NCBI RefSeq assembly: GCF_020880995.1
Contig: NZ_JAJISD010000001.1
Location: forward strand, 1,116,001-1,180,000
Source of the DNA: Reyranella aquatilis
GTDB taxonomy: Bacteria; Pseudomonadota; Alphaproteobacteria; Reyranellales; Reyranellaceae
Reading direction: 5' to 3'
DNA length: 64,000 bases
The first letter of the stretch is position 1; each line of letters opens with the position of its first letter. Positions 1-64,000 of the stretch are shown here, piece by piece. The notes under the pieces were generated by a model, which saw only the letters and a program-made list of their open reading frames with translations, was not told the origin of the DNA and did not search any database. Made by a program: the position numbers and the translations under genes.

Positions 1-796
1 GCTGGAACAGCACGAAGATGCCGATGGTCGAGATCACGTCGTGCAGCATGGCGATCAGCGCGCCGACCGCGAACTGCCACTCGAAACGCACCCACACGTA
101 GATCGCGATCGCAACCATCGTGGCGATCACGGCCCAGATGCCGCTCCGCATCAGCTCGTCACCGATCTTCGGGCCGACCGATTCGGTGCCGCGCAGCTCG
201 TAATTGGTGCCGATCGCATCCTCGACCAGCTTGATCGCCACCTGCTGGCACCATTCGGCGCGCTGCTCGACCGACATGTCGACCTTGGCCGTGTTGGTCG
301 TGCCGCGCGGCAGCTGGCGTTCCTGCAGGGTCAGGCCGACCCGACTCACCGCATCGCGCCAGTTGGCGCCGTCGAGCGCGGCCGGCGCAGTGAACTCGAC
401 GTCGCCCGTGCCGGCGGCGCCCGGCTTGACCAGCCAGCCCGGCCCGGCGCGCTTCTGCATCACGCGCTGGGCGCCCGCGACGCACTGGTTGTCGCCTTCC
501 TGACGCTGGACGCGGATCAGGACGGTGCTGGGATCACCGAATTCCTGCAGCGACACCTCGCCGACGCCGAGCGCGCCCACCGTGTTGCGCAGCTGGTCGA
601 GTTCGGCCTTGCCGTCCTTGGCCTTGGCCTGGATGGCGATGCCGCCCTTGAAGTCGATGCCGAAGTTGAGGCCGATCGTGAAGACGCCGACGATGGAGAC
701 GATGTTGATCAGGGTCGACAGGATCAGCGCGATGCGGCGCTGACCGAGGAAGTCGAACTTCCTCTTGAAGGCGAACAGGCGGACGGGCTTCCACAT
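1..796 (-). CDS. secF: Protein translocase subunit SecF (partial, C-terminus beyond window)
   Basis: Inner-membrane subunit that works with SecD to draw exported proteins out of the SecYEG channel using the proton gradient. Reading leftwards from the ATG at 796, the frame stays open for 265 codons to the window edge, so the C-terminal end is missing. It begins MWKPVRLFAF, has a first membrane helix at about residues 19-40, then the SecF-type motif IDFKGG. A periplasmic domain follows, then a further hydrophobic helix where the frame leaves the window. It lies 9 bp downstream of secD, so the two are co-transcribed. This is the usual order yajC-secD-secF. Confidence 0.95.
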   Translation of the reverse strand, partial: MWKPVRLFAFKRKFDFLGQRRIALILSTLINIVSIVGVFTIGLNFGIDFKGGIAIQAKAKDGKAELDQLRNTVGALGVGEVSLQEFGDPSTVLIRVQRQEGDNQCVAGAQRVMQKRAGPGWLVKPGAAGTGDVEFTAPAALDGANWRDAVSRVGLTLQERQLPRGTTNTAKVDMSVEQRAEWCQQVAIKLVEDAIGTNYELRGTESVGPKIGDELMRSGIWAVIATMVAIAIYVWVRFEWQFAVGALIAMLHDVISTIGIFVLFQ

Positions 797-805
797 GGCT
801 GCGCC

Positions 806-2476
806 TCAGATCACGAGTTCAGAGGGACGCCGCCAGCGCACCCAGACCGAGAGCAGCATGCGCGTGAAGATCGTCGAGCTGAACATCGAGGTGATGATGC
901 CGAGCGTCAGGGTCGTCGCGAAGCCGCGAATCGGTCCCGATCCGAAGCCGAACAGCAGTACGCCCGCAACCAGGGTCGTGAGGTTGGCGTCGATGATGGC
1001 CGACATGGCCTTCTCGTATCCCGTCGCCAGCGAGCTGAACGGGGAGCGGCCCAGGGCCTTTTCCTCGCGCACGCGCTCGTAGATCAGCACGTTGGCATCG
1101 ACCGCGAGGCCCGCCGTCAGGACGAGGCCCGCGATGCCCGGCAGGGTCAGCGAGGCGCCGAGGATCGACATGCCGGCGAACACCATCAACAGGTTCACCA
1201 GCATGGCGAGATTGGCGAAGCCCCCGAACACCGGCCCGTAGGCCACAAACATGAAGATCGCCACAAGGAGGGTGCCGACGAGCGCCGCCACCGTGCCGGC
1301 CTGGATGGCATCCGCGCCGAGGTCGGCACCGACAGTGCTTTCCTGGATGATCGTCAGCGTCGCGGGCAGCGCGCCGGAGCGAAGCAGAAGCGACTGCTCC
1401 TGGGTCTGCTGGGTCGTGAAGCTGCCGGTGATGATGCCGCTGCCGCCGCAGATCGCGCTCTGCACGACCGGAGCGCTGATGATCTCGCCGTCCAGCTGGA
1501 TGGCCAGCCGCTTGCCGATGTTGGCGCGCGTGGCGGCGCAGAAGGCTCGACCGCCGGCCGAATTGAAGGTGAAGCTGATGATCGGGCGGCCGCCCTGCTG
1601 TTGCTCGAAGGTGGCCTTGGAATCGTCGAGGTCCTCGCCACCGACCACCACGCGCTTCAGCACCGGCAGGCACTGCGGCTGGTAGCGGCGGCAGATCTGC
1701 TCCGGCGACAGGCGCGGATTGGCGGACTGGATGTCCTCCCAGGCCTTCGGATTGGTGCGCCGCAACTCCTGCATGCCCTCGCGCGTCGGCACCAGGTAGG
1801 TGGTCGGCGGCACGGTCTGGGGAATGTTCTGGCCGGTCGCCGCAACATCTTCGTTGACCAGATGGAAGGTGAGCTTGGCGGTCTGGTTGATCTTGCGCTT
1901 GAGGTCGGTCGTATCCTTGATGCCCGGGACCTGAAGCAGGATGCGCTCGTCGCCCTGACGCGTGATGGTCGGCTCGAGCGTGCCGGTTTCGTCGACGCGG
2001 CGGCGAAGGATTTCGATCGACTGGTCGATCACCTCCTTCTTCTTCTTCGCCATCTCCTGGTCGGAGTAGGCAACCCGGATCGTGTCGCCAGTGCCGGAAA
2101 TCACGAGCGACGGATCGACGGCGCGGATCGCCTCGATGGCCTTGCTGCGCGTGGACTCGTCACGCAGGTTGACGACGAGGGCTCGGCCCGGCTCGACAGT
2201 GACGTCCTTGAAGGGCACCTGCTGCTTGCGCAGTTCGGCGCGCATCGAGTCGGACAGGTTGGTCAGCCGCTCGTTCAATACCGAGCGCAGATCGGCTTCC
2301 AGCAGGAAGTGCGCGCCGCCGCGGAGGTCGAGGCCGAGATTGATGCGGCTGCTCGAGTACCAGTGCGGCATGTGGTCGAGCACGCTGGACGGCAGCAGGT
2401 TCGGCAGCGCGAACAGCGCCGACAACAGCGTGATGCCGGCTATGACGATCGTCTGCCAGCGCGGAAGATTGAGCAT
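806..2476 (-). CDS. secD: Protein translocase subunit SecD
   Basis: A 556-residue inner-membrane protein that partners SecF in the late, proton-driven step of Sec export. There is one N-terminal membrane helix (about 8-28) followed by the hallmark LGLDLRGG at 47-54. A large periplasmic domain of about 300 residues comes next, then a C-terminal block of about five helices (about 390-550) of the RND/SecD-SecF type. The length is normal for alphaproteobacteria. It sits between yajC (23 bp upstream) and secF (9 bp downstream). No feature suggests inactivation. Confidence 0.97.
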   Translation of the reverse strand: MLNLPRWQTIVIAGITLLSALFALPNLLPSSVLDHMPHWYSSSRINLGLDLRGGAHFLLEADLRSVLNERLTNLSDSMRAELRKQQVPFKDVTVEPGRALVVNLRDESTRSKAIEAIRAVDPSLVISGTGDTIRVAYSDQEMAKKKKEVIDQSIEILRRRVDETGTLEPTITRQGDERILLQVPGIKDTTDLKRKINQTAKLTFHLVNEDVAATGQNIPQTVPPTTYLVPTREGMQELRRTNPKAWEDIQSANPRLSPEQICRRYQPQCLPVLKRVVVGGEDLDDSKATFEQQQGGRPIISFTFNSAGGRAFCAATRANIGKRLAIQLDGEIISAPVVQSAICGGSGIITGSFTTQQTQEQSLLLRSGALPATLTIIQESTVGADLGADAIQAGTVAALVGTLLVAIFMFVAYGPVFGGFANLAMLVNLLMVFAGMSILGASLTLPGIAGLVLTAGLAVDANVLIYERVREEKALGRSPFSSLATGYEKAMSAIIDANLTTLVAGVLLFGFGSGPIRGFATTLTLGIITSMFSSTIFTRMLLSVWVRWRRPSELVI

Positions 2477-2499
2477 GCCGACCTGGCCTCTCGCGCTCG

Positions 2500-2931
2500 T
2501 TACTTCTTGCCGCCGCCGAACAGGCTGCCGAGCAGGCTCTTCCGCTCAGGCGCGGGGGCCGGGGGCGGCAGCATGGGCTTGTCGTCTTCCTCGCTGCTGT
2601 CCTTCGGACCGCGCACCGATTCGCCGCGGGTCAGGATGTCGGTGATGGTCTGCTTGATGATGCGGACCCGGACGCCCTCGGCGAGTTCCACCTGGACCTC
2701 GTTGTCCGAGATCACCTTGGTCACGAGGCCGATGATGCCGCCGCCGGTGACGACCCGGTCGCCGCGCTTCACCCCGGCGAGCATTTCGCGCTGGGCGCGC
2801 ACCTTGGCCTGCTGCGGCCGGATCAGCAGGAAATAGAAGACGACGAAGATGAGGATCAGCGGGAAGAGCTGGACGAGGAAATCCCCGCCGCCGCCACCTG
2901 CACCCTGCGCCCACGCCTGCGAAATCAACAT
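2500..2931 (-). CDS. yajC: Preprotein translocase subunit YajC
   Basis: A small (143 aa) accessory membrane protein of the SecDF complex. A short glycine-rich N-terminus is followed by a single membrane helix (about residues 20-40) ending in LLIRPQQ, the usual YajC signature. A compact cytosolic domain with GDRVVTGGGIIG follows. The C-terminal tail (about 105-143) is longer than in E. coli YajC, rich in acidic residues, proline and glycine, and ends GGGKK. It is the first gene of the yajC-secD-secF operon and is transcribed away from the ATPase gene starting at 3050, leaving about 118 bp for a divergent promoter. Confidence 0.95.
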   Translation of the reverse strand: MLISQAWAQGAGGGGGDFLVQLFPLILIFVVFYFLLIRPQQAKVRAQREMLAGVKRGDRVVTGGGIIGLVTKVISDNEVQVELAEGVRVRIIKQTITDILTRGESVRGPKDSSEEDDKPMLPPPAPAPERKSLLGSLFGGGKK

Positions 2932-3049
2932 CGTCTGCTCCCGAATCTTCCGGCCGTCGAAAAAGCGCGCGGACTATAGCGGTCTTGCCCCGCTTTGCAA
3001 TGCAAGCGGGGGACGATATGGTCGCCCCCCTTTTCAGCGGCCGGCGACG

Positions 3050-3913
3050 ATGGATCAAGACCTTAAAGCCACTATTTCACGCATTGCGGCAGCCCTCGAC
3101 CGTCTGGCGCCCCCGCTCCCTCCCGGCGCCGACATCAATGGGGCGGAAGCCTATGTCTGGCACGCGGCCGGCCCCCGCCTCGAGGCGGTCCCGAAGGTCA
3201 ACCGCGTGAACCTCGATCTCCTGGTCGGCATCGACCGCCAGAAGGAGACCCTGGTCGAGAATACACGGCGCTTCGCCAAGGGCCTCCCGGCGAACAATGC
3301 CCTGCTCTGGGGCTCCCGCGGCGCCGGCAAGAGCTCCATCGTCAAGGCCGTCCACGCCCATGTGAACCGAGAGATGGGCGGCCCGCCGGGCCCGCTGGCC
3401 CTGGTCGAGATCCATCGCGAGGACATCCCGTCCCTGCCCGCGCTCCTGACCATGATCCGCGATTCCAACCGCCGCTTCATCGTGTTCTGCGACGATCTTT
3501 CGTTCGACGGTCAGGATGCCGCCTACAAGTCGCTGAAGGCGGTGCTCGACGGTGGCATCGAGGGCCGGCCCGAAAATGTCGTGTTCTATGCGACCTCGAA
3601 CCGGCGCCACCTGATGCCGCGCGACATGATCGAGAACGAGCGCTCGACGGCCATCAACCCGTCGGAGGCGGTAGAGGAAAAGGTCTCGCTGTCGGACCGC
3701 TTCGGCCTGTGGCTCGGTTTCCACAATGCCGACCAGGACACCTTCTTCTCGATGATCGAAGGTTATTGCGCGTTCTACGGACTCGACGTGCCCAAGGACG
3801 AGCTGCGCAAGCAGGCGGTCGAATGGTCGATCACCCGCGGTTCCCGCTCGGGCCGCGTCGCCTGGCAGTTCATCCAGGAAACCGCCGGACGCCTCGGCAA
3901 GAAACTGGGGTAA
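3050..3913 (+). CDS. AAA-type ATP-binding protein, DUF815 family
   Basis: A predicted cytosolic P-loop ATPase of 287 residues. Walker A is GSRGAGKSS (about 88-96) and a Walker B-like strand is FIVFCDDL (about 143-150). The DUF815 family has no well-established role; next to yajC it is a common alphaproteobacterial arrangement, which hints at but does not prove a link to protein export or assembly. The ATG at 3050 was chosen because the in-frame sequence before it has low-complexity composition and overlaps the yajC promoter region. Divergent from yajC; a short gap leads into the FMN-barrel gene at 3930. Confidence 0.88.
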   Translation: MDQDLKATISRIAAALDRLAPPLPPGADINGAEAYVWHAAGPRLEAVPKVNRVNLDLLVGIDRQKETLVENTRRFAKGLPANNALLWGSRGAGKSSIVKAVHAHVNREMGGPPGPLALVEIHREDIPSLPALLTMIRDSNRRFIVFCDDLSFDGQDAAYKSLKAVLDGGIEGRPENVVFYATSNRRHLMPRDMIENERSTAINPSEAVEEKVSLSDRFGLWLGFHNADQDTFFSMIEGYCAFYGLDVPKDELRKQAVEWSITRGSRSGRVAWQFIQETAGRLGKKLG

Positions 3914-3929
3914 CGATGGAGCAACCGGG

Positions 3930-4517
3930 ATGAGCGATCCCGAAGACGTGATGTTCTCTCCCGCCGTGAAGGCGGAGCAGACGCGTCTGGGGTCGCGCGC
4001 CCGGTTCGAGGGCCGGACATGGAACACGGAGATCACCGACGATCTCCGGCAGTTCCTCGCGATCGTCGATACCTTCTTCTTTGCGACGGCCAGCACCGAC
4101 GGCCGGCCTTACATCCAGCATCGCGGTGGCCCGCCCGGGTTCCTGAAGCCCATCGGCACGCATACGCTGGCCTTCGCCGACTTCGCGGGCAATCACCAGT
4201 ACATCTCGCTCGGCCACCTGCGCGAAAACGATCGCGCCCACATTTTCATCCTTCACTTCGCCACGCAGCAGCGTGTGAAGCTCTGGGGTCGCGCCCGGAT
4301 CGTCGAAGGCGATCTCGAATTGATGGAACGGCTGGTCGATCCACACTATCGCGCGCGGCCGATGCGGGCGATCGCCTTCAGCATCGAAGCCTGGGACATC
4401 AATTGCCGACAACACATCGTGCCCCGCTACAGCGAGGCTGAAATTGCGCCGGCGGTCGATCAGCTCACGCGGCGGATCAAGGAATTGGAAGAAGAAGTGG
4501 CGCGACTGAAGGGCTAG
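3930..4517 (+). CDS. Pyridoxamine 5'-phosphate oxidase-family FMN-binding protein
   Basis: A 195-residue protein with the split-barrel fold that binds FMN or a related flavin. The core shows FFFATASTDGRPYIQHRGG early on, then a strand region with the LAFADFAGN pattern typical of general-stress and PNPOx-like proteins. The C-terminus is a charged helix (RIKELEEEVARLKG) that could form a short coiled coil. It is not the vitamin B6 enzyme PdxH. Substrate unknown. It begins 16 bp after the ATPase gene, so co-transcription is likely. Confidence 0.82.
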   Translation: MSDPEDVMFSPAVKAEQTRLGSRARFEGRTWNTEITDDLRQFLAIVDTFFFATASTDGRPYIQHRGGPPGFLKPIGTHTLAFADFAGNHQYISLGHLRENDRAHIFILHFATQQRVKLWGRARIVEGDLELMERLVDPHYRARPMRAIAFSIEAWDINCRQHIVPRYSEAEIAPAVDQLTRRIKELEEEVARLKG

Positions 4518-4561
4518 GCACGGTCCTTGCTAGTTCCCCTCCCGATCAGGGGGAATTGCAC

Positions 4562-5614
4562 ATGAACAAGTCGAAGACCGCCATCCTCAACCGCCGCACC
4601 GTCCTCGCCGCGGCGGGTGCCGCCACCGCCGCGCTCGCGGCGCCGCGCATCCTGCGCGCCCAGGGCAAGGAACTCGTCGTCGGTGGCGCCGCCAGCCACA
4701 AGAATTTCGTCGAGACCATCATCGCGCCGGTCGTGGAGAAGAAGTTCTCCTGCAAGGTCGTGTTCGAAGGCTCCCGCTCGCTGGTCAATCTCGAGAAGAT
4801 GCAGAAGAACAAGGACAAGCAGTACCTGTCGGTCGTCATGATGGACGATCCGGTCATGATCCCGGCGGTCGCCGAGGGGCTGCTCGATCCGCTCACTGTC
4901 GCCAAGGTGCCGAACCTCGCCGCGCTGAAGCCGGGTACGGTCCACATGGACGGGATGTGGTGCAACTATCTCCAGCCCTGGCTGGGTATCGCCTACAACC
5001 CGAAGGCCATGAAGACGGCCCCGACCTCGTGGGCCGACGCCTACGATCCCAAGTACAAGGGCCGGGTCATCCTGCCCTCGCTGCAGAACACCGAGGGCCT
5101 CGCCAACCTGTTCATGGCGGCCTTCCTCGCCACCGGGAAGCCGATGGCCGATGCCCAGAAGGACGTCGATGCCGGCTTCAAGAAGCTGGTCACCATCAAG
5201 CCCAACCTGCTCACCGCCTACACCCAGATGCCGCAGGCCTACAATCTTCTGGAACAGGGCGAAGGCTTCATGATCTCGAGCGCGATCTCCCAGGTGGCGC
5301 TGGAGCGCAAGGCCGCGGGCGCGCCGGTCGACATCGCCGTGCCGAAGGAAGGCATCTTCGCCATGCCGTCGGGCGTCGCACTCGTGAAGGGCGGGCCGCA
5401 GCCGGAACTGGCCGCGGGTTACATCAACGAAATGATCGGGCCGGAAATCCAGGCCAAGCTGTCGGCCGCAACCTACTCGCTGCCGACCAACAAGGACACG
5501 CCGGTGCCGGCCGGCGCGCCGACAAACGCGACGATCTTCGGTATCAACTGGAAGTTCGTCGCCGACAATCGCGCCGACTGGGTGAAGCGCTGGGACCGGG
5601 ACATGGCGATGTAG
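4562..5614 (+). CDS. ABC transporter substrate-binding protein, polyamine (PotD)-like
   Basis: Periplasmic receptor (350 aa) of the ABC importer encoded by the next three genes. The N-terminus has a twin-arginine motif, NRRTVLAAAG, followed by an alanine-rich segment ending at RAQG, suggesting Tat export. The rest fits the extracellular solute-binding family that includes spermidine/putrescine and Fe3+ receptors. The ATG at 4562 was chosen over an in-frame TTG six bases earlier because AGGGGGA sits 7 nt upstream of it. First gene of a six-gene operon. The ligand cannot be read from sequence; neighbours suggest a nitrogenous compound rather than polyamine. Confidence 0.88.
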   Translation: MNKSKTAILNRRTVLAAAGAATAALAAPRILRAQGKELVVGGAASHKNFVETIIAPVVEKKFSCKVVFEGSRSLVNLEKMQKNKDKQYLSVVMMDDPVMIPAVAEGLLDPLTVAKVPNLAALKPGTVHMDGMWCNYLQPWLGIAYNPKAMKTAPTSWADAYDPKYKGRVILPSLQNTEGLANLFMAAFLATGKPMADAQKDVDAGFKKLVTIKPNLLTAYTQMPQAYNLLEQGEGFMISSAISQVALERKAAGAPVDIAVPKEGIFAMPSGVALVKGGPQPELAAGYINEMIGPEIQAKLSAATYSLPTNKDTPVPAGAPTNATIFGINWKFVADNRADWVKRWDRDMAM

Positions 5615-5629
5615 TCGCGCAGCCGCCAC

Positions 5630-6694
5630 GTGACCTCTGATTCCTTCCTCGACGTCGCCGGCGCCGAAAAGGCGTTCGGCGGCGTTACCGTCCTCGGCGG
5701 TGTCGACCTTCGGGTTGCGGCCGGCGAGTTCATCTCGCTGCTGGGCCCCTCAGGGTGCGGCAAGACCACCTTGTTACGAATCATCGCCGGTCTTCTGGCC
5801 GCCGATCGTGGCTCCATCCGGCTCGACGGCGAGGAGATCGGCGCCCGGCCGCCGCACCGCCGCGATGTCGGCGTCGTCTTCCAGAACTACGCCCTGTTCC
5901 CGCATCTGACGGTCGCGGAGAACATCGCCTTCGGCCTCAAGGCGCGGAAGCATCCCGCCGGAGAGATCGGCCCGACAGTGCGGCGCTTCCTGTCGCTGGT
6001 CCATCTGACCGATTTCGCCGACCGTTCCGTTCGCGCCCTCTCGGGCGGCCAGCAGCAGCGCGTCGCGGTGGCCCGCGCGCTGGCGGTGAAGCCGAAGCTG
6101 CTGCTGCTCGACGAGCCCTTCTCCGCGCTCGATCGCAAGCTGCGCGAAAACATGCAGATCGAGCTGCGCCGCCTGCTGCGCGAGTTGGGCATCACCGCCG
6201 TGTTCGTCACGCACGATCAGGACGAGGCGCTCACCATGTCCGATCGCATCGCGGTGATGAACAGGGGCGCGATCGAGCAGCTGGCCGAACCGGCGACGAT
6301 CTACCGGTCGCCCGCCACCGCCTTCGTGCTCGAATTCGTCGGTCTCTCCTCGCGGATTTCAGGCACGGTCGTCGGCCAGGACTACGAACATGTCGTCGTC
6401 GATACCGCCTATGGTCAGCTGCGCGCGCCGGGCAGCTTCGTGCCAGGCGCATCGGTGGTGCTGGCAGTGCGCCCCGAGCGGATCAAGGTCAATGCACCGG
6501 GAGACTATGCGCTGGTGGCGCGGCTGCGCGACGCCGTCTTCCAGGGCTCCAAGGTGCAGCTGCATTTCGAGGCCCGGGACGGCGACCATCTCATGGTCGA
6601 AACGGCCGACCTTTCCGATGGCCTGCCCGCACCCGGCACAGAGATGCGCCTGGGCTGGGCCGTCGCCGACACGCTGATCTACCCGGCGTCATGA
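5630..6694 (+). CDS. ABC transporter ATP-binding protein, PotA-like
   Basis: Cytosolic ATPase (354 aa) that powers the importer. Walker A GPSGCGKTT at 39-47, Q-loop region VVFQNYALFPH, signature LSGGQQQRV from 137, Walker B LLLLDEP at 157-163, and the switch histidine in FVTHDQDEA. A C-terminal TOBE-type regulatory domain follows (about 240-354), as in PotA and FbpC. The start is a GTG at 5630, 15 bp after the receptor gene, with no clear Shine-Dalgarno, so translational coupling is likely. Its stop overlaps the next start as ATGA. Confidence 0.93.
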   Translation: MTSDSFLDVAGAEKAFGGVTVLGGVDLRVAAGEFISLLGPSGCGKTTLLRIIAGLLAADRGSIRLDGEEIGARPPHRRDVGVVFQNYALFPHLTVAENIAFGLKARKHPAGEIGPTVRRFLSLVHLTDFADRSVRALSGGQQQRVAVARALAVKPKLLLLDEPFSALDRKLRENMQIELRRLLRELGITAVFVTHDQDEALTMSDRIAVMNRGAIEQLAEPATIYRSPATAFVLEFVGLSSRISGTVVGQDYEHVVVDTAYGQLRAPGSFVPGASVVLAVRPERIKVNAPGDYALVARLRDAVFQGSKVQLHFEARDGDHLMVETADLSDGLPAPGTEMRLGWAVADTLIYPAS

Positions 6695-7542
6695 CCCCGA
6701 AGAGCGCGCCCTCGCCCTGGCGTGATCCCGTCGCGCTCCTCGCGGCGCCGGCGGTCCTTTACCTGCTGGTCATCTACGCCTTCCCGCTGCTCTGGCTGTT
6801 CATGAAGAGCCTGACCGGCCCGACCGGCTTCACGCTCCAGCCCTACGTCTCGTTCCTCGGCGACCCCTTCAACTGGCGCGTCGTCGGCAACACGCTGCGG
6901 GTCGCCGCCTGGGTCACCGTCGTCTGCTTCCTGATCGGCTATCCCGCCGCCTTCGCGCTGGCCCGCGCCGGCGCGGTCCTGCAGATCGTGATGCTGGTCG
7001 CGATCATCCTGCCGCTGTCGGTCGGCGCCGTGGTCAAGGCCTTCGCCTGGCAGATCGTGCTGCGCCGCGACGGGATCGTCTCGCAGATCCTGGTCGGCCT
7101 CGGCTTCTGGGACGAGCCGCAGCGACTTCTGTTCACCGAGACCGGCCTGGTGCTGGGCGCGGCCAACATCTTCCTGCCGTTCATGATCCTGCCGATCTAT
7201 TCGGTGGTGAAGCTGATCGATCCCCGTCTCAGCGAGGCCGGCGCGACCCTGGGCGCGACGCCGCTCTACCGCTTCGCCCATGTCACTCTGCCGCTGACCC
7301 TCCCAGGCATCGTCTCGGGCGTCGCCTTCGTCTTTTCGATGAGCGTGTCGATGTTCGTCATCCCCTCGCTGCTGATCGGCGACCGCTTCCAGACCCTGTC
7401 GACGCTCACCGGTCGCTCCTTCCTGCTGATGCGCAACGAACAGCTCGGCTCGACCACGGCAGTGATCCTGCTGGTCCTGGCCGTCGCCATCGTCGTCGGA
7501 TCGACCTGGCTGGCGCGGCGGATCGGAGGCAGCACCACATGA
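6691..7542 (+). CDS. ABC transporter permease, PotB-like
   Basis: Inner-membrane permease of 283 residues with about six hydrophobic helices. The EAA loop that docks the ATPase is visible as SEAGATLGATPLYRF followed by THVTLPLTLPGI-like sequence (LPLTLPGIVSG). The ATG at 6691 overlaps the ATPase stop (ATGA), and its own end overlaps the next gene the same way at 7539-7542. These overlaps indicate tight translational coupling of all the transporter subunits. Confidence 0.92.
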   Translation: MTPKSAPSPWRDPVALLAAPAVLYLLVIYAFPLLWLFMKSLTGPTGFTLQPYVSFLGDPFNWRVVGNTLRVAAWVTVVCFLIGYPAAFALARAGAVLQIVMLVAIILPLSVGAVVKAFAWQIVLRRDGIVSQILVGLGFWDEPQRLLFTETGLVLGAANIFLPFMILPIYSVVKLIDPRLSEAGATLGATPLYRFAHVTLPLTLPGIVSGVAFVFSMSVSMFVIPSLLIGDRFQTLSTLTGRSFLLMRNEQLGSTTAVILLVLAVAIVVGSTWLARRIGGSTT

Positions 7543-8339
7543 CCGCCCTCGAGCGCACTTCGCAGTACGTCGTCTGGTTCATCGCAACCTTCACCGTCGT
7601 CTTCCTGATGACGCCGCTGGTCGTGACCATCGCCGTCTCCTTCGGCTCCTCGACGGTCTTCACCTTGCCGCCACCCGACTGGTCGCTGCGATGGTACGAA
7701 CGTCTCGCCGGCATGCGCGGCCTGCTGCCCGCGCTCCTAGTCTCCCTGCAAGTGGCTGCCGCCTCGACGGCGGTCGCCCTTGTATTGGGCACACTTTGCG
7801 CCATTGCCCTCGTGCGCGGCCGCTTCCCCGGCCGCGAGACGATCTCGACCTTCCTCGTATCGCCGCTGATGCTGCCGGGTCTCGTCATCGGCATCGCCAT
7901 GCTGCAGGGCTTCAAGGCGATGGGCCTGCGCGACGTCTATGCCAGCCTGCTGATCGCGCACGTGGTGATCACGCTGCCCTACATCGTCCGCACCGTGGTC
8001 GGCGCACTCTCGCTCTTCGACTTCTCGCTGATCGACGCGGCACGGACGCTGGGCTGTTCCTACCCCGCCGCGCTCACGCGCGTGCTGGTGCCGGCCCTCG
8101 CCCCGGCGTTCCTCACGTCGGGCATGTTCGCGTTCCTGGCGTCGATGGACAATTACCCGATCTCCATGTTCTTCACCGATGCCTGGACCAAGACACTGCC
8201 CATCCAGATGCTGCAATATGTCGAGGAACGGCCCGACCCGACCATCGCGGCGATTTCCGCCGGGCTGGTGCTGCTCGCCATCGTGGCGCTCGTGATCGGA
8301 GACCGTCTCGTGGGCTTGCGCAAGCTCGCTGATTTCTAG
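7539..8339 (+). CDS. ABC transporter permease, PotC-like
   Basis: Second inner-membrane permease (266 aa) forming the channel with the preceding gene. Hydrophobic helices are spread along the length and the EAA-type loop reads DAARTLGCSYPAALTRV then LPALAPAF-like sequence. The start overlaps the previous stop (ATGA at 7539). The racemase-like gene follows after 10 bp, so transporter and putative enzymes are one transcription unit. Confidence 0.92.
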   Translation: MTALERTSQYVVWFIATFTVVFLMTPLVVTIAVSFGSSTVFTLPPPDWSLRWYERLAGMRGLLPALLVSLQVAAASTAVALVLGTLCAIALVRGRFPGRETISTFLVSPLMLPGLVIGIAMLQGFKAMGLRDVYASLLIAHVVITLPYIVRTVVGALSLFDFSLIDAARTLGCSYPAALTRVLVPALAPAFLTSGMFAFLASMDNYPISMFFTDAWTKTLPIQMLQYVEERPDPTIAAISAGLVLLAIVALVIGDRLVGLRKLADF

Positions 8340-8349
8340 GAACGGCCGA

Positions 8350-9099
8350 ATGAAAATCCTCGTCGCCAATCCCAACACGTCTACCGGCGTGACCGACCGG
8401 CTCGTGACCGCGGGCAAGCTCGTCGCCAGCCCCGGCACCGAACTGCTGCCGATGACCGCGCCGCGCGGCGTGCCCTACATCGCCACCCGCGCCGAGGCCG
8501 CCATCGGAAGCGCCATGATGCTCGAGATGCTGGCCGAACGCCGCGGCACCTTCGACGCCGCCATCGTTGCCGCCTTCGGCGACCCCGGCCTCGGCGGCGC
8601 GCGCGAGTTGTTCGACTTCCCCGTGGTCGGCATGGCGGAGGCCGCGATGCTGGTGGCCTGCACGCTCGGTCGCAAGTTCGCGATCGTGAGCTTCGCCAAG
8701 GCGCTCGAACCGTGGTTCGCCGAAATCGTCGACTGGCATGGCATGTCCGGCCGCTGCGCCGCGATCCGCACGCCGGACGAAGGCTTCCGCTCGATCGACG
8801 ACGTACAGCACGAGAAGGAGCAGGTGCTGATCGACATTGCCCTCGGCACGGTGAAGAACGACGGCGCCGACGTCGTGATTCTGGCCGGCGCGCCGCTGGC
8901 CGGGCTCGCCAACACGATCCGCGACCGCGTGCCGGTGCCGCTGGTCGACGGCATCCAGGCCGCGGTGACGATGGCCGAGGGGCTGGTGCGCCTCAATCCG
9001 CGCAAGGCGACGCAAGGCACCTATCGCCGCCCCGCGGCCAAGGACTCCAAGGGCCTTGCGGGCCCCCTGGCCGATATCATCGGCCATCGCGAGTCGTGA
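8350..9099 (+). CDS. Asp/Glu/hydantoin racemase-fold protein lacking both catalytic cysteines
   Basis: A 249-residue protein with the fold of hydantoin, allantoin and Asp/Glu racemases: N-terminal ILVANPNTS, then a FGDPGL segment at 76-81. Known members use two cysteines as acid and base, in contexts like CFGDPG and LGCAGMA. Here the first is Ala75 (VAAFGDPG) and the second aligned position is Gly180 (ILAGAPLAG), both read directly from the codons. The remaining cysteines (104, 136) are elsewhere. Racemisation by the usual two-base mechanism is therefore unlikely. It could be a lyase, isomerase, decarboxylase or binding protein. It sits between an ABC importer and a PuuE-like gene, so a role in hydantoin/ureide or related nitrogen catabolism is inferred. 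Confidence 0.8.
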   Translation: MKILVANPNTSTGVTDRLVTAGKLVASPGTELLPMTAPRGVPYIATRAEAAIGSAMMLEMLAERRGTFDAAIVAAFGDPGLGGARELFDFPVVGMAEAAMLVACTLGRKFAIVSFAKALEPWFAEIVDWHGMSGRCAAIRTPDEGFRSIDDVQHEKEQVLIDIALGTVKNDGADVVILAGAPLAGLANTIRDRVPVPLVDGIQAAVTMAEGLVRLNPRKATQGTYRRPAAKDSKGLAGPLADIIGHRES

Positions 9100-9104
9100 C
9101 CGCG

Positions 9105-9995
9105 ATGCGCGACCTCAAGGGCTACGGCCGCACGCCACCCGATCCGCAATGGCCCGGCGGCGCCCGGGTCGCCGTCTCCTTCGTGATCAACTTCGAGGAA
9201 GGCGCGGAGATGTCGTTGTCGGCGGGCGACGCCCACAACGAGAAGGTCTACGAGGTCACCGACGAGGTCGTGGGCGTGCCCGACCGGTGCATGGAATCGC
9301 ATTTCGAGTACGGCACCAAGGCAGCCTGGTGGCGCATCGCCGATTCGCTGGAGCGGCTGGGCGTGCCGGCAACGGTGAGCACCTGCGGCCTGGCTGCCGA
9401 ACTGTCGCCCTGGCTGATCCAGGACGCCGTGGCGCGCGGCCATGAAATCTCCTGTCACGGCTGGCGCTGGGAGAAGCATGCCCACATGGAGGAGGCGAAG
9501 GAGCGCGAGATCATCGCCCGCACAGTCAAGGCGCTGACGGACATCGCCGGCACGCGGCCCGTCGGCTGGCACACCCGCTCGACGCCCTCGCCCAACACGC
9601 GCCGGCTGCTGGTCGAGGAAGGCGGCTTCCTCTACGACAGCGACGACTACTCCGACGACCTGCCGTTCCATGTCGAGCTCGCGGGCAAGCGCCACCTGGT
9701 ATTGCCCTACAGCTTCGACACCAACGACATGCACTATCACCAGGGCTTCCACCGCTTCGTGTCGGCCCGCGACTTCGCCGACTACACGAGCGATGCCTTC
9801 GACACACTGTGGGCCGAGGGCGAGAAGTCACCGAAGATGATGTCGATCGGCCTGCACCTGCGCATGATCGGCCGCCCCGGCCGCATCGCCGCCCTCGACC
9901 GCATCGTGTCGCACATGAGGCAGAAGGGCGGCGCCTGGTTTGCCACCCGCCGCCAGATCGCCGAGCACTGGAACGCGCGGTTCAAAGACTCATAG
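9105..9995 (+). CDS. Polysaccharide deacetylase-family protein, PuuE (allantoinase)-like
   Basis: A 296-residue NodB-fold hydrolase. The N-terminal RDLKGYGRTPPDPQWPGGAR pattern and the VINFEEGAE strand closely match the PuuE-type, metal-independent allantoinases that open the allantoin ring. ISCHGWRWE and GWHTRSTPSPNTR are further family landmarks. Start: ATG at 9105; an in-frame GTG at 9096 overlapping the upstream stop is an alternative. Last gene of the transporter operon. Together with the racemase-fold protein it resembles a ureide or cyclic-amide utilisation cassette, but the true substrate is not evident. Confidence 0.82.
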   Translation: MRDLKGYGRTPPDPQWPGGARVAVSFVINFEEGAEMSLSAGDAHNEKVYEVTDEVVGVPDRCMESHFEYGTKAAWWRIADSLERLGVPATVSTCGLAAELSPWLIQDAVARGHEISCHGWRWEKHAHMEEAKEREIIARTVKALTDIAGTRPVGWHTRSTPSPNTRRLLVEEGGFLYDSDDYSDDLPFHVELAGKRHLVLPYSFDTNDMHYHQGFHRFVSARDFADYTSDAFDTLWAEGEKSPKMMSIGLHLRMIGRPGRIAALDRIVSHMRQKGGAWFATRRQIAEHWNARFKDS

Positions 9996-9997
9996 TT

Positions 9998-10074
9998 GGG
10001 AGCGCGCCACTCCAGTGGCGCTCATGATCTTTGCTACACACCGAGAAAGAGCGCCACTGGAGTGGCGCGCTCCC
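9998..10074. repeat. REP-like long inverted repeat, copy 1 (possible bidirectional terminator)
   Basis: Two perfectly complementary 26-nt arms (9998-10023 and 10049-10074) flank a 25-nt loop. Each arm is also a near-palindrome on its own: GCGCCACT, centre CC, AGTGGCGC. It begins 2 bp after the stop of the plus-strand gene and ends 21 bp before the end of the convergent minus-strand gene. A second copy with compensating base changes lies at 34865-34939. The position between converging genes suggests transcription termination or mRNA 3'-end protection. Confidence 0.85.
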
Positions 10075-10095
10075 GGCAACCATCCTTCACGAAAC

Positions 10096-10569
10096 TTAGG
10101 CCTTCACCTTCGGCCGCACGATCTTGATCGTCGAGGTGGAGTGGACGATCAGGCGGCCCTTCTCGTCCTTGAGTTCGCCATCGAGGAAGCCGACCGTCCC
10201 GCCCCAGCGCATCACGCGACCCTCGGCATAGACGATGCCCGGTCCCATCGCCTCGAAGAAGCTGATCTTGAGTTCGAGCGTCGGCACGGCGACGCCGAGC
10301 TTGCCCTTGACGATGGCGGCGTTGGCCATGGCCGTATCGACCATGCCCGTGAGGAAGCCGCCCTGGCAGACGCGTCCCTGCGAGTGGCAGAAGGCCGGCA
10401 CGACCTCGAAGCGGAAGCGCGCATAGCCGCGCGTCGAGTCGATGTCGAGCAGCTCGCCGTTCAGCGTCTTCAACGCCTCGGGCGGGTTTGCGCGCAGGAT
10501 CTCCAGGATCTCCGAATCGTGGACGAAATCCTTGGGGACGTGATGGAAGTCGGGATGGGCTGAACTCAT
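10096..10569 (-). CDS. PaaI-type hotdog-fold thioesterase
   Basis: A 157-residue protein of the hotdog-fold acyl-CoA thioesterase family. The central motif is QGRVCQGGFLTGMVDTAMANAA-like, where the catalytic region usually reads HGGxxxxxxDxAxG; here the histidine is replaced by Cys-Gln (VCQGG). The C-terminal strand carries EGRVMRWGGTVGFLDGEL. The ATG at 10569 was chosen because upstream in-frame sequence lacks protein-like character. Probably hydrolyses an acyl-CoA; substrate not evident. Monocistronic, converging on the PuuE-like gene. Confidence 0.82.
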   Translation of the reverse strand: MSSAHPDFHHVPKDFVHDSEILEILRANPPEALKTLNGELLDIDSTRGYARFRFEVVPAFCHSQGRVCQGGFLTGMVDTAMANAAIVKGKLGVAVPTLELKISFFEAMGPGIVYAEGRVMRWGGTVGFLDGELKDEKGRLIVHSTSTIKIVRPKVKA

Positions 10570-10724
10570 GGCCGGCGGACTATACCGAACGCACCGGCGC
10601 CCGCACCTTCCGCCTTGGACCGATCCGGGCTCATGTTTCGGCCGTCGAAAGTACCAGCGGCGACTGCGGCCTACGTGCGGTACAACGCCTGCCCCACTAC
10701 GGCCCAAACGAATTGCCGAAGGAA

Positions 10725-11762
10725 ATGAGCTTCAAGGTCCACATCGCCTCCGCCGGCCGCACGATCGATGTGCCGCCGCGCACAACCATCCTGGACGCCG
10801 CGCTCGACGCCGGCATCGCCTTTCCGTTCGGCTGCCAGTCCGGCAACTGCGGCGCCTGCAAATCGCGCCTCGTGAAGGGCGAGGTGACGATGCGGGGCTA
10901 TTCGGACTTCGCGCTTTCGGATGACGAGAAGGCGAGCGGCCTGATTCTCGCCTGTCGCGCCGTGCCCGGGGCTGACAGCGAAGTCGCCTGGCTGGAGGAG
11001 GACGACCTGATCGTCCATCCGCGCCGCATCCTCGCCGGCAAGGTCGTCGCCCTCGACGATGCCACGCACGACATCAAGCGCATCCGGCTCGCGATCGCCT
11101 CGGGCGGTCCCTTCGATTTCTCGGCCGGCCAGTTTGCCTCGGTGACGTTCGAGGGTTGTCCGCCGCGCGACTATTCGATGGCCAACGTGCCGGGCGACCC
11201 GGTCCTCGAGTTCCACGTCCGCCGGACCGCGGGCGGCGCGACCAGCGCGCATGTCTGGGAGAGGTTGAAGGTCGGCGATGGCGTGCGCGTGGAGGGCCCG
11301 TTCGGCGCGTCCTACCTGCGCGAGAGCCATCGCGGCCCGATCATCGCCGTGGCGGGCGGCTCCGGTATGGCGCCGATCAAGTCGATCGTCGAGCGTGCCC
11401 TGCAGAAGGAGTTGCCGCAGCACATCTACTTCTATTTCGGTGTCCGCAGCGAACGAGACCTCTACCTGCACGACTATTTCGCCGCGCTCGCGGCGAAGCA
11501 CAAGACGCTGCACTTCATGCCCGTCCTCAGCGAAGGCGGTGATTCGCCCCTGCGACAGGGTCTGGTACACGAGGCCGTCGCGCAGGATTTCGACGAGGTC
11601 GATGGCTGCAAGGCCTATCTCGCCGGCCCGCCGGTCATGGTCGAGGCCGCGACGCTGATGCTGGAGCAGCGCGGCATGCGCCGCGCCGACATACACGCGG
11701 ATGCCTTCTATACGGCAGCCGAAATGGCGACTGCCGGGAAGAAGACCGGAGCGGACCTGTGA
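10725..11762 (+). CDS. NAD(P)H:ferredoxin-type reductase with N-terminal 2Fe-2S domain
   Basis: An electron-transfer flavoprotein of 345 residues. Residues 1-90 are a plant-type ferredoxin with cluster ligands Cys37, Cys42, Cys45 and Cys77. Residues 100-200 are a flavin domain with RDYSMAN (148-154). A pyridine-nucleotide domain follows with GGSGMAP (211-217) and a YLAGPP-type C-terminal motif. The layout is that of phenol-hydroxylase or CDP-6-deoxyglucoseen reductases, which pass electrons from NAD(P)H to an oxygenase or similar partner. No partner oxygenase is in this operon. AAGGA lies very close to the ATG. The next gene overlaps its stop (GTGA). Confidence 0.9.
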   Translation: MSFKVHIASAGRTIDVPPRTTILDAALDAGIAFPFGCQSGNCGACKSRLVKGEVTMRGYSDFALSDDEKASGLILACRAVPGADSEVAWLEEDDLIVHPRRILAGKVVALDDATHDIKRIRLAIASGGPFDFSAGQFASVTFEGCPPRDYSMANVPGDPVLEFHVRRTAGGATSAHVWERLKVGDGVRVEGPFGASYLRESHRGPIIAVAGGSGMAPIKSIVERALQKELPQHIYFYFGVRSERDLYLHDYFAALAAKHKTLHFMPVLSEGGDSPLRQGLVHEAVAQDFDEVDGCKAYLAGPPVMVEAATLMLEQRGMRRADIHADAFYTAAEMATAGKKTGADL

Positions 11763-12577
11763 GCGATCTGCTGCCGGGAAGAGTGGCCATCGTCACCGGC
11801 GCGGGCCGGGGCATCGGTCGCGCCATCGCGGAGTCGCTGGTGGCGGAAGGCGCTCGGGTCGTCGTGGCCGACAATGGCACCTCGATCTCGGGCGCCGGCA
11901 GCGATCCCGAGGTGGCGCGCGCGGCCGCCCGGGAACTGAACGACAAGGCGGGCGGTACGAGCGCTCTCGCCTTCACCGAGAGCGTCGCCTCGCCCGGCGT
12001 GGCCCGCCAGCTGGTCGACCTCGCGGTCAGGACGTTCGGCGGCATCGACATCGTCGTGAACAACGCCGCGATCCGGCGCGATGCCCCTGTATTCGACGCC
12101 GATCCGGCCGATTGGGACGCGGTGATCCGCACCAATCTTTCTGCCGCCTTCCATCTGACCAGCACCGCTTCGGGCGTGATGCGCAACCGGGGCAAGGCAG
12201 GCCGCATCGTCAACATCGTCTCGTCGGTGGGCCTTTCCGGCGCTCCCGGCCACGCTGCCTATGCCAGCGCCAAGGCAGGCCTGCTCGCGCTGACGCGCGT
12301 TACGGCGATGGACCTCGCCGACGAGGAGATCACGGCCAACGCGGTGTTGCCGCTCGCGGGCAGCCAGCCTGCCGACGTCGCCAGCCTGGTGACGGCGCTC
12401 TGCCTGCCGGCGGGCGGGCCCATTACCGGCCGGTTGCTGGGCGTGCGCGGTCGCGAGGTCTTCCTGTTCGGGGAGCCGCAGCCGGTCGCAAGCTTCGACG
12501 CAGGCGAACCCGGCAGGCTCGTGGGCGACATCGCCGGAAGACTCGGCGGTCAGGTTGCCTCCCCGTTCGTCTTTTGA
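11759..12577 (+). CDS. Short-chain dehydrogenase/reductase
   Basis: A 272-residue Rossmann-fold oxidoreductase. The NAD(P)-binding motif is TGAGRGIG, the structural motif NNAA is present, and the catalytic set is IVSSVG followed by YASAK. The insert DNGTSISGAGSDP after strand 2 is typical of SDRs related to multifunctional beta-oxidation enzymes. The C-terminal about 70 residues diverge from a minimal SDR. It starts with GTG at 11759, overlapping the reductase stop, so it is translationally coupled. Substrate unknown. Confidence 0.88.
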   Translation: MSDLLPGRVAIVTGAGRGIGRAIAESLVAEGARVVVADNGTSISGAGSDPEVARAAARELNDKAGGTSALAFTESVASPGVARQLVDLAVRTFGGIDIVVNNAAIRRDAPVFDADPADWDAVIRTNLSAAFHLTSTASGVMRNRGKAGRIVNIVSSVGLSGAPGHAAYASAKAGLLALTRVTAMDLADEEITANAVLPLAGSQPADVASLVTALCLPAGGPITGRLLGVRGREVFLFGEPQPVASFDAGEPGRLVGDIAGRLGGQVASPFVF

Positions 12578-12591
12578 AGGAGAGGCCCCCG

Positions 12592-13437
12592 ATGAGTTCC
12601 TACGCCGCGCCACCCCGCACCGTCGGTCGACTGAAGCGCCCGTTCGGAAATCTCTACTACGAGATCTCGGGCAGCGGGCCGGCCCTGCTCTTCGCTCATG
12701 GCCTGGGCGGCAATCACCTGAGCTGGTGGCAGCAGGTGGCGCACTTCGCGCCCCACTACACCTGCGTCGCCTTCGCTCATCGGGGCTTTGCGCCGTCCGA
12801 TCCGGTGCCATCGGGCGTCGATCCCGCGGACTATGCCGGCGACCTCACGGCCCTGATCGATCATCTCGGATTTGCCGACGTCCGCCTCGTCGCGCAGTCG
12901 ATGGGCGGCTGGACCATGCTGGAATACGCGCTCGCGCATCAGGATCGCGTGAAGGCGCTGGTGATGAGTTCGACCTCCGGCACCATCGACCGGCGCGGTG
13001 CCGATCCGTCGGGCGGCAGTGCCTACGATGCCTGGCTGGCGAAAGCCGAGGCGGCGATCGGAGACGGCGTGGCGCGCGGCATCCACCCCGCGATGGGCGA
13101 GCGCGCGGCCAGGCGCTTTCCCGACCTGCATCTTCTCTATCGCAGCATCGACGAGATGGCGGGGGCGCTCGACAAGGAGAAGCTGCGCGCCGGCCTGCGC
13201 CGCACCGCGACGCGCACCCTGGCCGAGTTCAAGACGTTCCGCGTGCCGACGCTTCTGATCGCGGGCGGCGAAGACGTCGTCTTCCCGCCCTTCCTGGCAA
13301 GCGCCATCGCGGCAAGCCTGCCCTGCGGCGAAGCCGAGACCCTTCCCGATGCCGGCCACTCGCCCTATTTCGAGCAGGCCGCTAGATTCAATACGCTGGT
13401 CGACGCGTTCCTCGCGCGACAGCGCCAGGAGGTTTAA
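12592..13437 (+). CDS. Alpha/beta-fold hydrolase
   Basis: A 281-residue hydrolase. The oxyanion-hole segment is FAHGLGGNHLSWW, the nucleophile elbow AQSMGG places the catalytic serine at 103, and the terminal histidine is in DAGHSPYFEQ. It could act on an ester, lactone or C-C bond; nothing in the sequence fixes the substrate. AAGGAGA 8 nt before the ATG supports the start at 12592. Third gene of the five-gene operon; its last codons carry the Shine-Dalgarno of the next gene. Confidence 0.88.
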   Translation: MSSYAAPPRTVGRLKRPFGNLYYEISGSGPALLFAHGLGGNHLSWWQQVAHFAPHYTCVAFAHRGFAPSDPVPSGVDPADYAGDLTALIDHLGFADVRLVAQSMGGWTMLEYALAHQDRVKALVMSSTSGTIDRRGADPSGGSAYDAWLAKAEAAIGDGVARGIHPAMGERAARRFPDLHLLYRSIDEMAGALDKEKLRAGLRRTATRTLAEFKTFRVPTLLIAGGEDVVFPPFLASAIAASLPCGEAETLPDAGHSPYFEQAARFNTLVDAFLARQRQEV

Positions 13438-14973
13438 TTGTCCCAGGACAATCCGCGTATCGCCGTTCTCGGCTTCGCCATCGAGTGCAACCGGTTCTCG
13501 CCGGTGACGACGGCGGAGGATTTCGAACACGATGTCGACATCCGCGGCAATCGCATCGTGAGCGAGGCCCGCTCGGGCAAATCGATCACCATGCCGGATC
13601 TGCCGGGCTTCTTCGACGAGATGGATCGCACCGGCAACTGGACGCCGGTTCCCCTGCGGGTCTCGCTGGCCCAGCCCGGCGGCCCGGTCGAGGAGCAGTT
13701 CTTCAAGGCCTATCTCGCCGAGATCGAGGCCGGCCTGAAGTCGGTGCTGCCGGTCGATGCGATCTTCGTCTCCTGCCACGGCGCGGCGCTCGCCCAGGGC
13801 ACCGACGATCCCGATGGCGACCTGTTCGAGATCCTGCGCCGCGTCGCGGGCCCCGACGTGCCCATCGTGTCGGTGTTCGACCTGCACGCCAACGTCTCGC
13901 GCCGCATGATCGACAATCTCAGCGTCTTCGTGGGCTATCTCGAGAACCCGCACGTCGACATCTACGAGCGCGGCGTCGAGGCGGCCACGCACATGCGCGA
14001 GCTGCTGGCGGGCACGCGCACGGCGATCGAGATGGTGAAGCTGCCGCTGGTCCCGCCGCAGATTTCGCTGCTGACGGCAAAGGGCCCCTACGCGGACCTC
14101 ATCCGCTACGGCCAGACCAAGGTGGGTGGCGACATCCTCAACGTCTCCGTGATGGCGGGCTTCGCCTACAGCGACAGCCCCAAGAACGGTCTGACCGCCG
14201 TCGTCACGGCGCGCAACGGCAACCGCAAGGCCGCCGCCAACCTCGCCCTCGACATCGCCCAACGGGCCTGGGGCATGCGGGAACGCTTCAAGCGCGAGAT
14301 GATGACCCTGGCCGACGCCGTGCAACTCGCCGGTTCGGTCGGCCGCGACAAGCGGCGCAAGCCCATCATCCTGGCCGACGTCGCCGACAATCCCGGTGGT
14401 GGCGGTCGCGGCAACACGACCTACCTGCTGCGCGCCCTCAAGGGCGCCAAGGTCCAGGGCGTCATCTTCGGTGTCTTCAACGACGCCGCGCTTGCCGCGA
14501 AGGCGCACGCGCTGGGCGAAGGCGCGATCTTCAACGCCTCCTTCAACACGCAGGAGCACCAGGAGTTCTCCCTGCCGTTCGACTGCGAGGCCAAGGTCGT
14601 GAAACTGTCGGACGGTCAGTATGTCGGCCGGCGCGGGGTCCTCCGCAACGTTTCTGCCGACATGGGTCCCTCGGCCCTGCTCGATCTCGGCGGCATTCTC
14701 GTCGTGGTCATCAGTATCCGCTGCCAGTGCATGGACCCGCGCCAGTTCGAGATGTTCGGCCTGGACATCGCACAGGCGCGAACCGTCGTCGTGAAGAGCC
14801 GCGGCCATTTCCGCGGCGGCTTCGACGAGTTCTTCAAGCCGGAACAGATCTACGAAGTGGATTGCCCGGGCCTGACCTCGCCGGTGCTGGCGAACTTCAC
14901 CTGGACCAAGTTGCCGAGACCCGTCTACCCGCTCGACGAAGAAACGACCTGGAACCCACCCGCCATCGGCTAA
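13438..14973 (+). CDS. M81-family (MlrC / microcystinase C-like) protein
   Basis: A 511-residue predicted metallopeptidase of the MlrC family. The founder cleaves linear microcystin peptides; most relatives have unknown substrates. Metal-site regions seen are VSCHGAA (His114) and FDLHANVS (Asp148, His150). The C-terminal domain is the DUF1485/MlrC C-terminal type. The start is a TTG directly after the preceding stop (TAATTG), supported by a full AGGAGGT 4 nt upstream; no nearby ATG fits. Co-transcribed with a family-5 oligopeptide-type receptor, consistent with uptake and hydrolysis of a peptide-like or amide compound. Confidence 0.88.
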   Translation: MSQDNPRIAVLGFAIECNRFSPVTTAEDFEHDVDIRGNRIVSEARSGKSITMPDLPGFFDEMDRTGNWTPVPLRVSLAQPGGPVEEQFFKAYLAEIEAGLKSVLPVDAIFVSCHGAALAQGTDDPDGDLFEILRRVAGPDVPIVSVFDLHANVSRRMIDNLSVFVGYLENPHVDIYERGVEAATHMRELLAGTRTAIEMVKLPLVPPQISLLTAKGPYADLIRYGQTKVGGDILNVSVMAGFAYSDSPKNGLTAVVTARNGNRKAAANLALDIAQRAWGMRERFKREMMTLADAVQLAGSVGRDKRRKPIILADVADNPGGGGRGNTTYLLRALKGAKVQGVIFGVFNDAALAAKAHALGEGAIFNASFNTQEHQEFSLPFDCEAKVVKLSDGQYVGRRGVLRNVSADMGPSALLDLGGILVVVISIRCQCMDPRQFEMFGLDIAQARTVVVKSRGHFRGGFDEFFKPEQIYEVDCPGLTSPVLANFTWTKLPRPVYPLDEETTWNPPAIG

Positions 14974-14983
14974 GGAGATCGCA

Positions 14984-16549
14984 ATGCTGCGTCGTGCCCT
15001 GTTTGCCGCCATCGCACTGGTCGCGGCAGCGCCTGCCTCCGCGCAACCGAGCAAGACCCTGAAGGCGGTCATGCACTCGGACCTCAAGATCATCGATCCC
15101 GTCTGGACGACCGCCTACATCGTCCGCAACCACGGCTACCTGATCTACGACACCCTGTTTGCCTTCGATGCCAAGCTCGAGCCGCGGCCGCAGATGGTCG
15201 AGAGCTGGACCGTCAGCGACGACCAGCTGACCTGGACGTTCAAGCTGCGGGAAGGCCTGAAGTGGCATGACGGCCAGCCGGTCACGACGGCGGACGTTCT
15301 GCCCTCGATCAAGCGATTCACCGACAAGGACACGCTGGGCGGGCTGCTGGGAAAGCAGACGCAGGAGATGAAGGCGATCGACGACCGGACCTTCCAGATC
15401 GTCCTGAAGCAGCCCTACGGCATGATGCTGAAGACGCTTGCGAAACCATCGTCCGTACCGCTTTTCATCATGCCCAAACGGGTCGCCGAGACGCCGGTCT
15501 CGCAGCAGATCTCCGACACGACGGGCTCGGGGCCGTTCATCTTCAAGAAGGACGAATGGAAGCCCGGCGAGAAGGTCGTCTATCTGCGCAATCCCGACTA
15601 CAGGCCGCGCGCCGAACCGCCGTCGGGTCTTGCCGGCGGCAAGGTCGCCAAGGTCGACCGGGTCGAATGGGTTTCCATCCCCGACACCCAGACCGCGATC
15701 AATGCCCTGCAGCAGGGCGAGATCGACATGATCGAGCAGCCCTCGCACGACCTGCTGCCGGTCATCGAGAAGGACAAGAACGTCGAGATCATCATCCCCG
15801 ACCAGCTCGGATCGACCTACATCCTGCGCTTCAACTGGAAGCAACCGCCGTTCAACGACGTGCGCTACCGGCGCGCCGCGATGATCGCGTTCAACCAGAA
15901 GGACTTCCTGCAGGCCGTCATCGGTGATCCGCGCTACTACAAGATCTGCAAGGCGATGTTCAGCTGCGGCGGGCCGCTGGAGAATTCGGCCGGCACGGAC
16001 GGCATCCTGGAATCGCGTTTCGAGGAATCGAGGAAGATCCTGAAGGAGGCCGGCTACGACGGCACGCCGATCGTGCTGCTGCAATCGACCGACCTGGCCG
16101 TGCTCACCAACCTCGCGCCGGTCGCCAAGACGCTGCTGGAGCGCGGCGGCTTCAAGGTCGACATGCAGTCGATGGACTGGCAGACGCTGGTCGCCCGGCG
16201 CGCCAAGAAGGATCCGGTCGCGCAGGGCGGATGGAACATCGCCATGACCGCGGCCGCCGCGGTGCTGCTGATCGACCCGGTCAACAACCACTATGCCGAG
16301 GCAAGCGGCGATCGCGCCCAGTTCGGCTGGCCGCTCGACGAGGAAATCGAGCGGCTGCGCGTGGCCTTCGTCGGCGAAGGCGACCCGAAGAAGCAGTTGC
16401 AGATCGCGGAGCAGGTCCAGAAGCGCATCCTCGAGCAGGGCGTCACCGTCCCGCTCGGCCAGTTCCTTCAGCCGATGGCGCGGCGCAAGGGCGTGACGGG
16501 CAACATCGAATCGCCCATCACCGTCTTCTGGAACGTCGAGAAGAAGTAA
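14984..16549 (+). CDS. ABC transporter substrate-binding protein, family 5 (DppA/OppA-like)
   Basis: A 521-residue exported receptor. An N-terminal signal peptide (MLRRALFAAIALVAAAPASA, cut near AQP) is followed by a bi-lobed solute-binding domain with LREGLKWHDGQPVTTADV, a family-5 signature. These bind peptides, opines, nickel complexes or sugars. AAGGAG precedes the ATG. No permease or ATPase genes of the Dpp/Opp type are in the window, so it must work with a transporter encoded elsewhere. Its place at the end of the MlrC operon ties its ligand to that pathway. Confidence 0.92.
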   Translation: MLRRALFAAIALVAAAPASAQPSKTLKAVMHSDLKIIDPVWTTAYIVRNHGYLIYDTLFAFDAKLEPRPQMVESWTVSDDQLTWTFKLREGLKWHDGQPVTTADVLPSIKRFTDKDTLGGLLGKQTQEMKAIDDRTFQIVLKQPYGMMLKTLAKPSSVPLFIMPKRVAETPVSQQISDTTGSGPFIFKKDEWKPGEKVVYLRNPDYRPRAEPPSGLAGGKVAKVDRVEWVSIPDTQTAINALQQGEIDMIEQPSHDLLPVIEKDKNVEIIIPDQLGSTYILRFNWKQPPFNDVRYRRAAMIAFNQKDFLQAVIGDPRYYKICKAMFSCGGPLENSAGTDGILESRFEESRKILKEAGYDGTPIVLLQSTDLAVLTNLAPVAKTLLERGGFKVDMQSMDWQTLVARRAKKDPVAQGGWNIAMTAAAAVLLIDPVNNHYAEASGDRAQFGWPLDEEIERLRVAFVGEGDPKKQLQIAEQVQKRILEQGVTVPLGQFLQPMARRKGVTGNIESPITVFWNVEKK

Positions 16550-16555
16550 ACAGTC

Positions 16556-17437
16556 CTACCGGTCGGGCAGCGGGATGAACTCGGGATCCCCTGCCACCAT
16601 GGCGAAGCGCTTCTCGCGCCAGTCCTCCTTGGCCTTCTCGATCCGCTCCTTGCTGGAGGAGACGAAGTTCCACCAGATGTGGCGCGGACCGTCGATCGTC
16701 GCGCCACCCAGCAGCATGGCCTTGGCGCCGTCCGGCCCGGCCAGCGCTTCCACCGTCTGGCCGGGCGCCAGCACCGCGAGGTCGCCCACGCCAAGCTGGC
16801 TCTCGCCCACGACGATCATGCCTTCGGCGACATAGATTGCCCGCTCCTCGTGGTCGGGCGTTACGGCCAGGGCGGCGCCGGCCGTCATCTCCACACCGAC
16901 ATAGAAGATCGGCGAGAAGTGGCTGGTGGGCGCGGTCCGGCCCGCATAGGTGCCGACGATCAGGCGCAGGTCAGCGCCGCCTTCGCTCCACGCCGGCAGA
17001 CGCGCCTTCTCGACATGCTCGAAGGCCGGGGCGGTCTCCTCATGGGTCTTCGGAAGCGCCACCCAGGTCTGGACGCCATGCATCCGGAAGCCGGTGGCGC
17101 GCATCTCCGGTTCCGTCCGCTCGCTGTGGACGATGCCGCTGCCGGCGGTCATCCAGTTGACGTCGCCCGGCCGGATCGCCTGGGAATAGCCCAGGCTGTC
17201 GCGATGGTAGATTCCGCCGTCGAAGAGGTAGGTCACCGTCGCCAGGCCGATATGCGGATGGGGCCGCACCTCCATACCGCCGCCGGGCGGCACGTCCATG
17301 GGACCGAAATGGTCGAGGAAGATGAAGGGTCCGACCGTGCGGCGCTTGACGCTGGGCAGCACGCGGCGGACGGCGAAGCCTCCCCCCAGATCATGAGCCC
17401 GCCCCTGGACCAGTAGCTCGATCGGATCGGCCATCAT
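16556..17437 (-). CDS. Pirin family protein
   Basis: A 293-residue bicupin. The metal ligands of pirin are intact: HPHIG (His60, His62) and VHSER (His104, Glu106). Pirins bind Fe or Cu, and some act as quercetin dioxygenases or redox-sensitive regulators; the role here is not known. Two consecutive ATG codons mark the start; AGAGGGAGA lies 3-6 nt upstream. It converges on the receptor gene with only 6 bp between stops, and no terminator is visible there. Confidence 0.9.
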   Translation of the reverse strand: MMADPIELLVQGRAHDLGGGFAVRRVLPSVKRRTVGPFIFLDHFGPMDVPPGGGMEVRPHPHIGLATVTYLFDGGIYHRDSLGYSQAIRPGDVNWMTAGSGIVHSERTEPEMRATGFRMHGVQTWVALPKTHEETAPAFEHVEKARLPAWSEGGADLRLIVGTYAGRTAPTSHFSPIFYVGVEMTAGAALAVTPDHEERAIYVAEGMIVVGESQLGVGDLAVLAPGQTVEALAGPDGAKAMLLGGATIDGPRHIWWNFVSSSKERIEKAKEDWREKRFAMVAGDPEFIPLPDR

Positions 17438-17853
17438 CGCTCTCCCTCTACGCCAACGCCGCAACACCATCGGCGAACCCGATGGGCTCCGCCGCGCGCC
17501 CCATACTGCAGGCGCTTCGGGCGGGGCGGAAGCGTTGCGCCGATCAATCTGTTGCCCGCCCGGTCGGCGCCCGCCCCGTGCACTCTTCGCAAATGCAGCA
17601 AATCCGGCAGGTTGCCCACTGTGACTTTTCACGGTCGATTTTCAGAAAATGAAGAAAATATAACAATCACAACATGTTAAGGGGTTTTCACGGGTGTTGC
17701 ATTTTTGCAACTTTTTGTTGGACTTGTGGATACTCCGTGGCCACAGTGGCGCGCAAGCGGGGCACGCGAGGGGCATCGACCGGGGGAGGTCGATGAATCG
17801 CCAGTAGCCTCAAATGTAAATCAGTAGCGTTCAATGAACGGAGAGGCCGACTG
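17438..17853. promoter_or_regulatory. 416-bp intergenic region with AT-rich promoter zone for the M23 gene
   Basis: No convincing gene. The left half is GC-rich; 17625-17735 is sharply AT-rich. Candidate promoters reading right are TTGCAA (17705-17710), 18 bp, GATACT (17729-17734), and a TATAAC at 17659-17664 without a clear -35. An inverted repeat TTGCA-TTTT-TGCAA covers 17697-17710. Further right are a hairpin with a mini-ORF (listed separately) and a 15-bp imperfect direct repeat with a 20-bp period (17802-17816 and 17822-17836, 12 of 15 matching). GGAGAGG precedes the ATG at 17854. Confidence 0.4.
17774..17807 (+). promoter_or_regulatory. Leader hairpin with SD-like loop and four-codon mini-ORF
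   Basis: Perfect 8-bp stem CATCGACC/GGTCGATG (17774-17781 and 17788-17795) closing a GGGGGA loop. The purine run GGGGGAGG is a strong Shine-Dalgarno for the ATG at 17793, which opens a four-codon frame (M-N-R-Q) ending at TAG 17805-17807, 46 bp before the M23 start. It might modulate translation of the M23 gene; this is inference. Confidence 0.35.
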
Positions 17854-19272
17854 ATGACGTCCAACATGACGCGTCCCAAACGCGCCTATTGCTGGCGAAC
17901 CGTCCGCACCCTCGTGGCAGCGACCTTTGCGATCTCATCGATGTTCTGCGCCGCCGGCGCCATGGCGCAGGTGAAAGCCCCGCCGAAGAACCAGCTCAAG
18001 AAGCCGGCCGCCCGGGCCGCCGCTCCGTCTTCGTCGGCACCGAGCGAAGATGTTCAGGCCTTTTCGATCGCGGCCGACAGCTCGGTCGTCCAGCAGCTCA
18101 TCCTGCTGCGCGTCGACCCCACCGATGCCCAGGCCGCCGCCGATGCCGTCAGCAAGGCGCTGAGCCAGCCCGAGGTCAAGGCCGCAAGCTCCGGCCGCGC
18201 CGTGCTCGCCCCCCAGGGCACCGGCCAGCCCAAGCGCCTCGTCTCCCTCCAGCTCTATTCGAACAAGTCCCTCGCGGTCGACCTCGCCCGCGGCGCCGAT
18301 GGCTCTTTCGGCTTCAAGCTCGCGCCCGGCGCGACCGAGGACGACGACGAGCGCGTCTCCAGCCTGCCCGGGTCGGCTCCGACGTCCGGTGCCGGTGCGC
18401 GCTCCGTGGTCGCCGACTCGGTCAAGACCGTGAAGACAAGCAGCGCCACCCTGGCCTCCAGCCTCGCCCCGACAGGCGCCAACCCGGCCGCCCTGAAGGA
18501 ACTCACCCAGGCCCTCGCCGGCTTCTCGACCGCCGCCGCGAAGATCGACGTCGTTCAGGGCCGCACCGTGGACGGGACGCCCCGCGTCCTCGTCGCCAGC
18601 TTGGGCGACGGCGCCGCCAAGCAGTCGTTCTGGTGGTTCGCGCCTCCCAACCAGCCCGAAGGCTGGTTCGACGATCAGGGCCGTCGCCTCGGCGGCACGG
18701 CGCTGGCCAATCCGCGTCCGGACGCCCGCATGTCCTCTCCGTTCGGCACCCGCCATTACTACGGCCGCAAGAGCAGCAATGCCTTCCACAACGGCATCGA
18801 TTTCGAGGGCAAGACCGGGGAGCCGATCTACGCGGCGGCCGACGGGGTCATCAACCACCAGGGCTGGTACTTCAACTACGGCCGCACGGTGAAGATCGGG
18901 CACGCGGATAATTTCGAGACCCTCTACGCCCACATGTCGCGCTTCGCCGACGGCGTCGGGCCGGGCACGCGCGTCCGCAAGGGCGACCTGATCGGCTATG
19001 TCGGGTCGACCGGCCGCTCGACAGGGGCCCATCTGCACTTTTCCGTGATCGTGAACGGCCAGTTCGTCGATCCCGCGCCCTACATTTCCGACAAGGGCGG
19101 CCACAATGCGCTCACCGGCGAGCAGCTCGTCTCCTACCGGCAGTGGCAGCAGGAGATTAAGCGCGCGGCCGACCGCGGCCGCAGCGGCGGCGAGAACCGC
19201 TATCCCGGGCTGCAGGGCGCCGAGCCGTGGTCTTCCAACCCCTTCTCGTCCCGCGCCGCCGACCGCCTCTAA
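17854..19272 (+). CDS. M23/LytM-family metallopeptidase, exported
   Basis: A 472-residue predicted cell-wall endopeptidase or amidase activator. An N-terminal signal peptide ends near AMAQ, then comes a basic proline/alanine-rich linker. A long middle domain without recognisable motifs has a Ser/Ala-rich stretch around 170-210. The C-terminal LytM domain has FHNGIDFEG (His312, Asp316) and HLHFS (His393, His395), a complete zinc site. It should therefore be catalytically competent on peptidoglycan in the periplasm. GGAGAGG supports the start. Stands alone with its own long leader. Confidence 0.92.
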   Translation: MTSNMTRPKRAYCWRTVRTLVAATFAISSMFCAAGAMAQVKAPPKNQLKKPAARAAAPSSSAPSEDVQAFSIAADSSVVQQLILLRVDPTDAQAAADAVSKALSQPEVKAASSGRAVLAPQGTGQPKRLVSLQLYSNKSLAVDLARGADGSFGFKLAPGATEDDDERVSSLPGSAPTSGAGARSVVADSVKTVKTSSATLASSLAPTGANPAALKELTQALAGFSTAAAKIDVVQGRTVDGTPRVLVASLGDGAAKQSFWWFAPPNQPEGWFDDQGRRLGGTALANPRPDARMSSPFGTRHYYGRKSSNAFHNGIDFEGKTGEPIYAAADGVINHQGWYFNYGRTVKIGHADNFETLYAHMSRFADGVGPGTRVRKGDLIGYVGSTGRSTGAHLHFSVIVNGQFVDPAPYISDKGGHNALTGEQLVSYRQWQQEIKRAADRGRSGGENRYPGLQGAEPWSSNPFSSRAADRL

Positions 19273-19285
19273 GGTGCCATAGTCC

Positions 19286-19310
19286 GGCGCGCGGCGCCGT
19301 TGCGCGCCTT
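19286..19310 (+). terminator. Hairpin after the M23 gene
   Basis: Perfect 7-bp GC stem GGCGCGC/GCGCGCC (19286-19292 and 19302-19308) starting 13 bp after the stop, followed only by a short TT. Plausible intrinsic terminator, but the T-tract is poor. Confidence 0.4.
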
Positions 19311-19400
19311 CAGTTGTTCGCCTAGGAATTGCGCCATCGATCCCGAACGGCTGCACTCAGCAGCCGACGGGACGGCAGAGGCAACCACGAGGGAAGTCAT

Positions 19401-20423
19401 ATGTTCAAGAAAGTCATGGCCGGCATCTTCGCCGCCGGTCTGGTCGGCGCCGCCGGCACGGCGTACGCGGGCAAGGATCTCGATGCCATCAAGGCGCGCG
19501 GCCAGCTGCTGTGCGGCGTCAGCACCGGTGTCGCGGGCTTCGCATCGGCCGACAGCCAGGGCAAGTGGACGGGCATCGACGTCGATGTCTGCCGCGCCGT
19601 CGCCGCCGCCATCTTCGGCGATGCCGACAAGGTCAAGTTCATCCCGACCACCGCCCAGCAGCGCTTCACCGCGCTCCAGTCGGGCGAGGTCGACCTGCTG
19701 GTCCGCACCACCACCTACACGCTGACCCGCGACACCGCGCTCGGCTTCGATTTCACCGGCATCAACTACTACGATGGCCAGGGCTTCATGGTGAACAAGA
19801 AGCTCGGCGTGAAGAGCGCCAAGGAGCTGAACGGCGCCACGGTCTGCGTCCAGCCGGGTACCACCACCGAGCTCAACCTGGCCGACTACTTCCGCGCCAA
19901 CAAGATGACCTTCAAGCCGGTCGTCATCGAGAAGATCGAGGAAGTCCGCGCCGCCTTCTTCGCCGGCCGCTGCGACGTGTTCACGACCGACGCCTCGGGC
20001 CTCTACGCCACCCGCGCCGCGAACGCCCCGACGCCGGACGACTACATCATCCTGCCGGAGATCATCTCCAAGGAGCCGCTGGGACCGGTCGTGCGCCATG
20101 GCGACAACCAGTTCGCCGACATCGTGCGCTGGGCCTTCTTCGCGATGCTCGAGGCCGAAGAGTACGGCATCACCTCGAAGAACGTCGACGAGATGCTGAA
20201 GAGCGACAATCCCGCCATCAAGCGCATCCTCGGCGTCACGCCGGGCATGGGCAAGGCCCTCGGGGTCGACGAGAAGTGGGTCTACAACATCATCAAGCAG
20301 GTCGGTAACTACGGCGAGGTCTTCGACCGCAACGTCGGCGCCGGCTCGCCGCTCAAGATCGCCCGCGGCCAGAACGCGCTGTGGACCCAGGGCGGCCTGC
20401 AGTACGCTCCGCCGATCCGCTAG
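19401..20423 (+). CDS. General L-amino-acid ABC receptor, paralog 1 (AapJ-like)
   Basis: Periplasmic binding protein of 340 residues. Signal peptide MFKKVMAGIFAAGLVGAAG ends at AYA before GKDLDAI. The mature part has the family-3 signature region GIDVDVCRAVAAAIFG and a disulfide-prone cysteine pair typical of AapJ/BztA (GATVCVQPGTTTE, AGRCDVF). AapJ receptors bind a broad range of L-amino acids for an AapQMP transporter. First of three tandem paralogs; followed by a strong intrinsic terminator. GAGGGAAG lies upstream of the ATG. Confidence 0.9.
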   Translation: MFKKVMAGIFAAGLVGAAGTAYAGKDLDAIKARGQLLCGVSTGVAGFASADSQGKWTGIDVDVCRAVAAAIFGDADKVKFIPTTAQQRFTALQSGEVDLLVRTTTYTLTRDTALGFDFTGINYYDGQGFMVNKKLGVKSAKELNGATVCVQPGTTTELNLADYFRANKMTFKPVVIEKIEEVRAAFFAGRCDVFTTDASGLYATRAANAPTPDDYIILPEIISKEPLGPVVRHGDNQFADIVRWAFFAMLEAEEYGITSKNVDEMLKSDNPAIKRILGVTPGMGKALGVDEKWVYNIIKQVGNYGEVFDRNVGAGSPLKIARGQNALWTQGGLQYAPPIR

Positions 20424-20444
20424 GGATCCGCGCAGGACGAGGTC

Positions 20445-20472
20445 AACCGCCGCCCGCAAGGGCGGCGGTTTT
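20445..20472 (+). terminator. Strong rho-independent terminator
   Basis: Perfect 11-bp stem AACCGCCGCCC/GGGCGGCGGTT with a GCAA tetraloop, running into TTTT. It lies 22 bp after the stop of receptor paralog 1 and should end or strongly reduce transcription into paralog 2. Confidence 0.88.
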
Positions 20473-20522
20473 CGTTTGGGCGTTGCAAACCCGTGTGGGA
20501 TGCGGAACTGTGGGATCGGGGA

Positions 20523-20538
20523 AGTGTCGGGGGACACT
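20523..20538 (+). promoter_or_regulatory. Hairpin displaying the Shine-Dalgarno of receptor paralog 2
   Basis: Perfect 6-bp stem AGTGTC/GACACT closing a GGGG loop; the right arm is flush against the ATG at 20539. The only Shine-Dalgarno-like bases (the G run) are in the loop and first stem base, so folding would affect initiation. No regulator is implied by sequence. Confidence 0.5.
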
Positions 20539-21552
20539 ATGCTGAAAATCGTACTAACGATAATCGCCGGCGTATCAGCTTTCGTGACAACGGCTGCAAC
20601 TGCCGGTCCCGTACTGGATGCCGTCAGGGCCCGGGGACAACTCAACTGCGGTGTTCATCCCGGAATCGTCGGCTTCATGCATGCCGACAGCCAGGGCGCC
20701 TGGCGAGGGCTTTCGATCGACATGTGCCGCGCGACGGCTGCCGCGCTGTTCGGGGACGCGAGCAAGGTCAAGTACATTCCCCTCGACGCCGCCAAGCGCT
20801 TTCCGGCTCTCGATGCCGGCGAGGTCGACCTCCTCGCCTCCAATTCGACCATGACGCTGAGCCGCGACGCCGGCGCCGATTTCGCGGCCATCTACTACTA
20901 TGACGGCCAGGGGTTCATGCTGCCCCGCAAGCTGGGCAAGCGGGTCGTGGGCGATCTCAACGGGTCCACGATCTGCATCCAGCCGGGCACCACGACCGAA
21001 GCCAACGTCGCGGATTTCTTCCGGCAGAACAAGATGACGTACAAGCCGGTCCTGATCGAGAGTGTCGACGAACTGCGCACCGCCTTCTTTGCCGGCCGCT
21101 GCGACGTCCTCACCGCGGACCTGTCCAACCTCTATGCCACCCGCGCCGCCTACGCGCCCAATCCCTCCGACTACGCGATCCTGCCGCGCGCCATCACCAA
21201 GGAGCCGCTCGGCCTCGCCGTGCGGCATGGCGACCACCAGTTCGCCGACATCGTCCGCTGGTCCGTCTACGCGATGATCGAGGCGGAGGAATACGGCATC
21301 ACGTCCCGGAACGTCGACGAGGCGGTGAAGATCGACAATCCCGTCCTCAAGCGCATTCTCGGGGTCACGCCCGGAATGGGCAAGGCGCTCGGGGTCGACG
21401 AGAAGTGGGCCTACAACATCGTGAAACAGGTCGGGAACTACGGCGAGAGCTACGAGCGGAATCTGGGAGCCAACACCGTGCTCAAGATCCCGCGCGGCCT
21501 CAATAACCCATGGCGTGACGGCGGCATGCTGTACGCCCCGCCGATCCGCTGA
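20539..21552 (+). CDS. General L-amino-acid ABC receptor, paralog 2 (AapJ-like)
   Basis: A 337-residue periplasmic receptor clearly homologous to its two neighbours but the most divergent of the three. The signal peptide ends around TAATAG. Conserved landmarks include GVHPGIVGFMHADSQG, STICIQPGTTTEANV and FAGRCDVLTADLS; the usual CxxT region differs (LLASNSTMTLSRDAG). It starts with ATG at 20539 directly after a small hairpin carrying the ribosome-binding site. The terminator before it suggests its own promoter or read-through at low level. Confidence 0.9.
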   Translation: MLKIVLTIIAGVSAFVTTAATAGPVLDAVRARGQLNCGVHPGIVGFMHADSQGAWRGLSIDMCRATAAALFGDASKVKYIPLDAAKRFPALDAGEVDLLASNSTMTLSRDAGADFAAIYYYDGQGFMLPRKLGKRVVGDLNGSTICIQPGTTTEANVADFFRQNKMTYKPVLIESVDELRTAFFAGRCDVLTADLSNLYATRAAYAPNPSDYAILPRAITKEPLGLAVRHGDHQFADIVRWSVYAMIEAEEYGITSRNVDEAVKIDNPVLKRILGVTPGMGKALGVDEKWAYNIVKQVGNYGESYERNLGANTVLKIPRGLNNPWRDGGMLYAPPIR

Positions 21553-21633
21553 TCCCTCACCGTTTTGGCCTGCGGCTTGCAAGCCTCACGAAGAAGGCGG
21601 CATTGTGGTGACCAAGAACGACAGGGAGGTGAA

Positions 21634-22671
21634 ATGCGAAACAGGTTCGTGGCGGCGGCGGCCGGTCTGGCCGCGGCGTTCTTCGGAGTCGCCGGAACGG
21701 CACACGCGGGCAAGGATCTCGATGCCGTCAGGTCCCGCGGAACCCTGAACTGCGGGGTCGGCATCGGCACCGCAGGGTTCATGCTGGCCGACAGCCAGGG
21801 CAAGTGGAAGGGTCTTTCGGTGGACGTCTGCCGCGCCGTCGCGGCCGCGATCTTCGGCGATTCGGAGAAGGTCCGGTACGTCCCGCTCACCTCACAGCAG
21901 CGTTTCACGGCCGTCCAGTCGAGCGAAGTCGACATCGTGATGGGCAATGCCACCTACACGCTGACCCGCGACACCGCGCTCGGCCTCGATTTCACCGGCG
22001 TCTACTACTACGATGGACAGGGTTTCCTCGTGCCGAAGAAGCTCGGCGTGAAAAGCGCCAAGGAGCTGAACGGCGCCACGGTCTGCGTCGCCCCCGGCAC
22101 CACCACCGAACTCAACCTCGCCGACTATTTCCGCGCCAACAAGATGACCTTCAAGCCGGTCGTCATCGAGAAGGTCGACGAGATCCGCTCGGCCTTCTTC
22201 TCGGGCCGCTGCGACGTCTACACGACGGACGCGTCCAGCCTGGCCGCGACGCGGGCGGCCAACGTGCCGCCGCCGCAGACCTTCGACGACTACGTGATCC
22301 TGCCGGAGATCATCTCCAAGGAGCCGCTGGGACCGGTCGTGCGCCACGGCGACAATCAATTTGCCGACATCGTGCGCTGGTCGCTCTACGCCATGCTCGA
22401 GGCTGAGGAGTACGGCATCACCTCGAAAAATGTCGACGAGATGCTGAAGAGCGACAACCCCGCCATCAAGCGCATCCTCGGCGTCACGCCGGGCATGGGC
22501 AAGGCGCTCGGCGTCGATGAGAAGTGGGTCTACAACATCGTCAAGCAGGTCGGGAACTACGGCGAGAGCTTCGACCGCAACGTCGGCATGGGCTCGCCCC
22601 TGAAGATCCCGCGCGGCCAGAACGCGCTGTGGACCCAAGGGGGTCTCCAGTACGCGCCGCCAATCCGTTGA
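21634..22671 (+). CDS. General L-amino-acid ABC receptor, paralog 3 (AapJ-like)
   Basis: A 345-residue receptor very similar to paralog 1 over the mature region (long identical stretches such as SAKELNGATVCV and LGPVVRHGDNQFADIVRW), with differences around the ligand pocket (for example MGNATYTLTRD against VRTTTYTLTRD). Signal peptide ends at AHA before GKDLDA. AGGGAGGTGA 4 nt before the ATG at 21634 is the strongest ribosome-binding site of the three. It is nearest to the permease genes. Confidence 0.9.
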   Translation: MRNRFVAAAAGLAAAFFGVAGTAHAGKDLDAVRSRGTLNCGVGIGTAGFMLADSQGKWKGLSVDVCRAVAAAIFGDSEKVRYVPLTSQQRFTAVQSSEVDIVMGNATYTLTRDTALGLDFTGVYYYDGQGFLVPKKLGVKSAKELNGATVCVAPGTTTELNLADYFRANKMTFKPVVIEKVDEIRSAFFSGRCDVYTTDASSLAATRAANVPPPQTFDDYVILPEIISKEPLGPVVRHGDNQFADIVRWSLYAMLEAEEYGITSKNVDEMLKSDNPAIKRILGVTPGMGKALGVDEKWVYNIVKQVGNYGESFDRNVGMGSPLKIPRGQNALWTQGGLQYAPPIR

Positions 22672-22703
22672 TGGGAAGGCGGGCACACCGCCCGGGGTGG
22701 GGT

Positions 22704-22725
22704 TTGTCCGGTTGCACCGGGACAA
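22704..22725 (+). promoter_or_regulatory. Intercistronic hairpin between receptor and permease genes
   Basis: TTGTCC-GGT, TGC loop, ACC-(G)-GGACAA: a 9-bp stem with one bulged G, in the 131-nt gap between receptor paralog 3 and the first permease. No T-tract. Such hairpins often protect receptor mRNA or reduce downstream expression; that role is inferred. Confidence 0.4.
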
Positions 22726-22802
22726 TTCCCACCTACACTGGGGGCAATATCGGGCAGTCAACGCCCGCGCGGAAAAACCGCATCGGGCAGGGGGAATAGC
22801 GT

Positions 22803-23993
22803 ATGGCAGTCGAGTCTCTCGGCTCTGCGCCACGGGTGAAAGTGGCTCCATGGAACGACCCGGTCATCCGCGGCTGGGTGTTCCAGATCGTCGTGGTCGG
22901 ACTTGTCGGGTTTCTCGCCTGGTATCTGGTCAGCAACACGATCGACAATCTCCAGCGTCAGAAGATCGCGAGCGGCTTCCACTACCTGGAGCGTGAAGCC
23001 GGGTTCGAGATCGGCGACACCATGATCGAGTATTCGCCGGCGAGTACGTACGCGCGCGCGATCTGGGTCGGCATCCTCAACACGCTGCGCGTCGCCGTCC
23101 TCGGCATCATCCTCAGCACCCTTCTGGGCACGATCATCGGCGTGGGCCGGCTCTCGCCCAACTGGCTGCTCAGCCGCATCTGCAGCTGGTACGTCGAGGC
23201 CTTCCGCAACGTGCCGCTCCTCCTGTGGCTGTTCCTTTTCTACAAGCTGATCAGCGAGGCCTTTCCCGGCCCCCGTCAGGCGATCTCCCTGATGTGGAAC
23301 AGCGTCTTCCTCAGCAATCGCGGCGTCTATTTCCCGGTGCCGATGGCCGACCCCATCCACAAGTGGATGGGCCTGGCGTTCCTGGTCGGAATCGCCGGCG
23401 CCTGGTTGGTGGCCCGCTGGGCCAGGAAGCGGCAGGAAGCCACGGGACAGCCCTTCCCGGTCATCTCCGCGAGCCTCGGCATCATGGTCGGCCTGCCCGC
23501 CCTTGTCTGGCTGGCCGGCGGCGCGCCGCACCACATGAGCTGGCCGGAACTGAAGGGCTTCAACTTCGCCGGCGGCACCGTGATCCAGCCGGAGTTCACC
23601 GCACTTCTGGTGGGCCTCGTGCTCTACACCTCTGCGTTCGTCGCTGAGATCGTGCGCTCCGGCATCCTGGCCCTGCACAAGGGCCAGAGCGAGGCGGCGG
23701 CGGCGCTCGGCCTGTCGCGCGGTCAGGCGATGCGACTGGTGCTGCTGCCCCAGGCGCTGCGGGTCATCGTCCCGCCGATGACCAGCCAGTATCTCAACAT
23801 CACCAAGAACAGTTCGCTCGCCATCGCGATCGGCTATCCGGATCTGGTCGCCTCGATCAACGTGACGATCAACCAGACCGGCCAGGCGATCGAGAACATC
23901 CTGATCATCATGGCTGCCTATCTCTCGGTCAGCCTTTCGATCTCGGCGTTCATGAACTGGTACAACAAACGCATCGCCCTGACGGAGCGCTGA
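22803..23993 (+). CDS. aapQ: Amino-acid ABC transporter permease AapQ-like
   Basis: A 396-residue inner-membrane permease of the HisMQ family. After a cytosolic N-terminus and a first helix (about 20-42), helices flank a periplasmic segment. The C-terminal half carries the EAA loop [17 protein letters not shown] followed by [11 protein letters not shown]. The length with an extra central region is typical of AapQ/BztB rather than the short HisQ type. It sits 3 bp before the AapM-like gene. Confidence 0.93.
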
Positions 23994-23995
23994 GC

Positions 23996-25276
23996 ATGAC
24001 CGACGCCATGCCTGCCGGCGACCGCAAGCCGCTCGCCCCTCCCGTCGAAGACACCGGCATGATCGGGTGGGCTCGCAAGAACCTGTTCTCGAGCTGGGGC
24101 AACGGGATCACGACGATCGTGCTGATCGTAGCCGTCGTCTGGGTGCTGAACGGGTTCCTCGAATGGGCCCTGTTCACGGCCAACTTCACGGCCTCTACCG
24201 GCAGCGAATGCCGCGGGGGCGGCGCCTGCTGGGCGCTCATCCGCGAGAAGTTCCGCTATATCTTCTTCGGCTCCTTCCCCTACGAGCAGCACTGGCGGCC
24301 GCTCTTCGCCGTCATCGCCATGCTGGCCATGCTGGTACTGAGCGCCGACCGCCGCATGTGGAACTGGCGCCTTCTCGTGATCTGGGGCATCGGCTCGTTC
24401 GTCACCTTCCTGCTGATGTTCGGCCAGATCCACATCCCGCTGAGCCTGATCCTGTTCGTGGCGCTGGTCTGCGGCGGTGCCGGCCTCGCGCTGCGCAGCG
24501 CGCTCGCGACGCCGTCCGAGCGCATGGCCTACTACGCGCTGATCGGCATCGGCGCGGTGGGCCTCGTCCTGCGCATCCTGGGCGTCCTGCCCAAGTGGAG
24601 CATCGGCATCGCGCCGCTCAGCTACGTCGAGACCAGCCTGTGGGGCGGTCTGCCGGTGACGCTGATCCTCGCCACCTATGGCCTCGCCTTCGCCTTCCCC
24701 TACGGTGTCCTGCTCGCGCTGGGACGGCGCTCCAACCTGCCCCTGATCAAGGGTCTCTGCGTGGGGTTCATCGAGCTGATCCGCGGCGTTCCGTTGATCA
24801 GCCTGCTGATCATGGCCTCGGTGATGCTGCCGCTGTTCCTGCCGTCGGGCACGACCATCGACAAGTTCCTGCGCGCCCAGGTCGCCGTCATCCTGTTCGC
24901 GGGTGCCTACATCGCAGAGGTCATTCGCGGCGGCCTGCAGTCCCTGCCCAAGGGCCAGTTCGAGGCCGCCGACGCGATGGGCCTCAACTATCCGCAGAAG
25001 ACGCTGCTGATCATCCTGCCACAGGCCCTGCGGGTGGTGATCCCGCCGCTGATCAACACCTTCATCGGCTTCTTCAAGGACACGTCGCTGGTGCTGATCA
25101 TCGGCATCTTCGACTTCCTCAACACCGCCAACCAGGCGCTGGTCGATCCAAACTGGGCGGGCTTTCCAGGCGAGGTCTACCTGTTCGCCGCCTTCGTCTA
25201 CTTCATCTTCTGTTACTCGATGTCGCGGTACAGCAAGTATCTCGAGGTCGAACTCAACAAGGGTACGCGCCGCTAG
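23996..25276 (+). CDS. aapM: Amino-acid ABC transporter permease AapM-like
   Basis: A 426-residue partner permease. Several additional N-terminal helices precede the HisMQ core, as in AapM/BztC. The EAA loop reads [18 protein letters not shown] followed by [11 protein letters not shown]. Starts 3 bp after the AapQ-like stop; the ATPase gene follows after 20 bp. Confidence 0.93.
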
Positions 25277-25296
25277 GCGCCGTCAGGGAGCAATTC

Positions 25297-26067
<771 letters not shown>

Positions 26068-26074
26068 AGACGCC

Positions 26075-26095
26075 GCGGAGCCGCCTTGGCTCCGC
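26075..26095 (+). terminator. GC hairpin after the amino-acid transporter operon
   Basis: Perfect 8-bp stem GCGGAGCC/GGCTCCGC with a 5-nt loop, beginning 8 bp after the AapP stop. No T-run follows, so intrinsic termination would be weak. Confidence 0.35.
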
Positions 26096-26121
26096 CGCGA
26101 TCTCCGCCTAGAAGGCCGGGC

Positions 26122-27174
26122 ATGAGGATACTCGTCACCGGCGGCGCGGGCTTCATCGGCTCGGCGGTCGTGCGCCACATCATCCGCGACACCGACTGGA
26201 CCGTCGCCAATGTCGACAAGCTCACCTATGCCGGCAATCTCGAATCGCTGGCCGAGGCCCGCACCAGCAACCGGCACCGCCATTTCAAGGTCGACATCTG
26301 CGATCGCGGCGCGATCGACGCGGTGCTGGCCGACGTCCGGCCCGAGGCCGTCCTGCACCTGGCCGCCGAAAGCCACGTCGACCGGTCGATCGACGGCGCC
26401 GCCCCCTTCATCGAGACCAACGTCGTCGGCACCTATACCCTGCTGGAGGCCGTCCTCGCCTACTGGCGCACGCTCGACGAGAGCACGCGGGCGCGCTTCC
26501 GGTTCCAGCACATCTCGACCGACGAGGTCTTCGGCTCCCTGGGTTCGACCGGGCGCTTCACGGAGACGACCCCCTACGCGCCCAACTCGCCCTATTCCGC
26601 CAGCAAGGCGGCCTCGGACCATCTCGTCCGCGCCTGGCACCACACCTACGGATTGCCGACCCTTGCCACCAACTGCTCGAACAATTACGGCCCCTATCAT
26701 TTTCCCGAGAAGCTGATCCCGCTGATCATCATCCGCGCGCTGCGCGGCGAGAGCCTGCCCGTCTACGGCAAGGGCGAGAACGTGCGGGACTGGCTTCACG
26801 TCGAGGATCATGCCGAGGCCCTCACCCTGGTGCTGCGCAAGGGGCGTCCAGGCGAGACCTACAATGTCGGCGGCGACAGCGAGCGCCGGAACATCGACGT
26901 CGTGCTCGGCATCTGCCGCCTGCTCGACGAGATGGTGCCGGACAGCCCACATCGCCCGCACGAATCCCTGATCGGGTTCGTGACCGACCGGCCCGGCCAT
27001 GACGCACGCTACGCCATCGACGCGAGCAAGATATCGAGCGAACTGGGCTGGCGCCCCCGGCACGACTTCGAGAGCGGCCTGCGCGATACGGTGCGCTGGT
27101 TCCTGGACAATCGCGCCTGGTGGGAACGGGTGATGAGCGGCGCCTACCGGGGCGAGCGGCTGGGCCTGGGCTGA
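26122..27174 (+). CDS. rmlB: dTDP-glucose 4,6-dehydratase
   Basis: A 350-residue extended SDR that converts dTDP-glucose to dTDP-4-keto-6-deoxyglucose, the branch point to rhamnose and many amino-deoxysugars. NAD motif GGAGFIG (7-13), catalytic STDEVFG with Thr133, Asp134 and Glu135, and Tyr158-x3-Lys162. GAAGG lies 6 nt before the ATG at 26122. It faces the FdtB/FdtA-like genes, which can use its product. RmlA, RmlC and RmlD are not in the window. Confidence 0.92.
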
Positions 27175-27216
27175 GCCGATCGTAGCGCGGCAGCCGCGCC
27201 GCGCCGCGCCGGAGCC

Positions 27217-28317
27217 TCAGGCCAGCGCCTGCCTGACAATCGAGCAGACTTCGTCGACCGCCTCCAGCGGCATGTGCGGCCCCATGGGCAGGCTGAGCAC
27301 GGTGTCAGCCAGCTTTTCGGCAAGAGGATAGCTGCCCTTCCCCTGCTTGAGGTCGGCATAGGCGTCCTGGAGATGCGGTGGGATCGGATAGTGGATCAGC
27401 GACCCGATCCCGGCGTTCTCGAGCGCCTTGACCAGGTCTGCACGGCGAGCCGTGCGGACGACATACAAGTGCCAGACCGGCTCCGCCCATTGAGGAACGT
27501 TGGGCAATGCGAGGCTCGGGATATCGGCCAGTCTGTCGTCGTAGCGTGCCGCAATGATCCGACGGCGGTCGTTCCACTCATCGAGCCTGGGCAACTTGGC
27601 GCGCAGGAACGCCGCCTGCAATTCATCGAGCCGAGAATTGAAGCCCCGCTCCAGGTTCACGTACTTCACGCGACTGCCATAGTTCCGGAGCACCCGCAGA
27701 CGTTCGGCCAACGCCGCGTCGTCCGTCGTGACCGCACCGCCGTCTCCGAAGGCGCCGATGTTCTTGCTGGGAAAGAAGCTGTGGGCGCCGGCATCACCGA
27801 GCGAGCCGGTGCGTCGCCCGCGTACCCGCGCGCCCTGCGCCTGCGCCACGTCCTCGATCACCTTCAGCCCATGCTTGGCCGCGAGCGCCATGATCGCATC
27901 CATGTCGGCCGGCTGGCCGTACAGGTGAACCGGCATGATCGCCCGCGTCCGGGACGTCACCGCGGCAGCGATCCTGTCGGGATCGATGTTGGGCCCGCCG
28001 GGCGTCGGCTCGACCGGCACGACCCGGGCGCCCACCGCGGTCACCGCGAGCCAGGTCGCGATGTAGGTGTTGGACGGCACGATGACCTCATCGCCGGCGC
28101 CGAGGTCCCAGGCCCGCAGCACGAGTTCCAGCGCCTCGAGGCCGTTGCCCAGTCCGATGCAATGCTTCGTGCCGCAATAGGCGGCGTACTCCGCCTCGAA
28201 GGCCTCGACCTCCCTACCAAGCACGAACCATCCCGATTCCATCACGCGCGCATAGGCGGCATCGAGTTCGGGCTTGAGCTCCGCATAGACCGACTTCATG
28301 TCCAGGAACGGGATCAT
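27217..28317 (-). CDS. DegT/DnrJ-family sugar aminotransferase (FdtB/QdtB-like)
   Basis: A 366-residue PLP enzyme that transfers an amino group to a keto-sugar nucleotide. The PLP lysine is Lys185 in [14 protein letters not shown], and the cofactor-contacting aspartate is Asp156 in [10 protein letters not shown]. Adjacent to an FdtA-like ketoisomerase, it most likely makes a dTDP-3-amino-3,6-dideoxyhexose. Its start overlaps the ketoisomerase stop (ATGA at 28314-28317). Last gene of a six-gene minus-strand run. Confidence 0.9.
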
Positions 28318-28742
28318 GCGCCCCTCGCCGCTTCGCGCTTGAAGGCCTCGTAGTCCCGCAGGTACTCGCCCTCGTCGTAGAGGGTAGAGGCAACCACCAG
28401 GATGGCGGTCTGCGGCGCGAAGTCCGTCAGTTCATGCCAGACCATCGGGCCGATGTGCAGCGCCCGCCCCGGATCGTCGAGCGACACCGTCTCGCTGACG
28501 CTGCCGTCGTCCAGGAGCACCCGGCAGGAACCGTTCATCACCAGTGTGACGAGGTGCGACTCACGGTGCCCATGGCGTCCGCGCCACTGACCGGGAGCGA
28601 TGCCGTGCAGCCAGAACAGTCGGCGCGGCGCGAAGCCGAGTTCCTGATCGAACTCCAGGAAGTTGATGCTGCCGCGTGTGTCGCTCTTTCCGGGAACGGA
28701 AAGCCAGCGGCAATGACGGGTCTTGAGCGAAGGAAGGGTCAT
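28314..28742 (-). CDS. fdtA: dTDP-sugar 3,4-ketoisomerase, FdtA/QdtA (WxcM-like cupin)
   Basis: A 142-residue cupin that moves the keto group of dTDP-4-keto-6-deoxyglucose from C4 to C3. The conserved histidine cluster [10 protein letters not shown] (54-63) lies after [11 protein letters not shown]. The C-terminal [16 protein letters not shown] is characteristic of FdtA-type proteins. FdtA and QdtA differ in C4 stereochemistry of the product, which I cannot decide here. Coupled to the aminotransferase by a 4-nt overlap. Confidence 0.85.
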
Positions 28743-28761
28743 GGGCGGGCGGCAGCCTATC

Positions 28762-29691
28762 TCAGCGCTTCATCGTTTGCAGCTTGCGCCATTGCATGTA
28801 GACAACCCCGCTCAGGGCAACCAGCCCGCCGACGATCTGGTAGACGTTGGGCATGAAGCCATACGCCATTGACCACAATACGGCGAAAAACGGCACCAGA
28901 TTGACCCAGAGCGACGCAATTGCGACACCGAGCCGGCTGGCACCGATGTTCCAGAAATAGGCGCCCATCGCGCTGGCGAACACGGCGATGAGCAGGAGCT
29001 GCGTCCAGATCCAGGCGTCGGCCACCGCGAAGGGCGACCGCGCCCAGCCGATGACCACCAGGGCCAGGCTGAGCGGAACCATCCACCCCAGCGCTGACAG
29101 GGACGCGACATAGGCGCGGTGGAGCTGGCTGGCCCGGTCGAACCAGGCCTGCGCCTTGAGGCTGTAGAGGGTCCACAGGGCGTTGGAGAGCAGAACCACG
29201 ATCTCGCCGCCGCCGAGCGTGAGCGCGCCCCGGCCGAACAGGCTGCCGGCCGCGAGTATGGCCCCACCAGACAGGGTGAGCGCCAGCGCCACGCCGAACC
29301 CCGGATCGAAGCGCATGCCGGTTACGAGGCGCACCGTCACCGCCGCCACCAGCGGGCCCGCCACCTGGACCGCCGCCGCCGATATCGGATTGCTGAAGCG
29401 GATGCCGATCGTGAAGATCACGAAGAAGCCGCTCATCATCAGGCCGATCAGCAGGAAGCGCTTCAGGCCGACGTCGATCCTCAGGCTGCCGGCCCCTTCG
29501 ACCAGGACGAGGACCATCGCCAGCGTGGCCACGGCCGCCAGAGTGCGCACGGCCAGCATCGGCACGACGTCGAAGTGCTGGAGCATGACCTTGGAGACGG
29601 GCACGTTCGCGCCCCAGCTCAGCCCCACGAACACCATGGCGGCGAAGGCGCCCAGCATGCGGTTCCGGTCACGGCCGGCAATCTGGGTCAT
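28762..29691 (-). CDS. EamA/DMT-family transporter (second of tandem pair)
   Basis: A 309-residue inner-membrane protein with about ten helices in two EamA repeats, typical of drug/metabolite transporters that export amino acids or other small molecules. The start overlaps the previous gene's stop (ATGA at 29688). Shares the family layout of the upstream gene but is not a close copy. The substrate might be related to the sugar or folate neighbours, but nothing in the sequence shows this. Confidence 0.88.
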   Translation of the reverse strand: MTQIAGRDRNRMLGAFAAMVFVGLSWGANVPVSKVMLQHFDVVPMLAVRTLAAVATLAMVLVLVEGAGSLRIDVGLKRFLLIGLMMSGFFVIFTIGIRFSNPISAAAVQVAGPLVAAVTVRLVTGMRFDPGFGVALALTLSGGAILAAGSLFGRGALTLGGGEIVVLLSNALWTLYSLKAQAWFDRASQLHRAYVASLSALGWMVPLSLALVVIGWARSPFAVADAWIWTQLLLIAVFASAMGAYFWNIGASRLGVAIASLWVNLVPFFAVLWSMAYGFMPNVYQIVGGLVALSGVVYMQWRKLQTMKR

Positions 29692-30608
29692 CGCCGCGCC
29701 GCGCGCGTCTGGCGGATCTGATGCTGGGCGATACCCGCCAGCACGACGAAGCCGCCCGCGACCTGCATCCAGCTCGGCTCGCGCCCCATCAGGGCCGCGA
29801 GGCCGATGGCGAACACCGGCGCGGAATTGGCGAACAGCGAGGCCACGGGCACGCCGACCAGCGACACGCCGGTATTCCAGAGGAGCACGGCGACAGCCAC
29901 CCCCAGCACACCGATCCAGGCCACCATGCCCCACTCGACCGGCGTCGGCGGGCGTGTCGGCCAGACCAGGCCGCCCAGCGCCCAGACGACTGCGCAGACC
30001 AGACCGAGAAGCACGCTTGCGACCGTCGAGGTGAGCGCCGACAACGCGATCTGGCCGCGATCGGAAAGCCACTGCTGGGCCCGGATCGAATACCAGCTCC
30101 AGCAGAGCTGGGCGATCACCAGCAGCCCCTCCCCGCCCTGGAGACCGAACGAGCCCGGCGCCCGGCCCGGCGTGCCCAGGACCACGACGATGCCGCCTGC
30201 GACCACCAGCACCAGCGTGAAGAGAAAGCCGGACGGCGTGGTTGATCCCAGCATCACGCGCGACAGCAGCGTCGCCCAGATCGGCCCGCACATCAGGACG
30301 ATCGCCGAGGTCGCCGGATGGGCATGCGCGACGCCGAACGTGTAGAGCACCGAGAAAGCCGTCATGGCCGTCCCGAGTCTCAGCAGCCGCCCCCACTGCA
30401 GCGGGCGAGGAGGCGCCGCTGGCCGCTTGCTGAGCAGCACGGCCAGCCAAAGGACCGGCAGGCCCAGGATGTAGCGCGACCAGGACAGCAGCCAGTTGTC
30501 GTAGTGCTCGGCCAGGGCCGCCAGCACCGGGATCATCGACCCCCAGATGAGGGCCGCCAGCAGCAGCACGAGGGAGGCGCGGCGCAGCGCACCGACGGAA
30601 GGAGACAC
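29688..30608 (-). CDS. EamA/DMT-family transporter (first of tandem pair)
   Basis: A 306-residue DMT-superfamily membrane protein with about ten helices. Near the N-terminus is the typical LLLAALIWGSMIPV, and the second repeat contains LLWNTGVSLVGVPVASLFAN. It begins 12 bp after folB and overlaps the second EamA gene by 4 nt. The two could act as a heterodimer or as independent exporters. Confidence 0.88.
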   Translation of the reverse strand: MSPSVGALRRASLVLLLAALIWGSMIPVLAALAEHYDNWLLSWSRYILGLPVLWLAVLLSKRPAAPPRPLQWGRLLRLGTAMTAFSVLYTFGVAHAHPATSAIVLMCGPIWATLLSRVMLGSTTPSGFLFTLVLVVAGGIVVVLGTPGRAPGSFGLQGGEGLLVIAQLCWSWYSIRAQQWLSDRGQIALSALTSTVASVLLGLVCAVVWALGGLVWPTRPPTPVEWGMVAWIGVLGVAVAVLLWNTGVSLVGVPVASLFANSAPVFAIGLAALMGREPSWMQVAGGFVVLAGIAQHQIRQTRAARR

Positions 30609-30620
30609 CGACCGCGCCGC

Positions 30621-30992
30621 TCAGCCCGGAGAGCGACGGCGGACAACCTCGTAACCGACCCGGCAATCGCCGTAGACGTCGGGCTTCTCGGTCGAGACCC
30701 GGGCCTCGACGACCTGCGGCTGGGCGAGGCAAAGGTCGAGGATGGCCTCGACCAGCGTTTCCTGGAGGTTGAAGTGCCGGCTGCCGGCAAGCGCTACGAC
30801 GCCGTCGTGGATGATGTCGTAGTTCAGCACGTTGGCGATGCTGTCGTCGGCTGCGCGCTCGGGCTCCGCCAGCAGCAGATCGACGTTGATGACGACCGCC
30901 TGCGGCTTGGCCAGTTCGAAATCGTAGATGCCGATCGAGACCTGCAGGCGCAGGTCGCGGATGAAGATCCGTCGCTGGGAGGTGGTGGCCAT
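30621..30992 (-). CDS. folB: Dihydroneopterin aldolase-family protein
   Basis: A 123-residue enzyme of the tetrahydrobiopterin fold. FolB splits 7,8-dihydroneopterin to 6-hydroxymethyl-dihydropterin in folate synthesis. Visible landmarks are IFIRDLRLQVSIGIYDFE, NVLNYDIIHDGV and FNLQETLVEAI with the pterin-anchoring glutamate. The preferred start is ATG 30992, 2 nt after the folM stop; a GTG at 30998 overlapping that stop (GTGA) is equally possible. Confidence 0.85.
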   Translation of the reverse strand: MATTSQRRIFIRDLRLQVSIGIYDFELAKPQAVVINVDLLLAEPERAADDSIANVLNYDIIHDGVVALAGSRHFNLQETLVEAILDLCLAQPQVVEARVSTEKPDVYGDCRVGYEVVRRRSPG

Positions 30993-30994
30993 GG

Positions 30995-31756
30995 TCACTT
31001 CTTCTTTTTCTTGTCGAAGGCGATGTCGCGGGGGCGACCGGTCAGGTGCTCGCCGCTATCGACGATCAGCGTATCGCCCGTGTAGCTCGGCGTCGCCACG
31101 ATGAAGCGGAGCGCGCGGACGAGATCGTCCGTCGTCACGCCGACGCCCAGCGGGTTCGCGGCATGCTGCTCGGCAAAGCGTGCGTCGGTCTGGCTACCGC
31201 TGCGCAGGGTCAATCCGGGCGCGATGCCGGCCACCCGCAGCCGCGGCGCGAAGGACTGCGCCAGCAGGGTCGTCAGCCCCTGGAGGCCGACCTTCGAAAG
31301 GGTATAGGTCAGGAAGTCGGGGTTGAGATTGAACAGCTTCTGGTCGAGCACGTTCACGATCAAACCGGTCTCGCCGGCGGGAAGCTGCCGCGCCAGCGCC
31401 TGGGCGAGCAGCAGCGGCGCCCGCAGGTTGATCGCCATGTGCAGGTCGAAATCGGCCGCCGTCGCGGTCGGCGCCCGGTCCAGCTTGAAGAGCGAGGCGC
31501 TGTTGACCAGGCAGGTGAGAGCCACGCCGGGTGCCCTGCACTTGCCGATCAGCGCCTCGGTCTGCTTCACCGAGGCAAGATCGGCCTTCACCGCCGCCGC
31601 CTTGCCGCCGGCCTTTCGGATGGCGGCCACGGTCTCCCGCGCCCCGGCAGCCGAGTCCTTGTGGTGCACGAAGACGAAAAAGCCGTCGGCCGCCAGCGCC
31701 ATGGCCAGCGCGCGGCCGATCCGTACCCCCGCCCCCGTGACCAACGCGCCTTTCAT
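30995..31756 (-). CDS. folM: SDR, pteridine/dihydromonapterin reductase-like (FolM/PTR1)
   Basis: A 253-residue SDR. The nucleotide motif is TGAGVRIG with arginine at the position diagnostic of pteridine reductases (TGxxxRxG). The usual NNA appears as NSAS, and the catalytic pair is in YTLSK. FolM-type enzymes reduce dihydromonapterin or dihydrofolate with NADPH; direct linkage to folB supports this. The protein ends in five consecutive lysines. First gene of the folM-folB-eamA-eamA-fdtA-fdtB run, divergent from the FAD oxidoreductase across 54 bp. Confidence 0.85.
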   Translation of the reverse strand: MKGALVTGAGVRIGRALAMALAADGFFVFVHHKDSAAGARETVAAIRKAGGKAAAVKADLASVKQTEALIGKCRAPGVALTCLVNSASLFKLDRAPTATAADFDLHMAINLRAPLLLAQALARQLPAGETGLIVNVLDQKLFNLNPDFLTYTLSKVGLQGLTTLLAQSFAPRLRVAGIAPGLTLRSGSQTDARFAEQHAANPLGVGVTTDDLVRALRFIVATPSYTGDTLIVDSGEHLTGRPRDIAFDKKKKK

Positions 31757-31810
31757 GCTGCGACACCCGCCCTTGGTGACTGAAAGAGTGGCGGGTTCTA
31801 GCATGCGACC

Positions 31811-32919
31811 ATGAATTCGTCCCCGTTCGAAACCGTCGACTGCGTTGTCATTGGCGCAGGTGTTGTCGGCCTCGCCGTCGCCCGCGCTCTTGCCCTTGCC
31901 GGCCGTGAGGTCATCGTCGTGGAGGCGGCCGACGCCATCGGCACAGAGACCAGTTCGCGCAACTCTGAGGTCATCCACGCCGGCATCTACTACCCCAAGG
32001 GCAGCCTGATGGCCCGTTCCTGCGTGGCCGGCCGGCGCATGCTCTATGCCTATTGCAAGGACCACGGCGTGCCGCATCTCAACTGCGGCAAGCTGATCGT
32101 GGCGACCAACCAGGCCGAGAGCGAGAAGCTTGCCGAGATCAAGGGAAGGGCCGAGGCCAACGGCGTCGAGGGCATGCGCTTCCTGAGCGCCGCCGAGGCG
32201 ATGGCGATGGAGCCCAACCTGCAATGCACCGCGGCCTTGCTCTCGCCCAGCACCGGCATCGTCGACAGCCATTCGTACATGCTCGCGCTGCAGGGCGACG
32301 CCGAGAGCCACGGCGCGATGTTCGCCTTCAACAGTCCGGTGAAGAGCGGCCGCGTCGTCGATGGAGGCGTGGAGATCGAGGTCGGTGGAACCGAGCCGAT
32401 GAACCTGCGTTGCCGACTGCTGATCAACGCGGCGGGCCTGCACGCCCCCGGCCTGGCAAAAAAGATCGTGGGCATGCCATCCGAGCACATTCCGACCGCG
32501 TACTACGCCAAGGGAAACTACTTCACCTTGACCGGCCGTTCGCCCTTCTCCCGCCTGATCTACCCGGTGCCCGTGCCGGGCGGCCTCGGTGTGCACATCA
32601 CCGTCGACATGGGCGGGCAGGCGAAGTTCGGTCCCGACGTCGAATGGATCGACAGCATCGAATACAGCGTCGATCCCCATCGCGCCGACAAGTTCTATGC
32701 CGCCGTGCGCAAGTACTGGCCGGGCCTCAAGGACGGTGCCCTTCAGCCCGGTTATGCCGGCATCCGCCCCAAGATCGTGCCGCCGGGTGCGCCGGCGCAG
32801 GATTTCACCATCACCGGCCCCGCCGAGCATGGCGTGACCGGCCTCATCAACCTGTTCGGCATCGAATCGCCCGGCCTCACCGCTTCGCTGGCACTGGCCG
32901 AGCAGGTGCGCGACCTCGC

Positions 32920-32932
<13 letters not shown>
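31811..32932 (+). CDS. FAD-dependent oxidoreductase, L-2-hydroxyglutarate oxidase-like
   Basis: A 373-residue flavoprotein of the D-amino-acid-oxidase/glycerol-3-phosphate-dehydrogenase fold. The FAD motif is [10 protein letters not shown] near residue 16, followed by [19 protein letters not shown], a block characteristic of LhgO/L2HGDH-type proteins. [17 protein letters not shown] closes the C-terminus. Likely oxidises a 2-hydroxy acid and feeds electrons to quinone or oxygen. The stop lies inside a short tandem duplication shared with the start of the next gene. Confidence 0.85.
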
Positions 32933-34849
<1,917 letters not shown>

Positions 34850-34864
34850 CGCTGGAAGCGTCAA

Positions 34865-34939
34865 GGGAGCGCGCAACTCCAGTTGCGCTCTTTCTTTGAT
34901 GCTCGACGAAGCTTGAGCGCAACTGGAGTTGCGCGCTCC
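34865..34939. repeat. REP-like long inverted repeat, copy 2 (possible bidirectional terminator)
   Basis: Arms 34865-34890 and 34915-34939 pair over 25 bp around a 24-nt loop. The sequence matches copy 1 (9998-10074) except that GCCACT...AGTGGC becomes GCAACT...AGTTGC in both arms, so every change is compensated, and the loop is unrelated. It begins 15 bp after the nitronate monooxygenase stop and its last base is the last base of the stop codon of the converging gene. Confidence 0.85.
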
Positions 34940-35334
34940 TATGACCGCGGTCCCGCGCGGTAGCGCTTCCAGCTTCGCCACAAGAGGCCGCCGAGCGGCG
35001 GCAGGAAACACAGACTCGCGACGATGATGGCCATCGCCGCGACGAGGCAGCCCCAGCCGCGCTGGACGCCCACGACGCATTGCCAGTCGAGGGCCATGAA
35101 GACGAGCGCTCCCAGAAAAACCGGGTTGGCGACAACGGCGACCGCCCAAAGCTGCCAGGCCGGCGCCTCGACGCCGGGTTTCCATTGGCACACCAGCGAA
35201 CTCACGATCGCGCCGGCCAGCATTCCGAGGCCACCGATCAGCATGGCCTCGGCCGCCAGGAAGGCCCCCGCTCCCGCGCCCACGAGAAGGGCGGCGACCA
35301 GGTGGCCCATGACGAAGGGTCGGATCCGCAGCAT
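34939..35334 (-). CDS. Unrecognised membrane protein (tandem paralog B)
   Basis: A 131-residue protein with four hydrophobic segments (about 10-30, 33-50, 65-88, 95-120) and a positively charged C-terminus ending LLWRSWKRYRAGPRS. I do not recognise the family. It resembles the gene immediately upstream along its whole length: MLRIRPFV against MYGIPPFV, and FLPPLGGLLWRSWKR against LLPPSAGLLWRAWKR. The start at 35334 is 4 bp after that gene's stop, so the pair is co-transcribed. Confidence 0.7.
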   Translation of the reverse strand: MLRIRPFVMGHLVAALLVGAGAGAFLAAEAMLIGGLGMLAGAIVSSLVCQWKPGVEAPAWQLWAVAVVANPVFLGALVFMALDWQCVVGVQRGWGCLVAAMAIIVASLCFLPPLGGLLWRSWKRYRAGPRS

Positions 35335-35338
35335 GGAG

Positions 35339-35740
35339 TCAGAAACCACGCACGCCGCCACGACGCCGCTTCCACGCGCGCCATAGCAACCCAGCCGACG
35401 GTGGCAGCAGGCAAACGACAATGACGAGGACGGCAACCATGGGACCAAGGCAGGCGAAGAGTTCGCCTCCGCGGGGAAAGCAATGCCAACCTGCCCCGGC
35501 AAGCAATAGAGCAAACCACACCAGGGGATTGCAGACCATCGCGACCAGGAGCAGCTTCCAACCCGCTGCTTCTTGTGTTGGCCAGATGAACGACGAGATC
35601 ACGACGCTTACAGCCGCCCCTCCGAACATCAAGCCGGTCGTCAACAGTGCCGATCCGAACCCTATCTGCGCACCGGCAACCACGCCGATCCCAAGGGCGG
35701 TAATAAGCTGCGCAGAAACAAAGGGAGGGATACCGTACAT
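35339..35740 (-). CDS. Unrecognised membrane protein (tandem paralog A)
   Basis: A 133-residue four-helix membrane protein, homologous to the next gene downstream and of the same length and layout. Short conserved elements are PPFV at the N-terminus, a tryptophan-containing loop at about 52-62 and an LLPPSAGLLWRAWKRRR end. No catalytic or ligand motif is visible. Apparently a local duplication of a small membrane protein of unknown role. Confidence 0.7.
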   Translation of the reverse strand: MYGIPPFVSAQLITALGIGVVAGAQIGFGSALLTTGLMFGGAAVSVVISSFIWPTQEAAGWKLLLVAMVCNPLVWFALLLAGAGWHCFPRGGELFACLGPMVAVLVIVVCLLPPSAGLLWRAWKRRRGGVRGF

Positions 35741-35829
35741 GTGCCCTGTTCGTAGCCTGTGAGCCTACTCGACTGCCCACAGGCGGCCCAGATCGGTTAC
35801 GCCATTATCAGCTGATGGCGCGCCGTGCA

Positions 35830-36579
35830 TCAAACCAGGTTAATGCGGCAGCCGCAGACCTCGACCTGAGCCGGGCCCATCTTGCGGCCACGCTTCTCGG
35901 CAGCCGCCAGCACGCGCTCGCGATCGACGACCTTCACGTCGTAGGCCGAGACGCCCGGGCCGCGTCCGTCGACGATCGGCACGAAGCGGATCTGCGAGCC
36001 GTCGAGGCGGATGATGTTGTCGATCGCCGGCCGGTTCAGGATCCGCGACCAGGAAGCGGCGGCGCCGTCCGGATCGTCATGCTGGATCTCCACGCCGGCC
36101 AGCCCGTTGGTGACGTCCGAGCGCGCGTGCTTCAGCCAATCCTTCTCCGCCGGCGGCCACCACAGGGCCGGATCGGTGCCCTTGGGCGCGAAGGTCGTGT
36201 CCAGCGACAGCAGCACGCCGTTCGTGTCCGACGGATGGAAGTGCGTGTACTGGTATTCCGGCAGGTCCTTCTCGGCCACGGCGCGGACCCCGAGGGCCGT
36301 CACGCGCTGGCGCTCGGCGGCGGCGTCGGGCACCTGGATGATCACCATGTAGCCGCCATCGCCCTTGCGGCGGTCGATATAGCGCCCCGCCGAGGTCCCT
36401 TCCTTGAACGGCGAGACGATTTCGAGGAAATCATGCCCGGTCGGACAGACCACATTGGCCAGCCCCCACTTGGCGACGCCCGGATCGCGATAGGCGACCT
36501 CGATGCCCAGGATGTCGCACAGCTCCTCGGCGGAGCTTTCCAGGTCCTTGCAGACGAAGACGCATTGCCTCAGCCTCAT
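35830..36579 (-). CDS. VOC-superfamily (glyoxalase/dioxygenase-like) protein
   Basis: A 249-residue protein with two vicinal-oxygen-chelate modules. Module 1 (about 1-120) starts MRLRQCVFVCKDLESSAEEL, with EIVSPF as the metal-binding strand; module 2 (about 155-249) has GVEIQHDDPDGAAASWSRIL. The first strand has Gln5 rather than His at the usual ligand position. Function not evident. Divergent from the LivM-like gene across 43 bp. Confidence 0.78.
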   Translation of the reverse strand: MRLRQCVFVCKDLESSAEELCDILGIEVAYRDPGVAKWGLANVVCPTGHDFLEIVSPFKEGTSAGRYIDRRKGDGGYMVIIQVPDAAAERQRVTALGVRAVAEKDLPEYQYTHFHPSDTNGVLLSLDTTFAPKGTDPALWWPPAEKDWLKHARSDVTNGLAGVEIQHDDPDGAAASWSRILNRPAIDNIIRLDGSQIRFVPIVDGRGPGVSAYDVKVVDRERVLAAAEKRGRKMGPAQVEVCGCRINLV

Positions 36580-36622
36580 TGCTTCGCTCCCATTCGGTTG
36601 TTGTACCGGCTATCGTAGTCCC

Positions 36623-37561
36623 ATGCGGACCGTGTGGACCATGGGCTTCGTGGCAGCGGCCGCCCTCTCCTTCTGCTTGCCGGACTTCATCGTCTTCCGC
36701 TTCACGCAGGCGGCGATCTGGGCCATCGCGCTCATGGGCCTGGTGATCGTCTGCGGCGTGAGCGGGCAGTTCTCGCTGGCGCAGGCCGCCCTGTTCGGCA
36801 TTGGCGGCTATGGCGCGGCGATGCTGGCCGCACACACCGCGCTTTCGCCCTATGCCGGTCTCGCGCTGGCTCCGCTGCTGGGTTTCGCCGCGGGCTATGG
36901 CATCGGCCGTGTCGCCGGCGCGCACACGCTCTGGACGCAGGCCCTTGTCACCTACGCCGTCGTCATCGCCTTTCCGCAACTGCTGCGCTGGCGGCCGCTC
37001 GAGCACTGGACCGGCGGCGTCCAGGGACTTTATCTCGACTTCCCGCCGCCACCGACCGACCTGCTCAGCAACGACCGCTGGGCTTTCCTGATGGCGGTTG
37101 CGATCCTGGGCACCGGTACCTGGCTCGCGCACAATCTCATCCACAGCCGCTCCGGCCGCGCCATGAAGGCGGCGCGCGACCAGGATCTCGCGGCGACCGC
37201 CCAGGGCATTCGCGTGCCGCAGACCCGTGCGGCGGCGAGCGGCATCGCCGGCGCCTACCTCGCCGTCGCCGGCTGCCTGTCGGCCTGGCAGTTCGGATTC
37301 GTGGGACCGGGCAGCTACAATTTCGCGCTGTCCGTCCAAATGCTGTTCGGCCTGGTGATCGGCGGCATGCACTCGCTCGCCGGCGCCATCCTGGGCGGGC
37401 TCTTCCTGCAGTTCTTCCCCGACGTCACGGCGGGGCTCGGCAAGGGCTACTCGGCCCTGCTCTATGGCCTGCTGCTGATCGCCGCCATGGTGGCGCTGCC
37501 GGGCGGCCTGGCGGGCGCGCTGGCCCGCCTTGCCGCCTGGCTCAAGGACAAGCGTCCTTGA
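36623..37561 (+). CDS. Branched-chain amino-acid-type ABC permease, LivM family (solitary)
   Basis: A 312-residue inner-membrane permease with about eight to nine helices. VCGVSGQFSLAQAALFGIGGYGAA and the loop SGRAMKAARDQDLAATAQGI are LivM landmarks. Normally LivM works with LivH, LivG, LivF and a receptor; none of these is adjacent, so it either borrows partners from elsewhere or is a relic. The ATG at 36623 has no strong Shine-Dalgarno. Converges on an enoyl-CoA hydratase with 6 bp between stops. Confidence 0.85.
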   Translation: MRTVWTMGFVAAAALSFCLPDFIVFRFTQAAIWAIALMGLVIVCGVSGQFSLAQAALFGIGGYGAAMLAAHTALSPYAGLALAPLLGFAAGYGIGRVAGAHTLWTQALVTYAVVIAFPQLLRWRPLEHWTGGVQGLYLDFPPPPTDLLSNDRWAFLMAVAILGTGTWLAHNLIHSRSGRAMKAARDQDLAATAQGIRVPQTRAAASGIAGAYLAVAGCLSAWQFGFVGPGSYNFALSVQMLFGLVIGGMHSLAGAILGGLFLQFFPDVTAGLGKGYSALLYGLLLIAAMVALPGGLAGALARLAAWLKDKRP

Positions 37562-37567
37562 CCGAGC

Positions 37568-38359
37568 CTACTTGCCCTTGAAGACCGGGGCGCGCTTCTC
37601 GACGAAGGCGCGAGCCGCTTCCTTGTGATCTTCCGTCTCGCCGGTGCGGATCATGCGCGCAGCCTCGCTGTCGAGCGCCTCGGACAGCGTGCCCTCTTCG
37701 GCAACCTTCATGTTCTTCTTCACGTGCCACCAGGCGACGCGCGGACCGGCCGCCAGCTTCTTCGCGAAGGCCATCGTCTCGGCATCGAGGTTGGCGTCGT
37801 CGATCACGCGGTTGGCGAGGCCGAGCTTCTCGATCTGCTCGGCGTTCAGGATCTCGGCGGTGAAGTAGAGCTCGCGGGCCTTGGCTGTGCCCACCAGCTT
37901 GTGCAGGAAGTAGTGCGAGCCGAAGTCGCCCGAGAAGCCGACCTTGGCGAAGGCCGTCGTCATGCGCGCGCTCTTGCCGACGAAGCGCATGTCGGCGGCG
38001 AGGGCCAGCGACAGGCCGGCGCCGGCGGCGACGCCGTTCACCATGGCGATCGTCGGCTTGCCCATCTCGTGCAGCAGCTCGGAGACCTTCATGCGCTCGC
38101 GGATGTCGTGGACCTTGTCCTCGTAGGTCTTGTCGTGATCACGACCAGCGGCCATCGACTTCACGTCACCGCCGGCGCAGAACGCCTTCTCGCCCGCACC
38201 GCGCACCACGACGCAACCGATGGCGCGGCTGCCGGCCGCTTCCTCGAGCGCATCGGACAGCGCCTGCATCATGTCGCGGCTCAGCGCGTTCATGGCGTCG
38301 GGACGGTTCAGAACGATCTTCATGACGCCGTCTTCGACGGTCTTGATCAGATGCGACAT
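37568..38359 (-). CDS. Enoyl-CoA hydratase/isomerase family protein (1)
   Basis: A 263-residue crotonase-fold protein. The oxyanion-hole glycine is in KAFCAGGDVKSM, the second in NGVAAGAGLSLALAAD. The glutamate positions of classical hydratases appear altered (GFSGDFGSHYFL), as in many crotonase relatives, so the reaction on the acyl-CoA is uncertain. GGAGGAAGCC precedes the ATG at 38359. Divergent from a second crotonase gene across 115 bp. Confidence 0.88.
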   Translation of the reverse strand: MSHLIKTVEDGVMKIVLNRPDAMNALSRDMMQALSDALEEAAGSRAIGCVVVRGAGEKAFCAGGDVKSMAAGRDHDKTYEDKVHDIRERMKVSELLHEMGKPTIAMVNGVAAGAGLSLALAADMRFVGKSARMTTAFAKVGFSGDFGSHYFLHKLVGTAKARELYFTAEILNAEQIEKLGLANRVIDDANLDAETMAFAKKLAAGPRVAWWHVKKNMKVAEEGTLSEALDSEAARMIRTGETEDHKEAARAFVEKRAPVFKGK

Positions 38360-38474
38360 TGGCTTCCTCCGGGATTGCAGTCGGCGAGTGTTGCGGCGAA
38401 TGTTTCCCAAACCAATCAGTCGCGCAACGACATTCCGTCTTGCTGGGCGGAACACGCCGGGAGGCCCTTCGACC

Positions 38475-39314
38475 ATGGATTACGAGACCCTGCAGACCGC
38501 TCTCGCGAACGGCGTGATGACGGTCACGCTCAACCGTCCCGACAAGCTCAACGCCTTCTCGACGACGATGAGCCGAGAACTCATCGACTTCTTCCAGCGC
38601 GTGAATTCGATGGACGAGGTGCGTGCCATCGTCGTCACCGGCGCCGGCCGCGCCTTCTGCGCCGGCGCCGACATCTCCGGCGGGACGGGCGCTTTCCAGG
38701 TCTGGAACGACGGCAACAAGCCGCAGAAGCGCGAAGCCAGCGATTCGATCACCCTGGCGATCTTCAATTGCCTCAAGCCTATCGTGGCGGCGATCAACGG
38801 CGCCGCCGTGGGGGTGGGGATCACCATGTGCCTGCCCATGGACATCCGCATGATGTCGACCACAGCGCGAATCGGCTTCGTCTTCAACAAGCGCGGCATG
38901 GCCATGGAGGCCGGCAGTTCCTGGTTCCTGCCCCGTCTCGTCGGCATGCAGCAGGCGCAGGAATGGGTGATGACCGCCGAACTGTTCGGTGCGGACGAGG
39001 CGCTGAAGGGCGGCCTCGTCCGCTCTGTTCATGAGCCCGACGAACTGCTGCCAGCGGCGCAGGCGCTGGCGGCAAAGTTTGCCGCCGCGACGTCCTCCGC
39101 CGTGGCGGCGGCGGTCAACCGGCGCCTGATGTGGAGCATGTGGGGCGCGCAGGATCCGCTCGACGCCGTGACGCTCGACCTGCAATGCGTCGGCCATCTC
39201 GCAGCCGGCGCCGATGCGCAGGAGGGCATCAAGTCGTTCTTCGAGAAGCGCGCGCCCGACTTTCCTCTGAAGCCCTCGAAGGACATGCCGCCCTTCGGAC
39301 CGTGGGCAAAGTAG
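38475..39314 (+). CDS. Enoyl-CoA hydratase/isomerase family protein (2)
   Basis: A 279-residue crotonase-fold protein. Oxyanion-hole segments are GRAFCAGADISGG and NGAAVGVGITMCLPMD; MEAGSSWFLPRLVG holds the glutamate at the catalytic position used by hydratases of this subgroup. The C-terminal SFFEKRAPDFP is typical of the family. Acts on an acyl-CoA, probably in fatty-acid or related catabolism. No operon partner on its strand. Confidence 0.9.
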   Translation: MDYETLQTALANGVMTVTLNRPDKLNAFSTTMSRELIDFFQRVNSMDEVRAIVVTGAGRAFCAGADISGGTGAFQVWNDGNKPQKREASDSITLAIFNCLKPIVAAINGAAVGVGITMCLPMDIRMMSTTARIGFVFNKRGMAMEAGSSWFLPRLVGMQQAQEWVMTAELFGADEALKGGLVRSVHEPDELLPAAQALAAKFAAATSSAVAAAVNRRLMWSMWGAQDPLDAVTLDLQCVGHLAAGADAQEGIKSFFEKRAPDFPLKPSKDMPPFGPWAK

Positions 39315-39373
39315 AACCGGGCGCGTGGTCGGGAAGCGGCCTCGCAAAGGCGGCCGGCGGCGCACCCCGCAGG

Positions 39374-39796
39374 CTAGAGCCTTAGCACATACATGACGAA
39401 GGGTTCGGCTGGCCCGCTTCCGGACCTGTAGAGAGCGCGTGCCGCGACATTGTCGGGCTCGGTACCAACCCAGGCTTCCCGACAGCCCAGTTCTTTCCCG
39501 TGCGCGAGCATGGCGTCGAGAAGCCTCCGGGCAATTCCCTGCCTCTGGCACGCCGGCGTCACACCCACCTCGTCGATGTAGAGTTCGGTCGGTCGACCGT
39601 CCGGATGACAGTGCACGACGGCGGCGATCTGACCGACGATCTGCCCATCGACGATCGCCACGAAAAGATAATGACCGGGCGCGGCGAGATAGCGGGCGAG
39701 TTGGTCACGCTCCAGGGCATGATCGAAGACTTCCGGCGCCACGCGCTCGAACAGCGCCTCATCGCCCGGCCGCACGTATCTAATTTCCGCGGTCAT
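39374..39796 (-). CDS. GNAT-family N-acetyltransferase, AAC(3)-I-like
   Basis: A 140-residue acetyltransferase. Acetyl-CoA-binding motif A is visible as YIDEVGVTPACQRQGIARRLLDAM. The C-terminus GTEPDNVAARALYRSGSGPAEPFVMYVL resembles the AAC(3)-I/aminoglycoside-like branch, though that does not establish resistance. Its start overlaps the TetR stop (ATGA at 39793), so it is regulated with the TetR gene. Confidence 0.87.
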   Translation of the reverse strand: MTAEIRYVRPGDEALFERVAPEVFDHALERDQLARYLAAPGHYLFVAIVDGQIVGQIAAVVHCHPDGRPTELYIDEVGVTPACQRQGIARRLLDAMLAHGKELGCREAWVGTEPDNVAARALYRSGSGPAEPFVMYVLRL

Positions 39797-40347
39797 GATG
39801 CCTCCGTAGCCGAAGGCTTCAGCGCTGCGACCAGGGCCCGGGCAATAGCCGCTGGCGGCTTGCCATCCGCCCTGTACCAGGTCGGGGTCCAGTTGAGCGC
39901 TCCCAGAAGCTGAAGGCGCCAAAGGCCTCGATCGATGCCGGGCGCCAGCGGCAGGGCCGCGACCAGGCCGATGAAGCGCCGCTCGTAGCCGTCGCGCATC
40001 TTCACCAGCCGGCGCCGCAGCCTCGGATCGAGCCGGCTGAGATCGGCGGTCATCACGGCCGCATGGGCCCGATCGGCTAGCAGGGAATCCAGGTGGGCGA
40101 TGCAGGCCGCCTCCAGGCGCTCCCACGGCTCTTGCCGTCCCTCCAGCGCCGCATCGACCGCGCCGCCGATCTCCGCCACCCCGCGCTCGTAGACGGCGGC
40201 GATCAGGTCGTTCTTCGAGGGGAAGTGATAGTACATCGAGCCCGCGAGCATCCCGGCCTCGCCCGCGATGTCGCGCATCGAGGTGGCATCGAAGCCCCCG
40301 CGGGCGAACAGGCGGGCGGAGACGGCCATCAAAGTCTCTCGGGACAT
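39793..40347 (-). CDS. TetR/AcrR-family transcriptional regulator
   Basis: A 184-residue repressor. The N-terminal helix-turn-helix reads MSRETLMAVSARLFARGG, ATSMRDIAGEAGM, GSMYYHFPSKNDL; the C-terminal domain is the ligand-binding part. ATG 40347 is preferred over an in-frame TTG at 40362, which lies in the operator. A perfect palindrome at 40362-40379 just upstream suggests autoregulation and control of the divergent P450 operon. Confidence 0.92.
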   Translation of the reverse strand: MSRETLMAVSARLFARGGFDATSMRDIAGEAGMLAGSMYYHFPSKNDLIAAVYERGVAEIGGAVDAALEGRQEPWERLEAACIAHLDSLLADRAHAAVMTADLSRLDPRLRRRLVKMRDGYERRFIGLVAALPLAPGIDRGLWRLQLLGALNWTPTWYRADGKPPAAIARALVAALKPSATEAS

Positions 40348-40361
40348 GGGCCCTTGTACCA

Positions 40362-40379
40362 ACCAAACGCTTGTTTGGT
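40362..40379. promoter_or_regulatory. Predicted TetR operator between TetR and P450 genes
   Basis: ACCAAAC-GCTT-GTTTGGT: perfect 7-bp arms with a 4-bp centre, lying 14 bp upstream of the TetR start and 26 bp upstream of the P450 start. Size, symmetry and position fit a TetR-family operator governing both directions. Confidence 0.75.
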
Positions 40380-40405
40380 AAACCGCGAAGCGCTAGCCTC
40401 GCCCG

Positions 40406-41626
40406 GTGACCTACGCCTTCGATCTCGGCAACCCCGCGACCAACGCCAATCCGTTCCCGGAATTCGCGCGTCTGCGTGCCGAGGATCCGGTCCACTGGTC
40501 GTCCGCCATGAAGGCCTGGATCATCACGCGCCACGCGGACGTGAAGCAGGTGGCGCTGAACAGGCAGATTTCGGCGGACCGGCTGACGCCCTTCTTCAAG
40601 ACCAATGCCGAGTACCAGCGCGGCTCGATCGACAGCCTGGTTCGCTATCTCAATCACTGGATGGTGTTCCGCGATCCGCCCGATCACACGCGGCTGCGGC
40701 GGTTGTTCAACAAGGCCTTCACGCCAACCTCGGTCTCCAACCTGCGGCCCGGCATCGAGGGCATCGTCGCCCACCTGATCGACGGCATGGAAGCCAAGGC
40801 CCGGCGCGGCGAGACCGTCGACTACATCGCCGACTTCGCCTATCCGCTGCCGGCTTCGGTGATCATGGACCTGCTGGGGGTGCCGCGAGCCGACCTCGAG
40901 CGGGTGAAGATCTGGTCGGACGACATCGCCCTGTTCATCGGCACCGCGCAGGTTGCCGGCAACAAGTACCTGCGCGCCGAAGCCGGCGCGAAGGCCATGG
41001 CAGACTATTTCCTCGGCCTGATCGCGGCGCGCACGGCGGAGCCGCGCGACGACATGATCAGCAACCTCCTGCTGGCGCGCGACGATCGCGAAGCCCTCAC
41101 GACCGACGAGATCATCGGCACCTGCATCCTGCTCCTGTTCGCGGGCCACGAGACGACCACCAACCTGATCGGCAACGGCTTTCTGTACGCGATGAGGAAC
41201 CGCGATCAGTGGGAAAGACTGGTTTCAGACACCAGCCTGGCCGAAAGCGCCGTCGAGGAGTTCCTGCGCTACGACGGCCCCTCGGGCGCCCTTGCCCGCG
41301 TCGCGGGGGCAGACATCGAGATGGGCGGCAGGACGATTCGCCAGGGGCAGCGCGTCTTTGCCTTCATGAATGCGGCCAATCGCGATCCCGAGGCCTTCGC
41401 CGATCCCGAGCGTTTCGACATCGGCCGCGAACCCAATGCCCACCTCACCTTCGGTCACGGCATCCATTTCTGCCTGGGGGCGCCGCTCGCCCGCCTGGAG
41501 GCGCAGATCGCGACCACCCGGCTCGCGGAACGCCTTCCAGGCATCCGGCTTTCCGGCGGCGATCCAGAATGGCACGATTCGCTCATCCTGCGCGGCGTCA
41601 AGCGATTGCCGGTGCAGCTCTTCTAG
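40406..41626 (+). CDS. Cytochrome P450
   Basis: A 406-residue soluble bacterial P450. I-helix oxygen-binding motif AGHETT (246-251), K-helix ExxR in EEFLR (Glu285, Arg288), and heme loop FGHGIHFCLG with the thiolate ligand Cys356. FRDPPDHTRLRRL is the usual C-helix region. Starts with GTG at 40406. No ferredoxin or reductase is adjacent; the reductase at 10725-11762 is one possible partner. Followed by thiolase and quinone-oxidoreductase genes, suggesting oxidation of a lipophilic substrate that is then handled as a CoA thioester. Confidence 0.95.
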   Translation: MTYAFDLGNPATNANPFPEFARLRAEDPVHWSSAMKAWIITRHADVKQVALNRQISADRLTPFFKTNAEYQRGSIDSLVRYLNHWMVFRDPPDHTRLRRLFNKAFTPTSVSNLRPGIEGIVAHLIDGMEAKARRGETVDYIADFAYPLPASVIMDLLGVPRADLERVKIWSDDIALFIGTAQVAGNKYLRAEAGAKAMADYFLGLIAARTAEPRDDMISNLLLARDDREALTTDEIIGTCILLLFAGHETTTNLIGNGFLYAMRNRDQWERLVSDTSLAESAVEEFLRYDGPSGALARVAGADIEMGGRTIRQGQRVFAFMNAANRDPEAFADPERFDIGREPNAHLTFGHGIHFCLGAPLARLEAQIATTRLAERLPGIRLSGGDPEWHDSLILRGVKRLPVQLF

Positions 41627-41638
41627 GGAGATCTCGGC

Positions 41639-42841
41639 ATGGCCTCTGGGATTCGCGATAAGGTCGCCATCGTCGGCATGGGCTGCACGCGCTTCGGCGA
41701 GCACTGGGACAAGGGTGCCGAGGAACTGATGGTCGGCGCCTTCGAGGAGGCGATCGCCGACGCCGGCATCGAGCGCAAGCGGATCGATGCGGCCTGGCTT
41801 TCGACCTGCCTCGACGAGGTCCATGTCGGCAAGTCGGGCCTGCCGCTCTCCGAGACGCTGCGCTTCGACTACATCCCCGTCAGCCGCGTGGAGAACTACT
41901 GCGCCTCCGGCTCCGATGCCTTCCGCTCGGCGGTCTATGCCGTCGCGGCCGGCGCGTGCGACATGGCGCTGGCGCTTGGCGTCGAGAAACTGAAGGACAC
42001 CGGCTTCGGCGGCTTGCCCGGGCTCAATGCCGGATCGACGCCGCCGCTTTGGTGGGCGAACCTCACGGCCCCCGGCAGCTTCGCCCAGCTCGCCTCGGCC
42101 TATCGCGCCAAGCATGGCGTCAGTCGGGACGACCTCAAGCGGGCGATGGCCCACATCTCCGTCAAGAGCCACGCCAATGGCGTCAAGAATCCAAAGGCTC
42201 ATCTGCAGCGTGCGATCACCGAAGCCGATGTGTTGAACGCGCCGCTGATCGCCGATCCGCTGGGCCTCTACGATTGCTGCGGCGTGAGCGACGGCGCGGC
42301 CGCCGCCATCGTCACCACGCCCGAGATCGCCCGCAGCCTCGGCAAGAAGGACATCGTCTCGGTCAAGGCGCTCCAGATCGCGGGCTCCAATGGCGTGGAG
42401 GAACAACACAACACCTGGGACGGGAGCTATTTCGCAACCGCCCGCGTCGCCGCCCAGCGTGCCTACCGCGAAGCCGGCATCGAGCGTCCGCGCGAGCAGC
42501 TCAGCCTGGTGGAATGCCACGACTGCTTTTCCGTCACCGAGCTGGTGACGCTGGAAGACCTGTTCATCTCGCCGGAGGGCGGCGCGGTGAAGGACGTGCT
42601 CGACGGTTTCTACGATTCGGACGGCAAGGTTCCGTGCCAAATCGATGGCGGCCTGAAATGCTTCGGCCACCCGATCGGCGCGTCCGGCATCCGGATGATC
42701 TACGAGATGTATCTGCAGCTGCAGGGCCGCGCCGGCGCCCGGCAGCGTCCTGATGTCCGTCTCGGCCTCACCCACAACCTCGGCGGTTTCCCGGCGCGCA
42801 ACGTCTGTTCCGTCGCCATCGTCGGCGCCCTCGGCGCCTGA
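41639..42841 (+). CDS. Thiolase-fold acyltransferase (SCP2-thiolase/acetyl-CoA acetyltransferase type)
   Basis: A 400-residue thiolase-superfamily protein. The nucleophilic cysteine is Cys88 in ENYCASGSDA; VECHDCFS and GHPIGASG supply the histidine motifs. The arrangement matches SCP2/SCPx-type thiolases that act on branched or sterol-like acyl-CoAs, often paired with a small DUF35 protein not present here. TAGGGAG precedes the ATG. Second gene of the TetR-regulated run. Confidence 0.9.
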   Translation: MASGIRDKVAIVGMGCTRFGEHWDKGAEELMVGAFEEAIADAGIERKRIDAAWLSTCLDEVHVGKSGLPLSETLRFDYIPVSRVENYCASGSDAFRSAVYAVAAGACDMALALGVEKLKDTGFGGLPGLNAGSTPPLWWANLTAPGSFAQLASAYRAKHGVSRDDLKRAMAHISVKSHANGVKNPKAHLQRAITEADVLNAPLIADPLGLYDCCGVSDGAAAAIVTTPEIARSLGKKDIVSVKALQIAGSNGVEEQHNTWDGSYFATARVAAQRAYREAGIERPREQLSLVECHDCFSVTELVTLEDLFISPEGGAVKDVLDGFYDSDGKVPCQIDGGLKCFGHPIGASGIRMIYEMYLQLQGRAGARQRPDVRLGLTHNLGGFPARNVCSVAIVGALGA

Positions 42842-42854
42842 TAGAAGGCTTCTC

Positions 42855-43862
42855 ATGAAGGCCATGATCTGCCGCCAGTGGGGCGGTCCCGAAGACCTGC
42901 GACTGGAGGAGATCCAGCCCGTCCCGCTGAAGACCGGCCAGGTGCGCATCCGCGTGCGCGCGGCCGGCGTCAGCTTCGCCACCACGCTGGTCATTGCGGG
43001 CAAGTACCAGCGCCGCCCGCCCTTCCCCTTCGCGCCCGGTACCGAAGCGGCAGGCGTCGTAACGGAGGTCGATCCGGCATGCAAGCGCATCAGGGTGGGC
43101 GACGAGGTCGTGGCCGTGCTCGATTGGGGCGGGCTCGCGGAGGAAGTCGTCGCGCACGAGGTCAACGTCTTCCCCAAGCCGCGCACCGTGGGCTTCGTCG
43201 AGGCCATCCAGCTCGCGATTTCCTATCCGACATCGGCCGGCGCGCTGACCTGGCCCGAGGGGCTGGACGTGCGGTCCGGCCACACGCTGCTGGTGCACGC
43301 CGCGGCCGGCGGCGTCGGCATGGCGGCGGTCGAGATCGGCAAGATCCTCGGCGCGACGGTAATCGCCACCGCAGGCGGCGCGCGCAAGACGGAGTTCGCC
43401 AAGGCGCACGGCGCCGACCATGTGATCGACTACAGCGCCACGGATTTCCGCGAGGAGGTGCTCAGGATCACCGGCGGCCGTGGTGTCGACCGTGTCTACG
43501 ACCCGGTCGGCGGCGATGTCTTCACCCAGTCGCTGCGCTGCATGGCGGTGGGCGGACGCATCTGTCCCATCGGCTTTGCCAGCGGCACCATTCCGCAGAT
43601 TCCGGCCAACATCCTGCTGGTCAAGACGCTGGCCGTGACGGGCTTCAACTACGGCTACTATGTCGGCTGGAGTCCGCACGACGCGCGCTTCGAGGAAGCG
43701 CATCGCACGCTTGCCCTGGCGGAGCGAATCCGCGACTGGTGCGAGCAGGGACTTTGCCGCCCGCATGTCGACCGTACCTTCGCCCTTCCCGAGGCACCTC
43801 AGGCGATGCGTGCCCTTCTGGAGCGCAGCGTGACCGGCCGCGTCGCGATCGTGATGGAATGA
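42855..43862 (+). CDS. NADPH:quinone oxidoreductase-family zinc-independent alcohol dehydrogenase-like
   Basis: A 335-residue MDR-superfamily oxidoreductase. The nucleotide-binding motif is HAAAGGVGMAAVEIG, typical of quinone oxidoreductases and crotonyl-CoA-type reductases. No structural or catalytic zinc cysteine cluster is visible. It starts 13 bp after the thiolase. Substrate could be a quinone or an enone intermediate of the same pathway. Confidence 0.9.
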   Translation: MKAMICRQWGGPEDLRLEEIQPVPLKTGQVRIRVRAAGVSFATTLVIAGKYQRRPPFPFAPGTEAAGVVTEVDPACKRIRVGDEVVAVLDWGGLAEEVVAHEVNVFPKPRTVGFVEAIQLAISYPTSAGALTWPEGLDVRSGHTLLVHAAAGGVGMAAVEIGKILGATVIATAGGARKTEFAKAHGADHVIDYSATDFREEVLRITGGRGVDRVYDPVGGDVFTQSLRCMAVGGRICPIGFASGTIPQIPANILLVKTLAVTGFNYGYYVGWSPHDARFEEAHRTLALAERIRDWCEQGLCRPHVDRTFALPEAPQAMRALLERSVTGRVAIVME

Positions 43863-43866
43863 CGGC

Positions 43867-44232
43867 CTACTTCTTCGTCAGCTTGCCTTCGAAGACGCAG
43901 TAGCCGTCGAGCTTGATCCGGGAATCGCCGTCCTTGATCTGGCCGATGACGTCCATCATGCCGCCGCCGCCGACCATGGCAGCGGTCTTGATGGCTCCAT
44001 TCCTGCCGAGCGTGGTCTGGAAAACGCGCTCCGGCCGCCCCTCCTGCTGGAACCTGCCCCTGACCTGGTCGCCATCCACGGTGACCTCGACCACCATCTT
44101 GTATGTCGGGCACTTTCCGCTGCCGGGAACATTCGTGCCGTAGCCGGTCCAGGCATAGACGACGGGGTCGGCCTGCGCTGCGCCGGCAACGAACAGGAGG
44201 GCCACGGTGGTTGCTGCAAAGATCCGGCTCAT
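43867..44232 (-). CDS. Small secreted protein, unrecognised
   Basis: A 121-residue protein with a clear signal peptide (MSRIFAATTVALLFVAGAAQA, cut before DPVVY). The mature part of about 100 residues is predicted mostly beta, has two cysteines (in GKCPTY and GYCVFEG) that could form a disulfide, a glycine-rich VGGGGMM and a basic end. No family recognised. It converges on the quinone oxidoreductase with 4 bp between stops. Confidence 0.75.
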   Translation of the reverse strand: MSRIFAATTVALLFVAGAAQADPVVYAWTGYGTNVPGSGKCPTYKMVVEVTVDGDQVRGRFQQEGRPERVFQTTLGRNGAIKTAAMVGGGGMMDVIGQIKDGDSRIKLDGYCVFEGKLTKK

Positions 44233-44299
44233 CGAGGGTCTCCCGTGTGGGGCAAGCGTTGGAGGCAGGTCGGCGAAATCCGTCGAGGAAATCGACGTG

Positions 44300-45130
44300 C
44301 TACCGGCCGGTGAAGTTGGGCTCCCGTTTCTCCAGGAATGCCTTGATTCCCTCCTTCATGTCTTCCGTCTGCATCAGCGGCAGAAGCTGGAGGAAAACAT
44401 GATGAACGTGCTCGTTGAAGGGCTCGTTCCAGGCCATGCGCATCATCCGCTTCGCCGCCTGGATGGCGAGCGGCGCGTTCGCGGCGATCTCCAGCGCCAG
44501 GTCGCGGGCGGCGCCCATGACATCCGCATCGGGCACGACCTTGTTCACCAGCCCGATCTCCAGCGATTGTGCGGCGTTCAGGGTCCGCCCCGTGAAGATC
44601 AGTTCCGCCGCCTTCGCCCAGCCCAGCATGCGCGGCAGGTACCAGGTGCCGCCCGACTCCGGCAGCACGCCGCGCTTGGCATATGAGGCGGCAAGCTTGG
44701 CCGACTGCGCCATCACCCTTATGTCCGCACCCAGCGCAAGGTCCAGCCCGTAGCCCGCGGCCGAGCCGTTGAGGGCGCAGATCACTGGCTTGTCCATCGC
44801 ATGCAGGACCGGCGGCGGCGTGTTGCGCAGGTCGATATTGGTCGGCGTCGCGCCCGAGCCGACGCTCAGATTGTCGGTGCCCTTGTTCTGCGCCTCGAGG
44901 TTCAGGCCGGCGCAGAAGGCGCGGCCGGTTCCGGTCAGGATCACCACGCGGACGGCGCGGTCCTCGTTGGCCTTCACGAGCGCATCGGTGAGCTGCTTCA
45001 GCATCGGGCCCGAGATCGTGTTCATGCGCTGTGGTGCATTCAGCGTCACGGTCGCGATCGCGCCGTCGATGGCATAGAGCAGCTCATCGGGCATTGCCGA
45101 AGCTGTTGGCTGGGCCGCAAACTGGCTCAT
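44300..45130 (-). CDS. Enoyl-CoA hydratase/isomerase family protein (3)
   Basis: A 276-residue crotonase-fold protein. Oxyanion-hole regions are GRAFCAGLNLEAQ and NGSAAGYGLDLALGAD; the catalytic-site segment LPESGGTWYLPRMLG contains the glutamate equivalent of hydratases. C-terminal AFLEKREPNF is typical. Divergent from the threonine aldolase gene across 54 bp. Third crotonase in 8 kb. Confidence 0.9.
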   Translation of the reverse strand: MSQFAAQPTASAMPDELLYAIDGAIATVTLNAPQRMNTISGPMLKQLTDALVKANEDRAVRVVILTGTGRAFCAGLNLEAQNKGTDNLSVGSGATPTNIDLRNTPPPVLHAMDKPVICALNGSAAGYGLDLALGADIRVMAQSAKLAASYAKRGVLPESGGTWYLPRMLGWAKAAELIFTGRTLNAAQSLEIGLVNKVVPDADVMGAARDLALEIAANAPLAIQAAKRMMRMAWNEPFNEHVHHVFLQLLPLMQTEDMKEGIKAFLEKREPNFTGR

Positions 45131-45184
45131 GTTTCCTCCCTCTGGCGATTGCCGCTATGGTGGCGCAGGAGATCACAACACGCC

Positions 45185-46228
45185 ATGCAAAACCGTTTCA
45201 TCGACCTCTACAGCGACACCAAGACCAAGCCCTCGCCCGGGATGCGGAAGGCCATGGCCGATGCCGAAGTCGGCGACGAGCAGAAGATGGAAGACCCCAC
45301 GGTCAACCGCCTGCGCGACCGCGTGTGCGAACTTCTCGGCAAGGAAGACGCGGTCTTCCTTCCCAGCGGCACCATGGGCAACCAGATCGCCATCCGCGTC
45401 CACTGCCGCCTGGGCGACGAGGTGATCGCCGACCGCACCGCCCACATCATCAATGCCGAGTCGGGCGGCACCGCCGCGAACGCGGGCGTGATGATCCGCA
45501 TGCTCGACGGTCCCTACGGCGTCTTCACCGGCGAGCAGGTCAAGGAAGCGATCCGCGATCCCAACAGCCGCAACGCGCCGCGGTCGCGGCTTGTGTCGAT
45601 CGAGAACACGTCGAACGGTGGCTGCGGCACCGTGTGGCCGCTTGCCACCATGCAGGGCGTGACGAAGGTCGCGCGCGAGGCCGGCCTCAGCCTGCATATG
45701 GACGGGGCGCGTCTCTGCAATGCGGTCGTCAAGTCGGGCACCAAGGCCAGCGACTACGCCGCCTGCGTCGACTCGCTGTGGCTCGACTACACCAAGGGCC
45801 TCGGCGCACCGGTCGGCGCCAGCCTTGCGGGATCGAAGGAGTTCATCCACGAGGCCTGGCGTCAGAAGCAGATGCTGGGTGGCTCGATGCGGCAGTCCGG
45901 TGTCATCGCCGCAGCCGCGCTCTATGCGCTGGAACATAACTGGGACCGGCTCGCCGAGGACCACGACAATGCCCGCCATCTTTCGGAAGGCATCGCCAAC
46001 ATCAAGGGCCTGAAGATCGACGTGCCGCGCATGGAGACCAATCTGGTCTTCTTCGAGGTGACCAAGCCCGGCTGGACGCCGGCCAAGCTGGTCGAGGCTT
46101 GCAAGGAACGCGGCGTCGGCATGGGCACCGCGGCCGGCAATCGCATTCGGGCCGTGACGCACCTCGACGTCAACAGGGCCGACATCGACAGCGCCCTGAA
46201 GGTGATCAGCGACGCGCTGGCCGCCTGA
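45185..46228 (+). CDS. Threonine aldolase-family PLP enzyme
   Basis: A 347-residue fold-type I PLP enzyme that reversibly splits threonine or allo-threonine (or beta-hydroxy analogues) into glycine and an aldehyde. N-terminal YSDTKTKPSPGMRKAM, DEQKMEDPTVN, histidine in TAHII, MDGARLCNA and the PLP lysine Lys204 in LDYTKGLGAPVG. All expected motifs are intact. It converges on the large exported hypothetical gene with 13 bp between. Confidence 0.93.
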   Translation: MQNRFIDLYSDTKTKPSPGMRKAMADAEVGDEQKMEDPTVNRLRDRVCELLGKEDAVFLPSGTMGNQIAIRVHCRLGDEVIADRTAHIINAESGGTAANAGVMIRMLDGPYGVFTGEQVKEAIRDPNSRNAPRSRLVSIENTSNGGCGTVWPLATMQGVTKVAREAGLSLHMDGARLCNAVVKSGTKASDYAACVDSLWLDYTKGLGAPVGASLAGSKEFIHEAWRQKQMLGGSMRQSGVIAAAALYALEHNWDRLAEDHDNARHLSEGIANIKGLKIDVPRMETNLVFFEVTKPGWTPAKLVEACKERGVGMGTAAGNRIRAVTHLDVNRADIDSALKVISDALAA

Positions 46229-46241
46229 CAGCTGCGACGGG

Positions 46242-48335
46242 TCACGGCGCGGCGTGGCCGCGCCGGACCCACTCCTGCACCAGGAAGCGAACGTCGAAGA
46301 TCGGCTTGCTGTCGTAGCCACGGCCGACCCAGCAGAACTGGCGCTGCTCCAGCTTGCGGTCGGCGACCAGCCGGATGCCCTCTTCGAGCATGCCGCGCCG
46401 CGCCAGGGAGACCGCGAGCAGGCCCTGCAGCGTATCGCGAAGGCACGCCATATCCTTGGCGGGCAACTGAGCGACTTCCCGGGGCGGCTGGCGGATGGCC
46501 GCCTCGATCTCGGCGGGTCTTCCGTCCCAGGCCAGCGCATCGGCGATCTCGATGAGGCGCCGCGACGCTTCGATACCGTCAGCACCTTTGCGGAGGCCCA
46601 CCAGCGTCGGAACATCCATGTCGTCGCCCAGCTCGTGCAGCAGCATGACACCGACGAAGATGTCCGAGACGCCGAAGGCTCCGGCGCCGCCGGCGACGAA
46701 AGCCCTGAGCATGGTCTTCGCCTTCTCCGTCTGCCGCTGCATGAGCAGCAGGCGAAGAGCCGCCAGATCCTTTGCCGGAAACACCCCGAGATAGGCGTCG
46801 AGGGCAGCGGTCGCGCGCGACCGAAGGCCCGCATTTTCCTGGGCCTCGATCAGGGGCACGATGCGCGACCCGTCGAATTCGCTCGCGGCCGGGTCCGACT
46901 CGACCAGCGCGTGGGCATCGGCGATCCGGCCTTCCAGCACCAGTGCGACGAGCTGGAGACGGCCAAGAAGCTGGGGATTCATCCGCTCGACGCTCTGCCG
47001 CTCCGTCTCGGAGAGGTCACCGATGCGCTTCGCCAGGGCCGAGTGCGGATAGGACGCCAGAAAGCCAACCGCCCAGTCGAGACTGAGCGCCTTCGCGGTA
47101 ACCTCGTCGATCGCTCCACCGGCTGCCAGGCGCGCCAGGATCAGCGATTGACGGGTCCAGTGCCACGCGAGGACCGGCCCGATCTCTCGGCGTGCGGTAT
47201 CGCCTTCGGCGCCGGCGGCGAGGATCGCCGCATTGGTGAGGTCGATGCCGTTCTCGCGCGCGCTCTTGTCGAAGATGGCGATCAGCTGGTCGATCAGTTC
47301 GACGGAGCCATCGCCCCCACCGGCGCCGGCGACCGTCTCGGCGAGTGCCACGAGGTAGGGACGTCCCGGAGTCGTCCCGGAAGGATCGGCCGTCAGCTTG
47401 AAGGCCGACTGCCAGTAGACGCTGCGTTCCTGCCAGCGCCGCGCGAAGTCTCGACCGAGCGTCCAGTCGCAATCGCCATAGTCCGTGGAGACCCGGCGCT
47501 CGGGCGAGAACTGGCGCGGCTCGACGGCTTCGATGACCTTGCGTGCGAGACGCTCCACCTCGGCGCCATCGCCGCGGCGGCTGGCGGCCACCGCGAGGCG
47601 GATCAGGATCTCCGGCCCCGCGGGCGCGCGGCGAGTCGTCTGCGTCATGGTGCGGTTCGCCCGCTGCTCAGCCTCGGCCGTGGCGCCGAGGTCCGCCAAT
47701 CGTGGACCGATCGTGTAGTCGAGCTCGGGCTCGGTCAGACGGACGGCCACCTGCCGGGCGAGCGATCTATAGCCGTGCTGGCACAAGAGGCTGATGCCCA
47801 GACCGCGATTGACGATGCCCGCAGTTTCCCCAACGCCCGGCTGCATCGACTGGAAGTACCAGGTCATCGCGTCGGGATCGTTGGCGCGCATGAGTTGCCA
47901 GAAATACTGCTGGTTGACGCCTTCGCCTGAGGAAAGCCCGGAATACTGCCGATCGACCAGGAAGATGCGCTGCAGGTCGTCGCGTTCCTCGGCCAGCGAT
48001 TTCACGACGTTCAGCCCGCCCTCGATCACCTCGCGATCGCCGGATACGGGCTTGTCGCCCAGCGCCTCGTCGATCGTTCTCAGCCTGTCCGCCGCCTCGT
48101 ACGGGCGACGGTTCGACGGGAGCGAGAGCAGCGCGAGATAGCCCTCGATCTCCAGGCGCCGCTTCAGGTCGGCGTTCGGCTCCTGCCGTGCCTTGGCGAG
48201 ATGCGCGTCGACCAGTTCGATCGCGCGCCCGAGCGTCGTCCGCTCCGCCGGCGCCTGGGCATGGCCAACCGATGCGGCGCAGGGCATCGTCAGGGCTACT
48301 GCCAAGGCAGACTTGATCCAAAGCCTAGATTTCAT
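46242..48335 (-). CDS. Large exported protein of unknown function, helical
   Basis: A 697-residue protein with a signal peptide (about 27 residues, ending GHAQA). The rest is alanine- and leucine-rich and looks like an all-helical solenoid, reminiscent of TPR-like repeats, but I could not assign a family. Scattered cysteines (for example GDCDW, DMACLRD, QFCWVGRG) might form disulfides. ATG 48335 gives the signal peptide at the very N-terminus, which favours it over longer in-frame starts. Divergent from the molybdenum hydroxylase across 127 bp. Confidence 0.75.
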   Translation of the reverse strand: MKSRLWIKSALAVALTMPCAASVGHAQAPAERTTLGRAIELVDAHLAKARQEPNADLKRRLEIEGYLALLSLPSNRRPYEAADRLRTIDEALGDKPVSGDREVIEGGLNVVKSLAEERDDLQRIFLVDRQYSGLSSGEGVNQQYFWQLMRANDPDAMTWYFQSMQPGVGETAGIVNRGLGISLLCQHGYRSLARQVAVRLTEPELDYTIGPRLADLGATAEAEQRANRTMTQTTRRAPAGPEILIRLAVAASRRGDGAEVERLARKVIEAVEPRQFSPERRVSTDYGDCDWTLGRDFARRWQERSVYWQSAFKLTADPSGTTPGRPYLVALAETVAGAGGGDGSVELIDQLIAIFDKSARENGIDLTNAAILAAGAEGDTARREIGPVLAWHWTRQSLILARLAAGGAIDEVTAKALSLDWAVGFLASYPHSALAKRIGDLSETERQSVERMNPQLLGRLQLVALVLEGRIADAHALVESDPAASEFDGSRIVPLIEAQENAGLRSRATAALDAYLGVFPAKDLAALRLLLMQRQTEKAKTMLRAFVAGGAGAFGVSDIFVGVMLLHELGDDMDVPTLVGLRKGADGIEASRRLIEIADALAWDGRPAEIEAAIRQPPREVAQLPAKDMACLRDTLQGLLAVSLARRGMLEEGIRLVADRKLEQRQFCWVGRGYDSKPIFDVRFLVQEWVRRGHAAP

Positions 48336-48462
48336 CGTCGCTGATGGTTGCCCGAACCGGTGTATAAAGCTCCCTAACCAACGACTGAGAGCATTTGGTG
48401 GCAAAGACTACAACAACCCGTCCAGCCGGGCACCGCGCCTCGATTCTGCCTGCATTGGGCCG

Positions 48463-50751
48463 ATGAGTACCGCCCTCAAGCTCGGAGAACCGATCACGCG
48501 CCGTGAAGATCGACGCTTCCTGACAGGCGCCGGGCGGTATGCCGCGAACACGGCACCGGTCCAAGCCTCGAATGTCCTGTTTCTGCGCTCGCCGCATGCG
48601 CATGCCCGGATCTCAGGCATCGACACGGGACCCGCGCTCGCTCTCCCGGGTGTCGCGGCAGTCTTCACGGCGGCCGATCTCCTCGCCGACAAGGTGGGGC
48701 ATCTTCCGGCCATCAGCGAGCTCAAGGACGAAGCCGGCAACCGCCATCGCGAGCCCCTCCATCTTCCCATGCCGGCCGGCAAGGTGAGGCATGTCGGCGA
48801 CATCGTGGCCATGATCGTGGCGGATACGCTCGAACAGGCGCGCGATGCCGCAGAGGTCCTCGCCGTCGACTACGAAGTCCTGCCGGCGGTCGTGACCGTG
48901 GCACAGGCGCTGGCGCCCGGTGCGCCCCTCGTTCACGAGGATGTTCCGGGCAACCTGATGTGCCGCTGGGGCAAGGGCGATCGAGCCGCGACGGACTCCG
49001 CCTTCGGGCGCGCCGCTCACGTCTCCACGCTTTCCATCCGCTCGCCACGTCAGATCGTTCACTACCTGGAAACGCGCGCGGCCTGGTCGAGCTACGACGC
49101 CACGGACGACCTCGTCACCGTGACCTTCTCCTCGCAGGGCGTCCAGATTCCGCATCGGCTGATGTGCGAGCGCGTCCTCGACCTGCCGAAGGAAAAGCTG
49201 CGTCTCGTCACGGAGGATGTTGGCGGCGGCTTCGGTCCCAAATATCCGATATCGGCGGAATCGACCCTGATCGCCTGGGCCACGCGAAAACTCTGCCGCG
49301 GCCTGCGCTGGACCTGCGAGCGCGCCGAGCTTTCCCAGGCCGACAGTCATGCGCGCGACCTCGTTGCCACGGCGGAACTGGCGCTGGATGCGGAAGGACG
49401 CTTCATCGGCCTGCGCGTGAAGGCCGAGGCGAACTACGGCGCCTATGTCTCGATGTTCGCGCCGACGATTCCGACCACGGGCCTCGCCAAGGTGATTTCG
49501 GGCCTCTATCGCATTCCCGCGATCCGCGTCGATTTCGACTGCGCCTTCACCAACACCGTGCCAGTCGATGCCATCCGCGGTGCGGGCAAGCCCGAGGCGC
49601 TCTTCCTGCTGGAGCGTCTCGTCGACCTGGCGGCGCACGAGACAGGCCGCTCGCCGGTCGAGTTAAGGCGCATCAACCTGCTGCGCGCCGACGAGATGCC
49701 CTACGCAGCCGCCAGCGGTTACACCTACGACGCCGCCGATTGCACCAGACTGTTCGAGACCGCCCTGGCAACGGCCGATGAGGCAGGCTTCGCGGCCCGA
49801 CGCGCCGCCAGCGAGGCGGCGGGAAAGTATCGCGGGCTTGGCCTGTCCTGCCATCTCCATGGCACCGGCGGTATCGCCGACGAGCATGTCGTGGTCAATG
49901 TCGAGGCGGACCGGCTGGTCGCGCGCGTCGGCACGCAAAGCCAGGGCCAGGGCCACGAGACCGTCTTCGCACAGATCCTGTCCGCAGCGCTCGGCGTCCC
50001 GGTCGGGCGCATCGAGATCAGGCAGGGCGATACACGCAGCATCCCGCGCGGCGGAGGCACCGGCGGCTCCTCCTCGACCATCATCAGCGGCACCACCCTG
50101 AAGCGCGCAGCCGATGTCGTGATCGAGCGTGGCCGCGATCTCGCCGCCGAGCGGCTCGAGACCGCGCCGGCCGACATCGCCTATCGCGACGGCGCCTTCG
50201 AAGTCGTCGGCACCGACCGTCGCATCGGACTGTTCGAGCTGGCCGCCTGGAAGCCGTTCGACGGCGATGCCGTGTTCGCCGACAGGATCGATTCCTTCCC
50301 CACCGGGGTGATGGTCTGCGAAGTCGAAGTCGATCCGGAAACCGGGGAAACCCACGTCGACCGCCTGCTGGCCGTCGCAGACTGCGGCACGGTGGTGAAT
50401 CACCGCCTGCTGGCCGGTCAGATGCATGGCGGCATCGTGCATGGGCTGGGCAATGCCCTGATGGAGGAGGCTCTTTACGACGAAGAGAGCGGCCAGCTCC
50501 TGAGCGGCACTCTCATGGACTATGCCCTGCCCCGCGCCGATGACGTGCCGTCTCTCCAGGTCGAGACGATCGTGACGCCATCGCCCAACAACATGCTCGG
50601 CTTCAAGGGCGTGGGCGAGTTGCCGACCAACGGGGCGCCGGCGGCCGTGGCGAATGCCGTTCTCGACGCGCTGCGGCCGTTCGGCGTCCGCCACATCGAC
50701 ATGCCGCTCACCGCCGCCAAGGTCTGGACAGCCCTGCAACGACGCGGCTGA
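48463..50751 (+). CDS. Molybdenum hydroxylase large subunit (CoxL/xanthine dehydrogenase family)
   Basis: A 762-residue molybdopterin-binding subunit. Early REDRRFLTGAGRY, cofactor segment DVGGGFGPKYP, IRGAGKPEALF at 372 (form II CoxL-like enzymes usually read AYRGAGR), TQSQGQGHETV, and the base glutamate Glu719 in GVGELPTNGAP. Such enzymes hydroxylate aldehydes or N-heterocycles with water. The FAD (CoxM) and 2Fe-2S (CoxS) subunits normally encoded alongside are absent, so partners must be elsewhere. It ends one base before the TauE/SafE gene on the other strand. Confidence 0.92.
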   Translation: MSTALKLGEPITRREDRRFLTGAGRYAANTAPVQASNVLFLRSPHAHARISGIDTGPALALPGVAAVFTAADLLADKVGHLPAISELKDEAGNRHREPLHLPMPAGKVRHVGDIVAMIVADTLEQARDAAEVLAVDYEVLPAVVTVAQALAPGAPLVHEDVPGNLMCRWGKGDRAATDSAFGRAAHVSTLSIRSPRQIVHYLETRAAWSSYDATDDLVTVTFSSQGVQIPHRLMCERVLDLPKEKLRLVTEDVGGGFGPKYPISAESTLIAWATRKLCRGLRWTCERAELSQADSHARDLVATAELALDAEGRFIGLRVKAEANYGAYVSMFAPTIPTTGLAKVISGLYRIPAIRVDFDCAFTNTVPVDAIRGAGKPEALFLLERLVDLAAHETGRSPVELRRINLLRADEMPYAAASGYTYDAADCTRLFETALATADEAGFAARRAASEAAGKYRGLGLSCHLHGTGGIADEHVVVNVEADRLVARVGTQSQGQGHETVFAQILSAALGVPVGRIEIRQGDTRSIPRGGGTGGSSSTIISGTTLKRAADVVIERGRDLAAERLETAPADIAYRDGAFEVVGTDRRIGLFELAAWKPFDGDAVFADRIDSFPTGVMVCEVEVDPETGETHVDRLLAVADCGTVVNHRLLAGQMHGGIVHGLGNALMEEALYDEESGQLLSGTLMDYALPRADDVPSLQVETIVTPSPNNMLGFKGVGELPTNGAPAAVANAVLDALRPFGVRHIDMPLTAAKVWTALQRRG

Positions 50752-51543
50752 TCAGCCCTGCAGAAGGTCGATCAGCCCCCGGCCCCCGACGTAGAGTCCC
50801 GCCAGGATCACGAACACGGCAAAGAGCATCGTCAGCGCCCCCTTGCGGCGCGCCAGGATGGCGTTGGCCTTGGTACCGGCCAATGCGCCTGCGACGCCGC
50901 CGGCAATCAGCAGTCCCGCCACGTTCCAGTCGACCAGGCCCGACCAGGCGTAGCTCGCGGCCGCCGAGAGTCCGAAGGCCGTCACGGCCACCAGCGATGC
51001 GCTGGTCGCATCCTCGAGTTTCATGTCGGTCGCCAGGATGAGTCCCGGGACGATCAGGAAGCCACCGCCGATCCCGAAGAAGCCGGACAGGAGGCCCACG
51101 CCCGCGCCCAGCAGCACGAGGCGCGGCAGCATGTATGCGGCGTTCTCGCGCGTCAGCCAGGCCGACGTCTGGCCACCCTTGTCCTTGGGCCGCAGCATCA
51201 TCAGACCGACGACGATCATCAGGACGCCGAACAGGGCGACGAGCTTCTGCCCGTCTACCGCCTTGCCGAACGCCGCGCCTGCAAAGGCGCCACCGACGCC
51301 GGCCAGACTGAACACGATGGCGCAGGGCCACCGGATCGGCGCCTTGCGCGCGTGCAGCGCCAGCCCGGCCGCCGCATTGACCGCCACGGCGACGGCTGCG
51401 GTGCCGATGGCGATGTGGGCCGAGGGCATACCGACGGCATAGAGCAGAAGCGGCACGGCGAGAATGGAACCGCCGCCACCGATCAGCCCGAGTACCAGGC
51501 CGACCACACCGCCCGAGGCGAGTGCCGCGACCGGGGCGAACAT
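50752..51543 (-). CDS. TauE/SafE-family sulfite/sulfur-compound exporter
   Basis: A 263-residue membrane protein with about seven to eight helices and two glycine-rich half repeats (LGLIGGGGSILAVP and LSGFFGIGGGFLIVP), the TauE/SafE signature. These move sulfite, thiosulfate or sulfonate-related anions. Start ATG at 51543 shares one base with the rhodanese stop (TGATG). Last gene of the ArsR-rhodanese-TauE operon, consistent with disposal of sulfur oxidation products. Confidence 0.9.
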   Translation of the reverse strand: MFAPVAALASGGVVGLVLGLIGGGGSILAVPLLLYAVGMPSAHIAIGTAAVAVAVNAAAGLALHARKAPIRWPCAIVFSLAGVGGAFAGAAFGKAVDGQKLVALFGVLMIVVGLMMLRPKDKGGQTSAWLTRENAAYMLPRLVLLGAGVGLLSGFFGIGGGFLIVPGLILATDMKLEDATSASLVAVTAFGLSAAASYAWSGLVDWNVAGLLIAGGVAGALAGTKANAILARRKGALTMLFAVFVILAGLYVGGRGLIDLLQG

Positions 51544-52070
51544 CACGCCATCGCCTTCCGCGTCACGCGGTTCCAGGGCATCACGGCCAGCAGCTTGGCC
51601 ATGCCGCACCATCCGGTGCTGCCGGCGAAGACGAGGCCCGCGCCGACGAACGCCGAAAGCGCGAAGAAGGATGGCGCGACCAGGAGCCCCAGCACGACGC
51701 CGAGCACCACCAGGCTGCCAGCCACGATCTGGACCTGGCGCATGATCTCGATCGGTTGCTTGCGATCGGTCGAGACCGGGAGGCCGGCGCGCTTCCAGGC
51801 GTCGAGTCCGCCCTCCAGGAGATAGGCCTCGCAGCCGGCTGCTTCCGCGAGACGGCCGGCATTCGCGCCGGTCCGCGCGCCGGAGCGGCAGTGGAAGATG
51901 ACCGCCTTCGCACCCGGCGCCTCGACCGGCTTGAGGGCCGACAGCGGCGTGTGCCGGGTGCCGGGAATGTGCTCGCGCGCCCGTTCGTCGGACTCGCGCA
52001 CGTCTACGAGCACGGCGCCCTCGGCGACGAGCCGGCGGGCAGTGGCGGCATCGATGGTTTGCAAAGACAT
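51543..52070 (-). CDS. Membrane-anchored rhodanese, YgaP-like
   Basis: A 175-residue protein. Residues 1-105 form a rhodanese domain with active-site Cys61 in FHCRSGARTG; residues about 112-160 form a two-helix DUF2892 membrane hairpin containing GSTGWCGMAKLL. E. coli YgaP has the same build. It transfers sulfane sulfur, here probably from persulfides. It starts 24 bp after the repressor gene. Confidence 0.92.
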   Translation of the reverse strand: MSLQTIDAATARRLVAEGAVLVDVRESDERAREHIPGTRHTPLSALKPVEAPGAKAVIFHCRSGARTGANAGRLAEAAGCEAYLLEGGLDAWKRAGLPVSTDRKQPIEIMRQVQIVAGSLVVLGVVLGLLVAPSFFALSAFVGAGLVFAGSTGWCGMAKLLAVMPWNRVTRKAMA

Positions 52071-52094
52071 ATGAGTTCCTTTCCGCGCGGCTCT

Positions 52095-52412
52095 TCAATC
52101 CGCGCAATAGAGACGATGAAGGGTCGACAGCAGCGTCTCGATCCGGACGTCCCCGATCCGATACCAGACGGTCTGCGCCTCGCGCCGGAAGGCGACGATC
52201 CCCTCCTCCCGCATGCGGGCGAGATGCTGGGACAGGGCCGACTGCGACAGGCCGACCTCGGCCGCCAGCGTACCGACGGTCGCCTCACCCACCTCCACGA
52301 GCTTGCAGAGGATGAGGAGACGGCGGTCGTTGGCGAGCGCCGAGAGGATGCCGGCCACCTCCCCGGCTTTCGCCTGGAGGGCCTTGGGATCGATGTTCTG
52401 TTTCGTCTTCAT
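52095..52412 (-). CDS. ArsR-family repressor, persulfide-sensing (BigR/SqrR/YgaV-like)
   Basis: A 105-residue winged-helix regulator. The recognition helix lies in LAAEVGLSQSALSQHLARMREEG. It has exactly the two cysteines of the BigR/SqrR type: Cys36 in RRLLILCKL and Cys103 in LYCAD. These form a disulfide or tetrasulfide on exposure to sulfide or persulfide, releasing DNA. Metal sites of classical ArsR are absent. Transcribed away from the persulfide dioxygenase gene across an AT-rich palindromic region. Confidence 0.92.
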   Translation of the reverse strand: MKTKQNIDPKALQAKAGEVAGILSALANDRRLLILCKLVEVGEATVGTLAAEVGLSQSALSQHLARMREEGIVAFRREAQTVWYRIGDVRIETLLSTLHRLYCAD

Positions 52413-52474
52413 TTTAGGTATTGCTAATTTAGCTATTACTAATATATCCGTCAAGACCACTGAGGAGAGAAATC
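52413..52474. promoter_or_regulatory. Divergent promoter/operator of the persulfide module
   Basis: A 62-bp AT-rich gap in GC-rich surroundings. Two 11-bp odd palindromes abut: GCTAA-T-TTAGC (52423-52433) and TATTA-C-TAATA (52434-52444); in addition TATTGCTAAT and TATTACTAAT form a direct repeat at 15-bp spacing (52419, 52434). A possible plus-strand promoter is TTGCTA (52421) with TATATC (52443). GAGGAGAG precedes the ATG at 52475. Likely binding site for the adjacent ArsR-type repressor. Confidence 0.65.
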
Positions 52475-53347
52475 ATGCCGTCCAAGCCCATCATCGACGC
52501 CTTCTTCGACGAGGCGACCTTCACGGTGACCTATCTGGTGACCGATCCGCAGACGAAGCGCGCTGCGATCGTAGACCCGGTCCTCGACTACGATCCCAAG
52601 TCGGGAAAAGCCTCGACCCGGTCGGCCGAGCGCGTCCTCGCCAAGGCCGCGGAACGGCAGGCGTCCATCGACTGGATTCTCGAGACGCATGCCCACGCCG
52701 ACCACCTGACGGCCGCGCCGTTTCTCAAGTCGCGGACCGGCGCTCGTACCGTCATCGGCGAACACATCCGCGATGTGCAGAGGATCTTCAGGAAGGTGTT
52801 CAACGCCAGCGACGTGAGCGAAGACGGGCGCGAATTCGACAAGCTCGTGGCGGACGGCGAGACGCTGCCGCTCGGCAATCTCGCGATCGAGGTGATGCAC
52901 CTGCCCGGTCACACGCCGGCCGACGTCGCCTACAGCATCGGAGCTGCGGTTTTCGTGGGCGACACAATCTTCATGCCCGACTACGGCACCGCCCGCGCCG
53001 ATTTTCCCGGCGGCGACGCTGCGACCCTCTATCGATCGATCCGCCGCCTGCTCTCCCTGCCGGCGGAGACCCGCCTGTTCATGTGCCACGACTACAAGGC
53101 TCCCGGCCGCGATCAGTATGCCTGGGAGACCAGCGTTGCCGACGAGCGCGCACGCAATGTCCATGTGCACGACGGCGTGGCGGAAGCAGAGTTCGTCGCG
53201 ATGCGGAAGAAGCGCGACGCCACGCTGGCTGCGCCGGTCCTCCTGCTGCCGTCGGTTCAGGTCAATATCAGGGCCGGCCATTTCCCGCCGCCGGACGACA
53301 ACGGGCAGAGCTATCTCCGCATTCCGGTGAAGCTCGTCACGGCCTGA
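52475..53347 (+). CDS. MBL-fold persulfide dioxygenase (Blh/ETHE1-like)
   Basis: A 290-residue metallo-beta-lactamase-fold protein. Metal motif THAHADHL (His72, His74, Asp76, His77), further ligands His146 (LPGHTPAD), Asp163 (VGDTIF) and His205 (MCHDYK); GTARADFPGG is the persulfide dioxygenase signature. It oxidises glutathione persulfide to sulfite, which the TauE/SafE protein could export. It has no fused rhodanese; the rhodanese is a separate gene on the other strand. Confidence 0.93.
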   Translation: MPSKPIIDAFFDEATFTVTYLVTDPQTKRAAIVDPVLDYDPKSGKASTRSAERVLAKAAERQASIDWILETHAHADHLTAAPFLKSRTGARTVIGEHIRDVQRIFRKVFNASDVSEDGREFDKLVADGETLPLGNLAIEVMHLPGHTPADVAYSIGAAVFVGDTIFMPDYGTARADFPGGDAATLYRSIRRLLSLPAETRLFMCHDYKAPGRDQYAWETSVADERARNVHVHDGVAEAEFVAMRKKRDATLAAPVLLLPSVQVNIRAGHFPPPDDNGQSYLRIPVKLVTA

Positions 53348-53402
53348 CGATTGGCATTGCATTCAGCTCCCGCTAGGGTCGTTCCAAAGGGAGAAGAAAC
53401 GC

Positions 53403-54371
53403 ATGTCCAAGAAATCGGTCGCCGCGCTGGCGGGCGCGCTCATCCTGTTCGCCGGCTCGGCGTTCGCCCAGGCCGCATGGCCGAACAAGCCCATCAAGCT
53501 GGTGGCGCCCTACCCGCCGGGCGGCCAGACCGACGTGGTGTCGCGCTATTTCGCCGAGAAACTCTCGGGCGTCCTGGGCCAGCAGGTCATCGTCGACAAC
53601 AAGCCCGGCGCCAACGGCATGGTCGGCATGGAGATCGTCAAGAACGTGCCGGCCGACGGCTACACGTTCGTCTACGTCAACTCGTCGATGATGTGCATCA
53701 ACCCGTACGTCTACAAGAAGATGCCCTACGACGGCTTCAAGGACTTCATGCCGGTGACGCAGCATGGTCTCGCGCCGCTGGCGATGGTCGTGCCGCCGTC
53801 GCTCGGCCTCAAGACGGTCAAGGATTTCGTCGCCTGGGCCAACGAGCGCAAGGGCAAGGTCAACTTCGCGTCCTTCGGCAACGGCTCGTCCTCGCACATC
53901 TGGGGCGAGATGCTGAACCAGGCCGAGAAGCTCGACATGACCCACGTGCCGTATAAGGGCGCGGGCCCCGCGGTGCAGGATGTCGTCGCCGGGCACATCC
54001 CGATGACCATCCAGGATCTCGCCGCCAGCGGCGGTGCGATCAACGGCGGCAAGCTGACACCGCTCGCCGTCACCTCCGCCCAGCGCTGGCCACGCCTGCC
54101 GAACGTCCCGACCTTCGAGGAGGCCGGCTACAAGATCAACCTCACCGGCTGGAACGCCATCATGGCGCCGGCCGGCACGCCGAAGGAGATCGTCGAACGG
54201 CTGAGCGCGGAGATCCGCAAGCTGGTGCAGACGCCCGAGGGCAAGGAGAAGCTGCTCGACATGGGTCTGATCGCCACCGGCACCACGCCGGCCGAGATGG
54301 GCGAGATCATGAGAACCGGCTGCGCCGCCTGGGGCGATGCGGTGAAGCGCGCCGGTGTCGAGCCCGAATGA
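53403..54371 (+). CDS. Bug/TctC-family tripartite tricarboxylate receptor
   Basis: A 322-residue periplasmic binding protein with signal peptide ending SAFAQA. PNKPIKLVAPYPPGGQTDVVSRYFA, VVDNKPGANG-type sequence (VIVDNKPGANGMVG) and HVPYKGAGPAVQD are hallmarks of Bug receptors that bind carboxylates. TctA and TctB membrane subunits are not nearby, as is common for this family. GGGAGAAG precedes the ATG. Confidence 0.93.
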   Translation: MSKKSVAALAGALILFAGSAFAQAAWPNKPIKLVAPYPPGGQTDVVSRYFAEKLSGVLGQQVIVDNKPGANGMVGMEIVKNVPADGYTFVYVNSSMMCINPYVYKKMPYDGFKDFMPVTQHGLAPLAMVVPPSLGLKTVKDFVAWANERKGKVNFASFGNGSSSHIWGEMLNQAEKLDMTHVPYKGAGPAVQDVVAGHIPMTIQDLAASGGAINGGKLTPLAVTSAQRWPRLPNVPTFEEAGYKINLTGWNAIMAPAGTPKEIVERLSAEIRKLVQTPEGKEKLLDMGLIATGTTPAEMGEIMRTGCAAWGDAVKRAGVEPE

Positions 54372-54461
54372 GCTGACCGCCGCGCGGGAAGCCTTTTCCA
54401 GAACGATCCGGGCTGATCCACGTCAAGGACCGGTCGGTCTGCCCATGCGAGCGTGTCCCGC

Positions 54462-55046
54462 ATGGGCTCTCGCATCCTGATCCTGAACGGACATCCAGAC
54501 GTCACCCGCAAGGGCCTCTGTGGCGCCCTCGCCGATGCCTATGCCGAAGGGGGCGCCGCCGGCGGCCACACGGTCGAGCGGCTCGACATCGGCGCGCTGC
54601 ATTTCGACCTGCTGCGCTCCCAGGCCGACTTCGAGACCGGAACGGCGCCGGCAGACATCGTGGCCGCTCAGGAGGCGATACGGCGGGCCGATCACCTCGT
54701 CGTCGTCTTCCCCCTCTGGCTCGGCGACATGCCGGCGCTGCTGAAGGGGTTCTTCGAGCAGACCCTGCGACCGAGCTTCGCCTTCGCCTACCGCCCCAGC
54801 GGTTTCCCTCAGAAGCACCTGCAAGGGCGAAGCGCCCGGCTGGTCGTCACCATGGGCATGCCGGAAATCGTGTATCGCTGGTACTTCCGCGCGCACGCAG
54901 TGAAGAACCTGAAGCGCAACATTCTTGGCTTCGTCGGCTATGCCCCGGTCCGCGACACCGTCGTTGGCAGTGTCGGGTCGGCCAAGCCGGCGACCATGGC
55001 GCAGCATTTCGAAACTATGCGCGCCCTCGGCCGGGCCGCGCGCTGA
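54462..55046 (+). CDS. Flavodoxin-fold NAD(P)H:quinone reductase (MdaB/KefF-like)
   Basis: A 194-residue FMN/FAD protein of the NQO1 family. ILILNGHPD begins the fold, and FPLWLGDMPALLKGFFEQ is the family motif lining the active site. Likely two-electron reduction of quinones. ATG 54462 is chosen; a GTG at 54453 in frame would add three residues. It converges on cbpM with one base between stops. Confidence 0.88.
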   Translation: MGSRILILNGHPDVTRKGLCGALADAYAEGGAAGGHTVERLDIGALHFDLLRSQADFETGTAPADIVAAQEAIRRADHLVVVFPLWLGDMPALLKGFFEQTLRPSFAFAYRPSGFPQKHLQGRSARLVVTMGMPEIVYRWYFRAHAVKNLKRNILGFVGYAPVRDTVVGSVGSAKPATMAQHFETMRALGRAAR

Positions 55047-55047
55047 G

Positions 55048-55377
55048 CTAGCGTCGGGAAAGACGGTCGAGCGAGACGGCGATCGCCTCGCGCGCCGCTG
55101 CGGGCTGCTCGGCGATCGCACGGCCCAGGAGATCGAGCTGGCGGCGCAAGGTGTGCACCTGGTCGACGAGATCGACCACGGTTTCCACCGATTCGTCGTC
55201 GAAGCCGAGTTCGTCGACCAGCTCGCCCAGCAGGCGCGCGCGGGCGACGTCGATCTGTTCGAAGGTCCAGCTGTCGCCGCTGCCGGCCGGCCGCAACAGG
55301 CCGCGGGCCACCCAGCGTTCGACGTGAACGGCCGTCAACCGGCCATGCTGGCGAAGCAGGTCGTCGAGGCTCGTCAT
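55048..55377 (-). CDS. cbpM: Chaperone modulator CbpM-like (MerR-like HTH)
   Basis: A 109-residue protein with a MerR-like winged helix, as in CbpM, which binds and inhibits the J-domain of Cbp[15 protein letters not shown] is the helix-turn-helix core, followed by a helical, arginine- and leucine-rich C-terminus. Start overlaps the cbpA stop (ATGA at 55374), the same arrangement as the E. coli pair. Confidence 0.87.
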
Positions 55378-56309
55378 GTGAACTGCTCCATCTCCTTGCG
55401 CGGATCGTAGCCGCGACCCGCTTCCCAACTCGCGAGGAACTCCTTCAGCTTGTCGTCCGGCGTCTCGGGCAGCACGACCTTGAGCTTCACGTACTGGTCG
55501 CCGCGCTGCCCGGACTTGCGGTCAAGCAGGCCGCGGCCCTTGAGGCGCAACGACGTGCCGGTGTTCGACCCGGCCGGCACGTTCAGCATCACCGCCCCGC
55601 CGACCGTCGGTACCTTCACCTTGCCGCCGAGAGTGGCTTCGGTGACCGTCACCGGCAGCTCGACATGGATGTCGTTGTCGCGCGGCTGGAAGAAGGCGTG
55701 CGGCTCGACGTGGATCTCGACATAGGCGTCGCCGGGCGGCCGCCCTTGCGAGCCCGGCATGCCCTGGCCCTTCAGGCGAAGGGTCTGGCCGTCGGTCGTG
55801 CCTTCCGGCACGTCGATGTCGAGTGTCTTGCCGTCGGGCAGCGTGACGCGCTGCTTGCCGCCGCGCGCCGCCACGAGGAACGGCACGCGCAGGCTGTAGC
55901 TGACGGGCATGCCGCCCATGTCGAAGCCGCCGCCGCCGAAGCCCGGTCCATGCCCGCCCCGGCGCTCGCCGAACATCTCGGAGAAGATGCCGCCCATGTC
56001 GACGAAGGACTCATGGCCGCCCGCATGCTCGTACTTGCCGCCACGGCCGCCCGCCTGGTCGCGATAGAAACCGCGCGGCGGCATCTCCTGGCCCGTGCCG
56101 TCGATTTCGCCCGCGTCGAAGCGCCGACGCTTCTCGGGATCCGAGAGGATGTCGTTGGCCTGCCCGATTTCCTTGAACTTGGCTTCGGCCGCCTTGTCGC
56201 CGGGATTGAGGTCGGGGTGGTGCTTCTTGGCGAGCTTGCGGAACGCCTTGCGGATGTCGTCCTCGGAGGCGGTCCTCGGCACGCCTAGGACGGAATAGGG
56301 ATCGGTCAT
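55374..56309 (-). CDS. cbpA: DnaJ-type co-chaperone CbpA
   Basis: A 311-residue Hsp40. J-domain at 1-70 with the DnaK-stimulating HPD at 31-33, a glycine-rich linker at about 85-135, and two C-terminal substrate-binding beta domains; there is no zinc-finger, which separates it from DnaJ proper. Delivers clients to DnaK and in E. coli binds curved DNA. First gene of the cbpA-cbpM operon. Confidence 0.93.
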
Positions 56310-56362
56310 AGCCCTACAGATGTGCAGTGAATTGTCACCTTACAAGCCCCTCGCCGGCCGGC

Positions 56363-57571
56363 TCACAGTCCGAGCACCGCCTTGGCGATGATGTTGCGCT
56401 GGATTTCATTCGAACCGGCATAAATCGTCGAGGCCCGGTTGTTGAGGTAGAGCGGCATCGCCGTGACGCCCCAGGACGGTGTCACGGTCGGCTCGTTGTG
56501 GCCGAGCTCCCGCGCCTCCGGCTCGAAGGGCGCGGCGTACCATGACAGCGCCTCGACGCCGAGATGATCGAGTTTCTGCAGCGTCTCGCTGCCCCGGATC
56601 TTCATCGCCGAGGAAACGGCGCCGGGGTTGCGGCCCTGGCTTAGATCGGAGAGGACCTGCATCTCGATCATCTCCAGTGCCTGGATTTCCATCTCGGTCT
56701 CGGCCAGCCGTTCGGCGAAGCCGCGGTCCTCGATCAAGCGGCCCGATCCGTCGGCTGCCTCCTCCCGCGCGATGCGCTTCACGTCGTCGAGGCGGGCATG
56801 GAGGTTGGGCGTGTAGGCATCACCGCCACGCTCGAACTCGAGCAGGTACTTCGCCACCGTCCAGCCGGCATTCTCCGGACCGATCCGATTGGCGATCGGC
56901 GTGCGGACGTTGTCGAGGAACACCTGGTTGACCTCGTGGTCCCCGGCCAGGGTCAGGATCGGGGAAACCGAAACACCCGGCGTCTTCATCGAGTCGATCA
57001 GGACGAAGGAGATGCCGTCCTGCGGCTTGCCTTCGGTCGAGGTGCGGACGAGGCAGAACATGTGGTCGGCGACATGCGCACCGGTCGTCCAGATCTTGGT
57101 GCCGGTGATGACGTAGTCGTCGCCATCACGAACCGCGCGGGTCTTGAGGCTGGCGAGATCGGAGCCCGAACCGGGTTCGGAATAGCCCTGGCAGAAGGTG
57201 ATATCGCCCGAGAGGATGCGCGGCAGGTACTTGGCCTTCTGCTCCGGCGTGCCGAATTTCATGATCACCGGTCCGACCATCCGCAGGCCCATCGAGAAGA
57301 TGCGGGGCGCATCGGCGGCAGTGCACTCGCGGCTGAAGATGTAGCGCTGGGTGGCGTTCCAGCCGGTACCGCCATACTCCTTCGGCCAGCTCGGCGCCGA
57401 CCAGCCGCGCCGGGCGAGGACCCGATGCCAGCGCAGACCGGCTGCAAAGTCGGCGAAGACGCCTCCGGTCTTGCGCCCCGCCTCCCGCAGGTCCTCGGTC
57501 AGGTTCTCGTCGAGGAAACGCCGGACTTCATCCTGGAAGGCCTCGTCTTCCCTGCTCAGCGCCAGATCCAT
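56363..57571 (-). CDS. Acyl-CoA dehydrogenase family protein
   Basis: A 402-residue flavoprotein. FAD/substrate motifs are FCQGYSEPGSGSDLASL and KIWTTGAHVADHM; the C-terminal YAGSNEIQRNIIAKAVLGL is a family hallmark. Removes hydrogens at C2-C3 of an acyl-CoA, passing electrons to ETF. The residue used as base could not be fixed by eye. ATG 57571 was chosen since the upstream extension is not protein-like. Divergent from the vWA gene across 133 bp. Confidence 0.93.
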   Translation of the reverse strand: MDLALSREDEAFQDEVRRFLDENLTEDLREAGRKTGGVFADFAAGLRWHRVLARRGWSAPSWPKEYGGTGWNATQRYIFSRECTAADAPRIFSMGLRMVGPVIMKFGTPEQKAKYLPRILSGDITFCQGYSEPGSGSDLASLKTRAVRDGDDYVITGTKIWTTGAHVADHMFCLVRTSTEGKPQDGISFVLIDSMKTPGVSVSPILTLAGDHEVNQVFLDNVRTPIANRIGPENAGWTVAKYLLEFERGGDAYTPNLHARLDDVKRIAREEAADGSGRLIEDRGFAERLAETEMEIQALEMIEMQVLSDLSQGRNPGAVSSAMKIRGSETLQKLDHLGVEALSWYAAPFEPEARELGHNEPTVTPSWGVTAMPLYLNNRASTIYAGSNEIQRNIIAKAVLGL

Positions 57572-57704
57572 GAGCCTGCTCCCTTGCTTCCTTGGGAAGA
57601 GGCTAGCGACCGACGCCATGGCCCGTCCAGTGCGCGGCTGACACGGGCTTCCGACGGGCGGTATGGTTCTTGCCTCGCAAGCGTAACCGAACGCGGAGGT
57701 CGCC

Positions 57705-58607
57705 GTGGCCCGACTGGTTGGTCTGATCGCCCTTCTCTTCCTGGCCCTGCCGGCGGCTGCGCAGGAGCGCAAGGAAGTCGACCTCGCGCTGGTTCTGGCG
57801 ATCGACATCTCGGGCAGCATCGATCCCGACGAAGCACGGCTGCAGCGCCAGGGCTATGTCGAGGCGTTCAGCGACCCCGTCATCGTCAAGGCGATCCTCG
57901 GCGGCAATCATGGCCGCATTGCCGTCGCCTATTTCGAATGGTCCGATTCGTGGGTGCAGAAGCTGCTCATCGACTGGACACTGCTCGATTCGGAGGCCGC
58001 GATCGCAGCCTTCTCCCAGCGCCTCGCGGATGCACCGATCTCGATCGCGCGCCGCACCTCGATCAGCGGCGCGATCCGCTATGCCATTCCGATGTACAGC
58101 CGCAGCCCCTACGAGGCCGAGCGCAAGGTCCTCGACATTTCGGGCGACGGATCGAACAACGACGGCGGGCTCGTCACCGACATCCGCCATGACGCCCTCA
58201 AGGAGCGCATCGTGATCAACGGCCTGCCGATCATGAACGGCCGGCCCAATCCCTTCGGCTTCCCCGCCGAGGACGATCTCGACAGGTATTACCTGCACTG
58301 CGTCACCGGCGGCCCGCGCTCCTTCGTCGAGGTGGCGCGCAGCTTCGAGGACTTTCCCCGCGCCATCCGCAAGAAGCTCCTGCAGGAAGTGGCCGACATC
58401 GGTCCGCTGAACGACTTCGACATCGGCGAACTCGGCAAGTCACGCGACGGCGTGCAGCTCGCGCAGTCCGCCGGCGGTCGTCGGGCCGTCAAGGCTGACG
58501 ACGATTACACCCGGTTCGTGCGCCCCGAATACGAACTGGGCTGCGACGTCGGCGAGCGGCGTTCGCGCGACTTCTGGCAGCGCCGGTTCGGCGTCACGCC
58601 GGACTGA
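57705..58607 (+). CDS. DUF1194 family exported protein with von Willebrand A-like domain
   Basis: A 300-residue protein with a short signal peptide (ending PAAAQ). The vWA metal motif DxSxS is present as Asp34-Ile-Ser36-Gly-Ser38 in AIDISGSID, and DISGDGSNNDGG is a second metal-loop element. Probably a secreted or periplasmic metal-dependent adhesion or scaffold protein; no function is established for DUF1194. Start is GTG at 57705 with GGAGGT 5 nt upstream. Confidence 0.87.
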   Translation: MARLVGLIALLFLALPAAAQERKEVDLALVLAIDISGSIDPDEARLQRQGYVEAFSDPVIVKAILGGNHGRIAVAYFEWSDSWVQKLLIDWTLLDSEAAIAAFSQRLADAPISIARRTSISGAIRYAIPMYSRSPYEAERKVLDISGDGSNNDGGLVTDIRHDALKERIVINGLPIMNGRPNPFGFPAEDDLDRYYLHCVTGGPRSFVEVARSFEDFPRAIRKKLLQEVADIGPLNDFDIGELGKSRDGVQLAQSAGGRRAVKADDDYTRFVRPEYELGCDVGERRSRDFWQRRFGVTPD

Positions 58608-58686
58608 CCGTTTGACGCGCGACGCGCCGTCCTGAAGATGCTCCCAGCCAAGCAATAAGGGTCGGGCGCTCCGGCCGGGGGAGCCC

Positions 58687-59520
58687 ATGAACGACGCGAC
58701 CGCCCAGGCGATCTATTTCTACGACCGGCATCCGATGTCGGGCCAGATCATCAAGGCGAAGTTACAGGCGGCGCGTGGCCACCTGGACGGCGTCACGCCC
58801 GAGGAACTCTGGCCCCACGACCAGGATCACTACGGAGGCATCGCTGCGACCGATGCGCTGGCGGCGGCCGCTTCCATCGGCCCGGGCACCGAGGTCGCGG
58901 ATTTCTGTGCCGGATTGGGCGGCACCGTGCGCTACCTCGCCCATCGCTATGGCGCCGACGTGACCGGCATCGAGCTCACGGCCTCGCGTGCGCAGGCCGC
59001 AGAAGAGCTCATTGCGCTGGTTGGCCTGCAGGAACGCGCCCGCGTCCGGCAAGGCAATGTAATGGACGTGCCGTTGGCCGACGAATGCGTGGACGTCGTG
59101 GTGAGCCAGGAAGCGCTCTGCCATGTCCCCGACCATGCGAAGACGTTGTCAGAGGCTTTCCGGGTTCTGCGGAAAGGCGGCCGGCTGGCCATGACCGACT
59201 GGATCGCCAACAAGCCGCTGTCCGTGCCGGACGCCAAGCTCATGTGGGACGGCATGGCGATCCAGCCACTGGAAACGCTCGCGACCTACGGCGAACTTGC
59301 GCGCGCTGCCGGATTCCGGGTCGAGGCGGCGACCGACCTGACGGAGGAATGGGGACCGATCCTGAAGCAACGGCTCGCCATGTATCAGCGCCTCCGCGAA
59401 GAGGCACGCGTGGCCGGCACACCCATGGGGCACGACGCCTTCCACGAATCCTACATCCGCTTCGTCGACCTCATCACGAAGCGCGAACTCGGCGGCATAC
59501 GGCTGGTGGCGGTCAAGTAG
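58687..59520 (+). CDS. Class I SAM-dependent methyltransferase
   Basis: A 277-residue methyltransferase. Motif I is VADFCAGLGGTVRYLA, the acidic end of strand 2 is in VTGIELTASR, and VVVSQEALCHVPDH then LRKGGRLAMTDW correspond to later motifs. It resembles sarcosine/dimethylglycine or ubiquinone-type methyltransferases in layout. Acceptor unknown. It converges on the FecR-domain gene with 3 bp between stops. Confidence 0.9.
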   Translation: MNDATAQAIYFYDRHPMSGQIIKAKLQAARGHLDGVTPEELWPHDQDHYGGIAATDALAAAASIGPGTEVADFCAGLGGTVRYLAHRYGADVTGIELTASRAQAAEELIALVGLQERARVRQGNVMDVPLADECVDVVVSQEALCHVPDHAKTLSEAFRVLRKGGRLAMTDWIANKPLSVPDAKLMWDGMAIQPLETLATYGELARAAGFRVEAATDLTEEWGPILKQRLAMYQRLREEARVAGTPMGHDAFHESYIRFVDLITKRELGGIRLVAVK

Positions 59521-59523
59521 CGC

Positions 59524-60405
59524 CTAAGGCGCAGTGCGCGCGACTCCTGCTCCCGCCGGCGGAAAAGGCTGCATCGGTCCAGCCCCCTGCGGGTCGAAGC
59601 CCCCCATCCGGGGTGGGCCGCCGGGTCCGTTCGGACCACCGGGCATCTGCGACGCCGGTGCCGGACCGCCCTGAACGGGGCCTGCCGCATTGGGCCCTCT
59701 CGCCGAATTGGCTTCCGCAAGCCCGGCTGCCTTGGCCGCCCGATCGGCCCCGCCGTCGCGCTTGCCGCCGTTCGCCTCGAGCCGGCCGATACTGTCGGCA
59801 AGTCCTCGCCGCGCAACGGGCGATGCCAGTCCCGGCGGTTGGCCGAGCATCGCACTCACCTGGAAGCCCGGCGCGGTCACTCTCCGAGTTCGCCCCTGGC
59901 TCGTCAGCGTCATCTCGTAACCGAACACGAAGGTTGCGGTCGTTCTGGTCGGCTCGACGCTGAACAGGGCGATGCCGCCGCGGATGGTGATTGTGCCCGA
60001 CGGCGTCGTGACAATGACCGGCGTCTTCTTGCTGATCTTGCCGCCGACCAGCCGGAACACGCCCTTGGTGGCCGTCACGCCAAGCTCGCCCAGCTTCCTG
60101 TCCGAATCGTAGACGAACCTGTCGAGCGTGACCTGGGCCTCGCTGCCGATCGTCAGTGCCGTCCCGTCGAGGAACAGGAGATGGGCGCGATCGGCGCTGC
60201 CGGTGGTGATGACCTCGCCCGCCTGGACGTCGAGGCCGACATGAAGGACCCGCTCGATCTCGTCCGGAGGCTTGCCAGTCGGATCGCCCGCGACCGCGGA
60301 GGCGATCCCCACCCGGGGCGCATCGGCCGCCGCCGACATGCTCGTCGCCAGCGGCACCGTCATGATTGCTGCACCCACAAGGAGTGCCTTCCGCATGTTC
60401 GACAT
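59524..60405 (-). CDS. FecR-domain exported protein with Pro/Gly-rich tail
   Basis: A 293-residue protein. Signal peptide ends around SAAADA. A FecR-type domain (about 50-180) includes GEVITTGSADRAHLLFLDGTALTIG and TPSGTITIRGG. The C-terminal about 110 residues are low complexity, rich in Gly, Pro and Ala. It lacks a transmembrane anti-sigma segment and no sigma-factor gene is adjacent, so a FecI/FecR signalling role is unlikely; a periplasmic or surface role is more probable. Confidence 0.82.
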   Translation of the reverse strand: MSNMRKALLVGAAIMTVPLATSMSAAADAPRVGIASAVAGDPTGKPPDEIERVLHVGLDVQAGEVITTGSADRAHLLFLDGTALTIGSEAQVTLDRFVYDSDRKLGELGVTATKGVFRLVGGKISKKTPVIVTTPSGTITIRGGIALFSVEPTRTTATFVFGYEMTLTSQGRTRRVTAPGFQVSAMLGQPPGLASPVARRGLADSIGRLEANGGKRDGGADRAAKAAGLAEANSARGPNAAGPVQGGPAPASQMPGGPNGPGGPPRMGGFDPQGAGPMQPFPPAGAGVARTAP

Positions 60406-60488
60406 GAGAGGGCTACGCGAACGCGGCGCCCGCCATCCCCATCCGCCGCGGCGGGCAATCGTCGCACCGCACGGTCAATTCGCAGACG

Positions 60489-60842
60489 CTACGCAGCGAC
60501 GATCGTCTTGAAGCCGCCATAGGCCATGCGCTTGGGATCGAACGGGATATCCTTGGGCGGTTCCTGCATGCGGGGGTCGGCCATCACCCGGGCGTTGACC
60601 TTGTCGCGATGAGCCCTCGACTTGTAGACGATGTAGGAGAACATGATCGTCTCGCTCGGCTTGGTCTTCACCAGCTTGGTGAATGGAAGACCGAACTTCA
60701 CTTTCAGGTCGTCGGCGACACATTCGCGATAGTCGAGAGCGCCATGCTCGCGCCAGACCTTGCCGGCCATGCGAGCCAGTTTCGTGTAGGCAGCCAGCTT
60801 CTTCTTGGGAACGACCAGGACGAAGCCATCGACGTACGACAT
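60489..60842 (-). CDS. DUF1428 family protein
   Basis: A 117-residue protein with dimeric alpha-beta barrel features. MSYVDGFVLVVPKKKLAAY, HGALDYRECVADD and PFDPKRMAYGGF are DUF1428 signatures. Small cytosolic protein, function unknown. Monocistronic, 58 bp downstream of the LysR gene on the same strand. Confidence 0.88.
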   Translation of the reverse strand: MSYVDGFVLVVPKKKLAAYTKLARMAGKVWREHGALDYRECVADDLKVKFGLPFTKLVKTKPSETIMFSYIVYKSRAHRDKVNARVMADPRMQEPPKDIPFDPKRMAYGGFKTIVAA

Positions 60843-60900
60843 CTCGGTCTCCCATCAGTTGATCATTCGGGTGCGGAATAACTGCGCTTCACACGATGTG

Positions 60901-61797
60901 TCAATCCGGATGCAGTACCGGCAGGGCCGACAATCTGCTTGCCGCGAATTCGAGGAATACGTCGATCTTCGGAGCGCGGTGGGCGCGGCCCTTCGTCAGC
61001 AAGTGGACAGGCAACGGCGCCGTCTCGAAGGCGCGCAGCAGGCGCACCAGGCGGCCGGCCGCGAGGTCGTCAGCCACTTGATACGACAGGAACTGCGCGA
61101 TCCCCCGCCCGTCCCGAACCGCGCGTAGTCTGGTTTCGATGTCATCGGTGCGGAACCGCCCTTCCAGGCGAAGCGGCGCCCCGCGGCGACGCCTGGCAAA
61201 ACTCCAGTCCATTGCACCAAGCGACGTACCCAGCAGGGCCTCGTGCCGCGCCAGATCCGCTGGATTCTTCGGCACGCCGCGACGCGCCAGATAGTCGGGG
61301 CTCGCCACCCATTGCCGACGCACGTGCCCGACGCGCCGGGCCGTCAGGCTGGAATCGGCCAGCGCCCCGATCCGCACCGCCACGTCGACATCCTCGTCGA
61401 TCAGATCAACGTTGCGGTCGTTCAGCAGCAGTTCGATCTCGATTTCCGCATGCGTATCGAGAAAGTGGGCCGCGAGGGGCGACACGTGTCGTCGTCCGAA
61501 CTGGACGGGCGCGGCGATGCGCAGCAAGCCGCGCACCGGCGCCTCGCGCGCGCCCGCCGTCGCCGCTTCGTAACCGGCCACCACGGCCCGCGCCTGCTCG
61601 TACAGGTTGCGCCCCGCTTCCGTGGGCGCGAGACGGCGCGTGGTCCGGTCGATCAGCCGCGCGCCGATCCGGTCCTCGAGGGCCGCAAGCGCGCGCGTGA
61701 CCGCGGGCGGCGAGCGCCGCAGCCGGCGCGCCGCCCGCACGAGGCTTCCATCTTCCACGATGCGCACGAAGATCGCCAACTCGTCGAGCCGGTCCAT
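60901..61797 (-). CDS. LysR-family transcriptional regulator
   Basis: A 298-residue regulator. The N-terminal winged helix-turn-helix contains GSLVRAARRLRRSPPAVTRALAALE; the C-terminal part is the periplasmic-binding-like effector domain. Divergent from an FMN-barrel gene, the usual LysR-target layout, with a T-N11-A palindrome at 61805-61819 between them. Effector not predictable. Confidence 0.92.
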   Translation of the reverse strand: MDRLDELAIFVRIVEDGSLVRAARRLRRSPPAVTRALAALEDRIGARLIDRTTRRLAPTEAGRNLYEQARAVVAGYEAATAGAREAPVRGLLRIAAPVQFGRRHVSPLAAHFLDTHAEIEIELLLNDRNVDLIDEDVDVAVRIGALADSSLTARRVGHVRRQWVASPDYLARRGVPKNPADLARHEALLGTSLGAMDWSFARRRRGAPLRLEGRFRTDDIETRLRAVRDGRGIAQFLSYQVADDLAAGRLVRLLRAFETAPLPVHLLTKGRAHRAPKIDVFLEFAASRLSALPVLHPD

Positions 61798-61804
61798 GTT
61801 ATTC

Positions 61805-61826
61805 TTCCAGTAATTGGAATTATTAC
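61805..61826. promoter_or_regulatory. Predicted LysR operator
   Basis: TTCCA-GTAAT-TGGAA (61805-61819) contains a symmetric T-N11-A box; an overlapping inverted repeat GTAAT-7-ATTAC covers 61810-61826. It is AT-rich and lies just upstream of the LysR start in the divergent gap. Confidence 0.6.
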
Positions 61827-61893
61827 TTTAGCATTCGTGCTGTTATCGCCGCAATCGACCGGCCCTATGTTCGCCCCCTCAAGGAGAGCCGGC

Positions 61894-61968
61894 ATGCTGA
61901 ATGGAAGCTGCCCCTGCGGCGCGGTCACCGACCAGGCAGACGCCCGCATCGAACAGGAGGGCCTGTGA
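61894..61968 (+). CDS. 24-residue leader ORF, possible remnant of a GFA-type protein
   Basis: A complete 24-codon frame with AAGGAGA 6 nt before the ATG and a stop (TGATG overlap) that shares bases with the next gene's start. It begins MLNGSCPCGAV, which resembles the N-terminal zinc-binding segment (GxCxCGAV) of glutathione-dependent formaldehyde-activating (GFA/CENP-V) family proteins, then ends abruptly with DQADARIEQEGL. It may be an internal deletion remnant or a translated leader coupling expression to the FMN-barrel gene. Confidence 0.5.
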   Translation: MLNGSCPCGAVTDQADARIEQEGL

Positions 61969-62903
61969 TGAGCATCGACACGACCACTTTCTTGCCCTTC
62001 AACGCCGACGAGCGGGCGGCACAATTGCGGGCCGGCCTCACGCCCGGACGCATCGCGCCCATTCGCCCGTTCATGCCGGAACAGCACCGCGCGTTCTTCC
62101 CCCTCCTCACCTACCTGTTCACCGCCACGCCCGATGAGCGGGGCTGGCCCTTGGCCTCGGTGCTGACGGGTCCACGTGGCTTCATCACATCGCCCGATCC
62201 GACGACCTTGCGGATCGACGCGCTGCCGCAAGCCGACGATCCGGCCGAACCCGGCTTCGCGGCGGGTACCGAGATCGGTCTGCTGGGTCTCGACCTCGCG
62301 ACCCGGCGGCGCAATCGCGCCAACGGCAGCATCGTCAGCCGTAACCAGGGGCTGACCGTGCGCATCGCGCAGAGCTTCGGCAATTGCCCGCAATACATCC
62401 AGACACGTTCGGTCCCGGCGACGAAGACCGACGGCCGGGGCGTCGTTGCTGCGTCGGTCGACCTGGACCGACTGGACGAAGCCGCGCGGGATCTCATCGA
62501 GTCGGCCGACACGTTCTTCGTCGCCAGCCGAGGCCGCGACGAACTCGGGACAGAAGGCGGTTTCGACATGTCTCATCGCGGTGGACGGCCGGGCTTCGTG
62601 GCCGTGCAGGGAGAGACGCTCGTGATTCCGGATTTTCGTGGCAATGGCTTCTTCAACACGCTGGGAAACCTCCTGGGCAATCCCCGGGCGGGCCTGCTGT
62701 TCATCGATTTCAGCAACGGCGACCTTCTCCAGATCCAGGGCACGGTGACGATCGACTGGCAGCCGGAGGGAAGCGAGCCCACCGGAGCGGAGCGGCTTTG
62801 GCGCGTGAAGGTCGAGCGCGCCTGGCGCACACGCTCTGCGTTTCCCTCGGGGTCAACTTTCGGTGAATTTTCTCCCAGCACCCTTCATACGGGCACCTGG
62901 TAG
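61968..62903 (+). CDS. Pyridoxamine 5'-phosphate oxidase-family (FMN-barrel) protein
   Basis: A 311-residue protein with two split-barrel-like halves; the second contains MSHRGGRPGFV and IPDFRGNGFFNTLGNLLGNPRAG, typical of this PNPOx-like subgroup often linked to ferredoxin-reductase domains. AGGAGG 7 nt before ATG 61968 supports the start; a GTG directly before it is in frame. Coupled to a 24-codon leader ORF and probably controlled by the divergent LysR protein. Reaction unknown. Confidence 0.87.
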   Translation: MSIDTTTFLPFNADERAAQLRAGLTPGRIAPIRPFMPEQHRAFFPLLTYLFTATPDERGWPLASVLTGPRGFITSPDPTTLRIDALPQADDPAEPGFAAGTEIGLLGLDLATRRRNRANGSIVSRNQGLTVRIAQSFGNCPQYIQTRSVPATKTDGRGVVAASVDLDRLDEAARDLIESADTFFVASRGRDELGTEGGFDMSHRGGRPGFVAVQGETLVIPDFRGNGFFNTLGNLLGNPRAGLLFIDFSNGDLLQIQGTVTIDWQPEGSEPTGAERLWRVKVERAWRTRSAFPSGSTFGEFSPSTLHTGTW

Positions 62904-62923
62904 CCACATTCGTCCGGACAAGT

Positions 62924-62952
62924 CCCTGCCTGACAGGCTATGTCGGGCAGGG
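62924..62952 (+). promoter_or_regulatory. Hairpin spanning the glycosyltransferase start region
   Basis: CCCTGCCTGACA (62924-62935), loop GGCTA, TGTCGGGCAGGG (62941-62952): a 12-bp stem with one T-G wobble. The ATG at 62940 straddles loop and right arm. No T-run follows. Either a weak terminator of the upstream gene or a translation-controlling structure. Confidence 0.5.
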
Positions 62953-64000
62953 GTCGGGAAGTCGTGGGAAACAGGGTCAGCATCGTCATACCGACGCATA
63001 ACCGCGCTTCGCTGCTGCGACGCGCGCTCGTCTGCGTGCAATCGCAAACCCTGCGCGACAAGGAGATCGTGGTCGTCGTCGATGGATCGACCGACGATAC
63101 GCTTTCGATGCTCGCGACCTCCTTTCCCGAGGTGAAGGTCGTCCATCATCCCTCGTCGAAGGGGCCCAGCGCCGCGCGCAACGCCGGTGTGGCCGTTGCA
63201 TCGGGCGAGTGGATCTTCTTCCACGACGACGACGACCTGATGCACCCCTCGCACCTGGCGGAACTCCTGGCGGCCACCCTGGCCGCTCCTCCTCAATCGC
63301 TCGTCGCCGGGCGCTCGCGAGACTTCGCCGTCCGCGACGACAGCATCGTATTCAGCCCACCGGTCTGGACCGCGGCGGAGCGCTCCGACACCGACACGCT
63401 GATCCAGTTCCTCGAGCCCACGGCGCTGCGCACCATCACGCACACCACGATCCTGTGGCCTCGCCGCCTGTTCGACACGGAGACATGGGACGAGACCCTG
63501 AGCTTCTACGAGGATTTCGACCTGTGCGGACGGGCCATCCTGTCCGGCCTGCACGTGATCGGCCGCGAAGTCGGCATGTACTATATCCGCGTCCATGGAG
63601 CGCCGCGGATCACCCATGCCGGGGACGACACCAACCAGCTTCTATGGTCGGCGCGCTACTGGCTGAAGTGGGCGGCGATCCTGCGCGACCATCCCGAGCA
63701 CCGGGCCTGCGCGGAAGCCCTGCGCAACGGCTTGATGGACAGTCTGATCCGGCTGTCCATCGTGGCGGCGGGCCGGAGCTACATGCCGCAGCTCGCCGCT
63801 GCGTTCCGGGAATGGGGCGGCGAGCGCTACTACGTGACGCCGCCGCCGCGGAGCCCCCTGAAACGCAAGCTCGGCGATGCCGTGCTGAACCTGGCAGGCT
63901 TCCGGGCGCTGCACCTGATGCTCGCGGGCGCCGAAAAGTTGCGGCGCAGGGAAGCGCCCTATCTCGACAGGCTGGAGGCCCCGGCAAACGAGGCTGACCG
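62940..64000 (+). CDS. Family 2 glycosyltransferase (partial, C-terminus beyond window)
   Basis: The frame runs open from 62940 to the right edge (about 353 codons), so the gene is incomplete. VSIVIPTHNRASLLRRAL is the GT2 nucleotide-sugar entry motif, followed by DGSTDDT and the metal-binding run FFHDDDDLMHPSH. It transfers a sugar to a polysaccharide, lipid or protein acceptor. ATG 62940 lies inside a hairpin; GTG 62964, six codons before VSIVIP..., is a serious alternative start. Confidence 0.85.
   Translation, partial: MSGRGREVVGNRVSIVIPTHNRASLLRRALVCVQSQTLRDKEIVVVVDGSTDDTLSMLATSFPEVKVVHHPSSKGPSAARNAGVAVASGEWIFFHDDDDLMHPSHLAELLAATLAAPPQSLVAGRSRDFAVRDDSIVFSPPVWTAAERSDTDTLIQFLEPTALRTITHTTILWPRRLFDTETWDETLSFYEDFDLCGRAILSGLHVIGREVGMYYIRVHGAPRITHAGDDTNQLLWSARYWLKWAAILRDHPEHRACAEALRNGLMDSLIRLSIVAAGRSYMPQLAAAFREWGGERYYVTPPPRSPLKRKLGDAVLNLAGFRALHLMLAGAEKLRRREAPYLDRLEAPANEAD

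Follow-up and report, generated by a model that had tools for sequence, protein, structure and literature searches.

Racemase-fold proteins lacking both catalytic cysteines form a bacterial branch linked to predicted cyclic-amide breakdown genes

Background

In known members of the hydantoin/allantoin racemase family one cysteine abstracts a proton and the other cysteine returns it. A protein of this fold, encoded in the 64,000-nucleotide stretch of the Reyranella aquatilis genome analysed here (the window; the genome itself is 6.0 Mb), had been described in a sequence-only reading as having both cysteines replaced, which raises the question of whether the replacement is genuine and what such a protein could do.

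Results and discussion

Both catalytic cysteines are replaced in an intact racemase-fold protein

The gene (8350..9099, + strand) is, as had been stated, intact and encodes an uninterrupted protein of 249 aa. The Pfam model Asp_Glu_race (PF01177) matches residues 3-209 with 141.5 bits against a cut-off of 31, and this whole-domain profile match, together with a two-domain, allantoin-racemase fold, places the protein in the Asp/Glu racemase superfamily; an NCBIfam search with it returned zero models at E <= 0.001. Two allantoin racemases come closest among solved structures, that of Klebsiella (3qvj/3qvk) and that of Pseudomonas fluorescens (5lfd), each sharing about 32-33% identity with the window protein. 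In the alignment with the Klebsiella pneumoniae enzyme KpAllR (3qvj), the Cys of ACFGDPGL lies over Ala75 (codon GCC, 8572..8574, +) and the Cys of LGCGGM over Gly180 (codon GGC, 8887..8889, +), so that the cysteine pair of the two-cysteine hydantoin/allantoin racemases is missing. An AlphaFold model (mean pLDDT 95.5, input alignment of 33 sequences) superposes on 3qvk with a Z of 33.8 and 1.8 A over 242 residues at 33% identity, its residues 1-243 falling on entry residues 4-247. The aligned range with 3qvk/3qvj is consistent with the equivalences 75 to 79 and 180 to 184, a correspondence judged by range and not by residue pairs. The 3qvj alignment and the superposition of the model thus agree on the reported loss of both cysteines, and the landmarks FGDPGL and NPNTS, which had been singled out as retained, are common to KpAllR. 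C104 and C136 are the sole cysteines of the window protein and lie elsewhere, so that a register shift could restore neither catalytic site; this explanation, under which cysteines would have come to stand at the true catalytic positions, is out.

Among the allantoin contacts of KpAllR (Asn12, Thr118 and Thr119; PMC12661438), the first is kept as Asn9, and the others correspond to Ser114 and Phe115 in the window protein. Residues 43-49 (YIATRAE, 8476..8496, +), which include Tyr43, Arg47 and Glu49, are the probable counterpart of OpaE loop A, a segment next to the active site (PMC12661438), as judged from the alignment and that description.

The A/G proteins form a conserved and widely distributed branch

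Homologues were collected from GTDB genomes, from searches across whole genomes of the class and phylum, and from plasmids, and were typed by the residues at positions 75/180 as A/G, C/G, V/G and M/G, G/C or C/C. The A/G branch spans the Alpha-, Beta- and Gammaproteobacteria, Actinomycetota and Bacillota. Within the genus, a close homologue (E below 1e-100) was found in 28 of the 37 genomes searched, the window genome included, and near-identical loci are recorded under Reyranella or Rhodospirillales MAGs. The window genome carries two further relatives, a C/G protein at C26:289729 (41% identical) and a C/C protein at C1:557239. Existing annotation of such genes reads just "aspartate/glutamate racemase family protein".

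A maximum-likelihood tree, whose root is not fixed, was derived after dropping columns 75 and 180 along with six long or doubtful rows; L126 and L128, which are among these six, and three distant A/G-like rows were excluded because their placement was unsure. The A/G proteins occupy one side of a branch with 99% bootstrap and 96% SH-aLRT support, and all X/G types, that is those with Gly at the second site, occupy one side of another branch (100/98). The simplest reading of this unrooted tree would be that loss of the second cysteine preceded loss of the first, and the cysteine-free subfamily appears to have arisen inside the hydantoin/allantoin-racemase branch. Another group without both cysteines is formed by the V/G loci L129, L132, L133 and L137 and the M/G locus L125, which have Val or Met at the first site followed by Ser instead of Phe.

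Conservation was quantified over 40 A/G-branch rows, made non-redundant at 85% and extending down to 39% identity. Nine residues, namely A75, G180, P182, N7, N9, D78, P79, E97 and R135, are invariant (40/40), and Y43, E49 and R47 are found in 39/40, 38/40 and 36/40 rows respectively. The invariance of A75 and G180 puts the pair far from chance, and together with the 99/96 support of the branch it bears out the suspicion that proteins with this pair constitute a true subfamily. A37, Y43, E49 and P182 are unlike the residues of the two-cysteine enzymes, and Y43, E49 and P182 serve as markers of the branch; R47 is common to the other X/G types and Y43 to the C/G type. Within the branch, position 75 is encoded by each of the four Ala codons and position 180 by each of the four Gly codons. 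Compared pairwise with the window gene, Reyranella homologues give a dN/dS of 0.02-0.22, and a homologue of 67% identity gives 0.33. The conservation, the full sets of synonymous codons and the low dN/dS show purifying selection on the A/G protein, the two altered sites included.

The gene lies between an importer and a PuuE-like hydrolase

As had been described, the gene lies between a complete ABC importer and a PuuE-like hydrolase. The four importer genes lie upstream on the + strand and encode a PotD/PhnS-like periplasmic substrate-binding protein (4556..5614, the true start probably being the ATG at 4562), a PotA-like ATPase (5630..6694, above the cut-off of TIGR01187 potA), a PotB-like permease 1 (6697..7542, with the start probably at or near 6691) and a PotC-like permease 2 (7539..8339). 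Together they make up a Pot-type ABC importer, of which no subunit passes a polyamine equivalog model, the PotA subfamily model alone being above its cut-off. Permease 2 is separated from the racemase-like gene by 10 bp, and 5 bp past the stop of the latter begins a gene for a PuuE-like hydrolase of the polysaccharide-deacetylase fold (9105..9995, +, 296 aa, Polysacc_deac_1). A promoter scan over the operon yielded nothing useful. The PuuE-like protein scores 330.5 bits against the allantoinase PuuE model TIGR03212, below the cut-off of 424.6, while another gene of the same genome, C24:221704, passes it with 436.4, suggesting that the neighbor need not be an allantoinase. The genome holds twelve PuuE-like matches, and C24:221704 is the only one of six scanned paralogues to pass this cut-off. 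A plain allantoin pathway is unlikely, given the sub-cut-off score of the neighbor, the passing score of C24:221704 and one altered allantoin contact.

In Reyranella the racemase-like and PuuE-like genes stand side by side wherever a contig extends over the two, with the Pot-like importer upstream of the pair in most. At several Reyranella loci an amidohydrolase is inserted between the importer and the racemase-like gene; its best NCBIfam match is N-ethylammeline chlorohydrolase, far under the cut-off of that model. Further downstream in the window (10560-16549) are ferredoxin-reductase-like and SDR genes, followed by what we take to be an MlrC-type gene and a dipeptide-type binding protein, all of them less constant neighbors than the PuuE-like gene.

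A variable cyclic-amide module recurs at A/G loci

The set of importer, PuuE-like and racemase-like genes also occurs in Roseomonas, Allorhizobium, Salipiger and the genome G697, the last three of which add an amidase and HydA. Pot-like and PuuE-like neighbors are thus shared by these genomes and most Reyranella loci, but elsewhere the commonest partner is the dihydropyrimidinase-like HydA, which scored above the NCBIfam dihydropyrimidinase cut-off in both of two proteins tested. Other A/G loci contain HydA, an AMDase-like protein, amidases, HyuAB and GntR regulators, together with a transporter of one of four types (Pot ABC, Ssu-like ABC, TRAP or MFS).

Among 38 non-Reyranella A/G loci, which are partly near relatives and not all independent, and some of which supplied the query proteins, 26 encode HydA, a PuuE-like protein or HyuAB, the ring-opening hydrolases, within 7.5 kb, and 35 have at least one amide hydrolase (ring-opening, amidase or TRZ/ATZ-like amidohydrolase) or AMDase-like gene in that range; the corresponding counts at C/G or M/G loci are 1/7 and 4/7. 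HydA is encoded by 15 of 16 A/G genomes and an AMDase-like gene by 11, mostly in single copy, with a copy at most ~10 kb from the A/G gene in 9 of these 11. The linkage of A/G genes to the module genes is beyond chance. The Pot-like importer and PuuE-like gene of the window are one version of a variable, widespread cyclic-amide module. We found no description of the A/G branch or of this module in the open-licence literature.

The one-cysteine AMDase/EutA-like family is seen in 20 of the 38 A/G loci, mostly with HydA (L082:9742, L086:11150, L148:8234 and others). Like AMDase, its members show the G/C pattern, with the Gly in (W)NGTS and a single Cys in CTN, but they stay under the cut-offs for AMDase and EutA. 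Beside the A/G gene at L151:9821-10490, L174:8303 and L164:1747 lies a further racemase-fold paralogue, which is distant; those of L151 and L174 likewise lack the cysteine pair (AFGDPGL, AGGPLS; ~27% identical) and adjoin HydA and PuuE-like genes. The Klebsiella oxytoca plasmid pIron_OXY carries an A/G gene (L157:9001-9738) with HydA, an AMDase-like gene and an Ssu-type ABC importer, and a blastn search with this copy against 5,426 E. coli genomes gave no match.

Predicted function and alternatives

It is most likely that the A/G protein is a working enzyme or a ligand binder, whose chemistry would be other than two-cysteine proton transfer. The C75A, C179A and double mutants of NozR each abolish stereoisomerisation (PMC10156859), so that the A/G protein should not use the usual two-cysteine mechanism. 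With a confidence just short of even, we favor its being a functional cysteine-free subfamily member that participates in cyclic ureide or amide breakdown through single-base chemistry, with no two-cysteine racemisation. The importer would take up a cyclic ureide or related cyclic amide; the amidohydrolase, HydA-like or PuuE-like hydrolase would open or trim the ring, and the amidase would finish the process. In its racemase cleft, where Asn9 is kept and Tyr43, Arg47 and Glu49 are added, the A/G protein would bind the cyclic compound or the ureido acid formed by ring opening, and it may carry out a proton shift, an elimination or a decarboxylation. The likeliest acid/base would be the invariant Asp78, near Ala75, and Arg47 in the loop-A segment would suit a carboxylate, for example that of a ring-opened ureido acid.

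The deposited sequence of the P. fluorescens allantoin racemase (PfAllR) reads AGYGEHG: the first Cys site is occupied by Gly, and a Glu stands three positions further on. Asp78 stands at the place of this Glu in 40/40 A/G rows, and nothing comparable follows Gly180, which favors a one-base reaction; it should be noted that Asp78 is also present in two-cysteine members and is hence no special mark of new chemistry. None of the A/G neighborhoods scanned contained a two-cysteine racemase, and the protein may thus simply stand in for the racemase of a hydantoinase operon. A broader proposal, which we consider somewhat unlikely, is that the A/G branch comprises cofactor-free enzymes with a reaction new to the Asp/Glu racemase fold, and that it marks an undescribed, widespread cyclic-ureide pathway including the one-cysteine AMDase-like enzyme.

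The position and invariance of Asp78 also speak for a protein that is still a cyclic-ureide racemase or epimerase with surrogate bases, Asp78 serving one face and a loop residue, for example Glu49 or Tyr43, the other. PfAllR is said, in work by Cendron from 2016, to racemise allantoin with Glu78 taking over from the lost cysteine, and the A/G gene does hold the racemase position of hydantoinase operons. However, PfAllR retains its second cysteine, whereas the window protein has Gly180 with Leu183 three residues on, leaving the mirrored place without an acid, and the KpAllR Thr119 that hydrogen-bonds the substrate (PMC12661438) is replaced by Phe115. On balance, we regard a surrogate-base racemase as unlikely.

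The conservation of the pocket would be equally well compatible with ligand binding without catalysis, and a role as a non-catalytic binder or partner subunit (a ligand carrier, a sensor or the inactive half of a racemase-fold complex) is suggested by the loss of both catalytic side chains with no replacement at those sites capable of acid/base chemistry. A second racemase-fold protein is at hand at many loci, in the form of the AMDase-like G/C protein or the distant paralogue, and the crystallisation of the Ser/Ser form of KpAllR (3qvk/3qvl) indicates that a cysteine-free pocket is a stable fold. Against this, many loci have neither partner, a search of the window genome with an AMDase-like query came up empty, and the pocket residues are conserved across phyla beyond most scaffolding needs, making this role unlikely. 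An alignment artefact or a decaying gene has practically no probability left, for the Cys found at position 73 in some Reyranella relatives, two residues before Ala75, lies in an unconserved column (V/I/C/L) while sequence and structure alignments concur, and decay is ruled out by the intact ORFs of relatives and dN/dS values of 0.02-0.22.

The earlier suggestion of a subfamily with a different reaction or a binding role in a cyclic-amide pathway therefore stands as regards the subfamily and its linkage to cyclic-amide catabolic genes, with the different reaction and the binding role as candidate functions.

Implications

The existence of a well-defined branch without both catalytic residues makes the name aspartate/glutamate racemase probably misleading for A/G proteins, and their recurrent neighbors supply a short list of candidate substrates. 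If the protein is an enzyme, the racemase scaffold would be able to work without the cysteine pair. The C/C, C/G, V/G and A/G types document a possible stepwise route to this change. The finding is broader than one locus, in that a cysteine-free hydantoin/allantoin-racemase branch is tied to a widespread, variable cyclic-amide module.

Comparison with known systems

The closest structural counterpart is KpAllR/HpxA (3qvj; Z 33.7, 1.8 A over 242 residues, 33% identity), which shares NPNTS, FGDPGL and the substrate-contacting Asn12 (Asn9) with the window protein. It differs in its catalytic pair Cys79/Cys184 (PMC12661438) in place of Ala75/Gly180, in Thr119 in place of Phe115, in Gly in place of Pro at position 182, and at Tyr43, Arg47 and Glu49. 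PfAllR (5lfd/5lg5; Z 33.0) is likewise without the first cysteine and has Glu78 three positions on, where the window protein has Asp78, but keeps the second cysteine, at which A/G proteins have Gly180 throughout (40/40). The arylmalonate decarboxylase (AMDase) of Bordetella bronchiseptica has a related fold (Z 18.4) and also lacks the first cysteine (Gly74), but uses Cys188 as proton donor with a Thr75-Ser76 dioxyanion hole (PMC4996985). The window protein has no second cysteine and carries Phe76-Gly77; with these motifs absent (Ala75, Gly180, Phe76-Gly77), its assignment as an arylmalonate decarboxylase was rejected. Finally, the C/G paralogue of the same genome (G000:C26:289729-290451, 41% identical) shares the Gly in place of the second cysteine, but retains the first cysteine, has Gly for Pro182 and is surrounded by FAA-hydrolase, MFS-like and nitroreductase genes.
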